Source: Bacillota bacterium (GTDB lineage Bacteria > Bacillota > Dethiobacteria > DTU022 > UBA8154). Taken from it: a stretch of DNA of 46,809 nucleotides. The stretch is taken from positions 1 through 46,809 of the forward strand of contig DUNV01000096.1 in assembly GCA_012839215.1 (NCBI GenBank), given 5' to 3'. Numbering within the stretch: the stretch's first letter is position 1; every line of letters begins with the position of its first letter. The notes beneath the pieces were generated by a model. The model was given only the letters and a program-made list of their open reading frames with translations, was not told the DNA's origin and did no database searches. Position numbers and translations under genes: made by a program. Positions 1 through 46,809 of the stretch are shown here, one piece after another.

Positions 1-96
1 GTCAAAGGGGCGGCCGGGCAGGCTATCCAGAATATGAATCTGATGTTCGGATTACCCGAGGAACAGGGATTGGAAAGTGTTCCCCTTAGGCCATAG
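1..96 (+). CDS. argC: N-acetyl-gamma-glutamyl-phosphate reductase, C-terminal end (partial)
   Basis: The window opens inside a reading frame that ends at the TAG at 94-96. The 31 visible residues include the segment [19 protein letters not shown], which matches the conserved C-terminal end of ArgC (NADPH-dependent reduction of N-acetylglutamyl phosphate to the semialdehyde, third step of arginine synthesis). It lies 27 bases upstream of argJ in the usual argCJBD order. The call rests on this tail plus synteny. The catalytic Cys lies outside the window. Confidence 0.88.
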
Positions 97-123
97 GTTT
101 AGGCAGGAAGGTGGAAATAGTTG

Positions 124-1344
124 ATGGAAATAGAACTAAAGAAAATCGAAGGTGGCATTACTGCCATTTCAGGTGTCAAGGCAGCAGGAATAAGTTCCGG
201 CCTTAAAAAAAATAGCGGGAAGGATCTGGCGTTGGTTTATCTACCCTATCCCGCCCCTTGTGCCGGTGTCTTTACTACTAATGCATTCAAGGCGGCTCCC
301 TTGCAAGTTACAGAAAAACGCCTAAAAGATCCGGTCAGGGCCCTTATTGTCAACAGCGGAAATGCCAATGCCTGCACAGGTGATCGGGGACTTGAGGATG
401 CCCGGGAAACAGCAAGGATTGTGGCAAATTGCTTGAAACTCAGGCCGGAGGAAGTGCTTGTTTCCTCCACTGGTGTGATCGGGCAGTATCTGCCCATGGA
501 AAAAATTGCCCCTGGAATTGAAAAGGCTGTCTCTGCCCTTTCCCCATCCGGCGGGGGCGATGCAGCGCGTGCCATTATGACCACGGATACCTTTCCCAAG
601 GAAAGGGCCTATCTGGTTAGTCCCCGGGGGAAAGAGCATCTCTCCTTTAAAATTGCCGGGATGGCGAAGGGAGCGGGGATGATTTGCCCAGACATGGCTA
701 CCATGTTGGCCTTCCTTTTTACCGATCTGCCACTGGAAAAGGGTTTCCTACAGGATGCTCTCCGTGAGGCGGTCAGGCGTTCATTTAATGTAATCAGCGT
801 GGACGGGGATACTTCTACTAATGATATGGCACTTCTTTTTTCATGCGGCGGGGCAAAAAAGCTCCCGGAAAATGATGAAAACATCCTGAAAGAAGCATTC
901 CGCCAGGGACTTCTCCACCTTTGCCGCCAGCTTGCCATAGATCTGGTCAGGGATGGTGAAGGGGCCAGCAAAGTAATCCATCTAACCGTTAAGGGTGCAA
1001 GTGATTATGCATCAGCGCGAAAAATTGCCCGGGCAGTGTTGAATTCCCCCCTGGTTAAAACAGCCTTTTTTGGTGAGGATGCCAATTGGGGGCGCATCAT
1101 TACGGCGATGGGTTATTCCGGGGTAGATTTTAAACCCCATCTAGTGGATGTTTTTCTTGGTGATCTGCAGGTTGCCGCGGCAGGCAAAGGCCTGGCCTTT
1201 GATGAAGAGCGGGCCCGGGAAATTTTGCATAAAACCGAGATTTACGTTCTAGTCCGCCTGCACATGGGCAACGAGGAACTCGCTGCCTGGGGGTGCGACC
1301 TCAGCTATGATTATATTAAGATTAATAGTTCCTATAGAAGTTAG
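124..1344 (+). CDS. argJ: Bifunctional glutamate N-acetyltransferase / ornithine acetyltransferase ArgJ
   Basis: ArgJ moves the acetyl group from N-acetylornithine to glutamate, giving ornithine and recycling N-acetylglutamate. Bifunctional members can also use acetyl-CoA. The protein is full length (about 406 residues). It carries the self-cleavage site MATMLAFLFTD, where Thr193 becomes the N-terminal nucleophile of the beta chain, and the oxyanion-hole segment SSTGVIG near residues 114-120. An ATG at 124 with GGAAGGTGG at 106-114 is preferred; the TTG at 121 is a possible start three bases earlier. The gene sits between argC and argB, and its presence implies the cyclic acetyl pathway. Whether it is bifunctional or only an ornithine acetyltransferase cannot be read from the sequence. 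Confidence 0.96.
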   Translation: MEIELKKIEGGITAISGVKAAGISSGLKKNSGKDLALVYLPYPAPCAGVFTTNAFKAAPLQVTEKRLKDPVRALIVNSGNANACTGDRGLEDARETARIVANCLKLRPEEVLVSSTGVIGQYLPMEKIAPGIEKAVSALSPSGGGDAARAIMTTDTFPKERAYLVSPRGKEHLSFKIAGMAKGAGMICPDMATMLAFLFTDLPLEKGFLQDALREAVRRSFNVISVDGDTSTNDMALLFSCGGAKKLPENDENILKEAFRQGLLHLCRQLAIDLVRDGEGASKVIHLTVKGASDYASARKIARAVLNSPLVKTAFFGEDANWGRIITAMGYSGVDFKPHLVDVFLGDLQVAAAGKGLAFDEERAREILHKTEIYVLVRLHMGNEELAAWGCDLSYDYIKINSSYRS

Positions 1345-1355
1345 AGGTGGTTGGT

Positions 1356-2255
1356 ATGCTAAAAAAAGATATGGATACCTTGATAGCCAAGGCCGATGTC
1401 CTTATCGAGGCTCTGCCCTATATCCGTACCTTTGCCGGTAAGACCTTCGTGATCAAGTACGGCGGGCAGGCCATGGTTAGCGATGATCTAAAAAACTCCG
1501 TTGCCCAGGATATCGTCTTGCTAAAGTTTATTGGTATTAACCCCATAATTGTCCATGGTGGGGGAAAGGAAATTACGGAGATAACGGAACGTTTTGGGAA
1601 GAAAACTGAATTTGTAGCGGGGCTACGGGTTACCGATCAGGAAACAATGGAGCTTGCTGAGATGGTGCTGGTAGGCAAAGTTAATACGGAACTGGTCAAG
1701 CTGTTGAACCGGCATGGAGGCAAGGGAGTTGGGTTAAATGGCAAAGACAGTAACCTGTTGGTTGCCAGGAGAATGCCCCCGGCCAGGATCATCAAAGATG
1801 GGGAGGAAAGTTTTGTGGATCTGGGCTATGTGGGGGATCTGGTCAGGGTGAATCCGGAGGTGATTCAAAATTTGAGCCGAAACGATTATATTCCGGTTAT
1901 CTCTTCCATCGGAGTCAGCCGGGAGGGGGAGGGGTTGAATATCAATGCGGATCATGTCGCCGGTGAGCTGGCGGCTGCCCTGCGGGCGGAAAAATTAATC
2001 CTTCTGACCGATGTGGAAGGTATTTCCACCCGGCAGGGGGATAGCTCCGGTCTTATTTCATCTTTGCACCGCCAAAAAGCCCGGGAAATGATCGCCACCG
2101 GGGAAATATCTGCAGGGATGATCCCCAAAGTGGAGGCCTGTATCAAGGCGCTTAATAATAATGTACGCCGCACGCACATTATCGATGGCCGCCTTAGCCA
2201 CTCGCTTTTGCTGGAAATATTTACGGATGAAGGGATCGGCACAATGGTTTTGTAA
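1356..2255 (+). CDS. argB: Acetylglutamate kinase ArgB
   Basis: ArgB phosphorylates N-acetylglutamate with ATP, the second step of arginine synthesis and a common point of arginine feedback. The amino acid kinase fold is shown by VIKYGGQAM (residues 32-40) and VHGGGKEI (66-73), the glycine-rich nucleotide and substrate loops. A C-terminal part has ISAGMIPKVEAC, typical of the family. The extended N-terminal helix (about residues 1-25) resembles arginine-sensitive hexameric enzymes, which is an inference. The frame could open at GTG 1347, but GAGGTGG at 1344-1350 would overlap that codon and is correctly spaced for ATG 1356. Confidence 0.96.
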   Translation: MLKKDMDTLIAKADVLIEALPYIRTFAGKTFVIKYGGQAMVSDDLKNSVAQDIVLLKFIGINPIIVHGGGKEITEITERFGKKTEFVAGLRVTDQETMELAEMVLVGKVNTELVKLLNRHGGKGVGLNGKDSNLLVARRMPPARIIKDGEESFVDLGYVGDLVRVNPEVIQNLSRNDYIPVISSIGVSREGEGLNINADHVAGELAAALRAEKLILLTDVEGISTRQGDSSGLISSLHRQKAREMIATGEISAGMIPKVEACIKALNNNVRRTHIIDGRLSHSLLLEIFTDEGIGTMVL

Positions 2256-2341
2256 ACTGCTTAGGGAACCGGGGATGAAGATGACAGGTTACCGACATTA
2301 GGTGGTTATTTTTTATTCCTGTTTCGGAAGGAGAGAAAAAA

Positions 2342-3547
2342 GTGCTGCAAGAAGAAGAACGGAAATATATCATTAATACCTATAACCGGCAAAAGGGGGC
2401 GACCCCCCTACTGGTAAGGGGGCAGGGTTCCCGTGTTTGGGATGAAAATGGCAAGGAGTACCTGGATTTTGTCGGCGGGATAGCGGTTAATGCCCTGGGG
2501 CATTGCTACCCACCCATCCTTGAGGCAGTCTCTAGGCAGATGGAAAAAATTATCCATACCTCCAACCTATATTATTCTGAACCCCAGGTAGAGCTGGCCC
2601 GGATGCTGGTGGAAAATTCGCCGGCCGGGAAAGTTTTTTTTGCCAACAGCGGGGCAGAGGCCAACGAGGCGGCTATCAAGCTGGCGCGCAAGTACACAAA
2701 GCAACGCTTTGGGCGGGAACGCTATGAGATCGTTACGGCCCTGGATTCCTTCCATGGACGTACCCTGGCTACTATTACGGCAACGGGGCAGGAAAAATTT
2801 CACCGCGGTTTCGAACCTTTGGTTCCGGGTTTTCGCTATGCCCGTTTTAATGATTTAAATTCGTTCCGTGCCCAGATTAATTCCTATACATGCGCTATCA
2901 TGGTCGAACCGGTTCAGGGTGAAGGGGGGATCCATGTTGCCACGCCGGAATTTCTGCAGGGATTGCGCAGGCTTTGTGATGAACACAATCTCCTGCTAAT
3001 TTTTGACGAGATCCAATGCGGCATGGGGCGCACGGGAAAATTGTTTGCTTTTGAACATTACCATGTAGTTCCTGACATTTTTACCCTGGCTAAGGCACTG
3101 GGGGGAGGGTTGCCCATAGGGGCGATGCTATGCACAGAAGAAGTTGCTGGGGGGTTTTCCCCGGGCGATCATGCCTCAACGTTTGGCGGCAATCCGGTGG
3201 CCTGTGCTGCAGCGACAGCTGCAGTAGGGACCCTTTTAAATGAAGGTTTTCTGGAACTTGTCCGGCAAAATAGCGCCTTTTTGCTGGGTGAACTGGAAAG
3301 ACTGCAAGGAATTTTTCCTGGCTTAATCAAGGAGATCCGCGGCAAAGGATTCATGCTGGGCCTGGAAATTGGCAGTGAGGCCGTAGAAATCCGGATGCAT
3401 TGCCAGGATCGGGGGCTTTTGATTAATTGCATCGGGGGCGAAGTTTTACGCCTGCTGCCTCCACTAAATACAAAGAAGGATGAACTAGTAGCTGCCCTGG
3501 GGATCCTTGAGGGGGTCTTACAAGATTGGGTCGGCAAAAATGCTTAA
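2342..3547 (+). CDS. argD: Acetylornithine aminotransferase ArgD
   Basis: This PLP-dependent class III aminotransferase converts N-acetylglutamate semialdehyde and glutamate to N-acetylornithine. The 401-residue product is standard length. It shows the NSGAEANEAAIKLARK segment (102-117), the FDEIQCGMGRTG motif (221-232) with the cofactor-binding Asp, and the Schiff-base lysine K251 in LAKALGGGLPIG. Translation starts at GTG 2342 behind GGAAGGAGAG at 2326-2335. An 86-base spacer after argB holds no recognised signal. ArgD enzymes often also act on succinyl-diaminopimelate semialdehyde, which cannot be judged here. Confidence 0.95.
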   Translation: MLQEEERKYIINTYNRQKGATPLLVRGQGSRVWDENGKEYLDFVGGIAVNALGHCYPPILEAVSRQMEKIIHTSNLYYSEPQVELARMLVENSPAGKVFFANSGAEANEAAIKLARKYTKQRFGRERYEIVTALDSFHGRTLATITATGQEKFHRGFEPLVPGFRYARFNDLNSFRAQINSYTCAIMVEPVQGEGGIHVATPEFLQGLRRLCDEHNLLLIFDEIQCGMGRTGKLFAFEHYHVVPDIFTLAKALGGGLPIGAMLCTEEVAGGFSPGDHASTFGGNPVACAAATAAVGTLLNEGFLELVRQNSAFLLGELERLQGIFPGLIKEIRGKGFMLGLEIGSEAVEIRMHCQDRGLLINCIGGEVLRLLPPLNTKKDELVAALGILEGVLQDWVGKNA

Positions 3548-3604
3548 TATAGCAGGGGTTTTTGCCGCTGGGTCATCACCAAATATTTCTTTGAATGGGG
3601 GGGG

Positions 3605-4552
3605 TTGCATTTGAACAATTTGTACGGGCGTCATTGTTTGACCTTGCAAGATTTTTCCGCGGAAGAGATGAACCAGATACTTGGTATGGCCGCTGGCTTA
3701 AAAGATAAACAGAGTAAGGGTGTCACCCACCAGCTGCTGGCCGGCAAAACCCTGGCTATGATCTTTCAGAAACCTTCTACACGGACGAGGGTTTCCTTTG
3801 AAGTGGGGATGTGGCAACTTGGGGGCATGGCCCTTTTTCTCAGCAGCCAGGAATTGCAGATGGGCAGGGGCGAACCTATCAAGGATACCGCGGCGGTCCT
3901 TTCCCGTTATGTGGACGGGATCATGATTCGCACCTTCGATCATGAGGAGGTGGAGGAACTGGCCCTGCATGCATCTGTGCCGGTTATTAATGGCCTGACG
4001 GACCTTTTGCATCCCTGCCAGGTACTGGCCGACCTGATGACTATTAAAGAAAGGTTTGGCCGTCTTAAAGGGATTAAACTGGCTTACTTAGGCGATGGCA
4101 ACAATGTGGCGCATTCCCTGATGCTCGGCTGTACAAAAATGGGCCTGGATGTGGCAGTTGGGGCTCCGCCGGGCTACCTGCCCAATGCCCGGATCGAGGA
4201 GAAGGCCCGTGGCAATACTTTGGAATCGGGCAGCAGGCTCCTGATTACTTCCGATCCTTTGCAGGCAGTGGAGAATGCTGATGTAATTTATACCGATGTT
4301 TGGGCCAGCATGGGACAGGAGGCGGAAAAGCAGGCACGCCGGGAAGTTTTTAGTTCTTATCAGGTAAACAGCGGAATATTGGACATGGCAGCCCCTGGTG
4401 CCGTAATTATGCACTGTCTCCCAGCCTATCGAGGCGAGGAAATCAGCAGCGAAGTTCTGGATGGAGAGCGCTCCATCGTGCTGGAACAGGCCGAAAACCG
4501 CCTTCATGCCCAGAAGGGGTTAATGGCTCTGCTCATCGGGGAAAATCTATAA
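3605..4552 (+). CDS. argF: Ornithine carbamoyltransferase ArgF
   Basis: The enzyme joins ornithine and carbamoyl phosphate to give citrulline. All family signatures are present: carbamoyl-phosphate loop STRTR (58-62), HPCQ (136-139), the ornithine-binding DVWASMG (231-237) and HCLP (270-273) followed by YRGEEIS. Length (315 residues) is normal for an anabolic enzyme. The start is TTG 3605 after a run of G at about 3597-3604; a second TTG at 3611 is possible. Its place between argD and argG supports a biosynthetic rather than a catabolic (arcB) role. Confidence 0.95.
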
Positions 4553-4577
4553 TAAAATTGGAAAGGATGGAAAATGC

Positions 4578-5801
4578 ATGGCTAAAGTGATCCTTGCTTA
4601 TTCAGGGGGAGTAGATACCTCTATTATTGTCAAGTGGCTCAAGGAAAAGTACGACTATGAGGTCATTGCCTTTGCCGGGGATGTGGGGCAGGGCAGCGGG
4701 GAGCTTGATGGTCTGGAGGAAAAGGCGCTGGCCACCGGTGCCAGTAAAGCCTATATTGCCGATCTGCGGCAGGAATTTTTGGAGCAATTTGCTTTTCCCA
4801 TGTTACAGTCTGGTGCGCTTTATGAGGGCAGATATTACAACGGGACGGCGATCGCCAGGCCCATTATTGCCCGCGCCATGGTACAGGCAGCCCTCAAGGA
4901 GGGGGCCGAGGCCGTGGCACATGGTGCCACCGGGAAAGGTAATGATCAGGTGCGCTTTGAACTGACGGTAAAGGCCCTGGCGCCCCACCTAAAAATAATA
5001 GCGCCCTGGCGTATCTGGGATATCCGCTCCCGCAAGGATGCCATCGCCTATGCTGAAAAGGCGGGGATACCCATCCCTGTGACGGTGGAAAAACCATACA
5101 GCATGGATCGTAACCTTTGGCACATTAGCTATGAGGGGGGCGTTCTGGAGGACCCGACCAATGAACCCCTGGAGGAAATGTTTTTACTGACCCGTTCCCC
5201 GGAAGATGCTCCTGATCAGCCCACGAAGGTAAGAATTACTTTTGAAAAGGGTGTTCCCGTGGCCCTAAATGGGAAAACCATGGGCAGTATTGAACTAATG
5301 GAAACGGCCAACAGGATTGCCGGGGAAAATGCTATCGGCCGGGCAGATCTGGTAGAAAACCGTCTGGTGGGAATGAAATCGAGAGGCGTTTACGAAACCC
5401 CTGGGGGGACCCTCCTTTATTTTGCCCATAAGGAACTGGAACAACTGACTCTCGATCGGGATACGATGCATTTCAAAGAAATCGTGGCGGCCAGGTACGC
5501 TGAGGTAGTATATTACGGCCTTTGGTATACTCCCCTGCGCAAGGCCCTCGATGCCTTTATTAAAAGCACACAGGAAACAGTAAGCGGAGAAGTTGAGCTT
5601 AAACTTTACAAGGGTAATATAACGGTGCTCAGTAAGAGTTCCCCGTTTTCCCTCTACCATCCTGATCTGGCCACCTTTGATGAGGATGATCTCTACGATC
5701 AGAAGGATGCCGGGGGATTTATCAACCTTTTTGGTTTGCCGCTGACAGTTGATGGAATGCTGCGGCAAACCTGGAAAGAAGAGTTAGAAAAAGGTAAGTG
5801 A
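4578..5801 (+). CDS. argG: Argininosuccinate synthase ArgG
   Basis: ArgG condenses citrulline and aspartate with ATP (AMP-forming). The N-terminal PP-loop is SGGVDTS at residues 9-15; most bacterial enzymes have Leu where this one has Val, a variant also found in some other bacterial ArgG. Further motifs are [11 protein letters not shown] and [12 protein letters not shown]. At 407 residues it is full length. The ATG at 4578 follows GGAAAGGATGG. The stop codon lies just upstream of the argH start, so the two are likely translationally coupled. Confidence 0.96.
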
Positions 5802-5806
5802 TCACG

Positions 5807-7210
5807 ATGGGATATGAATCGGATAAACCCTGGGGTGGCAGATTCAAGGAACCTCTGGACAAGAAAGCCGAGGCCTTCGGTGCCTCTATACATTTCGATC
5901 GCCGGCTGGCCCAGGAGGATATTAAAGGCAGCATCGCCCACTGTTCTATGCTGGTAAAGAAAGGTATTCTTACCTCCGGGGAAGGGGAAAAAATTATCGA
6001 AGGCCTTCAAGAGATCAAAAAAGAGATCTTAGATGGGAAATTTATTTTCGATCCTTCTCTCGAAGATATTCATATGAATATCGAAAAAAGGCTGACGGAA
6101 AAGATCGGGCCACTGGGCGGGAAATTACACACCGGGCGCAGCCGTAACGATCAGGTTGCCCTGGATATGCATCTTTATGTAAAAAAAGAGGCCCGGGAAA
6201 TAGAACGGTCCATTATCTTGTTGCAACAGGTTTTACTTGAACTGGCAGAAAAATATTTAGATATCATTTTCCCGGGCTACACCCATTTGCAAAGGGCACA
6301 GCCTATCCTTTTTTCCCACCATCTCATGGCTTACTTTTGGATGCTGCAAAGAGATCGGCAGCGGTTTGTTGAAACATACCAGCGGGCTGATATGATGCCC
6401 CTCGGTGCAGGGGCTCTCAGTGGGACGGGTTTTCCCATCGATCGGGAGGAAGTTGCCTCCAGCCTGGATTTTGGTAACCTCTATGAAAACAGCATGGATG
6501 CGGTCAGCGATCGGGATTTTGTACTTGATTTCCTTTACAGTTCATCCCTGGTGATGATGCATCTTAGCCGCCTGAGCGAGGAGCTGGTGCTCTGGTCCAC
6601 CCGGGAATTTTCTTTTATTGAACTGGGGGATGCCTTTACGACGGGCAGCAGCATGATGCCGCAGAAAAAAAACCCCGATATTCCCGAACTGGCCAGGGGA
6701 AAAACGGGTAGGGTTTATGGGAACCTGCTGGCCCTTTTGGTGGTCCTTAAGGGCTTGCCCCTGGCCTATAACAAAGATATGCAGGAGGATAAGGAACCCC
6801 TCTTCGATACAGTGGACACAATCAAGAATGTTCTTTCATTGTTTGCCGATATGCTACGGGGCATGACGTTGCACAAGGAGAGAATTGAGGAAAGCGTCAA
6901 AAACGATTTCTCTGTTGCCACAGAGCTGGCAGACTATCTGGCCCGCAGGGGTATTCCCTTCCGGGAGGCCCATGCCGCCGTTGGCCACCTCGTCCGCAGG
7001 GCCTTGGAATCTAAAAAATTATTGGGTGATTTCTCGGAGCAGGAACTTAATCAGGCACATCCGCTGCTAGCCCTACCGGAGGCCAGGGCACTGGCCAGCC
7101 CCTACAAAGCAGTGGAGGCCAAAAAATGCCGTGGAGGAACGGCCCCGGAAATGGTTCGGGAACAACTCCGCAGGGCCAAAGAGATTCTACAAAAGGGCAG
7201 TATTAGTTAA
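5807..7210 (+). CDS. argH: Argininosuccinate lyase ArgH
   Basis: ArgH splits argininosuccinate into arginine and fumarate, the last pathway step. It has the fumarase/aspartase superfamily signature GSSMMPQKKNPD (280-291), with the catalytic Ser loop, and HTGRSRNDQ (108-116), which binds substrate. Length (467 residues) is normal. The frame also opens at GTG 5798, which overlaps the argG stop. ATG 5807 is preferred because AAAGGT at 5790-5795 is better spaced from it, but the choice is uncertain. The gene ends the arginine operon, followed at once by a terminator. Confidence 0.95.
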   Translation: MGYESDKPWGGRFKEPLDKKAEAFGASIHFDRRLAQEDIKGSIAHCSMLVKKGILTSGEGEKIIEGLQEIKKEILDGKFIFDPSLEDIHMNIEKRLTEKIGPLGGKLHTGRSRNDQVALDMHLYVKKEAREIERSIILLQQVLLELAEKYLDIIFPGYTHLQRAQPILFSHHLMAYFWMLQRDRQRFVETYQRADMMPLGAGALSGTGFPIDREEVASSLDFGNLYENSMDAVSDRDFVLDFLYSSSLVMMHLSRLSEELVLWSTREFSFIELGDAFTTGSSMMPQKKNPDIPELARGKTGRVYGNLLALLVVLKGLPLAYNKDMQEDKEPLFDTVDTIKNVLSLFADMLRGMTLHKERIEESVKNDFSVATELADYLARRGIPFREAHAAVGHLVRRALESKKLLGDFSEQELNQAHPLLALPEARALASPYKAVEAKKCRGGTAPEMVREQLRRAKEILQKGSIS

Positions 7211-7225
7211 AAAATACTTTCATGG

Positions 7226-7265
7226 AAAAGGGAAACCCGATTTTTACCGGGTTTCCCTTTTATAT
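7226..7265 (+). terminator. Rho-independent terminator after argH
   Basis: A 14-base perfect inverted repeat (AAAAGGGAAACCCG at 7226-7239 and its complement at 7248-7261) has an 8-base loop and is rich in T on its 3' side. It lies 15 bases after the argH stop and should end the arg transcript. The A-rich left arm means it could also work in reverse, but no gene converges on it. Confidence 0.9.
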
Positions 7266-7369
7266 TAAAAATGGAATTATTGCCCGAATTTAAAGGAAGA
7301 AGATGTTTTTGTGGCGAATTATTTCCTAAGGGGATTTTTGTTCTAAATATTCTAAAAGGAAGGCCATTT

Positions 7370-8275
7370 GTGATAGTTTATTATCTGGCATTATCATTAA
7401 TTGCAGCAATGTTTTTTCTTCTTCTGGCCTGGTTGAGGCGATATTTCCTGGATATATCGTTGAAATTAATCCTTTTGCTTGTCTTTTGGGTCTACTTAAT
7501 TTCGGCCCTTTTGCCGGGATTGATGAGTTTTATGTCCCCGGTGTTTGCCCTCCCGGGAGCTTTTCTCCTAATTCTTTTGGGAAGCCAATATATTTTCATA
7601 ACATTCAATGGGAAAAGTGGATCACTATCAACAGGGGAACAGACAGAAAGTGTACATGTAGAAGATATACAGGCTGAAAAAAAATGTTTTCAGAAGGCAT
7701 TGCCACCATCGGTACGGCAAGTTGCTATGGAGGTTTACAAGCCTGGCCCCATTGTTTTATCACCTCCACTAAAACCTTTGGTATTTCCCAAGGACCCGGT
7801 GCACAATCCGGCACCGGCAAGGGAGCAACATTCTTTACCCGTAATAAATATATCAGTACAATTCGAAGGGGCGGTGTTGCCGGCAAAAGAAGATTTGGAT
7901 TTTGGGGAGTTGATTAGTGCTGCTTTCCGTGCCAAGGATGAAAAAAACTATTTACAGGCAGCAAATGTTTTTAAAACTGTTTTGGCACAGGATTTGGGTA
8001 TCTCCCCAAAAAGTCTGGTTTACAGTGAGCTGGTTTCCATTTATAAGGAAATGGGGAAGTATTTTGAGGCAGCAGTTCTCATAGAGGAATTTCTTTCAGA
8101 AAGCGGTTCACAGCTACCCCGGGCAATACGGCTACATTTTATGAAAATTGTCCGCTATCTTCTCAACCTGGACAGGCTGCTAAGAAAAACAGGGCATGCC
8201 GGCCTGCCCTTTTCGCAGGTTCCCCGCGCAATTGATGTAGAGGCGGAAAAAATCTTTTGGACTAAGGAGGAATAG
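7370..8275 (+). CDS. Uncharacterised membrane protein with TPR-like C-terminal region
   Basis: I do not recognise the family. With the GTG start at 7370 (AAAGGAAGG at 7355-7363, 6-base spacing) the product has 301 residues. The N-terminal 80 residues form about three hydrophobic segments (near 4-22, 31-50 and 55-78), then a Pro-rich linker of low conservation. The last 110 residues form helices with the pattern AFRAKDEKNYLQAANVFKTV and YKEMGKYFEAAVLIEEFL, like two or three TPR hairpins. The frame also opens at ATG 7271, but that codon abuts the arg terminator and has no ribosome site. The stop is 2 bases before the PRC-barrel gene, so the two are co-translated. TPR-type protein binding on the cytoplasmic face is an inference. 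Confidence 0.7.
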   Translation: MIVYYLALSLIAAMFFLLLAWLRRYFLDISLKLILLLVFWVYLISALLPGLMSFMSPVFALPGAFLLILLGSQYIFITFNGKSGSLSTGEQTESVHVEDIQAEKKCFQKALPPSVRQVAMEVYKPGPIVLSPPLKPLVFPKDPVHNPAPAREQHSLPVINISVQFEGAVLPAKEDLDFGELISAAFRAKDEKNYLQAANVFKTVLAQDLGISPKSLVYSELVSIYKEMGKYFEAAVLIEEFLSESGSQLPRAIRLHFMKIVRYLLNLDRLLRKTGHAGLPFSQVPRAIDVEAEKIFWTKEE

Positions 8276-8277
8276 AC

Positions 8278-9129
8278 GTGAAAAAAAGCAAGGAAATTAT
8301 TGGCTCGCCAATAATTAGTATACAGGAAGGTATACAAATTGGTGTGACCAAGGGACTAGTTATCAATCCCCAGCAAAAGAATATTGAGTTTCTACTCCTA
8401 GATGAGCCTGGTGAGGGGGAAAAGCTGAGGGGACTTTCCTACCGTTCTGCCCAGGGTGTGGGCGAATTTGCCGTCACAGTAGAGGATAGTAGCATAATAG
8501 TTGATCTAATGAAGGTTGGCATTTTAAGGGAACTGGTCCAAAAAGAAATCCACCTTCTTGGTACGAAGGTAGTTACCCGCAAGGGCAGGCTCCTGGGGGA
8601 AGTTACTGAATATGCCATCAACACGGAAACTGGGGAGCTAGCCGAGGTGTTTTTTAGCGCTAAGGGGGAAACAGAACAATCCCTGCCGGCATCATCTATA
8701 ATTACAATCGGCAAAGAAGTGCTCATTGTGGAAAACGGGGAAACAGACAAGGTTGCTGCTGACGACAACTTGCCTCCCATCGTGGAAGGTAAAGAAAATT
8801 TTGAGAGGGGAAATGACGGGTCAACTTTAAAAGGGGAAATTCCGGCAGTGGAGAAAAGTAGGATTGACCATGATTTTGCTGCCCTTTCTTCTGCGGCTGA
8901 GCGCGATTTGCTCAGATCTGAACCGCAAGGTGACTCTGATCCCACAGAAATTTTTATGCAAAGGCAAAGGCAGTACCTCATTGGTAAAACACTGTTTAAG
9001 GATTTTAAAACCGTGGATGGGGAGGTTATCGCCTGGGAAAATCAAATTATTACAGAAGAGCTCCTCGATCGTGTTTATCAACTAGGCACGCAAAAACTTA
9101 TGGAGCTGGCCATGTCGGTAAGGGATTAA
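8278..9129 (+). CDS. PRC-barrel domain protein
   Basis: The GTG start at 8278 follows AAGGAGG. The 283-residue product has two PRC-barrel-like repeats: about residues 1-80 (KEIIGSPIISIQEGIQIG, then VTKGLVINPQQKNIEFLLLD) and about 85-160 (LLGTKVVTRKGRLLGEV, then TEYAINTETGELAEVFF). A charged, low-complexity linker follows, then a C-terminal part with helical character. PRC-barrels are small beta-barrels found in RimM, photosystem H subunits and sporulation proteins of the YlmC/YmxH type. The partner here is unknown. It lies between a membrane protein and a VanW protein in one apparent operon. Confidence 0.8.
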   Translation: MKKSKEIIGSPIISIQEGIQIGVTKGLVINPQQKNIEFLLLDEPGEGEKLRGLSYRSAQGVGEFAVTVEDSSIIVDLMKVGILRELVQKEIHLLGTKVVTRKGRLLGEVTEYAINTETGELAEVFFSAKGETEQSLPASSIITIGKEVLIVENGETDKVAADDNLPPIVEGKENFERGNDGSTLKGEIPAVEKSRIDHDFAALSSAAERDLLRSEPQGDSDPTEIFMQRQRQYLIGKTLFKDFKTVDGEVIAWENQIITEELLDRVYQLGTQKLMELAMSVRD

Positions 9130-9145
9130 TTATCAGGAGCAGATT

Positions 9146-10498
9146 ATGAAACGCTATCCTCAAAGGTTCCTTCTTATACTAATTGTTCTTTTCCAGGCAA
9201 TTGCAGGAATTGCCGGGGGGATCGGTGCAGCCGGCCACTATTATGAGAACAGGATCATACCCGGCCTGGAAATTAACCAGATACCTCTTGATGGGCTAAC
9301 ATATGAAGAGGCAAAAAGCACCTTGTACAGGGAGGCTGTACCCCCTTCAGCAATTACTTTAATCTGGGGGGAGGAAACTTTCTCATTGCCCCTTTTCCCA
9401 GGATTAAGCACTTTCCAGGTAGATGGGGCCATCGAGAATGCGCTGGAAATGGGCAGATTATCCCGATCCAATCATTATTTTTTTAATACGATGAGATGGG
9501 TTCCCCTTTCCATTTCCCTTGGGGTCCCCTTGACCATTTCTGATTTTTATCTGCAAAATGCATTGCAAAGGTTAAAGTCCGAAATAGACAGGGAGCCATT
9601 AGATGCCAGATTAGCCATTGGGGATGGAATTCCCTCTGTTATAGAGGAACAATCCGGGTGGTTTCTAGACTTGGATAAAAGCAGGGAATCCATAGAAAAT
9701 CATTTGCTGGCGGGGTGCTTTGAGGAGATACCACTTATCGTGAAAGAAAAGTTGCCCCATATTAAACAGGCCGATCTGCCGGTTTTTGATCACCTTATTG
9801 CTTCTTGCTCGACTCCCCTCGGTGATTCCTGTGATGATCGAAAACATAATATTATGTTGGCTAAAGAGGCAATCAACGGCCGGGTGATCGGGCCGGGGGA
9901 AATATTTTCCTTTAATGATACAGTGGGGCCTGTTACAGCGGAACAAGGGTATAGAGAAGCCCTTGTTATCCAAAATCGGCAATTTGTTTTGGGCATGGGG
10001 GGCGGTATTTGCCAGGCTGCCACGACCCTGTACGGGGTTGCTTTACAGGGGGAAATGGGAATTGTCCAGCGCTCGCCCCATAGTAGGCCAGTTTCCTATG
10101 TTCCCCTCGGTCAGGATGCAACTGTTGCACAAGGATTGATCGATTTTCAATTCCGTAACAGCTACGATTTTCCTGTCCTTTTGACGGGGAGGATGGACAG
10201 CTGTCTAACTTTTTGTCTTTACGGTGCAGAGCGGGAAACTGGGCGTTCTGTGGAAATCGTCACCGAGGATATCGAGGTTTTATTTCCCTATCAATTGGAA
10301 CAACCTGATCCTAGTTTGCCCAAAGGGGTCCGCAATCTCGTCCGGAGGGGTGAGGAGGGATACATGGTCAATGTGTACCGCCTTATCAGGGTGGGAAAAG
10401 AAGAAATTGCGAAAGAGTTTATTTCCACGGATCTATATATGCCTATTAACGAGGTGTTGAGGGTTGGCACTAAAGAAATTGCCAAAGTGAAAAAGTGA
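9146..10498 (+). CDS. VanW family protein with N-terminal membrane anchor
   Basis: The 450-residue product begins with a positively charged stretch and one hydrophobic segment (about 8-30), so it is probably anchored with its bulk outside the cell. Residues about 40-200 resemble the peptidoglycan-binding-like domain often found before VanW. The VanW domain (about 225-350) contains GPGEIFSFNDTVGP (249-262) and the diagnostic GMGGGICQAATTLY (283-296). VanW proteins are common in sporulating Firmicutes and linked to cell wall biology or glycopeptide resistance clusters, but their biochemical role is not settled. ATG 9146 has CAGGAG upstream. The stop overlaps the upstream possible GTG of the next gene by 4 bases. 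Confidence 0.88.
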   Translation: MKRYPQRFLLILIVLFQAIAGIAGGIGAAGHYYENRIIPGLEINQIPLDGLTYEEAKSTLYREAVPPSAITLIWGEETFSLPLFPGLSTFQVDGAIENALEMGRLSRSNHYFFNTMRWVPLSISLGVPLTISDFYLQNALQRLKSEIDREPLDARLAIGDGIPSVIEEQSGWFLDLDKSRESIENHLLAGCFEEIPLIVKEKLPHIKQADLPVFDHLIASCSTPLGDSCDDRKHNIMLAKEAINGRVIGPGEIFSFNDTVGPVTAEQGYREALVIQNRQFVLGMGGGICQAATTLYGVALQGEMGIVQRSPHSRPVSYVPLGQDATVAQGLIDFQFRNSYDFPVLLTGRMDSCLTFCLYGAERETGRSVEIVTEDIEVLFPYQLEQPDPSLPKGVRNLVRRGEEGYMVNVYRLIRVGKEEIAKEFISTDLYMPINEVLRVGTKEIAKVKK

Positions 10499-10512
10499 GG
10501 GGTGAGCTAACG

Positions 10513-12303
10513 TTGTCCGAAAAAGATGTGAACGGTCGGGCAGGAGTTGTGGGGGGGAAAGTTATTATAACCAATCCCCAAGGGGATGGTAAACCTGCGG
10601 TACTCTACCCTGCTGGGGAGGGACTTACAGTTTTTGTTAATGATAAGTTAGTAGAAACGCCCCTGGAAGTGTTTGAAGACGATATAATTGAAATAACTCC
10701 CCAGGTTTTAACCGAGGAAGCCCGTTGTGTGGCCAAAATATCGGCTGATGCATACACAGCAGAATTGACCATTTCTCCGCAAACTGTAACCCAATACCTA
10801 CTTATGGATACGGAAATGTCCGATATGCTAAAGTTCCAGACCAAAAAAGAAATTAGGAAGGAAAAGACTGTAACCCTTGAAGAGGCGGACGCAGTTTTAA
10901 AGGATAAGAATATTGTTTTTGGCATTGACTTTGCCTTATTAAAGGGTGTGGTTGATCGGGCCTCCGCAGAACCGGAGGTGGTGGCCGAGGGAAAGAAACT
11001 GCGGGAAGGGGCGAACGGGCGTGTAGAATTTCTGGTTTCAACAGAGGTAGAAACAATTGTCTATGACGATAGCTCACAAAAAAATGTCGATTTAAGGGAA
11101 AGGTACCGTTTTCCAGTGGTAAAGGAGGGTGATCGGATTGCCAAGGTTCACCCTTCCATCGAGGGTGTTGCAGGTCAGTTGGTAACAGGCAGGATAATTG
11201 CTCCCAGGCCTGTGAAGGATGCCAAGTTTAAATGCGGTGAAGGGGCCGATTTTTTGGAAGAAAGAGGGGAAATAGTTGCAACCAGGGATGGCCGTCTGGT
11301 TATCAGTGGCAGCACCATTAAGGTAGTCGATTTAATTACACATAACGGGGATGTGAACCTGGAGAGCGGAAACATTCATTTTAACGGTGATGTGCGGATC
11401 TATGGCAATATTCTGGAAAATATGCTTGTTGATGCCAAGGGCAGCCTGCTTGTAGAGGGTAGTGGCTATAGTGCTGTGATCAAGGCAGGGAAGGGTATCC
11501 AGGTTACGAAAAACCTAATTAAATGCCAAGTTGAGGGAGGGCTGTTTTTTGCCCTACTACAAGAGATTATCATGCAGGTGGACACGCTGGAAAAGGAATA
11601 TTCTACCTTCCTAAAGGCCCTCAAGCAGATTGTCACGAGCCTGGCTAAGAAGGGTCGGGAACTGGGCAAAAATCTTTTATTGCGTATTACCCGGGCGGTT
11701 TTAAATAAAATGCCGGGAAACATGCTGGAATTGCCAGCCCTTATTCAGTCTTCCCTTAAAGGTGATGAAAACCGGCAATTTGATTCGTTGAGAAAAACAA
11801 TGGAACTGGTAAGTGGTTTGTTCGGCGGGACACTTCAGATAGATAATATGGAAACGCTTGATAATATAGGTAGTTCCCTGCGGGCTTTTCTGGCCAAGGG
11901 GGAGAATTTGTTAAAGGAAGTCCCGCCACTTGGTGTTTCATATGTTCAAAATTCTAATTTGTATCACATGGGTGATATTAATATTGTCGGTGCGGGAATG
12001 TATTATTCCTGCCTCTCTGCGGGTGGAAATGTAACTGTCGATGGTGTCTGCCGAGGCGGCACAATACAGGCCGGCGGAGATGTAAAGGTCAAGGAATTTC
12101 TCATCATCGCCTCGGAAAATGTGGCTACCACCTCACACATACGTATCAGGGTTCCCGAACAATCCTCCATTTATTTTGATCAGGTCCATGAGGACGTTAC
12201 TGTTCAGGTTGGCAAGTTGGTTTATAGGTTTGATCAGAGCTACTCCAAAGTAAAAATTGGCTACGATCCCGAAAGCGGAATGCTCAAATTGACAAATTTC
12301 TAA
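10513..12303 (+). CDS. FapA (DUF342) family protein
   Basis: The product is about 596 residues and recognised as the FapA/DUF342 family (flagellar assembly protein A and relatives). Members have an N-terminal KH/Jag-like part, a right-handed beta-helix repeat region resembling polymer-forming bactofilins, and a central coiled coil. Visible here are VKEGDRIAKVHPSIEGVAG, the beta-helix-like strings SGNIHFNGDVRIYGNILENM and AGGNVTVDGVCRGGTIQAGG, and a helical insert near residues 355-450. TTG 10513 behind GGGGTGAG is preferred; GTG 10495, overlapping the vanW-type stop, is an alternative. No flagellar genes are nearby, so an envelope or cytoskeletal scaffold role is as likely as a flagellar one. 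Confidence 0.82.
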   Translation: MSEKDVNGRAGVVGGKVIITNPQGDGKPAVLYPAGEGLTVFVNDKLVETPLEVFEDDIIEITPQVLTEEARCVAKISADAYTAELTISPQTVTQYLLMDTEMSDMLKFQTKKEIRKEKTVTLEEADAVLKDKNIVFGIDFALLKGVVDRASAEPEVVAEGKKLREGANGRVEFLVSTEVETIVYDDSSQKNVDLRERYRFPVVKEGDRIAKVHPSIEGVAGQLVTGRIIAPRPVKDAKFKCGEGADFLEERGEIVATRDGRLVISGSTIKVVDLITHNGDVNLESGNIHFNGDVRIYGNILENMLVDAKGSLLVEGSGYSAVIKAGKGIQVTKNLIKCQVEGGLFFALLQEIIMQVDTLEKEYSTFLKALKQIVTSLAKKGRELGKNLLLRITRAVLNKMPGNMLELPALIQSSLKGDENRQFDSLRKTMELVSGLFGGTLQIDNMETLDNIGSSLRAFLAKGENLLKEVPPLGVSYVQNSNLYHMGDINIVGAGMYYSCLSAGGNVTVDGVCRGGTIQAGGDVKVKEFLIIASENVATTSHIRIRVPEQSSIYFDQVHEDVTVQVGKLVYRFDQSYSKVKIGYDPESGMLKLTNF

Positions 12304-12373
12304 AAGCATCCTAATTATTCATTAGGCTCCTCCTGTGAAAACCTCATTCTTTCTTACTCTCGTGGCATAATTA

Positions 12374-12402
12374 TTGACAAAGCATGGGGAATGATGTAAC
12401 AT
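12374..12402 (+). promoter_or_regulatory. Sigma-A-type promoter for the molybdenum cofactor cluster
   Basis: A perfect TTGACA at 12374-12379 is followed after 17 bases by TAACAT at 12397-12402. It lies 44 bases before the small Cys-rich gene. The spacer between the FapA gene and this point also has a short hairpin (CCTAAT 12310-12315, ATTAGG 12321-12326) without a T run, so readthrough from the upstream operon cannot be excluded. Confidence 0.7.
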
Positions 12403-12445
12403 TTTTTGTGTAAAGAGAGCCAGCTCGAAAGGGGAGGAATTTTTA

Positions 12446-12613
12446 GTGGAAGAGATTAAAAAAAGTTTGCAGGAAGCATCCCCCGAGGGTAAAATAGCCT
12501 GCCCTATATGTTTTAAAATAGCCCGTAAGCATAATTGTTCCGTGGCGGAAATTGGTGAACTTTGCAACCAGTTAAAAATCAAAATTATGGGTTGCCAATT
12601 AGGTTGCTTTTAA
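12446..12613 (+). CDS. Small Cys-rich protein (55 aa) opening the Moco operon
   Basis: GTG 12446 is preceded by GGGGAGG at 12431-12437. The 55-residue product has five Cys: a CPIC pair (19-22), Cys31, Cys40, and a C-terminal GCQLGCF (Cys50 and Cys54). The middle, FKIARKHNCSVAEIGELCNQ, reads like a small helix-turn-helix of the winged-helix kind. From memory, short clostridial proteins ending in CQLGCF occur near molybdenum genes, but I cannot verify that here. It is too small and Cys-rich for an enzyme. A metal or Fe-S sensor, or a small regulator of molybdenum genes, is an inference from motif and place. It is immediately followed by moeA (33-base gap). Confidence 0.75.
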   Translation: MEEIKKSLQEASPEGKIACPICFKIARKHNCSVAEIGELCNQLKIKIMGCQLGCF

Positions 12614-12646
12614 TTTGGGGCGGGTCCTATTTTGGGTGGTAAGTAT

Positions 12647-13888
12647 ATGCTAACCGTACTAACTGTTGATGAAGCGCAAAACCGGGTTCTTTCCTCGATG
12701 GGGGGGAAAACGGTGGGGGCGGAAGAGATAGATATTTTTGCTGCCCTGGGCCGGGTGCTGGCTGGGGATATTTTTTCACCCGGGCATATCCCACCCTTTC
12801 CCCGCGCAACGATGGACGGTTTTGCCGTAAGTAGCTCTGATACGTTTGGTGCAACGGAGGATATCCCCGCACTTTTAATGCTCAAAGGGGAAATCCTTAT
12901 GGGTCTGCCCCCGCCGGGGGGGCTAGCTATGGGAGAAGCCATGAGCATATCTACTGGGGGTATGCTGCCTTCCGGGAGCGATAGTGTGGTTATGGTGGAA
13001 CACTGCGATATTCTGGGCGATCAATTGGCGGTTTACAGGCCGGTTGCACCATTGGAGAACATGATCCTTGCCGGCGATGACTTCCAAAAAAATGAGATCG
13101 TGTTAAGAAAAGGCCATCTTCTTAGATCGCAGGATATTGGTTTGTTAGCGGCCCTGGGGCTTTTGCAGGTAAAGGTGTACAAAAGGCCCAGGGTTATTAT
13201 TATCTCCACTGGAGATGAGCTGGTCACTCCGGATAAGAATCCGGGGCCTGGGCAGATCAGGGACATTAATGGATATGCGCTTTATGCCCAGGTGTTGGAA
13301 AATGGGGCAGAGCCGCACTACCTGGGACTTTTTCCCGATAGAAAAGATGCTCTCCTTGAGGTGCTGCAGGACTCATTGCACCAGGCCGATGCGATTTTAA
13401 TCTCAGGGGGCACCTCCGTTGGACGCAGGGATGTTACAGTCCGGGTATTGGATGGTTTGCCCGGTGAAGGCGTTCATTTTCATGGTGTATCCATGAAACC
13501 CGGCAAACCTGTTATCTATGCTACGAGCAATGGTATGCCCATCTTTGGCCTATCCGGGAACCCTGTCTCAGCCATGTTCAGTTTTCTTCTGTTTGTCAGG
13601 CCGCTACTGCGCAGCCTCCAGGGGCTTTCGCCCTTCTTACCCCATCAACCCGGGGTGGAGGCTTTACTGGATACAAACTTCTCTTCCCCGAGTGGAAGGG
13701 AGGATTATGTTCGTGTGGTTCTTTCCCGGGCTAAGGATGGCACCTACGGAGAAAAGCCCCGGGCCACGCCTGTCTTTGGGGTATCCAGTCTATTGCAAAC
13801 GATGATCAAGGGGGACGGGTATTTTGTCGTTCCCAGGGATATAGAGGGGCTGGTCGAGGGCAGTCCTGTGCATGTCATTCTTTTTTAA
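12647..13888 (+). CDS. moeA: Molybdopterin molybdenumtransferase MoeA
   Basis: MoeA inserts molybdate into adenylylated molybdopterin to give active molybdenum cofactor in the cytoplasm. The 413-residue protein has the family motifs ATMDGFAV (54-61), MVEHC (116-120), IISTGDELV, GGTSVGRRD, MKPGKPV and FGLSGNPVSAM in the expected order. These cover the MoeA N-terminal, MoCF_biosynth and C-terminal (domain IV) regions. ATG 12647 is preferred because GGGTGGT at 12634-12640 is well placed; the frame extends back to TTG 12632. It is followed by a second MoeA-type gene, and organisms using both Mo and W often carry two. Confidence 0.94.
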   Translation: MLTVLTVDEAQNRVLSSMGGKTVGAEEIDIFAALGRVLAGDIFSPGHIPPFPRATMDGFAVSSSDTFGATEDIPALLMLKGEILMGLPPPGGLAMGEAMSISTGGMLPSGSDSVVMVEHCDILGDQLAVYRPVAPLENMILAGDDFQKNEIVLRKGHLLRSQDIGLLAALGLLQVKVYKRPRVIIISTGDELVTPDKNPGPGQIRDINGYALYAQVLENGAEPHYLGLFPDRKDALLEVLQDSLHQADAILISGGTSVGRRDVTVRVLDGLPGEGVHFHGVSMKPGKPVIYATSNGMPIFGLSGNPVSAMFSFLLFVRPLLRSLQGLSPFLPHQPGVEALLDTNFSSPSGREDYVRVVLSRAKDGTYGEKPRATPVFGVSSLLQTMIKGDGYFVVPRDIEGLVEGSPVHVILF

Positions 13889-13914
13889 AAAGGCTATCTA
13901 GGAGGTCTTGTTGC

Positions 13915-15846
13915 TTGGAAAGGAAGGTCTATCTTGCAAATACCCCCCTGAAAAAAGCCCAGGAGCTTTTTTTAAATGCTATCAGGCCGTGTAAGATGGG
14001 GGAGGAAAAAATAAAAACAGTCGAATCCGTCGGAAGGGTTACAGCAAAGCCTATTTTTGCACGGCTTTCTTCCCCCCATTACCATGCCTCGGCAATGGAT
14101 GGGGTTGCCGTTAATGCGGCGGACACTTTTGGTGCTTCGCCCACATCCCCATTAAGACTATTTTTGGGTGAAAACGCCTTTTATATTGATACCGGTGGTG
14201 CTTTACCCAAGGGTTGCAATGCAGTAATTATGATCGAGGAGCTTTTTTCCCCGGAAAAGGTAAACCCTGCCATCCTGGAAATTCGCCAGCCGGCAACTCC
14301 CTGGCAGCATGTTCGCTCCATCGGGGAGGACATCGTCGCTGGTGAAATGATTTTACCATCCTATCATCTTATCCGCCCCCTGGATATCAGTTCCCTGCTC
14401 AATAGCGGGATTTTTTCTATCGATGTTTTGCGGAAACCCCGCGTGGGGATTATCCCTACGGGTACCGAGCTTATTCCGCCGGATAGTGATCCCGGGTCAG
14501 GTCAGATCATCGATTCAAATTCCGCTGTCTTTGCTGCTTTCGTGGATGACTGGGGCGGGGTGCCCCGAAAGTTGCCGATACTGAGGGATGATTTTCAACT
14601 GTTAGAAAATGCTCTTTCCCAAGCCGCGGAGGAAAACGATCTTGTACTCATCAGTGCAGGATCCTCAGCCGGCCGGAAAGACCATACATTTGGTGTACTC
14701 AGTAAATTGGGTGAAGTACTGCTTCACGGGGTGGCCATGCGCCCGGGCAAACCTGTCGTGCTGGGCAGGATTGGTACTACCCCTATTGTGGGTATTCCTG
14801 GCTATCCCGTGGCAGCTTTTATGGCCCTCGATCTCTTTGTTAAACCCCTCCTGTTCCACTGGCGTAGACAAAATGTTTTGCCCAAGGAGTACTTGGAAGC
14901 TACCATTTCCAGGCGCCTAGTTTCATCTCTAAAAGAGGAAGAATTTTTGCGGATGAAAATAGGCAAAGTGAAAGATAAATTTGTGGCCACTCCCCTCCCC
15001 CGGGGGGCAGGGATCAGCATTTCTCTCGTCCGGGCGGATGGGCAGGCGGTTATCCCCCAGAATGTGGAAGGGCTCGAAACGGGCCAAAACGTTCGGCTAG
15101 AGTTGTGGCGCCCCCGCCAGGAGGTGGAAAATACCATTGTTTGCCTGGGCAGCCATGATTTAAGCCTCGATATACTTGCCGATTTTTTGAGAAAAGAGGA
15201 AAAAGGGTATACTTTATCCTCGGCCCATGTGGGAAGCATGGGCGGCATCATGGCGCTGAAAAGGGGCGAGGCCCACCTTGCCGGAATGCACCTTTTGGAT
15301 CCTGCTACGGGCCTTTACAATGTTTCCTACCTGCAGCGTTACCTACCAGAAGAGGAATTAACGCTGATCCATCTGGCCCAGCGTGAGCAGGGTTTGATGG
15401 TGGCGCCGGGGAATCCCAAAAAAATATCCGGTTTTAGGGATCTTTGCCGTTCCGGTATTGTTTTTATCAACCGCCAGAAAGGGGCCGGGACGCGCCTTTA
15501 TCTGGACTTTGCCCTGCAGAAAGAAGGGCTGGATCCGAAGGATATTGTGGGTTATAACCGTGAGGAATTCAATCACTTAGCTGTGGCCGCCTCCGTTGCC
15601 GCCGGGAGCGCGGATGTTGGCCTGGGGATCCGTGCTGCAGCCGATGCTCTTGGTGTGGATTTTATCCCTGTGGCACATGAATCCTATGATTTGGCTTTGC
15701 CGGGGCACTTTTTTAACTCCCCTCCCTGTCAGGCTCTTCTAGAAATTATCGGATCAGCATCCTTTAGGATAGCTATGGAGAAAATGGGGGGGTATAACCT
15801 GGAACAAAGTGGCCAGATTATCTGGCGTTCCACGGAAAATGTTTAG
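13915..15846 (+). CDS. MoeA fused to a periplasmic-binding-protein-like domain
   Basis: Residues about 10-410 form a second MoeA unit (SAMDGVAV at 59-66, IIPTGTELIPPDSDPGSGQI, SAGSSAGRKD, MRPGKPV, IVGIPGYPVAA). Residues about 420-640 form a PBP-like substrate-binding domain of the molybdate-sensor type, with ENTIVCLGSHDLSLDIL, RGEAHLAGMHLLDPATGLYN and INRQKGAGTRLYLDFALQ. There is no signal peptide, so the whole 643-residue fusion is cytoplasmic. The known MoeA-PBP fusion of anaerobes and archaea has this layout. Binding of molybdate, tungstate or another ligand by the tail is an inference. TTG 13915 follows AGGAGGT at 13900-13906. Confidence 0.9.
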   Translation: MERKVYLANTPLKKAQELFLNAIRPCKMGEEKIKTVESVGRVTAKPIFARLSSPHYHASAMDGVAVNAADTFGASPTSPLRLFLGENAFYIDTGGALPKGCNAVIMIEELFSPEKVNPAILEIRQPATPWQHVRSIGEDIVAGEMILPSYHLIRPLDISSLLNSGIFSIDVLRKPRVGIIPTGTELIPPDSDPGSGQIIDSNSAVFAAFVDDWGGVPRKLPILRDDFQLLENALSQAAEENDLVLISAGSSAGRKDHTFGVLSKLGEVLLHGVAMRPGKPVVLGRIGTTPIVGIPGYPVAAFMALDLFVKPLLFHWRRQNVLPKEYLEATISRRLVSSLKEEEFLRMKIGKVKDKFVATPLPRGAGISISLVRADGQAVIPQNVEGLETGQNVRLELWRPRQEVENTIVCLGSHDLSLDILADFLRKEEKGYTLSSAHVGSMGGIMALKRGEAHLAGMHLLDPATGLYNVSYLQRYLPEEELTLIHLAQREQGLMVAPGNPKKISGFRDLCRSGIVFINRQKGAGTRLYLDFALQKEGLDPKDIVGYNREEFNHLAVAASVAAGSADVGLGIRAAADALGVDFIPVAHESYDLALPGHFFNSPPCQALLEIIGSASFRIAMEKMGGYNLEQSGQIIWRSTENV

Positions 15847-15867
15847 TAAGACAAAGAGGTGTTTGTG

Positions 15868-16386
15868 GTGACAGATGTTCAAAAAACTGAGGTACCAATT
15901 CGGGTTGCTGTCCTAACCGTCAGCGATCGGGGAGCACTTGGGGAAAGAGAAGATCTGAGTGGAAAAGTGATTATAGAAATAGTGGAGGAGCAGGGATGGG
16001 AAGTTATTTATTATGATGTTGTACCTGATGACGTTGAGCTGCTCAAAGAAGAACTGCAAAAGCTTGCGGATGTAACCCAGGCCTCTCTCATACTTACCAC
16101 AGGGGGGACAGGAATCGCCCCCAGCGATTTTACCCCGGAGGCAACTCTAGCCATTATCCACAAGGAGGTACCGGGCCTGGCTGAGGCCATGAGAAAAGAA
16201 AGCATGGTGAAAACCCCCCATGCCATGCTTTCCCGGGCAGTGTGCGGCATTAGAGGAAGTACGCTTATTATCAATCTGCCGGGCAGTCCCCGGGCAGTTC
16301 GCGAATGTCTGGAAATTGTTCTCCCAGCCATCCCCCATGCTGCCGATTTGCTGCGCGGAGCCGTCACTGATTGTGGCACCCCATAA
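15868..16386 (+). CDS. Molybdopterin adenylyltransferase-type protein (MoaB/Mog)
   Basis: The product is about 172 residues and consists of one MoCF_biosynth domain. Motifs are LTVSDRGALGEREDLSG, TTGGTGIAPSDFTPEA and NLPGSPRAVRECLEIVLPA. Members adenylylate molybdopterin before MoeA inserts the metal; MoaB and Mog cannot be cleanly separated by eye. The region GAGGTGTTTGTGGTG contains several GTG codons. GTG 15868 (or 15865) fits the ribosome site AAAGAGG better than GTG 15859, which overlaps it. It is the last gene of the Moco cluster, 21 bases after the MoeA fusion. Confidence 0.9.
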   Translation: MTDVQKTEVPIRVAVLTVSDRGALGEREDLSGKVIIEIVEEQGWEVIYYDVVPDDVELLKEELQKLADVTQASLILTTGGTGIAPSDFTPEATLAIIHKEVPGLAEAMRKESMVKTPHAMLSRAVCGIRGSTLIINLPGSPRAVRECLEIVLPAIPHAADLLRGAVTDCGTP

Positions 16387-16441
16387 AAAGGAATTTGAAG
16401 CTTTTTCGATCAAATAATCATCGCATATTTTGTTTTTCCGT

Positions 16442-16487
16442 GGGTATAATACTTAGGGTATAATACATAATATTACTATGTTATGTA
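16442..16487 (+). promoter_or_regulatory. Tandem TATAAT repeats overlapping an inverted repeat
   Basis: The 11-base unit GGGTATAATAC occurs twice, at 16442-16452 and 16456-16466. Each copy contains a perfect -10 hexamer, though no good -35 is visible. The second copy runs into an inverted repeat, TACATAA (16464-16470) and TTATGTA (16481-16487), with a 10-base spacer. The arrangement resembles a promoter with an operator just downstream of the -10. The regulator is unknown. Confidence 0.45.
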
Positions 16488-16500
16488 ATTTTAAGCAATT

Positions 16501-16590
16501 GGGAGATACACGGGGCAAATCCGCAAATTTGGGTAGGATTTCTTTGCAATCCCTGTATTTGCCGGGATAGATGATTTGCTATCTCTGCCC
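16501..16590 (+). other. Possible structured RNA region upstream of groES
   Basis: GAGATA at 16503-16508 can pair with TATCTC at 16580-16585 to close a multi-branched fold. Inside, GGCAAAT (16514-16520) pairs with ATTTGCC (16557-16563), GGATT (16536-16540) with AATCC (16548-16552), and GATAG (16566-16570) with CTATC (16579-16583) as a competing hairpin. GCAAAT occurs twice and ATTTGC twice, so alternative pairings are possible. It matches no riboswitch class I know. It could be the leader of a transcript from the upstream TATAAT repeats, or simply repeat-rich spacer. Confidence 0.3.
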
Positions 16591-16604
16591 ATTCTTAATA
16601 ATAT
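16576..16604 (+). promoter_or_regulatory. Likely groESL promoter
   Basis: TTGCTA at 16576-16581 and TAATAT at 16599-16604 are separated by exactly 17 bases. The predicted transcription start falls at the CIRCE element just downstream, as in other HrcA-controlled promoters. Confidence 0.6.
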
Positions 16605-16615
16605 ATTACAAGATA

Positions 16616-16642
16616 TTAGCACTCACTTTTAAGGAGTGCTAA
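16616..16642 (+). promoter_or_regulatory. CIRCE operator (HrcA binding site)
   Basis: TTAGCACTC at 16616-16624 and GAGTGCTAA at 16634-16642 are perfect inverted repeats separated by nine bases, identical to the CIRCE consensus. HrcA binds it and represses groESL until heat or unfolded protein occupies GroEL. hrcA itself is not in this window. Confidence 0.97.
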
Positions 16643-16678
16643 CAATAAACGGCAAACTTAAAACAAGGAGGGTTTTAA

Positions 16679-16966
16679 ATGAACCTGAAACCACTAGGTG
16701 ACAGAGTAATTATCAAGGTTTTGGAAGAGGAGGAAAAGACTAGCTCAGGTATTGTTCTCCCTGACAAAGCGAAGGAAAAACCCCAAGAAGGGGAGGTCAA
16801 AGCTGTTGGCCCGGGAAGAATTTTGGATGATGGCACGAAGGTCCAAATGGATGTCAAGGTAGGGGATAAGATCGTTTATTCCAAATATGCGGGTACAGAA
16901 ATCAAGATCGATGGGGAAGAATACCTTATTCTAAGGCAGGATGATATCCTGGGTATTTTTGAGTAA
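16679..16966 (+). CDS. groES: Co-chaperonin GroES
   Basis: This is the 95-residue lid subunit of the GroEL-GroES folding chamber. It begins [20 protein letters not shown] and has the mobile-loop region [18 protein letters not shown], followed by the conserved [20 protein letters not shown] near the C terminus. It starts at ATG 16679 behind AAGGAGGG, 36 bases after the CIRCE element, and is followed by groEL after a 69-base gap. Confidence 0.98.
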
Positions 16967-17008
16967 CAAATAATCCAACCGCATAAATTCTATTTACGAA
17001 CGAATTAA

Positions 17009-18670
<1,662 letters not shown>

Positions 18671-18742
18671 GCCTAGAGCCCTGAAACTGCGGGGATTGGG
18701 CAGACTGCCATTTCCCCGTGACCACATTTTGACCACATTAGA

Positions 18743-18787
18743 AAGGGCCGTTCATCAGTTCACTGAACTTTTGAACGGCCTTTTTTA
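18743..18787 (+). terminator. Terminator after groEL
   Basis: GGCCGTTC (18746-18753) pairs with GAACGGCC (18773-18780), with an inner AGTTC/GAACT helix, followed by six T. It lies about 75 bases after the groEL stop and closes the heat-shock operon. Confidence 0.9.
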
Positions 18788-18843
18788 GATACTACTTCCT
18801 TTGCGAAGGAGCGCCTAGTTGGGGCTGTGTCAGTAGACGTTCC

Positions 18844-18849
18844 TATAAT
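18844..18849 (+). promoter_or_regulatory. Possible -10 box for guaA
   Basis: A perfect TATAAT lies 41 bases before the guaA start, after the groEL terminator. No convincing -35 is seen at the usual distance, so this is a weak prediction. Confidence 0.3.
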
Positions 18850-18889
18850 CGTACCTGTAATTCTTGATAAAAAGGATTAGGGAAGCATT

Positions 18890-19873
18890 TTGACGAATGA
18901 ATTGAGGAATAGGGTGGTGGAACAGACCATGAAAAAGTTTGTGGAAAAAAGCATAGAAGAAATACGCCAAACATTGGGGAGCGAGGGAAAGGTTGTCTGT
19001 GGCCTGAGCGGGGGGCTCGACTCCTCGGTTGCTGCAGTTTTGGTTCACCGGGCCATTGGGCCACGTTTAAACTGCATCTTTGTCGATAATGGCCTCTTGC
19101 GCAAGGGGGAAAAGGAGCAGGTGATCAGAACTTTTGGGGATAAGTTTCAAATGAAACTTATTGCTGTGGACGCCCGGGATGAGTTTTTAGACCGCCTGCA
19201 AGGAGTTACCGATCCGGAGGAAAAAAGGATGATTATCGGCCATCATTTCATCCGTGTCTTTGAAAGGGAGGCCGAAAAAATTGGTAATATAGAGTATCTT
19301 GTCCAGGGGACGCTTTATCCCGATATTGCCGAAAGCGGAACTGCCAGCGCACCTGTTATTAAATCCCACCATAATGTGGGGGGACTGCCCAAGGATATGA
19401 AGTTTTCCTTGCTCGAACCCCTAAAAACCTTGTACAAGGACGAGGCGCGCCAGTTGGCTTTGGAGCTGGACCTTCCAGAGGAAATTGTCTGGAGGCATCC
19501 CTTTCCCGGTCCCGGTCTGGCCGTGCGCATTTTAGGCGAGGTAACAAGGGAGAAAGTGGCCATCCTGCTGGAGGCGGATGCCATCGTTATTGAAGAGATC
19601 AAAAAGGCGGGACTTTACAGAGAAATTTGGCAGGCTTTTGCCGTCCTTCCCAACATTCGCAGTGTCGGGGTAAAGGATGGGAAGCGCCTCTATGGTCACA
19701 CCATTGCCCTGCGGGCTGTTACCAGCCAGGATGCCATGACGGCAGACTGGTACCGTATGCCCTATGAGGTTTTGGAACGCATTTCCAACCGCCTACTTGG
19801 GGAAATCCCCGAGGTTAACCGCTTTGTTTATGATATGTCTACTAAACCACCTTCAACGATCGAATTTGAGTAG
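18890..19873 (+). CDS. guaA: GMP synthase ATP-pyrophosphatase subunit (no glutaminase domain)
   Basis: This is the synthetase half of GuaA, which turns XMP into GMP using ATP and ammonia. The PP-loop SGGLDSS is at residues 40-46. The C-terminal dimerisation domain is complete, with [16 protein letters not shown], then [19 protein letters not shown] and the end [11 protein letters not shown]. Typical bacterial GuaA is about 510 residues because of an N-terminal class I glutaminase domain. This product has 327 and no such domain, and the 219 bases upstream hold only the groEL terminator and a TATAAT. The archaeal-type two-subunit layout is the nearest parallel. The start could be TTG 18890 or ATG 18929. 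The ammonia source is unknown. Confidence 0.92.
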
Positions 19874-19897
19874 CCCATCTGCCCAGGCAACTTCCCA

Positions 19898-19933
19898 CAG
19901 GGAAAGAAACAATCTTAACCGTTTCTTTCCCTG
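19898..19933 (+). other. 13-bp perfect hairpin after guaA
   Basis: CAGGGAAAGAAAC (19898-19910) and its exact complement (19921-19933) frame a 10-base loop. No T run follows, so it is not a classical terminator. A 5-bp stem (ATAAC 19934-19938, GTTAT 19974-19978) abuts it. Together with the real terminator downstream this could be a 3' UTR structure or a riboswitch-like leader of purE. I recognise no aptamer. Confidence 0.5.
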
Positions 19934-20011
19934 ATAACACCGCAGGATGGCTTTTGAGGCAGGAAATATTTTTGTTATGCCAGATTCCCCGCATATTTCG
20001 TGGGGCACAGC

Positions 20012-20037
20012 CCCCGCATACTATTGCGGGGTTTTTT
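20012..20037 (+). terminator. Rho-independent terminator between guaA and purE
   Basis: CCCCGCA (20012-20018) pairs with TGCGGGG (20025-20031) over a 6-base loop and is followed by six T. A second CCCCGCA at 19987-19993 could compete for the same right arm, so an alternative fold without the terminator is possible. Confidence 0.85.
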
Positions 20038-20120
20038 ATTTTCCGGGCAGCTTTTGACTGTTTATATCGACAAGGGCCAAGGAATATGAGACAATAGCTT
20101 TGGTCAGAAAAAGGAGAACC

Positions 20121-20198
20121 ATGTCGGCTGCCAAATTTATTGGGCACTGCTGCAAGGTGATCTCCGGTAGAATCTATGCGGTAGGGACTGTGATGTAG
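20121..20198 (+). CDS. Possible 25-aa leader peptide before purE
   Basis: An ATG at 20121 follows AAGGAGAA with short spacing and opens 25 codons ending at TAG 20196-20198. The product has no recognisable motif. It lies between the terminator and purE. It may be a translated leader or chance. A weak promoter candidate (TCGACA 20067-20072, 17 bases, GACAAT 20090-20095) lies just upstream. Confidence 0.2.
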   Translation: MSAAKFIGHCCKVISGRIYAVGTVM

Positions 20199-20238
20199 AG
20201 TTATTGATAGGTTGATAGCTGATAAAGGGGGGTGCCCT

Positions 20239-20748
20239 ATGGCAGAAGTGTATGTTGTAATGGGCAGTGATTCCGATCTTAGGGTTATGTCATCCTGCCT
20301 GAAGGCTTTGGAAAAATTTCAGATAACCTACGAAGTTTTTATTTCCTCGGCACACCGCCTTCCCGGGGAGACCGCAATGTTGGCCAGGGAGGCTGCCGGG
20401 AAGGGCACCAAAGTAATTATTGCCGGGGCGGGCGCGGCTGCACACCTGGCCGGGGTTATCGCTGCCTGGACGACGCTGCCGGTGATCGCCGTCCCCTTAG
20501 GCGGCTCGGCTCTGGGGGGCCTTGATGCGCTTTACGCTACAGTACAGATGCCGAGGGGGATCCCCGTGGCTACAGTGGCCATAGATGGTGCCTATAATGC
20601 CGGGATTCTGGCAGCACAAATTTTGGCCCTTGGAGACGTAGAGCTGGCCGGTAGGCTTGCCCGCTATAAAGAAGAACTTGCCCTGCAGGTCAAAGAAAAA
20701 AATCAACGTCTGCAGGAGCTTGGCTACCGGGGGTATCTGGAACAATGA
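20239..20748 (+). CDS. purE: N5-carboxyaminoimidazole ribonucleotide mutase PurE
   Basis: PurE moves the carboxyl group of N5-CAIR to C4 to give CAIR in purine synthesis. The 169-residue protein shows the class I motifs GSDSD (8-12), SSAHR with the catalytic His, and AGAGAAAHLAGV. The frame opens at TTG 20212, but AAAGGGGGG at 20224-20232 clearly serves ATG 20239. The usual partner purK is not beside it. It is separated from purF by 159 bases with a likely internal promoter. Confidence 0.94.
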   Translation: MAEVYVVMGSDSDLRVMSSCLKALEKFQITYEVFISSAHRLPGETAMLAREAAGKGTKVIIAGAGAAAHLAGVIAAWTTLPVIAVPLGGSALGGLDALYATVQMPRGIPVATVAIDGAYNAGILAAQILALGDVELAGRLARYKEELALQVKEKNQRLQELGYRGYLEQ

Positions 20749-20786
20749 TAAAGACCAAAGGACTTTCCCTAAAATCGCAGGAGATA

Positions 20787-20815
20787 TTGCAGGATCATTC
20801 TAAAAAGGTTAATAT
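20787..20815 (+). promoter_or_regulatory. Likely promoter for purFMNHD
   Basis: TTGCAG at 20787-20792 and TAATAT at 20810-20815 are separated by 17 bases, leaving a leader of about 85 bases before purF. Within the leader GTAGAT (20823-20828) can pair with ATCTAC (20854-20859). No purine riboswitch core or PurR box was identified. Confidence 0.5.
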
Positions 20816-20907
20816 TATCCTGGTAGATATAAAACTCTCTTAATGCAACAAGGATCTACATTAATTATCTATGCTCATAATAGTACCGGCTCCTAAAAGG
20901 GGGAAGT

Positions 20908-22320
20908 TTGTTGTCACTAGCATGGGATCTGGAAGAGAGAGGAACTGGTGGTCTTAAGGAGGCTTGTGGGGTATTTGGGGTATATGCTCCTGGCGAGGAT
21001 TTGTTTCAGGTGACAAAATATGCACTTTATGCCTTGCAGCATCGGGGTCAGGAAAGTGCAGGAATTGCCCTCAGTGATGGCAGGCAGGTTTACCTGAAAA
21101 AAGGAATGGGCCTGGTCTCGGAGGTTTTTACCAACTATAAGGGGCCTCTTAAGGATGTCGAGCCTGTGGCGGCTATGGGTCATGTCCGTTATTTGACATC
21201 CTCAACCCCCAGGCGGGCCACGCCGGAAAATGCTCAGCCGCTATTGGTGCGTTCCCGACAGGGCTGCCTTGCTGTGGCCCATAACGGTAATCTTATTAAT
21301 GCTGATGAACTGAGGGATAGGCTGGAAAAGGAAGGATCCATTTTTCAAACCTCGACGGACAGCGAGTTGATTGCCCATTTAGTGGCCCGTTATGGCAGCC
21401 ATGATCTGGAGAGTTCTTTAAAAGGCGTATTGCCCTTTATTCGTGGGGCATATGCTTTCGTTTTTATGGCGGAAAAACAGGTGTTTGGTGTGCGGGATCC
21501 TTACGGGATTCGCCCTTTATCTTTAGGCCTCTGGAACGGGCATTATGTTCTGGCCTCAGAAACGTGCGCCTTTGACACGATCGGGGCGGAAACGATCCGG
21601 GACATTGAACCGGGGGAAATGGTTATCATTGACGGAGAAGGATTAAGAAGTGTACAGATTCTGCCTTCCGAGAGGAAGGCCCTTTGCGTTTTTGAATTTA
21701 TCTATTTCGCCCGGCCCGATAGCAATATTTGCGGAAAAAATATCCACTTGGTGCGTAAGGAGCTGGGGCGACAGCTTGCCCGGGAACACCCCGTGGATTC
21801 GGATATTGTCACCGGGGTTCCAGATTCGAGCCTGGCGGCGGCCTCCGGGTTTGCCGAGGAGTTGGGGCTTTCCTATGAAATGGGCATGATCAAAAACCGT
21901 TATATCGGCCGGACTTTTATTCGGCCGACACAGAAAATCCGGGATATCGGCGTACAATTAAAGTTGAACCCTGTGCAAAAGGTGGTGGAAGGAAAAAGGG
22001 TCGTTGTGGTGGATGATTCGATCGTGCGGGGAACGACCAGCAAGAAATTGGTGGAGATGTTTTTTAGGGCTGGTGCTAAAGAGGTCCATATGCGCATCAG
22101 TTCCCCGGTGGTTATTTCCCCCTGTTGCTATGGCATTAATATTCCCGCTAGCAGGGAACTGATTGGCTACAAAAAAAGCGTGGATGATATCCGCCGGGAC
22201 ATTGGTGCCACCAGCATGGGTTACCTGAGCCAGGAAGGGATGTTTAAGGCCGTGGGGATAGCCAAAGAGGAGCTCTGTCTGGCCTGTTTTTCCGGAAATT
22301 ATCCAATTGACAGGGGATGA
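20908..22320 (+). CDS. purF: Amidophosphoribosyltransferase PurF
   Basis: PurF makes phosphoribosylamine from PRPP and glutamine, the committed step of purine synthesis. The N-terminal Ntn glutaminase begins at Cys20 (KEACGVFGVY), so the first 19 residues are a propeptide, as in the Bacillus type. The PRPP motif VVVVDDSIVRGTTSKK is present. Cys-containing segments ALCVFEF, SPCCYG and LCLACF fit the four ligands of the structural [4Fe-4S] cluster of oxygen-sensitive PurF enzymes. TTG 20908 or 20911 is the start behind AAAAGGGGGAAG. It leads the run purF-M-N-H-D, with only 9 bases to purM. Confidence 0.96.
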   Translation: MLSLAWDLEERGTGGLKEACGVFGVYAPGEDLFQVTKYALYALQHRGQESAGIALSDGRQVYLKKGMGLVSEVFTNYKGPLKDVEPVAAMGHVRYLTSSTPRRATPENAQPLLVRSRQGCLAVAHNGNLINADELRDRLEKEGSIFQTSTDSELIAHLVARYGSHDLESSLKGVLPFIRGAYAFVFMAEKQVFGVRDPYGIRPLSLGLWNGHYVLASETCAFDTIGAETIRDIEPGEMVIIDGEGLRSVQILPSERKALCVFEFIYFARPDSNICGKNIHLVRKELGRQLAREHPVDSDIVTGVPDSSLAAASGFAEELGLSYEMGMIKNRYIGRTFIRPTQKIRDIGVQLKLNPVQKVVEGKRVVVVDDSIVRGTTSKKLVEMFFRAGAKEVHMRISSPVVISPCCYGINIPASRELIGYKKSVDDIRRDIGATSMGYLSQEGMFKAVGIAKEELCLACFSGNYPIDRG

Positions 22321-22329
22321 TTTGTTAGT

Positions 22330-23379
22330 ATGGCGGGTAAAGGATTTGATTATAAAAGTGCGGGTGTGGATATTGAGGCGGGGGAGCGGGTTATAGAGAA
22401 TATCAAGGGGGCGGTGCGTGCCACTTTCCGCCCGGAGGTGCTGACCGAACTGGGTGGTTTTTCCGGACTTTTTGAGCCGCGCCTGGGCAGTTTTCAAGAG
22501 CCGGTTTTTTCCGCGGCTACTGATGGCGTGGGGACGAAGTTGAAACTGGCATTTGCGATGGGCAGGCATGATACGGTGGGTATAGATGCTGTAGCCATGT
22601 GTGTCAACGATTTGCTGGCCCAGGGGGCGGAGCCGCTCTTTTTTCTTGATTACTTGGCGGTTGGCAGGATAGAGAATGAATCAGTTGTGGAAATAGTGAG
22701 TGGTGTTGCTGAAGGATGCCGACAGGCCGGCTGTGCCCTTTTGGGCGGGGAGACGGCCGAGATGCCGGGTTTTTATCCTCCCGGGGAATATGATCTGGCC
22801 GGTTTTGCCGTGGGCCTGGTGGAAAAGAAAAAAATTCTGCCTAGCAAGGAAATGTTTCCGGGAGATTTGCTTATTGGGCTTGCTTCAACTGGATTGCATA
22901 GTAATGGTTTTTCGCTGGTCCGCAAAGTTTTACTGGAACATGCCGGGTTTTCCCTTGAGGAACATTTATCTTCTTTAGGGCTACCTTTGGGGGAGGAACT
23001 ATTAAAACCGACCAAAATCTATGTTCCCCTTGTTCTGCCCCTGCTGAGGGAGGATGCTGTCAAGGGGATTGCCCATATTACGGGTGGTGGTATTACGCTG
23101 AATCTTCCCCGTATCCTTCCATCAGGGCTCAACGCCGTTGTGGAAAAGAAAAAGTGGGTGGTACCGCCTGTGTTCCATCTGCTTCAGGAAACAGGTCGCA
23201 TAGAGGAAGATGAAATGATGCGTACTTTTAACATGGGCGTGGGGATGGTTCTGGTTGTTTCCCCCGATTTGGCTACAAAAGTTTTTGAACGTTTGGAACA
23301 AGAGAAGTGGCCGGCTTGGAAAATTGGCTGGCTGGAAAAAGGCGAAGATGAAAATAGCAGCATGGTTAGATTTGTTTAA
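22330..23379 (+). CDS. purM: Phosphoribosylformylglycinamidine cyclo-ligase PurM
   Basis: PurM closes the imidazole ring to give AIR, using ATP. It is 349 residues long. Motifs are the N-terminal [26 protein letters not shown] (ATP and substrate loop), [11 protein letters not shown], and [17 protein letters not shown]. It starts at ATG 22330 after GGGGATGA. The adjacent order purF-purM-purN-purH-purD is standard for Firmicutes. Confidence 0.96.
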
Positions 23380-23394
23380 AGGCAGGTGATCGCG

Positions 23395-24000
23395 ATGCGC
23401 CTTGCAGTGCTTGCCTCTGGTTACGGTAGTAATCTGCAAGCGATTCTTGATGCCATTTCCAGGAAAGAGGTTGCCGGGCAGGTAAGGGTGGTCATCAGCG
23501 ATGTGGAAAATGCCTTTGCCCTGCAAAGGGCAAGAGAAAACGGTATTGAGGCTTTATATATAAATCCCCGGGATTACAAGGATAGGGAGGCCTTTGATGA
23601 GGTTGTATCCGGCCAGCTAATGGAAAGGAAGATCGATCTTGTCATACTGGCAGGTTATATGCGCTTTTTATCGCCCCCATTTGTGAGAAAATTCCGCGGG
23701 AGGATTATGAATATACACCCCTCGCTTCTTCCGGCTTTCCCTGGGTTAAACGGTGTAAAGAAGGCACTTTCCCATGGTGTCAAGGTGAGTGGCTGTACAG
23801 TTCATTTTGTAGATGAGGGCCTGGATACCGGGCCAATTATCCTCCAGGAGGCGGTTCCCGTTCTGGATGGGGATACCGAGGATACCCTGCATGAAAGAAT
23901 CCATGGCCTTGAGCACCGCCTTTACCCGCAGGCTATTCAGCTTTTCATCGAAAAGAAATTGCGCCTGGAAGGGAGAAGGTGTATCCGTTTTGAAGGGTAA
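23395..24000 (+). CDS. purN: Phosphoribosylglycinamide formyltransferase PurN
   Basis: PurN formylates GAR with 10-formyltetrahydrofolate. The 201-residue protein has GYGSNLQA near the N terminus (usually SGxGSN), the catalytic Asn and His in IMNIHPSLLPAFPG, and the catalytic Asp in FVDEGLDTGPII. ATG 23395 is supported by AGGCAGGTGA upstream; the frame opens earlier at GTG 23386. Its last 11 bases overlap the start of purH, so translation is coupled. Confidence 0.95.
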   Translation: MRLAVLASGYGSNLQAILDAISRKEVAGQVRVVISDVENAFALQRARENGIEALYINPRDYKDREAFDEVVSGQLMERKIDLVILAGYMRFLSPPFVRKFRGRIMNIHPSLLPAFPGLNGVKKALSHGVKVSGCTVHFVDEGLDTGPIILQEAVPVLDGDTEDTLHERIHGLEHRLYPQAIQLFIEKKLRLEGRRCIRFEG

Positions 24001-25537
24001 AAAAGCCTTGATTAGCGTTTCCAACAAGGAAGGGGCAGTCCTTTTCGCCCAGGAATTGGCAATGATGGGCTGGGAAATTATTTCTACCGGGGGTACGGCC
24101 CGTTCCCTGCGGGAAGATGGAATTAAGGTTAAGGATATTAGTGAGGTGACCGGTTTTCCGGAAATGCTCGATGGAAGGGTGAAAACTCTGCATCCAAAGG
24201 TCCATGGAGGTATTTTAGGGCGCCGGGATTTGCCGCTCCACGATCGGCAGATGAAGGAACAGGGAATTGAGGCCATCGATCTGGTGGCAGTAAATCTTTA
24301 TCCTTTTCCAGAAGTTATTGCCAGGAAGGGTACCACCCTCGAAGAGGCTATTGAAAATATTGATATCGGCGGTCCGGCAATGATCAGGGCTGCGGCCAAA
24401 AATTATCGTCATGTAATTGTCGTGGTTGAACCCCTTATGTATAGCTTGGTTGTGGAGGAGCTGCGCACGAGTGGCGATCTTTCACTTTCCAGCCGTTACC
24501 AATTGGCTGTCCGGGCTTTTTCCCATACCGCCTATTATGACAGTATCATCAGCAATTATCTGCGGCAGGGCTTGGATGATCAAAAAGATAAGTTTTTTCC
24601 TGTTACTATTACCCTTCCTTTTAATAAAGTACAGAATCTCAGCCCCGGGGAAAATTCCCCCCAAAAAGCTGCGTTTTACCGTGAACCGCTACCTGGCCCG
24701 GCTACCTTGGCTTTTGGAAGGTCGGTACTGGGGAAAAAACCCACCTACAACGATATTTGTGATCTACATGTTGCTTGGGAGCTCATCAAGGAATTTGAAC
24801 AACCGGCAGCAGTTGCGGTTAAAAATGCCAGCCCCTATGGTGCAGGTCTCGGCGAAGCATTAGAGGAGGCCTGCCGGAAAGCCTTAGGAAACAAACGTGG
24901 AAATTATTTTCCTGCGGGGGCGATGGCCTTTAATAGGGAGGTAGACGAGCAGACGGCCCTGATGGCCTCCAAAATATTACCAAAGGCTATTGTGGCTCCA
25001 TCGTTTACTGCCGAAGGTTTAAAAATTTTTTCCTCCTGGAAAAATGTTTATCTCCGGGAGGTTCCCCCGGGGCAGTTTGGCGGGGAACATCCAGGTTACT
25101 GTTTTAAAAAAATTAGCGGAGGGATGCTGCTCCGTGAAGCCCCCCCCAGGGTTCCTGCAACTGATTTTTGGAAGTGTGTGACAGGGAGGAAACCAACCGA
25201 GCAGGAAATGGGCGATCTGTTCCTTGGGTTGATGGTCGCCAGGCATGCCAAGGAAAATGCAATCGTTATTGCCAAACGTTTACAGGTTTTAGGCCTCGGT
25301 AGCGGCCAGATAGATCAGGTTGGCTCAGTTAGAATAGCCCTAGAAGGGGCCGGCCAGAACGTGGGGGGTGCAGTGATGGCCTCGGATGTCTGTTTTAAAT
25401 CCCCGGATGGCCTGGAAATAGCCGCGGCCCAGGGGGTAACTGCCGTTGTTCAGCCGGGTGGAGCAAAAATTGATGATGATATAGTCAGCATCTGTGAAAA
25501 GTATAATATTGCCATGTTGTTTACTGGGATACATTAG
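23990..25537 (+). CDS. purH: Bifunctional PurH (AICAR formyltransferase / IMP cyclohydrolase), divergent formyltransferase domain
   Basis: The 515-residue protein has an intact IMP cyclohydrolase (MGS-like) N-terminal domain (about 1-150) with STGGTA, GRVKTLHPKVHGG, NLYPF and ENIDIGGPAMIRAAAKN. The formyltransferase part (about 170-515) is recognisable through AFNREVD, ENAIVIAK, MASDVCFKSPDG, and AVVQPGGAKIDDD, but it is divergent. Where normal enzymes have Lys-His followed by ANPCG, this one has K278-N279 followed by ASPYG. The C terminus also ends at LFTGIH without the usual RHFRH-type tail. The frame runs back to 23813, inside purN. TTG 23990 behind GGGAGAAGG is the sensible start, overlapping purN by 11 bases. 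Confidence 0.9.
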   Translation: MKGKKALISVSNKEGAVLFAQELAMMGWEIISTGGTARSLREDGIKVKDISEVTGFPEMLDGRVKTLHPKVHGGILGRRDLPLHDRQMKEQGIEAIDLVAVNLYPFPEVIARKGTTLEEAIENIDIGGPAMIRAAAKNYRHVIVVVEPLMYSLVVEELRTSGDLSLSSRYQLAVRAFSHTAYYDSIISNYLRQGLDDQKDKFFPVTITLPFNKVQNLSPGENSPQKAAFYREPLPGPATLAFGRSVLGKKPTYNDICDLHVAWELIKEFEQPAAVAVKNASPYGAGLGEALEEACRKALGNKRGNYFPAGAMAFNREVDEQTALMASKILPKAIVAPSFTAEGLKIFSSWKNVYLREVPPGQFGGEHPGYCFKKISGGMLLREAPPRVPATDFWKCVTGRKPTEQEMGDLFLGLMVARHAKENAIVIAKRLQVLGLGSGQIDQVGSVRIALEGAGQNVGGAVMASDVCFKSPDGLEIAAAQGVTAVVQPGGAKIDDDIVSICEKYNIAMLFTGIH

Positions 25538-25570
25538 TATCAGAGTTTTGCCGAAGGAGGAAACGAAAAA

Positions 25571-26851
25571 GTGCGCGTTCTGGTTATTGGCGGTGGAGGG
25601 AGGGAGCATGCTCTTGTTTGGAAGCTGGCACAAAGTCCCGAGGTGCAGGAAATTTTTTGTGCCCCCGGGAATGCCGGGATAGCATCCCTGGCTAGTTGTG
25701 TTCCTATCGGGGTTGATGAGCATGAAAAGTTGCTTGATTTTGCCCGCCAAAAGGATGTTCAACTGACAGTTGTTGGCCCGGAAGCCCCTCTACTGGCCGG
25801 ACTTTCGGATCTTTTCAGAGAAAACGGGCTTTTGGTTTTTGGACCCTCCCGGAAGGGTGCCCTTTTGGAAGGGAGCAAAAGCTGGGCCAAGGATTTTATG
25901 GTGCGCTACAATATTCCCACCGGCGTTTATAAAGTGTTCACATCCAAAGATGAAGCATTGGATTACCTAAAGGAATCATCCTACCCGCAAGTGGTGAAGG
26001 CTGATGGTTTGGCTGCTGGTAAAGGGGTTATTATCACCGGGGATTTTGGCGAGGCCTCCCTGGCGGTGGAACGCATCATGGAGAAGAAGGAATTTGGAAA
26101 ATCGGCTGGGGAAAAAATTGTCATAGAGGAATTTTTAGAGGGGGAGGAAGTATCGGTTTTTGCCGTGACTGATGGTTTTTCCTATGAGGTTTTCCCCTCT
26201 GCACAGGATCATAAGGCTGCATTTGAAGGTGATAGGGGGCCAAATACCGGCGGGATGGGGGCCTATTCGCCGCCGCCGGTTCTTACCGATGAATTAGAAA
26301 AAGAGATTAAGGAAAAGATATTTGAGGCGGTGATCTCCGGTTTCCAGGAGGAAGGAATTGTCTATCGGGGTGTAATTTTTGGCGGATTAATTCTGACTTC
26401 CGAGGGAATCAAGGTTCTGGAGTTTAATGCCCGTTTTGGCGATCCTGAAACACAGGTGATCCTGCCGCGGCTCAAATCTGATCTGTTTCCCATTTTATTT
26501 GAGGCGGCCAGGGGTGGCCTCTCATCCCTAGCCCAGCCATCGTGGCATGATGATGCCGCTGTCTGTGTCGTTATGGCCTCAGGGGGCTATCCGGGAAAAT
26601 ATGAAGGCAATAAGGTAATTTCCGGTTTAGATAAGGTCGAGGGTGCTGAGAAGGCTATTGTTTTCCATGCTGGTACAACCCTGCAGGGCGATCAGATTGT
26701 TACCTCAGGCGGCCGGGTCCTGAACCTTACTGCTTGGGATCTATCCCTGGAGGATGCGGTTAAAAGGGCCTATGATCTGGCCGGGCCGATCAGGTTTGAT
26801 GGGGCTCGCTATAGGAAGGATATTGCCCACCGGGCATTCCATAGGAAATAA
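25571..26851 (+). CDS. purD: Phosphoribosylamine-glycine ligase PurD
   Basis: PurD is an ATP-grasp enzyme joining phosphoribosylamine and glycine. The 426-residue protein starts MRVLVIGGGGREHALVWKL, has the ATP-grasp segments VVKADGLAAGKGV and IEEFLEGEEVSVFAVTDG, and the metal-binding FNARFGDPETQVILPR. Start is GTG 25571 with AGGAGG at 25555-25560. It is the last gene of the pur operon, followed by a terminator. Confidence 0.96.
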   Translation: MRVLVIGGGGREHALVWKLAQSPEVQEIFCAPGNAGIASLASCVPIGVDEHEKLLDFARQKDVQLTVVGPEAPLLAGLSDLFRENGLLVFGPSRKGALLEGSKSWAKDFMVRYNIPTGVYKVFTSKDEALDYLKESSYPQVVKADGLAAGKGVIITGDFGEASLAVERIMEKKEFGKSAGEKIVIEEFLEGEEVSVFAVTDGFSYEVFPSAQDHKAAFEGDRGPNTGGMGAYSPPPVLTDELEKEIKEKIFEAVISGFQEEGIVYRGVIFGGLILTSEGIKVLEFNARFGDPETQVILPRLKSDLFPILFEAARGGLSSLAQPSWHDDAAVCVVMASGGYPGKYEGNKVISGLDKVEGAEKAIVFHAGTTLQGDQIVTSGGRVLNLTAWDLSLEDAVKRAYDLAGPIRFDGARYRKDIAHRAFHRK

Positions 26852-26893
26852 TACGAACGATCCTCTTGAATGTAGGGTTTTGTTTCTATTTAG

Positions 26894-26934
26894 GCCGGTT
26901 TTTTTATATAAAAAATACCGGCTTTTGTTTTTTT
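26894..26934 (+). terminator. Terminator after purD
   Basis: GCCGGT (26894-26899) and ACCGGC (26917-26922) flank an A/T-rich stretch that extends the stem (TTTTTT against AAAAAA), followed by TTTTGTTTTTTT. It separates the purine operon from ligA. Confidence 0.88.
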
Positions 26935-26954
26935 CGCCTGAAATGAGTTATAAT
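26925..26954 (+). promoter_or_regulatory. Possible ligA promoter
   Basis: A perfect TATAAT at 26949-26954 lies 24 bases before the ligA ATG. A TTGTTT at 26925-26930, in the terminator T run, is 18 bases upstream. The very short leader leaves just the ribosome site AGGAGG. Confidence 0.5.
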
Positions 26955-26963
26955 ATCGGCTAG

Positions 26964-28982
<2,019 letters not shown>

Positions 28983-29082
28983 ATAAAGAAATAGATAAAA
29001 GCGCAGCATTGTATATGACAGGGCACAGATTTTTAAAGGTTGTTTCGCCCTGCCTCGAAGATAAACAAGCTTGCCACTAGCG

Positions 29083-29349
29083 TTACGGATGCCGCGGGTG
29101 CTCCCTGACCAGGTTAATGGCCTTTGTTACCGCGCCGACAACATCAACATACTTCTGCATCTCCAGAAGATCGGCCCGGGCATAACTTGCCCCTTTATTC
29201 GTTACGACATAACGTGGGGGAAGACTGTTTAGGGCAATGGCTGCCACGTCCAGGCGACATTGTTCACAAGTACAGATGTTTGCCTTCATAATTAGATCGG
29301 AAACAACTTGTTGGACAGTATCTTCCATCAAATTGCGCAGAGTGGGCAT
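29083..29349 (-). CDS. comFB: ComFB family protein
   Basis: This 88-residue protein is of the late-competence ComFB family, with the diagnostic NICTCEQCRLDVAAIALN (Cys-X-Cys-X2-Cys, a likely zinc site) and LPPRYVVTNKG. Family members are known from the Bacillus comF operon, where ComFB is dispensable, and cyanobacterial relatives bind cyclic di-GMP. The role here is not known. ATG 29349 on the minus strand has AAGGAGAG upstream. It is a lone gene, convergent with ligA and divergent from fumarase. Confidence 0.88.
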   Translation of the reverse strand: MPTLRNLMEDTVQQVVSDLIMKANICTCEQCRLDVAAIALNSLPPRYVVTNKGASYARADLLEMQKYVDVVGAVTKAINLVREHPRHP

Positions 29350-29521
29350 ATTTAAGCTCTCTCCTTATCAAAAAATATTTAAAATTACAATGTTTAATCA
29401 TGATTATTCGGCAAACATATTTATATTCCTGCCATTTCCTAGAACATTTCCAGAAAATAAAAACCGGGGACAGGCCTTGAGGGTCTATCCGTAGCAACTA
29501 GAGCCGGGGGGTGCAGATGTC

Positions 29522-30367
29522 TTGAGGGAAATCCAGGTAAGGGAGATTACTGCTGCAGTGGAAAGGCTTTGCCAGGAGGCCAATTACTTTCTTGGGGAGG
29601 ATATAATCGGTGCCTTACAAAAGGGCCTGCAGGAGGAAATTTCCCCCTTGGGGAAAGATGTTTTTAGGCAGCTTTTGGAAAATGCCCAGCTAGCCCGGGA
29701 GGAAAGAATGCCCCTTTGTCAGGATACCGGAACTGTTGTCCTTTTTATCGATTTAGGGCAGGATGTGCGGCTTGTCGGGGGGGACTTTAATCGGGCTATC
29801 AACGAAGGTGTCCGGCGTGGTTACCTGGGGGGCTTTCTTCGCAACTCTATTGTAGACGATCCCCTTGGGGGAAGAGTCAATACAGGGGACAATACGCCGG
29901 CTATTGTCCACTTACGGTTGGTCCCCGGGGAAAAGGTCAAGTTGGTTTTGGCACCGAAAGGCGGAGGGAGCGAAAACATGAGCGCTGTAAGGATGCTGGC
30001 GCCTGCCCAGGGGGCAGCCGGGTTAACCGATTTTGTTGTGGAGACAGTATGCCATGCGGGAGCCAACCCCTGCCCACCCGTTGTGGTGGGAGTCGGTCTA
30101 GGGGGAAATTTTGAGGAGGTGGCCTTGCTGGCGAAAAGGGCCCTTCTCCGGCCCCTGGGAAGGCCCCACCCCCAGCATTTTTATGCTGATCTTGAAAAAG
30201 AAATGCTGGAAAAAATTAACAGGAGTGGGATTGGCCCCCAAGGATTTGGTGGTAGGTTTACGGCGCTGGCAGTTCATTTAGAAACGGCACCCTGTCATAT
30301 AGCCAGCCTTCCGGCAGCAGTAAACATGAACTGCCATGCAGCGCGCCATGCCCAGGTAGAACTTTAG
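29522..30367 (+). CDS. Fumarate hydratase alpha subunit (class I, [4Fe-4S])
   Basis: The 281-residue product is the N-terminal (TtdA/FumA-alpha) half of the iron-sulfur fumarase, catalysing fumarate plus water to malate. Three cluster Cys are placed as expected: C66 (LCQDTGTVV), C184 (AGANPCPPVVVG) and C258 (ETAPCHIAS). GSENMSAVRMLAPAQG is also typical. The start is TTG 29522, 8 bases after a GGGGGGTG ribosome site. The beta subunit lies downstream, separated by ybaK. L-tartrate dehydratase is the nearest alternative, but fumarase is more likely in an anaerobe without tartrate genes. Confidence 0.92.
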   Translation: MREIQVREITAAVERLCQEANYFLGEDIIGALQKGLQEEISPLGKDVFRQLLENAQLAREERMPLCQDTGTVVLFIDLGQDVRLVGGDFNRAINEGVRRGYLGGFLRNSIVDDPLGGRVNTGDNTPAIVHLRLVPGEKVKLVLAPKGGGSENMSAVRMLAPAQGAAGLTDFVVETVCHAGANPCPPVVVGVGLGGNFEEVALLAKRALLRPLGRPHPQHFYADLEKEMLEKINRSGIGPQGFGGRFTALAVHLETAPCHIASLPAAVNMNCHAARHAQVEL

Positions 30368-30465
30368 GAGGCCTGGAGGCCGGGAAAATGGGCCTACCCA
30401 AGGCTTTATCCGGGAAAAGGCCAAGGCAATAGAGTTACAAAACAATAGTGTTTTGGAGGGGGACC

Positions 30466-30930
30466 ATGAAACAGTACGCTGAAAAACTAAAAAAGTTTCT
30501 AGTTGACCAGGATATAGAGGCAGAACAGCTTACTTTTACCCAATCATGTCATACTGTCAAAGAAGCGGCAGATGCCGTCGGGGCCCTGCCCGAGGATCTC
30601 GTTAAAAATATCTGCATGCTCGATGACCAGGATAGAATAATTGTTGCTATTGTCAAAGGCGAGGACAGGGCTAGCACTACAAGGGTGGGCAAGGCCTTGC
30701 AGATAGAAAAACCGAGAATAGCCGGAGCAGAGGAGGTTCTAGAAAAAACGGGTTTTCCTGCTGGCGGTGTTCCCTCTTTTGGGTTTGATGCAATTTTTCT
30801 TGTCGATCCCAGGGTTCTGGAAAAAAAAGTGGTCTATACCGGTGGCGGTTCCGATCATAGCCTAGTGCGCATCGCCAGCAAGGAACTGCTGAGGGCAAAT
30901 AAGGGTACGGTTGCCCGGGTCAGGAGATAG
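30466..30930 (+). CDS. YbaK/EbsC-type aminoacyl-tRNA deacylase
   Basis: The 154-residue protein belongs to the YbaK/ProX editing family, which clears mischarged tRNA-Pro (for example Cys- or Ala-tRNA-Pro) in trans. Visible are VKNICMLDDQDRIIVAIVKG, the Gly-rich FPAGGVPSFGF and the C-terminal VYTGGGSDHSLVRI, which is characteristic. The ATG at 30466 follows GGAGGGGG. It lies between the two fumarase subunit genes, with 4 bases to the beta subunit start, so it is co-transcribed and probably co-translated with it. Which tRNA it edits is not clear from the sequence. Confidence 0.88.
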   Translation: MKQYAEKLKKFLVDQDIEAEQLTFTQSCHTVKEAADAVGALPEDLVKNICMLDDQDRIIVAIVKGEDRASTTRVGKALQIEKPRIAGAEEVLEKTGFPAGGVPSFGFDAIFLVDPRVLEKKVVYTGGGSDHSLVRIASKELLRANKGTVARVRR

Positions 30931-30934
30931 TCCA

Positions 30935-31486
30935 GTGAAGTTAAAACGGCTACAGGCGCCGCTAAGCGATCGAGACATGGAGCAGCTAAATACCGGTGAT
31001 GCAGTCCTTATTTCCGGCATAATTTTTACTGCCAGGGATGCGGCACATAAAAAAATGATGGAACTCCTGAAAAGCGGACAGGCACTACCCATAGATTTGG
31101 CCGGCCAGGTCATTTACTATGTGGGGCCAGCCCCGGCAAGGCCCGGACAGGTAATCGGTTCCGCCGGGCCTACGACCAGCGGCAGAATGGATTTCTATAC
31201 CCCTGCTCTCCTGGAACACGGGGTCAAAGCCCTGATTGGCAAAGGGGGCCGCAGCCGGGCAGTTCGGCATGCCTTGCAAAAATTTAAAGGGGTTTACCTG
31301 GCTACCACCGGGGGGGCCGGTGCATTGCTGGCCAAAAGGATCCTGGCCGCGGAGATTGTGGCCTATCCCGAACTAGGGCCCGAGGCTATTCGCCGCCTGG
31401 TGGTGGAGGATTTTCCTGCCATAGTTATTAATGATTCCCATGGACGGGACCTATACGAGGAAGGACGCAAAAATTATGCAAAATAG
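30935..31486 (+). CDS. Fumarate hydratase beta subunit (class I)
   Basis: The 183-residue C-terminal (TtdB/FumA-beta) half of the heterodimeric fumarase shows DAVLISGIIFTARDAAHKKM near the N terminus. It also has YYVGPAPARPGQVIGSAGPT, TTSGRMDFYTP, and LIGKGGRSRA, all family motifs. The frame opens at TTG 30911 inside ybaK, but AGGAGAT at 30922-30928 serves GTG 30935. It pairs with the alpha subunit at 29522-30367. Confidence 0.92.
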   Translation: MKLKRLQAPLSDRDMEQLNTGDAVLISGIIFTARDAAHKKMMELLKSGQALPIDLAGQVIYYVGPAPARPGQVIGSAGPTTSGRMDFYTPALLEHGVKALIGKGGRSRAVRHALQKFKGVYLATTGGAGALLAKRILAAEIVAYPELGPEAIRRLVVEDFPAIVINDSHGRDLYEEGRKNYAK

Positions 31487-31508
31487 GTGAGAAGGGGGGC
31501 AGGTAACA

Positions 31509-32144
31509 TTGGACAAGCGGATCAAAGAAATTTTACACCTTCTCGCCGGGGAATATCCCCATATTGGGCCGGCTTTGAACCATAAGAACCCCTTCCAGCT
31601 CCTCGTGGCGGTAATCTTGTCTGCCCAAACTACGGATCAACAGGTGAATAAGGTTACTGAAAAACTTTTTACCAGGATAAAGGGCCCGGCCGATATCCTG
31701 GAAATGGGGTCTTCCTGGTTGGAAAAACAAATAAGAACCCTAGGGCTTTTCCGGCGCAAAAGCCAGCACATTTATGAAACCAGCTTGCAGCTGATGGAAA
31801 AGCATGGTGGATGTGTTCCCCATACACGTGGGGAATTGCAAAACCTCCCCGGCATAGGCCGTAAATCGGCCGGCGTTATTCTCAGCACGGTGTTCGGTGT
31901 TCCGGCCTTGGCCGTCGATACTCATGTGGCACGCGTTAGTCGCAGGCTGGGATTGACAGATGGGAGCAATCCCTATGTTGTTGAAGAGGATCTTTGCCGC
32001 CTGCTCCCGCCGGATCTTTGGACGATGATCCACCGCCGGTTCATCGCCCATGGCCGAAAGATCTGCCGCGCCCGAAAACCCCTCTGCGATGAATGTTTCC
32101 TCTTACCCCATTGTCCTCAAAATTTTTTTGGATCAGGTAAGTAA
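31509..32144 (+). CDS. nth: Endonuclease III (DNA glycosylase/AP lyase)
   Basis: Nth removes oxidised pyrimidines from DNA. The helix-hairpin-helix LPGIGRKSAG carries the catalytic K119, and VDTHVARVSRRLGL carries the catalytic D137. The [4Fe-4S] cluster Cys are C186, C193, C196 and C202 (C-X6-C-X2-C-X5-C). The length of 211 residues is standard. The start is TTG 31509 after a G-rich site. It follows fumarase beta by 22 bases. Confidence 0.96.
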   Translation: MDKRIKEILHLLAGEYPHIGPALNHKNPFQLLVAVILSAQTTDQQVNKVTEKLFTRIKGPADILEMGSSWLEKQIRTLGLFRRKSQHIYETSLQLMEKHGGCVPHTRGELQNLPGIGRKSAGVILSTVFGVPALAVDTHVARVSRRLGLTDGSNPYVVEEDLCRLLPPDLWTMIHRRFIAHGRKICRARKPLCDECFLLPHCPQNFFGSGK

Positions 32145-32260
32145 ATTCGAAAAATTATTTGTACTGCAAGGATAATTTTACTTTCGGGAAGAATCTATTA
32201 ATAGGTTCTGCTGCAACAGTTATGTCCGATTGTATTAAAATAGCAAAGGGGGTTGAACCT

Positions 32261-34723
32261 ATGCTCACCAAAAAACGATTGCCAGCCGAGAAGGTTTTTA
32301 AAAAATGCAATATCGATCTTTTTGGGTTCGAGACAACAGATAACTTTTTCATACAGGAAAACATTATTGGCCAGGAAAGAGCGGTACAGGCCATGGAATT
32401 TGGCCTGAAGATTAAAAGGCATGGCTATAATATCTTTATTACCGGCCCGACGGGTACAGGTAGGAGCAGCTATGCGAAATCAAGTACAAGTGAGGTTGCC
32501 GAAAAGCAACCTGTCCCCGATGATTGGTGCTACCTGAATAATTTTAGGAATCCTGATTCCCCTATCGTCGTTAACCTACAAGCCGGCCTAGGCAGTATTT
32601 TTGCCCGGGATATAGCCAACCTCCTTGAAGAATTCAATGAGTCCATACCCAAGGCTTTTAATACGGATGATTACGAGCGCCAAAAGGGGGCTATTCTTAA
32701 GGAATTTCAGGAAACACGCTCCACCCTGATGGAAGAACTCAACAATACCGCTATGGAGAAGGGGTTTATTATCAAGCGCAGCGGGGGAGGTTTTTTAAGC
32801 GTCCCGGCCCGGGAGGGGAAAGAGCTCAGCGAGGAGGTATTTAATCAGCTAAATAAAGAAGAAAAGGAAACGCTGGAAAAACAATCGACCGAAGTTCAGC
32901 TCAAGGCCATGGAGATAATTCGCCGTATCCAGAATGAGGAAAAGAAGTTGAAAAATAAGTTCAAGGAATTGGAATACAGAACAGGCCACTTTGCTGTGGA
33001 TTATCTCGTCGATGATCTTAAGGAAAAGTATAAAGGTTACCCTATGGTGGTCCGTTACCTGGAAGAGTTGCAGGAAGATGTTTTGGGAAACCTGGGTGAT
33101 TTTAAGGATGATGACGATGAAAAGCAGCTTTCCCTACCCTGGCTAAGGCGATCCGGCCAGGAAGCGGCTGCAAAAAAGTATTTTGTTAATCTGATTGTTG
33201 ATAACAAGGAAACTAAGGGTGCCCCAGTAGTAGTGGAAAGTAATCCGACGTATTACAACCTGATCGGCCGGATAGAATATGAAAACCATATGGGAACGGT
33301 TACGACAGATTTTACCATGATCAAAGGGGGGGCTCTCCATAGGGCCAACGGGGGTTACCTCATACTTCAGGCTAAGGATGTGCTGCTAAATCTGCAATCC
33401 TGGGAGGTGCTCAAAAGGGTCCTTACAAACAGGGAGATCCGTATTGAATCCATTGGCGAGCAGTACGCCATCCTGCCTATGGCCTCGTTAAAGCCCAAGC
33501 CAATACCGCTGGATGTCAAGGTTATTCTCATCGGCAACCCTTTTCTTTATCACCTTCTTTACCGGAATGATGAGGATTTTCGCAAACTGTTTAAACTAAA
33601 GGTCGATTTTGAAACGGAGATGGATCGTTCCCTGGATAATATACACCATATGGCCGGTTTTATCTCGGCGCACTGCCAGAGGGAAAATTTAAAACATTTT
33701 GATCGCTCAGGTGTGGCCAGGGTTGTAGAATACAGTTCACGATTGGCCGAGCATCAGGAAAAGCTGACGACCTGCTTCAACGATATTGTGGAGATCCTTT
33801 ATGAGGCTGATACCTGGGCCACAATTGCCGGTAGTGATATTGTTACGGGCCAACAGGTTGAGAAGGCTATCAGGGAGAAGGTATACCGTTCGGATAAGTA
33901 TGAGCAGAAATTGCAGGAAATGATTGCTGAAGGGAAAATTCTCCTCGATCTTGAAGGAGAAAAGGAAGGGCAGGTTAATGGACTTGCCATTCTGGATATG
34001 GGGGATTATTACTTTGGCAAGCCTTCACGCATTACGGTGACTACCTTCCTGGGGCGCCGGGGGATCGTCAATATAGAACGGGAAAGCAAGATGAGCGGGC
34101 GTATCCATGACAAAGGAGTGTTGATTCTCAGTGGTTATATGGGGCAGAAGTATGCCCGCGAAACGCCCCTGAGCCTGACGGCCAATATCTGTTTTGAACA
34201 GTCCTATGATGGTGTCGATGGGGACAGTGCCTCTAGCACGGAACTATATGCCCTGCTTTCCAGCCTCTCGGGGGTTCCCCTGAAACAAAACATTGCTGTG
34301 ACCGGATCTGTTAATCAAAAAGGGGAAATACAGCCCGTCGGCGGCATAACCGGGAAAGTTGAAGGTTTTTTTGCCGTTTGTAAACAAAGGGGTCTTACCG
34401 GGGATCAGGGGGTGATGATCCCCCGGCAAAATATTGTCAACCTAATGTTGGATGAAGAAGTGGTCGCTGCTATCGAAAAAGGTAAGTTCCATATTTATGC
34501 CGTGGATACTATCGATGAGGGTCTGGAAGTGTTGACCGGTATCCCGGCCGGCGAGCGGGACGGGGATGGGCGTTATCCCAAGGGTACTATTAATTATCTT
34601 GTTCAAAGGAATCTGGAAACGTATAATGAGCTCATTACCAGAAAGAGCAAAGAACAGGATAGGGCCGAACACATGAGTAATGAAAATGTTTCTCCGGAGG
34701 AATCTGCCCGGGATAAGGAGTAA
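32261..34723 (+). CDS. Lon-like AAA+ ATP-dependent protease (AAA_32 / LonB-like)
   Basis: The 820-residue protein has an AAA_32-type ATPase with Walker A GPTGTGRSS (62-70), a long helical insert (about 150-280), a second ATPase part (GGALHRANGGYLILQAKDVLL, then MASLKPKPIPLDVKVILIG), and a C-terminal Lon protease domain with GDSASSTELYALL (S656) and VGGITGKVEGF (K699) as the Ser-Lys dyad. This cytoplasmic family is distinct from LonA (no LAN domain) and is often annotated as an ATP-dependent protease of unknown substrate. The frame extends to TTG 32159, but AAAGGGGG at 32245-32252 serves ATG 32261. The C-terminal 30 residues are charged and low in complexity. Confidence 0.9.
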   Translation: MLTKKRLPAEKVFKKCNIDLFGFETTDNFFIQENIIGQERAVQAMEFGLKIKRHGYNIFITGPTGTGRSSYAKSSTSEVAEKQPVPDDWCYLNNFRNPDSPIVVNLQAGLGSIFARDIANLLEEFNESIPKAFNTDDYERQKGAILKEFQETRSTLMEELNNTAMEKGFIIKRSGGGFLSVPAREGKELSEEVFNQLNKEEKETLEKQSTEVQLKAMEIIRRIQNEEKKLKNKFKELEYRTGHFAVDYLVDDLKEKYKGYPMVVRYLEELQEDVLGNLGDFKDDDDEKQLSLPWLRRSGQEAAAKKYFVNLIVDNKETKGAPVVVESNPTYYNLIGRIEYENHMGTVTTDFTMIKGGALHRANGGYLILQAKDVLLNLQSWEVLKRVLTNREIRIESIGEQYAILPMASLKPKPIPLDVKVILIGNPFLYHLLYRNDEDFRKLFKLKVDFETEMDRSLDNIHHMAGFISAHCQRENLKHFDRSGVARVVEYSSRLAEHQEKLTTCFNDIVEILYEADTWATIAGSDIVTGQQVEKAIREKVYRSDKYEQKLQEMIAEGKILLDLEGEKEGQVNGLAILDMGDYYFGKPSRITVTTFLGRRGIVNIERESKMSGRIHDKGVLILSGYMGQKYARETPLSLTANICFEQSYDGVDGDSASSTELYALLSSLSGVPLKQNIAVTGSVNQKGEIQPVGGITGKVEGFFAVCKQRGLTGDQGVMIPRQNIVNLMLDEEVVAAIEKGKFHIYAVDTIDEGLEVLTGIPAGERDGDGRYPKGTINYLVQRNLETYNELITRKSKEQDRAEHMSNENVSPEESARDKE

Positions 34724-34732
34724 GAGGAATCT

Positions 34733-35197
34733 GTGCATATCGTTCTTGTAGAACCAGAGATACCCCAAAATACAGGCAATATTGCCCGATCCTGTGTGAT
34801 GACCGGCACGGTACTCCATTTGGTGGGCAGGCTGGGCTTTTCTTTAGAGGATCGCTATCTGCGCCGTGCTGGCCTGGACTATTGGCCGCGCCTTAAACTG
34901 TATTGCCACGCGGATTTCCTAGAAATCAGACAGGCCTATCGGCAAAGCAACTTTTATTTTTTTTCTACTCGGGCCAAGGGAAAGATTTATACAGATATAC
35001 GCTATGGCCCGGAGGATCTTCTGGTTTTTGGCAAGGAAACGGCCGGCCTGCCGAGCGAACTCCTGGCAGGATGGCCCGATCAGTGTTTGCGTATTCCCAT
35101 GATCAAGGATATTCCCCGCTCCCTAAATTTATCCAACAGCGTCGCCCTGGTCCTTTACGAAGCCCTGCGACAGCAGGGCTTTCCCGGTATGGGCTAG
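34733..35197 (+). CDS. trmL: tRNA (cytidine(34)-2'-O)-methyltransferase TrmL
   Basis: This SPOUT-family enzyme of 154 residues methylates the wobble nucleotide of tRNA-Leu isoacceptors with S-adenosylmethionine. Motifs are HIVLVEPEIPQNTGNIARSC (1-21 region), FGKETAGLP, and the knot motif IPRSLNLSNSVALVLYEAL. GTG 34733 starts 9 bases after the protease stop, so the two are co-transcribed. It is convergent with the ABC exporter, with a 29-base gap. Confidence 0.94.
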   Translation: MHIVLVEPEIPQNTGNIARSCVMTGTVLHLVGRLGFSLEDRYLRRAGLDYWPRLKLYCHADFLEIRQAYRQSNFYFFSTRAKGKIYTDIRYGPEDLLVFGKETAGLPSELLAGWPDQCLRIPMIKDIPRSLNLSNSVALVLYEALRQQGFPGMG

Positions 35198-35226
35198 GAT
35201 CCGTTTTTTCCGGCAACGGCGAGAGA

Positions 35227-36966
35227 TTATTCAAGTCCTTCAAACTGCATGTTATAGTAGCTGCAGTAAATTCCCTGTTTTTCAATCAGCTCCTGGTGGT
35301 TCCCCCTCTCCTGAATGCCTTCATCGGTTATCACGATGATCTCGTCGGCATGCTTAATTGTGCTAAGTCGGTGGGCGATCACGATTGTGGTCCGATCCTG
35401 GGAGAGTTTATCCAGTGATTGTTGAATAAACCTTTCGTTTTCATTATCCAGGGCGGAGGTGGCCTCATCGAGTATTAAAATGGGCGGGTTTTTAAGGAAG
35501 ACCCGGGCAATGGAGAGCCGCTGCCTTTGGCCGCCGGAGAGGCGGACGCCGCGTTCTCCAAGATGTGTATCATAGCCCTTTTCCAGTGACATGGCGAAAT
35601 CATGTATATTGGCGTTGTGGGCCGCCTCAACAATTTCTTCATCGCTGGCACCCGCCTTGCCATAGGCAATATTATCTTTGATCGTGCCGCTAAACATATA
35701 GACATCCTGTTGGACGATGCCGATGGCATCACGCAACGATTCCAGGGTCAGGTCCCTTATATCTTTCCCATCAATAGTGATCGAGCCCTCTGTAATATCA
35801 TAAAAACGGGGCAGGAGCGAGCAAAGGGTCGTTTTTCCGCCTCCAGAGGGCCCCACCAAGGCAATTTTTTTCCCGGCAGGGATTTTCAGGCTAATATTTT
35901 GCAGTACCTTTTCCTCATCATCACTGTAACGAAAAGATACATTGTTGTATTCAATATTACCGATAACATTTTCCAGGGGCTGGGCCCCCGGCCTATTTGT
36001 TACATCGGGCCTGGTGTCAAGTATATCAATAAAGCGCCTGAAACCGGCAAATCCCTTTTGAAATTGTTCGGTGAAGTTCACAAGGACCTCCAAAGGCTGG
36101 ACATAAATATTGATATAGAGCAGGTAGATAGCCAGTTCGGTAACTTTTAGCGTGCCGGCGGCTATCGATATCCCGCCGGAGACGATGACAACGATATACA
36201 AAAGACCGGAAAAAAACGAGTTCCAAGCATGGTAACCGCCCATCATGCGGTAGCTTTCCGATTTGGATGCTAGGAAATCCTCATTGCTTTTGCGGAATTT
36301 CCTTTTTTCCATTTTTTCATTGCCGAAGGATTTAACTGTGCGGATACCGGCCAGACTATCTTGAAGGCTGGAATTAATCGTGGCAATTTTTATGCGATTA
36401 TCGAGGAAGATGGCCTCCATTTTTAGGTTCCGATAAATACTAAAGATTACCATAATGATGGTGACGGCGAGCAAAAGCAGGGTCATATTGACGTTAAGCA
36501 GCATGAGCAGGATAAAGGAGCCAATTATTTTAAGTGCAGAAATAAAAAGGTTTTCCGGCCCGTGATGGGCAAGTTCGGAGATATCAAAAAGATCATTGAC
36601 GAGCCTGGACATCAGTTCCCCAGTATTGTTTTTATCGTAATAGGAAAAAGAAAGCCGCTGGAAGTGGTTAAACAAATCCTTGCGCATATCAGCTTCCATT
36701 CTCGCACCCATGATATGCCCCCAATAGGTAATAAAATACTGGCAGAAGTATTTTAGTACATAGAGGGCCAGCAAAAACAATCCTACGTAACCGATGGAGC
36801 GTATGATTATCTGCTTATCAAAGGTAAATAAATTTTTGCTTAAATAATTAAGGATTTGTGGAAAGGAAAGATCGACCACAGAGACAATGATGGCACATAG
36901 CATGTCGGTATAAAAGAGAAAGCGATAGGGTTTATAATACCTGGCGAACCTGGACAAAGTACTCAT
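35227..36966 (-). CDS. ABC exporter half-transporter (ATPase plus permease)
   Basis: The 579-residue product has an N-terminal six-helix transmembrane region (about 1-310) and a C-terminal ATPase with Walker A GPSGGGKTTL, signature LSGGQRQRLSIARV, Walker B ILILDEATSALD, and the switch His in IAHRLSTIKHAD. This is the MsbA/LmrA-type layout of lipid or drug exporters, working as a homodimer or heterodimer. The substrate cannot be told from sequence. The frame extends to ATG 37005, but MSTLSRFARYYKPYR (ATG 36966) fits the family start better. Neither has a strong ribosome site. A possible leader hairpin lies upstream. Confidence 0.93.
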   Translation of the reverse strand: MSTLSRFARYYKPYRFLFYTDMLCAIIVSVVDLSFPQILNYLSKNLFTFDKQIIIRSIGYVGLFLLALYVLKYFCQYFITYWGHIMGARMEADMRKDLFNHFQRLSFSYYDKNNTGELMSRLVNDLFDISELAHHGPENLFISALKIIGSFILLMLLNVNMTLLLLAVTIIMVIFSIYRNLKMEAIFLDNRIKIATINSSLQDSLAGIRTVKSFGNEKMEKRKFRKSNEDFLASKSESYRMMGGYHAWNSFFSGLLYIVVIVSGGISIAAGTLKVTELAIYLLYINIYVQPLEVLVNFTEQFQKGFAGFRRFIDILDTRPDVTNRPGAQPLENVIGNIEYNNVSFRYSDDEEKVLQNISLKIPAGKKIALVGPSGGGKTTLCSLLPRFYDITEGSITIDGKDIRDLTLESLRDAIGIVQQDVYMFSGTIKDNIAYGKAGASDEEIVEAAHNANIHDFAMSLEKGYDTHLGERGVRLSGGQRQRLSIARVFLKNPPILILDEATSALDNENERFIQQSLDKLSQDRTTIVIAHRLSTIKHADEIIVITDEGIQERGNHQELIEKQGIYCSYYNMQFEGLE

Positions 36967-36998
36967 TTGTTTTACAGCCCAACTTTCACAAAAAATAA

Positions 36999-37040
36999 CC
37001 TGCATAAATATGCAGGGAATCTAATACTAATAATAGTATA
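36999..37040 (-). promoter_or_regulatory. Extended -10 promoter and leader hairpin of the ABC exporter
   Basis: On the minus strand TATACT (37035-37040) has TG one base upstream, an extended -10. About a dozen bases downstream of the predicted start is CCTGCATA, a 2-base spacer, then TATGCAGG (36999-37016). This is followed by the U-rich run TTATTTTTT, so it could be an attenuator-like hairpin or an operator. The ATG at 37005 lies inside it. Confidence 0.5.
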
Positions 37041-37109
37041 ACATATGCATGATTTTGGTGCATAAGGCCGGAATTACATGAATATTATGACGGCCCCCTA
37101 AAAATGGTA

Positions 37110-37137
37110 TTGACAAAGCAACCATTGGTACTATATC
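37110..37137 (+). promoter_or_regulatory. Promoter of the T-box operon
   Basis: A perfect TTGACA at 37110-37115 and TATATC at 37132-37137 are 16 bases apart. The predicted start lies just before the T-box stem I. Confidence 0.8.
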
Positions 37138-37149
37138 ATTGATTTCATT

Positions 37150-37408
37150 AAAGGCGATGACCGGGAACTAGTAGCAGGGATAGCCACGTCAGGCAGAGAG
37201 CTTTCGGTTGGTGCGAGAAAGCAGGACAATTGCTCCCTGTGAATTCGTCTTGAAAGCCGCAGACTGAACGGATAGACCCAGTAGGTCGTGCCGGGTTCCA
37301 CCCGTTATTGTGGAGGGGCAATGTTAGTTGCTCTCTGAGGTTGTATCTTACAACGAAAACAAGGTGGTACCGCGATCAAATCGCCCCTGTTAGTCAGGGG
37401 CGATTTTT
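37150..37408 (+). promoter_or_regulatory. T-box riboswitch leader, probable tRNA-Phe specificity
   Basis: The leader has all T-box parts. Stem I holds the AGTA side of the specifier loop (37170-37173). It also has GCAGGGA (37173-37180 region) pairing with TCCCTG (37234-37239), and the apical AGAGAGC hairpin with GGTTGGTGCGA. The conserved AGGTGGTACCGCG lies at 37362-37374 and the terminator follows. The 3' side of the specifier loop reads GAA (37241-37243), TTC (37244-37246), G (37247). TTC is a Phe codon followed by the preferred purine. The variable base of TGGN is T, which pairs with discriminator A73, as in tRNA-Phe and tRNA-Tyr but not tRNA-Trp or tRNA-Ser. It precedes the ABC importer operon. 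Confidence 0.93.
37380..37408 (+). terminator. T-box-controlled terminator
   Basis: ATCGCCCCTG (37380-37389) and CAGGGGCGAT (37395-37404) form a 10-bp stem with a 5-base loop and a T run to 37408. Uncharged tRNA bound to the leader would favour the antiterminator and allow the importer genes to be read. Confidence 0.92.
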
Positions 37409-37442
37409 AAATAGATAATTATGTTGAAGGAGGGGATTAATC

Positions 37443-38426
37443 ATGGGAAGAAATATTAAAATTTTAGTATTGCTGTTATCAGCAATAGTCTTGTTGGTTG
37501 CAGGTTGTACGGGGGGAACGGAAACGGGGGCGGATGGAGGTGCCCTAAAAAGCATCGGAATTGTGCAATATGTCGATCATATCGCTCTCGATTCCTCACG
37601 TGAAGGGTTTATCGCTGCCCTCGCTGACAATGGTTATCTGGAAGGCGAAAACATTACCGTTGATTACCAAAATGCCCAAGCCGATGCAGCGAACCTGTCT
37701 ACGATCAGCGATCGTTTTGTTAGCAACAAAGTGGATCTGGTGTTGGCCATTGCCACACCGGCAGCCCAATCTATTGCCGGCAAAACGACAACTATTCCCA
37801 TCCTGGGAACGGCTATTACCGATTATGTCGTGGCCCGGCTGGTGGAATCTAATGAGGCCCCCGGTGGCAATGTCAGCGGAACTACAGATATGAACCCCAT
37901 CAAGGAGCAAATCGATCTTCTTGTACAACTTGCTCCCGATGTCCAGACCGTTGGTGTTCTTTACACATCGAGTGAGGACAATTCGATTTTGCAGGCCGAG
38001 CTGGCCAGGGAATCAATTGAAAATTTAGGCCTAAAATATGTTGAGGTAACCGTATCCAATTCTAACGAGGTGCAGCAGGCCACCCAATCCATTGTTAATC
38101 AATGCGATGCCATTTACATTCCCACCGATAATATTTTTGCCTCGGCCATGCCCATCGTGCATGGTGTGGTACTTGAATCCAAAACGCCGGTTATCTGCGG
38201 CGAGGCGGGCATGGTTAATAGTGGAGGGCTGGCCACACTGGGTATTAACTACTATGATCTGGGTTACCAGACGGGTCTGATGGCCGTGAAAATTTTCGAA
38301 GGGGCTGAAATCTCTTCTATGCCCATTGAATCCGCCAGCGGTTTTGATTTTGCCATTAATGGCACTGTCGCCAGGGAGATTGGCTTGGAAATACCAGCCG
38401 ACTTGCAACAGTATATTATTGAATAA
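37443..38426 (+). CDS. ABC importer substrate-binding lipoprotein (TrpX-like, PF04392-type)
   Basis: The 327-residue product has a type II signal peptide with lipobox VAGC and Cys22 as the lipid anchor. The rest is the ABC_sub_bind fold (KSIGIVQYVDHIALDSSREG near 36-55, NQCDAIYIPTDN, and a C-terminal lobe with GINYYDLGYQTGLMA). In known Firmicutes this family forms TrpXYZ-type transporters with a permease and an ATPase. It is the first gene after the T-box leader, starting at ATG 37443 behind AAGGAGGGG. The Phe specifier suggests it binds phenylalanine or a related aromatic compound, an inference. Confidence 0.9.
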   Translation: MGRNIKILVLLLSAIVLLVAGCTGGTETGADGGALKSIGIVQYVDHIALDSSREGFIAALADNGYLEGENITVDYQNAQADAANLSTISDRFVSNKVDLVLAIATPAAQSIAGKTTTIPILGTAITDYVVARLVESNEAPGGNVSGTTDMNPIKEQIDLLVQLAPDVQTVGVLYTSSEDNSILQAELARESIENLGLKYVEVTVSNSNEVQQATQSIVNQCDAIYIPTDNIFASAMPIVHGVVLESKTPVICGEAGMVNSGGLATLGINYYDLGYQTGLMAVKIFEGAEISSMPIESASGFDFAINGTVAREIGLEIPADLQQYIIE

Positions 38427-38474
38427 ACATATAGCCGAATCCAAGTAATTTTGATAGAAAAGAGTGATGATGGT

Positions 38475-39401
38475 ATGTTGCAGATCATTTTGGGTGCCGT
38501 CATGTTGGGCCTTTTATGGTCGATTATGACAATAGGTGTCTATATTACCTTCCGGATTTTGGCTTTTGCCGACCTAACAGTGGAAGGCAGTATTGCCATG
38601 GGTGCTGCTATTGCTGCACATGCCATCTATTCTGGTTTTAACCCCTATACAGCCACCTTGCTTGCCCTTGTCGGTGGAATGTTGGCCGGGCTCGCCACAG
38701 GTTTGTTGCATACGAGGCTAAAGATTCCAGCATTGTTATCGGGTATCCTTACGATGATTGCCCTTTATTCAGTTAACTTGAGGATTTTGGGCAAGGCCAA
38801 CCTTTCACTATTGCGCATGGACACCGTTTATACGGCCTTTAAAAACATGGGGCTAGATAGGATTGTCGCCTTTGACAAACTGGGGATCAGTCAGGTAATT
38901 CCTATCATTACATTAGGCCTGGCCTGCGTTTTGGCAATAACGGTTATTTTATATTGGTTTTTTGGTACCGAAACCGGCTGTGCCCTTCGTGCCACCGGCG
39001 ATAACCCCCAAATGTCCCGGGCCCAGGGCATCAATACAGATAATATGATCATCCTGGGTCTGATTATCAGCAATGGATTGGTGGCTGTCAGCGGTGCGCT
39101 GATCGCGCAGCAACAAAACTTTGCCGATGTACAAATGGGCATCGGTTCTATCGTTATCGGCCTGGCCTCTGTCATCATAGGCGAAGTTTTGTTTGGAAGA
39201 AACAGTTTTTTCAGCCGCCTAATTTCACTCGTTCTTGGCGCTATAACCTACCGGGTGATTATCGCCCTCGTTTTGGAAATGGGTATGTCGGCTAACGATT
39301 TGAAACTTTTTACAGCTATTACCGTAGCTATTGCTCTAGCCCTGCCGGTGTTAAAGAGCTATCTCCGTCCCATCGCCAAAAGCATTAAAGGGGGGATGTA
39401 G
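38475..39401 (+). CDS. ABC importer permease (BPD_transp_2 type, TrpY-like)
   Basis: The 308-residue, very hydrophobic product has about 8-9 membrane segments and belongs to the branched-chain amino acid/sugar permease class. It begins MLQIILGAVMLGLLWSIMTI, with RILAFADLTVEGSIAMGAA next, and ALRATGDNPQMSRAQGI as the cytoplasmic coupling loop. ATG 38475 is preferred over TTG 38451, which would add a polar 8-residue head before the first membrane helix. The ATPase gene starts 1 base after its stop. Confidence 0.9.
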   Translation: MLQIILGAVMLGLLWSIMTIGVYITFRILAFADLTVEGSIAMGAAIAAHAIYSGFNPYTATLLALVGGMLAGLATGLLHTRLKIPALLSGILTMIALYSVNLRILGKANLSLLRMDTVYTAFKNMGLDRIVAFDKLGISQVIPIITLGLACVLAITVILYWFFGTETGCALRATGDNPQMSRAQGINTDNMIILGLIISNGLVAVSGALIAQQQNFADVQMGIGSIVIGLASVIIGEVLFGRNSFFSRLISLVLGAITYRVIIALVLEMGMSANDLKLFTAITVAIALALPVLKSYLRPIAKSIKGGM

Positions 39402-39402
39402 G

Positions 39403-40197
39403 GTGCTGGCAGTCAAGGGGATTTATAAAACTTTTAATATGGGAACCGTCAATGAAAAAGTTGCTTTGCGGGATATTAACTTAACCCTTAAAAAGGGGGA
39501 CTTCGTTACCCTGATTGGGGGCAATGGATCAGGTAAATCGACCTTATTGAATTGCATTGCCGGGCTGCATCCCGTTGATAAAGGATCGATCATCATTGAT
39601 AATGCTGATGTCACCAAGCTTTCAGAGCACAGGAGGGCGGGACTTCTAGGACGTGTTTTCCAGGATCCTATGGTGGGAACTGCTGCCAATATGGGCATCG
39701 AGGAAAATTTGGCCCTCGCCTACAGGCGCGGGCAGAGGCGCACCCTGAAGTGGGGTATCAATCAGCAGGAGAGAAAAATTTATAAGGAGATGTTAAAACC
39801 CCTGGGTTTAGGATTGGAAGATCGTCTCAGCACCAAGGTGGGTCTGCTCTCCGGCGGCCAGCGCCAGGCCCTCACCCTTTTGATGGCCACGCTGCGAAAG
39901 CCAAAACTTTTACTCTTGGATGAACATACGGCGGCCCTTGATCCCAAAACTGCCGCTAAGGTATTGGAGCTAAGTGATAAATTTATCAATGAAAGCAACC
40001 TTACAACCCTAATGGTTACCCATAACATGAGGGATGCCATCAAATATGGCAACCGCCTTGTAATGATGCATGATGGCTATATTTTGCTAGATATTGAAGG
40101 TGAAACCAAGCAACAATTAACTGTGGAGGATCTTTTGCAGCGTTTTGGCAAGGCCAGCGGCGAACAATTTGCCAGCGGCCGTGCCTTGTTGTCCTAA
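39403..40197 (+). CDS. ABC importer ATPase (TrpZ-like)
   Basis: The 264-residue ATP-binding subunit has Walker A GGNGSGKSTLLN, a Q-loop FQDPMVGT, signature LSGGQRQALTLL, Walker B LLLLDEHTAALDP, and switch His in MVTHNMRDA. It energises the importer made with the two upstream genes. GTG 39403 is next to the permease stop and uses the GGGGGG within it as ribosome site. The operon ends at a terminator 31 bases downstream. Confidence 0.93.
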   Translation: MLAVKGIYKTFNMGTVNEKVALRDINLTLKKGDFVTLIGGNGSGKSTLLNCIAGLHPVDKGSIIIDNADVTKLSEHRRAGLLGRVFQDPMVGTAANMGIEENLALAYRRGQRRTLKWGINQQERKIYKEMLKPLGLGLEDRLSTKVGLLSGGQRQALTLLMATLRKPKLLLLDEHTAALDPKTAAKVLELSDKFINESNLTTLMVTHNMRDAIKYGNRLVMMHDGYILLDIEGETKQQLTVEDLLQRFGKASGEQFASGRALLS

Positions 40198-40227
40198 ACA
40201 AATAAAAAGATAGGCGAGGTTGTATTG

Positions 40228-40256
40228 CCGCCCTTTCGTGGGCGGTTTTTATTTTT
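40228..40256 (+). terminator. Terminator of the ABC importer operon
   Basis: CCGCCC (40228-40233) and GGGCGG (40240-40245) frame the loop TTTCGT and are followed by a T-rich stretch. Confidence 0.88.
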
Positions 40257-40279
40257 ATTTATAACGCGGTGGCCTGCTG

Positions 40280-40288
40280 TGTTATAAT
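40280..40288 (+). promoter_or_regulatory. Extended -10 promoter of purL
   Basis: TG-T-TATAAT at 40280-40288 is an extended -10; no good -35 is present, which such promoters can do without. The leader to purL is about 115 bases. It contains small hairpins (GCCG 40333-40336 region with CGGC; GGTA with TACC near 40371-40384), but no riboswitch I recognise. Confidence 0.5.
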
Positions 40289-40410
40289 ACCTTGTAGTAT
40301 GAAACTTTACAGCATAAGCGCCCATTGCAAAGTGCCGGGTAGCCATGCGGCAGGATATAAATAATACCAGGGTAACACAGTACCTAATCTAGCAAACGGG
40401 AGGACTGGCC

Positions 40411-43400
40411 TTGTCGGGTAAAGTAAGAAGAATTTACGTGGAAAAACATGAAGGGTTTGATATCGAAGCTTGGGAGTTGTTTTATGATTTAAAGAAGAAC
40501 TTGCAGATTAGCTCATTGGATGGTCTCCGTCTAATTAATCGCTATGATATTTCCGGAATTAGCGAGGAGGAGTTTGCCCAGGCGAGGGATCAAGTTTTTT
40601 CTGCGTTACCGGGGGATGTGGTTTATGACGAGGTACTTCCCCTAAGCTCGCAGGAAAAAGCTTTTGCCATAGAACTTCTTCCCGGGCAGTTCGATCAGCG
40701 GGCTGATTCGGCTGCCCAATGCGTGCAGATCCTGACCCGTGGGGAGCTGCCTTTGGTGCGAACAGCTAGGGTAATAGTTCTTGGGAGCGATATCCCGCCG
40801 GAGGACCTGGCAAAAATAAAAAACTATTGTATCAACCCCATTGAATGCCAGGAAGCCTCCTTAGAGAAGCCGGAAACTCTGGAAATGGAGATGGCTTTCC
40901 CGGAAGATGTAGCCATTTTAGATGGATTTATCACTATGGATCGTGAGCAACTCGGGGACCTGCTGGAGGAACTGGGGTTGGCTATGAGCCCGGAGGATCT
41001 GTTTTTTTGCCAGCAATATTTTCGGGACACAGAAAAAAGAGATCCGACGATCACGGAGATTTGCCTTCTCGATACCTACTGGTCCGATCACTGCCGCCAT
41101 ACAACTTTTATGACTGCTATTAAAAAAATAGAGATCCCGGAGGGCCGATTTTCTGCCCCTATCAAGGCAGCCCTACAGGAATATCTTGATTCGCGGCGGT
41201 ATGTTTATGGCGGAGAGGAGACGCAGAAGGAAATTTGTTTGATGGATATTGCCCTAATGGGCATGAAGGAATTGAAAAAAAGGGGAGAGCTAGACGATCT
41301 CGATGAATCTGATGAGATAAATGCCTGCAGTATTATCGTTGAGGCTGAAGTGGATGGACGACGGGAAGAATGGCTGGTCATGTTTAAAAATGAAACGCAT
41401 AACCATCCCACGGAAATCGAACCCTTTGGGGGTGCAGCTACCTGCCTCGGCGGGGCGATCAGGGATCCCCTTTCCGGAAGGGTTTATGTCTACCAGGCTA
41501 TGCGCGTGACCGGTAGCGGGGATCCCCGGAAGAGGATTGAGGATACCCTTCCCGGCAAACTTCCCCAAAGGAAAATTACTATCGGGGCGGCGGCCGGTTT
41601 TAGCTCCTATGGGAATCAGATCGGCATTGCTGCAGGGCAAGTGGCGGAGATTTACGATCCTGGCTTTCTTGCCAAGCGCATGGAAGTTGGTGCGGTTATC
41701 GGGGCCGCGCCCCGGCGCAATGTTGTACGTAAAAAACCAGCTGAAGGCGATGTGGTGGTGGTGCTGGGCGGCAGGACGGGCCGGGATGGACTGGGGGGGG
41801 CTACCGGCTCATCCAAGGAGCACACCGAGGAATCCCTTACAGCCTGCGGTGCGGAGGTTCAAAAGGGGAACCCACCTACGGAAAGGAAGATCCAAAGACT
41901 GTTCAGGGATCCACGGGCAACAGTATTAATCAAAAAATGTAACGATTTTGGGGCAGGCGGTGTTTCTGTCGCTATCGGGGAATTGACGGACAGCCTGGAA
42001 ATAGATCTGGATGCTGTACCGGTGAAATACGAGGGCCTAGATGGTACCGAACTGGCTATTTCCGAATCCCAGGAACGGATGGCGGTGCTCCTGGCCAGGG
42101 AGGATGTGGAAACATTTTGCCACCTGGCCCGGGAGGAAAACCTGGAAGCCACCCCGGTGGCCAAGGTAACTTCCAGCGGGAGGTTGCGTATGCACTGGCG
42201 GGGAAAAACCATCGTGGACCTTAGCAGGGCTTTTCTCGATACCAGCGGTGTGCGCCAGCAGGCCGACGTTTCGGTCCTTTCCCCTGAGGTAGACAGTTGT
42301 TATTTTCAGGTATTGCCGGAGGCTGTGGTGGCTGAACTACCCGACCTTGGCAGTGCCTGGCTGGCTAACCTGCGGGATCTTAACGTCTGCAGCCAGAAGG
42401 GGCTGGTGGAGCGTTTTGACAGCACGGTTGGGGCCGGGACGATCCTCATGCCTTTTGGAGGCAAATACCAGGAAACGCCCGCCATCGGAATGGCCGCTAC
42501 ATTGCCGGTCCCAAGCGGGGAAACAACGACGGCAACGATTATGACCTTTGGCTACAACCCACTTCTGGCCAAATGGAGTCCTTACCACGGAGCCCTCTAT
42601 GCCATCGTGGAGGCAGTGACCAAGATCGTAGCCCTGGGGGGGGATTATCGCCGGGTTCGCCTTACCCTCCAGGAATATTTTGAAAAGCTGGGAAAAGATG
42701 CCTCCCGCTGGGGAAAACCCTTTAGTGCCCTCCTCGGTGCCTTTTATGCCCAAAAGGAGCTTGGAATTCCGGCCATTGGAGGGAAAGACAGCATGTCCGG
42801 TACCTTTATGGACCTGCATGTTCCTCCGACTTTGGTGGCCTTTGCTGTGGCCGTTAAGGATATGGGAAAAGGTGAGGGGACAATTATCTCGCAGGAATTT
42901 AAAAAAGCCGGGAGCAAGGTTGTCCTTGTGCCGGTTCCATTGGACGAAAAAACTTATATTCCCAGGTTCGACGATCTGAAGAAAAATTTTGCCCGTGTTT
43001 ACCAGTTGATCGCTGAAGGGTTGGTTTTAGCCTCCCAGACGGTGGGAATAGGCGGCCTGGCTGCGGCCATCAGCAAGATGACCTTTGGCAACAGGGTGGG
43101 CATGACTTTTAGCCGGGTCCCTGATCCTCAACAACTCTTCATTCCTTCTTATGGTTCACTTATTTTGGAACTAGATGAAAATGTTGAGCTGGAACAAAAA
43201 CTTGCCGGTATACCCTATCAGCTTTTGGGTTATACAACAGCTGAAGAACAGATCGTTGTCGGTGATCAGGAAATTCCGCTGCTAAAGGCTTTTAGAGAGT
43301 GGCGCAGGCCCCTGGAAGAAGTGTTTCCCAGCAGTACAGGAAGCGAACCGGGGGGATTGCCCCAGATTACTGTCGTCAATAAAATTATTACCCGGCCACA

Positions 43401-44211
43401 TTGGCAAACTGCCCGGCCCAGGGTTTTTATCCCTGTTTTTCCGGGTACCAGTGGCGAATATGATGCGGTGCGGGCTTTTGAGAAAGCGGGGGGATTAGTT
43501 GAAACCTTCATCTTTAATAACCTTACCCCTGCAGATATTGAAGTTTCCATTGCAGCTATGGAAAAGAAAATTAAAGAGGCCCAGATCGTAATGATACCAG
43601 GTGGGGCTAGCGCAGGAGATGAACCGGATGGCTCAGGAAAATTCATTGCTGCCATTTTCCGTCACCCCCGCATCAAAGAGGCAATTGCCGGGTTGATCGA
43701 AAAAAGGGATGGCCTGATGCTGGGGATCTGTAACGGTTTTCAGGCGTTAATTAGGCTGGGCCTGGTCCCCTACGGGGAAATCAGGGATATAACCGAATCT
43801 TCTCCAGCTTTGGCCATTAATTTTACCGGCAACCATGTTTCCCGCATGGTACGCACAAGGGTTGCCTCTAACCTTTCCCCCTGGTTGCGTAATGTCGAAG
43901 TGGGGGATATTCATACTATTGCCGTTTCCCATGGGGTGGGCAGGTTTCTTGCTGAAGCTGAGCTTCTACAAGAGCTGGCCCAAAGGGGGCAGATTGCCAC
44001 CCAATATGTCGATTTGGCTGGCCGGGCGACACGCGATTTCGATTTTAATCCCAGTGGTTCCCTTTGGGCTGTGGAGGGAATTAGTAGCCCGGATGGGCGC
44101 ATCTTGGGCAAAATGGGCCATAGCGAACGCCTGGGTCCACATGTGGCTATCAATGTCCCTGGGGAAAAGGACCAGCACATCTTTGCCGCCGGCATTTCCT
44201 ATTTCCAGTAG
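40411..44211 (+). CDS. purL: Phosphoribosylformylglycinamidine synthase, single-chain PurL (clade II)
   Basis: The 1266-residue enzyme converts FGAR to FGAM with glutamine and ATP. It is the single-chain, clostridial-type form, with synthetase halves containing TYWSDHCRHTTF, FKNETHNHPTEIEPFGGAAT, VRKKPAEGDVVVVLGGRTGRD and GGKDSMSGTFMDL. A fused C-terminal class I glutaminase follows (VFPGTSGEYDAVRAFEKAGG, nucleophile Cys in MLGICNGFQALI, and VSHGVGRF). PurS and PurQ are therefore not needed. It starts at TTG 40411 with GGGAGG at 40398-40403. It is about 14 kb from the pur operon in its own transcription unit. Confidence 0.95.
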   Translation: MSGKVRRIYVEKHEGFDIEAWELFYDLKKNLQISSLDGLRLINRYDISGISEEEFAQARDQVFSALPGDVVYDEVLPLSSQEKAFAIELLPGQFDQRADSAAQCVQILTRGELPLVRTARVIVLGSDIPPEDLAKIKNYCINPIECQEASLEKPETLEMEMAFPEDVAILDGFITMDREQLGDLLEELGLAMSPEDLFFCQQYFRDTEKRDPTITEICLLDTYWSDHCRHTTFMTAIKKIEIPEGRFSAPIKAALQEYLDSRRYVYGGEETQKEICLMDIALMGMKELKKRGELDDLDESDEINACSIIVEAEVDGRREEWLVMFKNETHNHPTEIEPFGGAATCLGGAIRDPLSGRVYVYQAMRVTGSGDPRKRIEDTLPGKLPQRKITIGAAAGFSSYGNQIGIAAGQVAEIYDPGFLAKRMEVGAVIGAAPRRNVVRKKPAEGDVVVVLGGRTGRDGLGGATGSSKEHTEESLTACGAEVQKGNPPTERKIQRLFRDPRATVLIKKCNDFGAGGVSVAIGELTDSLEIDLDAVPVKYEGLDGTELAISESQERMAVLLAREDVETFCHLAREENLEATPVAKVTSSGRLRMHWRGKTIVDLSRAFLDTSGVRQQADVSVLSPEVDSCYFQVLPEAVVAELPDLGSAWLANLRDLNVCSQKGLVERFDSTVGAGTILMPFGGKYQETPAIGMAATLPVPSGETTTATIMTFGYNPLLAKWSPYHGALYAIVEAVTKIVALGGDYRRVRLTLQEYFEKLGKDASRWGKPFSALLGAFYAQKELGIPAIGGKDSMSGTFMDLHVPPTLVAFAVAVKDMGKGEGTIISQEFKKAGSKVVLVPVPLDEKTYIPRFDDLKKNFARVYQLIAEGLVLASQTVGIGGLAAAISKMTFGNRVGMTFSRVPDPQQLFIPSYGSLILELDENVELEQKLAGIPYQLLGYTTAEEQIVVGDQEIPLLKAFREWRRPLEEVFPSSTGSEPGGLPQITVVNKIITRPHWQTARPRVFIPVFPGTSGEYDAVRAFEKAGGLVETFIFNNLTPADIEVSIAAMEKKIKEAQIVMIPGGASAGDEPDGSGKFIAAIFRHPRIKEAIAGLIEKRDGLMLGICNGFQALIRLGLVPYGEIRDITESSPALAINFTGNHVSRMVRTRVASNLSPWLRNVEVGDIHTIAVSHGVGRFLAEAELLQELAQRGQIATQYVDLAGRATRDFDFNPSGSLWAVEGISSPDGRILGKMGHSERLGPHVAINVPGEKDQHIFAAGISYFQ

Positions 44212-44264
44212 ACCTGGAATATAAATGATGGTCCGACAGGACTTTGGGCCATATAGAAGCAGAT

Positions 44265-44340
44265 CCAGGCAGGGAGCCTGGTTTAAAAATAACTGGCAAG
44301 GCCCCGTTTTCGGGCGGGGACCCTGCCAGTTTGCCTTTTT
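44265..44340 (+). terminator. Terminator region after purL
   Basis: Two hairpins follow the purL stop. CCAGGC/GCCTGG (44265-44270, 44276-44281) is followed by TTTAAAAA. A longer one from CTGGCA (44293-44298) to TGCCAG (44324-44329), with an inner GGCCCCG/CGGGCGGGG region, is followed by T-rich sequence. The second is the likely terminator and may also serve the convergent NifX-like gene. Confidence 0.75.
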
Positions 44341-44366
44341 CCCGCTTGCCTTTTTCGCTTTCATAG

Positions 44367-44711
44367 TTAATGGTCGTGCTGGTGCTGATGACAGACAGAA
44401 CCTGTCGATTCCAGGGTTCCCTGCAGATAGCTATTTACAGCATCTTCAGCGCTGCCACGCACGCCGATGATGACTTCGATATCCTTTTCATTAAAGATAT
44501 CGACGGCGCTTCCGCCCATGCCGCCGGATATGATCACCTTTACCCCTAAATCATGAAGAAAATTTGGTAAAAAACCGGGCCTGTGCCCGGGATTAGGCAC
44601 CGATTCGGTTTTTACCACCTTATTGCCCTCAATATCAAATACGTTAAAATTTGAGCAGTACCCAAAATGCTCCGTAACTACATTACCTTCACTTGCCACG
44701 GCAATTTTCAA
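44367..44711 (-). CDS. NifX/NifB-type (dinitrogenase iron-molybdenum cofactor family) protein
   Basis: The 114-residue product begins with KIAVASEGNVVTEHFGYC, then SNFNVFDIEGNKVV, GGMGGSAVDIFNEKDIEVIIG and a C-terminal HQHQHDH. This is the PF02579 fold, whose members bind Fe-S or Fe-Mo clusters or their precursors and are widespread in anaerobes without nitrogenase. The His-rich tail suggests metal binding. The frame extends to 44846, but GAGGAGG upstream serves the TTG at 44711. No nif genes are in the window, so a general cluster carrier or MRP-linked role is more likely. Confidence 0.88.
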   Translation of the reverse strand: MKIAVASEGNVVTEHFGYCSNFNVFDIEGNKVVKTESVPNPGHRPGFLPNFLHDLGVKVIISGGMGGSAVDIFNEKDIEVIIGVRGSAEDAVNSYLQGTLESTGSVCHQHQHDH

Positions 44712-44748
44712 CTTTCTTTTTCCTCCTCTAAAACTTGTTAGTGCTATC

Positions 44749-44777
44749 ATGGTAGCAATAGAAGGACGGCCTGTCAA
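44749..44777 (-). promoter_or_regulatory. Promoter of the NifX-like gene
   Basis: On the minus strand TTGACA (44772-44777) and TACCAT (44749-44754) are 17 bases apart, about 38 bases before the TTG start. Confidence 0.6.
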
Positions 44778-44845
44778 CACCGAACCGCTTGCTTCCCGGA
44801 TTGGTTTTATCCCCCCTATCCTTAATGGCAAATGGTCCTTTAGCA

Positions 44846-45014
44846 AACCTAGGTCAAAATGGGGATATGATCCATGTTATTGGGGATGGTGACATTATAG
44901 AAAGCGGCAGCCATAACGAACTGTTTGCCGGGGACGTATTTTCGCCGAATGTATAACAGCTGGTTTGAAATGGTACCAGAGGGCCCGTTATTTCAGGGTA
45001 TCAAGGGTTCCTAA
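44846..45014 (+). pseudogene. C-terminal remnant of an ABC exporter ATPase, frameshifted
   Basis: In one frame 44867-44930 reads MIHVIGDGDIIESGSHNELF, the typical end of an exporter ATPase after the switch His (..VI.DG.IIE.GSH.EL). The homology then continues in the next frame as TYFRRMYNSWFEMVPEGPLF to the TAA at 45012-45014, which is the usual tail. One extra base in the GGGG near 44930-44934 explains the shift. Upstream of about 44846 no ATPase motif is readable, so the rest of the gene is gone. It is not a copy of the ABC exporter at 35227-36966, whose tail differs. Confidence 0.65.
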
Positions 45015-45017
45015 CTA

Positions 45018-45046
45018 TTGATTTAGGGCATAAATTGTGGTAATAT
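45018..45046 (+). promoter_or_regulatory. Promoter upstream of the HMA-like gene
   Basis: TTGATT (45018-45023) and TAATAT (45041-45046) are 17 bases apart; a TATAAT overlaps at 45044-45049. About 80 bases of leader follow. Confidence 0.5.
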
Positions 45047-45129
45047 AATTATGCAATGCAGAATTAGATAGATGATAAGATGGCTAAAGGTGTGTAATTT
45101 TAATAAAATATTTTTAGGGAGGTTCTAAA

Positions 45130-45372
45130 ATGGGTAGTGCTACTATCAAGCTGGGGGGACTTGTCAGTCCATCGGGTATGCAGGAAATTGACAGGGTGAT
45201 AAAGTCTTTTGAGGGTGTTTATAAGGAAAGTGTAAGTGTGCTTTTCAAATTAAATAAGCCTGGAAAGGTGAAATTAAACTTTGATACCGCAAGGTTGTCG
45301 ATACAAGAAATCGTCAACGCTATTACTGCGCTCGGCTACCAGATTCTTAAACTCAAAGTTAAAATCATCTAG
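45130..45372 (+). CDS. HMA-fold-like small protein lacking the CxxC metal motif
   Basis: The 80-residue product has the beta-alpha-beta-beta-alpha-beta pattern of the heavy-metal-associated (CopZ-like) fold. The start is ATIKLGGLVSPSGMQEIDRV, then ESVSVLFKLNKPGKVKLNFD, then the second helix SIQEIVNAITALGYQI. Where copper chaperones carry Met-X-Cys-X-X-Cys, this one has LVSPSG, so it should not bind metal that way. It starts at ATG 45130 with GGGAGG upstream. Fold assignment is from pattern, not from a domain search. It lies 20 bases before the likely rlmD GTG region. Confidence 0.6.
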   Translation: MGSATIKLGGLVSPSGMQEIDRVIKSFEGVYKESVSVLFKLNKPGKVKLNFDTARLSIQEIVNAITALGYQILKLKVKII

Positions 45373-45401
45373 ATTGGAGCGGGAAGGGAAAGGTGCTTCA
45401 A

Positions 45402-46775
45402 ATGCCCAAAAGTAGCCCTCCGGTCAGGCCCGGGCAGATCTTGGAGTTGGATGTCGTCGATCTAAACCATGCCGGTGAGGGGGTGGGGAAGATTGGCTCT
45501 TTCGCCATCTTTATCCCCGGTGGTTTACCTGGTGAGAGGATTAGGGCCAAAATCGTTACGCTACAGAGAAACTATGCCAGGGCTCTTTTGGAGGCCCTGC
45601 TTATTTCCTCCGAGAATAGGACAGAAGCCCCCTGCCGGCATTTTGCCTCGTGCGGGGGCTGCCAATTTCAACATCTTCATTATAGGGAACAGCTACACTA
45701 CAAAAGGGAAATCGTTGCCGGGACCCTGCGGCGTCTTGGTGGATTGGCAATAGATGTTCTTCCCGTCCTGGGGATGAAGGATCCCTGGCACTATCGCAAT
45801 AAGGCCCAATTTCCCCTGGGTATGGAAGGGAAAAAACTACGGGCTGGCTTTTATAAAAAAAAGACCCATCAGATCGTTGATTTACAAAATTGCCCCATCC
45901 AGCATCCCCTTATCAATAGAACATTCGGGATAGCCAGGGCCCTCGTGGAAAAGATGGGAATACCCATCTATAATGAAAAAACCCACTGGGGGTTTTTGCG
46001 CCACCTGGTGGTCAGAGTATCCGGCTCTACCGGTGAGGTGCTGGTGATCCCGGTAACAAATGGCCGGGATTTCCCCCAGGGCCCAGCCTTTGCCAAAGCC
46101 CTCTCAGCTAGAATTCCCTCCTTGGCAGGTGTTGTGCAAAACATCAACACCCGGCGGGGAAATTATATTATTGGCACCGAAAACATTATTTTATGGGGTA
46201 AGTCCTACATAACCGAACGTCTTGGCGATATTTCTTACCTTATTTCCCCCGGCTCTTTTTTCCAGGTTAATTCTTCCCAAGCAGAGGTTCTTTTTCGGCA
46301 GGTAGAAAAATATGCTGCCCTGTCGGGTTCAGAGACTGTTTATGATCTTTACTGTGGAACGGGAACCATTGCCCTTTACCTAAGCCGCCGGGTAGCGAAA
46401 GTTATCGGTATCGAATCGTTTGCCCCTGCTGTGGAAGATGCCCGCAAAAACGCCCGGCTTAATGGAGTTAGCAACGCCGAATTTTTTGCCGGACCCGCGG
46501 AGGAGTTTTTCCCCCAATTCGTGGGGCAAGGCCACCGGCCCGATATTGTTATCGTCGATCCGCCCCGCAAAGGTTGCAGCGAAAAACTTCTAACTACCCT
46601 CGCGGATGCCAAACCCAAGCGCCTTATCTACGTTTCCTGCAATCCCTCTACCCTGGCCCGTGATCTGCGCTTTCTCCAGGATAAAGGCTACACCATTCAC
46701 TCCCCTGTACAGCCAGTCGATATGTTCCCGCAGACCAGCCATGTGGAGTGTGTGATAGAGATACAAAAAGTATAA
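45402..46775 (+). CDS. rlmD: 23S rRNA (uracil-C5)-methyltransferase RlmD/RumA family
   Basis: This 457-residue enzyme of the TrmA/RlmD class methylates uracil at C5 in RNA with SAM. It has an N-terminal TRAM domain (about 8-68), a [4Fe-4S] site (C78, C84, C87 in CRHFASCGGC, and C164), the SAM loop YDLYCGTGTIALYLS, DPPRKGC, and the catalytic C413 in VSCNPSTLARDL. ATG 45402 is preferred because GGGAAGGGAAAGG overlaps the possible GTG 45393. The exact target (U1939, U747 or another site) cannot be assigned, since Firmicutes often have two or three such genes. Confidence 0.92.
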   Translation: MPKSSPPVRPGQILELDVVDLNHAGEGVGKIGSFAIFIPGGLPGERIRAKIVTLQRNYARALLEALLISSENRTEAPCRHFASCGGCQFQHLHYREQLHYKREIVAGTLRRLGGLAIDVLPVLGMKDPWHYRNKAQFPLGMEGKKLRAGFYKKKTHQIVDLQNCPIQHPLINRTFGIARALVEKMGIPIYNEKTHWGFLRHLVVRVSGSTGEVLVIPVTNGRDFPQGPAFAKALSARIPSLAGVVQNINTRRGNYIIGTENIILWGKSYITERLGDISYLISPGSFFQVNSSQAEVLFRQVEKYAALSGSETVYDLYCGTGTIALYLSRRVAKVIGIESFAPAVEDARKNARLNGVSNAEFFAGPAEEFFPQFVGQGHRPDIVIVDPPRKGCSEKLLTTLADAKPKRLIYVSCNPSTLARDLRFLQDKGYTIHSPVQPVDMFPQTSHVECVIEIQKV

Positions 46776-46809
46776 TCTTTGAGATAGCTCGATTTTACAA
46801 GGTTTCCGA
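46776..46809. other. Window end, no feature seen
   Basis: The last 34 bases after rlmD show no gene or clear signal. Confidence 0.5.

Follow-up and report, generated by a model that had tools for sequence, protein, structure and literature searches.

The Small Gene and Its Operon

The window analysed here, a stretch of 46,809 nucleotides from a Bacillota bacterium, contains a short open reading frame that is preceded by a promoter and a ribosome-binding site and followed by genes of molybdenum cofactor (Moco) synthesis:

12374..12402, plus strand: operon promoter TTGACA-N17-TAACAT (agrees with the consensus at 10 of 12 positions; recurs in 18 of 22 same-family genomes)
12430..12437, plus strand: ribosome-binding site AGGGGAGG, read directly, ending 8 nt before the GTG
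12446..12613, plus strand: ORF of the cysteine protein ("CQLGCF" family), GTG start, 55 aa, assigned from conservation and codon pattern
12632..13888, plus strand: moeA (MoeA_N, MoCF_biosynth and MoeA_C over the Pfam cut-off; likelier start ATG 12647)
13915..15846, plus strand: moeA-PBP, with the PBP-like domain PF12727 (NCBIfam PRK14498 over cut-off)
15859..16386, plus strand: moaB (MoCF_biosynth; Pfam/NCBIfam)

The likelier start of moeA lies 33 nt after the small gene, and the direct linkage to moeA, moeA-PBP and moaB described in a sequence-only reading of this DNA is borne out, all three genes being on the same strand and confirmed by Pfam and NCBIfam models. A groES gene is found 292 nt further on, after moaB; it may not be part of the operon, since it has at 16616-16642 what we take to be a CIRCE operator of its own.

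The small ORF is a real coding gene, because it is conserved and because its differences from 21 same-family orthologues concentrate at third codon positions (386, 116 and 660 differences at positions 1, 2 and 3, respectively), a pattern that rules out a spurious ORF. A minus-strand ORF of 86 aa overlaps the small gene, of which the window's genome has a single copy. The encoded protein has six cysteines (19, 22, 31, 40, 50 and 54), and not the five counted earlier, and ends in MGCQLGCF, so that the C-terminal GCQLGCF was read correctly. A single TTGACA-N17-TAACAT consensus match is weak when taken alone, as 20 such sites occur in the region versus 10.2 expected. A TTGACA-N17-TAnnnT box is, however, present upstream of the small gene in 18 of 22 same-family genomes, 17 times at 55-87 nt before the start, and the promoter and ribosome site claimed for the gene can both be retained. 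No Rfam element, Moco riboswitch included, was found in the window's leader, and no operator was identified when 22 upstream regions were read by eye, where only the promoter box stood out.

A Family of Small Cysteine Proteins

A protein query found the small protein in 54 of the 71 genomes in the same order, and a profile of 18 rows found it in 144 of the 398 genomes in the window's phylum. The profile also recovered it in 36 of 73 genomes (one of them, G526, marginal at E 0.009) of a second phylum, the one holding a MAG filed as Deltaproteobacteria ADurb.Bin026; no relatives were found in viral contigs and plasmids. C19, G37 and C50 are present in every one of 116 distinct domain sequences (100%); L52, G53 and F55 are kept at 97-99%, C54 at 92% and K46 at 90%. 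C54 is retained in 127 of 129 single-domain loci versus only two of nine fused or tandem domains, which points to C19 and C50 as the core pair; two invariant thiols do not by themselves make an Fe-S site.

Three architectures occur. Single-domain proteins are mostly 55-70 aa long; tandem two-domain forms are found in L073 and in nine second-phylum loci (L200-L208); and in six loci the domain forms the C-terminal part of a P-loop protein that resembles MobB. The three fused forms that were scanned score 35.1 (L067), 26.5 (L066) and 25.3 bits (L064) against PF03205, whose cut-off is 26.6; scores against TIGR00176 are 29-40 bits, below its cut-off of 76.2, and a profile comparison with the PDB structure of MobB (2f1r) gives E 4.5e-4. 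Two genomes with fused forms, G293 and G427, have neither MoeA nor MoaC matches.

Searches of Pfam, NCBIfam, PHROG and PDB with the small protein gave no match above cut-off, so that a known family was rejected on sequence grounds, and no MoaD or MoaE match was obtained in Pfam/NCBIfam. Seven of 18 members match DUF7645 (PF24655) weakly, with a best E of 1.9e-4, below the cut-off of 27 bits, and further members reach 13.7-18.8 bits against the same cut-off; the best GntR match, at 20.9 bits (E 2.8e-4), likewise falls short of its cut-off of 27. A search of open-licence PMC text for the motif and for DUF7645 found no description of the small protein, and searches by topic listed no paper recognised as describing it. 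The protein therefore appears undescribed in the library entries and literature found, and would be a new accessory component of a pathway that is itself known.

A structural model built from a three-sequence alignment (mean pLDDT 84.9) places helices at residues 2-11, 19-28 and 33-42 and short strands at 16-18 and 46-48, followed by the CQLGCF tail. The fold so predicted amounts to a bare helix-turn-helix (HTH) whose third helix is acidic or uncharged, in support of the HTH-like middle suggested earlier. Foldseek returned no match to the model at E < 1e-3. The best VIA score, Z 6.4 (rmsd 2.3, 49 aligned), was to NuoE-like N-terminal domains, a value below the Z of 8 under which, according to the tool, a match may reflect a common arrangement. 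NuoE-like subunits of formate dehydrogenase (FDH) and tungsten aldehyde:ferredoxin oxidoreductase (AOR)-type complexes came top, with L11 and homeodomains within about 1.4 Z, and the likeness was set aside as evidence for these reasons. Over the 116 sequences, the third helix has a mean net charge of -0.47 and is positive in 28%, and its exposed positions are variable; such a charge in the predicted helix is not what we would expect of one that reads DNA.

Gene Neighbourhood Within the Window's Phylum

Eighty loci were hand-picked from the profile and protein matches, odd and fused forms first and then one or two per family; L068 was dropped as it had no match, leaving 79 that were counted. 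In 56 of these, moeA lies at most 1 kb downstream on the same strand, with a median gap of 29.5 nt, and these 56 loci often hold a second moeA (54), moaB (48) and a gene for a MOSC protein (32). This linkage is far beyond chance, as we estimate that random placement would account for well under 0.1% per locus, a value inferred from about 2-3 moeA copies per genome of about 3 Mb. The next gene is moaA in a further ten loci (eight recognised by sequence, together with L123 and L141) and moaB is the partner in one more (L136). In total, a Moco-gene operon partner (moeA, moaA or moaB) is found in 67 of 79 loci, which places the small gene in the Moco regulon and upholds, within this phylum, the proposal that the small protein is conserved and linked with Mo-cofactor genes. 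The remainder comprise four loci in which only groES is kept downstream, two near FDH genes (L067, and L077 beside fdhD) and six that have no Mo context (L063, L065 and L069-L072).

The typical long operon has the order small gene-moeA-moeA(PBP)-moaA-moaC-MOSC-moaB (L087, L113), often followed by groES-groEL, and the small gene is normally the first of a Moco operon, directly 5' of moeA or moaA. Of the 66 loci scanned for the Moco riboswitch (RF01055), which are the 79 less L063, L065, L067, L069-L072, L076-L078, L093, L140 and L141, 32 have it at 42-476 nt upstream of the domain; this Moco/tungsten riboswitch is described in PMC2408646. Two other arrangements bring the small gene close to mobB. 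Acetobacterium bakii has a moeA-mobB-MOSC-selA-selB-small gene-P-loop cluster, followed by mobA and FDH genes (names other than moeA were read from the sequences), and L118 has a free-standing MobB-like gene that stops 3 nt short of the small gene, with moeA coming after the latter, a split form that mirrors the MobB-like fusions.

Co-occurrence With Mo/W Enzymes and the Question of MoaE

Across the 398 genomes of the phylum, MoeA is found in 140 of 144 carriers of the small gene compared to 126 of 254 other genomes, and MoaC in 136 of 144 compared to 125 of 254; the p values given in this section treat genomes as unrelated. The profile search for homologues that had been suggested as a check has thus revealed a conserved gene that accompanies MoeA. 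A narrower comparison was made between 30 carriers and 30 non-carriers that have both MoaC and MoeA (MoaC+/MoeA+), hand-picked for diversity. AOR is present in 30/30 carriers versus 20/30 of these non-carriers (p 8e-4, relatedness uncorrected) and FdhD in 28/30 versus 11/30 (p 6e-6, relatedness uncorrected), so that the small gene tracks with users of AOR and FDH. Enzymes of the XDH type do not track with it (13/30 carriers, 22/30 non-carriers). The cofactors of AOR and FDH are bis-pyranopterins.

Canonical MoaE, defined by a match at E < 1e-20, shows the opposite distribution. It occurs in 25 genomes from 12 families, none of which is among the 53 carrier families; within the 253 MoaC+/MoeA+ genomes, it is found in 0/136 carriers versus 25/117 non-carriers (p 9e-10, relatedness uncorrected). 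This exclusion, the conserved thiols and the lead position in the Moco operon would all suit a protein that takes the place of the absent molybdopterin synthase (MoaE, MoaD) in MoaE-less anaerobes, a cysteine persulfide on C50/C54 or C19 giving the dithiolene sulfur. The literature points the same way: MoaE is given as unreported for acetogens (PMC5039349), and MoaD and MoaE as not found in Dehalobacter (PMC4751268). We nevertheless regard such sulfur transfer as unlikely. Neither the small gene nor canonical MoaE is present in 92 of the 253 MoaC+/MoeA+ genomes, which rules out a simple replacement of MoaE, makes the small gene dispensable for cofactor synthesis as such, and means that something else, perhaps MOSC, must do the sulfur job at least there. 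The MOSC proteins encoded in the same operons are equal or better candidates for this role (PMC6147048 and PMC2700814 provide background on the distribution of MoaE and MOSC). Moreover, MoaE is clustered by lineage, so that its exclusion may be phylogenetic, and the MobB-like fusion partner belongs to a later step. A divergent MoaE-like protein is also found in 18 genomes, 17 of them MoaC+/MoeA+, and of these 17, 11 are carriers that have kept it; the divergent MoaE-like profile is matched at full length in 4/52 carriers (with two more fragments) versus 1/28 non-carriers. No degenerate copies of the small gene were detected upstream of moeA at 20 loci of non-carriers (best E 0.074).

The Second Phylum

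None of 20 loci fetched from the second phylum has moeA near the small gene. Directly 3' of it in six of 11 single-domain loci is a radical-SAM gene that is MoaA-like but below the MoaA cut-off, and L190 and L194 have an AhbA-like siroheme-decarboxylase gene in the 3' position (over cut-off in the one scanned); the tandem forms occupy scattered loci with no neighbour in common. Taken together, these neighbours and the lack of moeA indicate that the family reaches beyond Mo metabolism, which is the chief finding against a role confined to Mo. Lack of conservation or of a link to Mo genes, named beforehand as what would speak against the proposal, is not observed inside the window's phylum, but the second phylum does lack the link to moeA at the loci fetched.

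It may be asked on these grounds whether the protein partners radical-SAM or tetrapyrrole/pterin cofactor enzymes in general, similar to an RRE or a redox partner, with MoaA as the original partner and the moeA linkage as a by-product of operon structure. The loci where moaA or a MoaA-like radical-SAM gene comes next speak in its favour, as do the siroheme-decarboxylase-like neighbours and L069, where the C-terminal domain comes after a radical-SAM gene. We consider it distinctly unlikely, given that moeA, moeA-PBP and moaB are consecutive in the window operon and in L082-L084, with no room for moaA between them, and that the MobB fusions involve no radical SAM.

A metal- or redox-responsive HTH transcription factor controlling its own operon, as proposed in the sequence-only reading, would agree with the predicted helix-turn-helix, the sub-cut-off matches to HTH families such as GntR, the first position in the operon and the conserved promoter, but is improbable in view of the net charge and variable exposed positions of the third helix, the Moco riboswitch already present in nearly half of the loci scanned, the fusion to a MobB-like domain, the tandem forms scattered over unrelated loci and the upstream regions in which no operator was identified; the riboswitch, helix charge and MobB-like fusion likewise weaken the idea of a sensor for cofactor synthesis.

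A Possible Role in Cofactor Assembly

The small protein is probably an overlooked helper for cofactor building. More specifically, we would give nearly even chances to its being a dedicated accessory protein with which strict anaerobes assemble Mo/W pyranopterin cofactors. A thiol-bearing adaptor acting alongside MoeA and MobB is suggested by the fusion to a MobB-like domain, the split form, the adjacency to moeA, the invariant thiols and the link with FDH and AOR. Its HTH scaffold would be a protein-docking module and not a DNA reader, allowing the small protein to dock on MoeA/MobB, and the thiols of C19 and C50 (plus C54) might hold or shield a metal, a sulfur species or the dithiolene. They might do so while metal is inserted and the bis-pyranopterin cofactor of FDH- and AOR-type enzymes is put together. 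Two papers bear on these steps: a MoeA1-MobB-FdhD maturation route is described for a tungsten FDH (PMC13197769), and the tungsten cofactor of Desulfovibrio vulgaris AOR requires both moeA and moeA-PBP (PMC10102598). As for the earlier suggestion that the protein carries a metal or sulfur species to MoeA, a partnership with MoeA agrees with where the gene stands in the operon, with the fusions to MobB-like domains and with the cysteines that never vary; the cargo is putative.

A broader proposal, which we think rather unlikely, is that this overlooked sulfur- or metal-handling part lets MoaE-less anaerobes (acetogens and their relatives) make bis-pyranopterin cofactors of Mo or W, perhaps jointly with the operon's MOSC protein, and that the same thiol-HTH module serves radical-SAM enzymes and siroheme decarboxylase in the second phylum, as a general cofactor-assembly module absent from the family libraries. 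In acetogens and Dehalobacter, Moco enzymes are made and yet MoaE is reported as not found (PMC5039349, PMC4751268). A conserved, unnamed protein that heads the operons concerned and never occurs with canonical MoaE in 398 genomes provides a concrete candidate gene for this gap. FDH and AOR are key enzymes for converting CO2 and aldehydes. Getting them matured in other hosts is a bottleneck, for which a missing small factor, if true, would matter.

Comparison With Known Systems

The small protein would share a pathway with MoaD and MoaE, canonical MoaE being absent from carriers, but differs from both in having no sequence match and no C-terminal Gly-Gly, and in its predicted HTH-like fold; the fold of MoaD is a beta-grasp. 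With DUF7645 (PF24655) and with GntR, HTH_24 and other HTH families, it has in common weak matches over the HTH region, which lie far below the cut-offs and stop before the C-terminal CQLGCF. FeoC and PqqD-like proteins are small winged-helix accessory proteins that do not read DNA but assist metal transport or radical-SAM enzymes, and in this respect they are comparable; however, the Pfam matches listed for the scanned members include neither. Finally, six relatives carry the domain C-terminal to a MobB-like P-loop domain (PF03205/TIGR00176), and partner domains are common for MobB, for which NCBIfam lists fusions to an FeS domain (PRK14494), to MoeA and to MobA. The window protein itself differs from MobB in having no P-loop, and its small domain matches none of those models.

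Unusual copies of the cysteine domain

The conserved cysteine domain of the small-gene family, which typically ends in CQLGCF, also occurs in unusual forms within the phylum of the window. In a genome of the same genus (locus L069) it forms the C-terminal part, ending in CWLGCF, of a longer protein, the region ahead of it having no Pfam match:

L069:6245-6988, 247-aa protein with a C-terminal domain

Upstream of this gene lie a radical-SAM gene that resembles AmmeMemoRadiSam, with a score below the cut-off, and an ABC transporter. Loci L070, L071 and L072 carry divergent second copies that have lost the LGCF end, and their genomes possess a normal copy too; the settings of these second copies are unrelated (hemerythrin-like, ArsR-type regulators).

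Neighbors in a second phylum

In six loci of the second phylum (L191, L192, L196, L197, L198 and L199) the small gene is directly followed at its 3′ side by an unnamed radical-SAM family, whose members start with an FGPVPSRRLG-like sequence. Beyond this gene, L196 and L199 have a large gene resembling acyl-CoA dehydratase activases (name assigned by scan in L196). In two others an AhbA/Lrp-like siroheme decarboxylase gene comes after the small gene at a distance of 10-11 nt, the pair being flanked by leuCD/asd-like and polA-like genes:

L190:5716-6418, small gene and siroheme-decarboxylase-like gene
L194:5621-6333, the same pair

Other genes of the window and its relatives

A divergent MoaE-like protein of 130-145 aa is found in L142 and in L143-L159, and is highly conserved (mean column identity 77% in an alignment of 12 rows):

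L142:5310-5723, divergent MoaE-like gene (contig C70, same assembly as the window)

Its gene lies outside Moco operons in all eight loci examined, one neighbor among these being an acyl-CoA-ligase-like gene.

The groES-groEL genes adjoin the Moco operon in the window and in many relatives, with groES within reach downstream in 21 of the 56 small-gene loci that have moeA within 1 kb. Directly upstream of them in the window (16616-16642) lies a perfect CIRCE operator, the HrcA site.

The window also encodes a GMP synthase:

18890-19873, GMP synthase ORF, 327 aa

The Pfam scan found only its ATP-pyrophosphatase and C-terminal domains, and no glutaminase domain, which is likewise absent from two-subunit GMP synthases.
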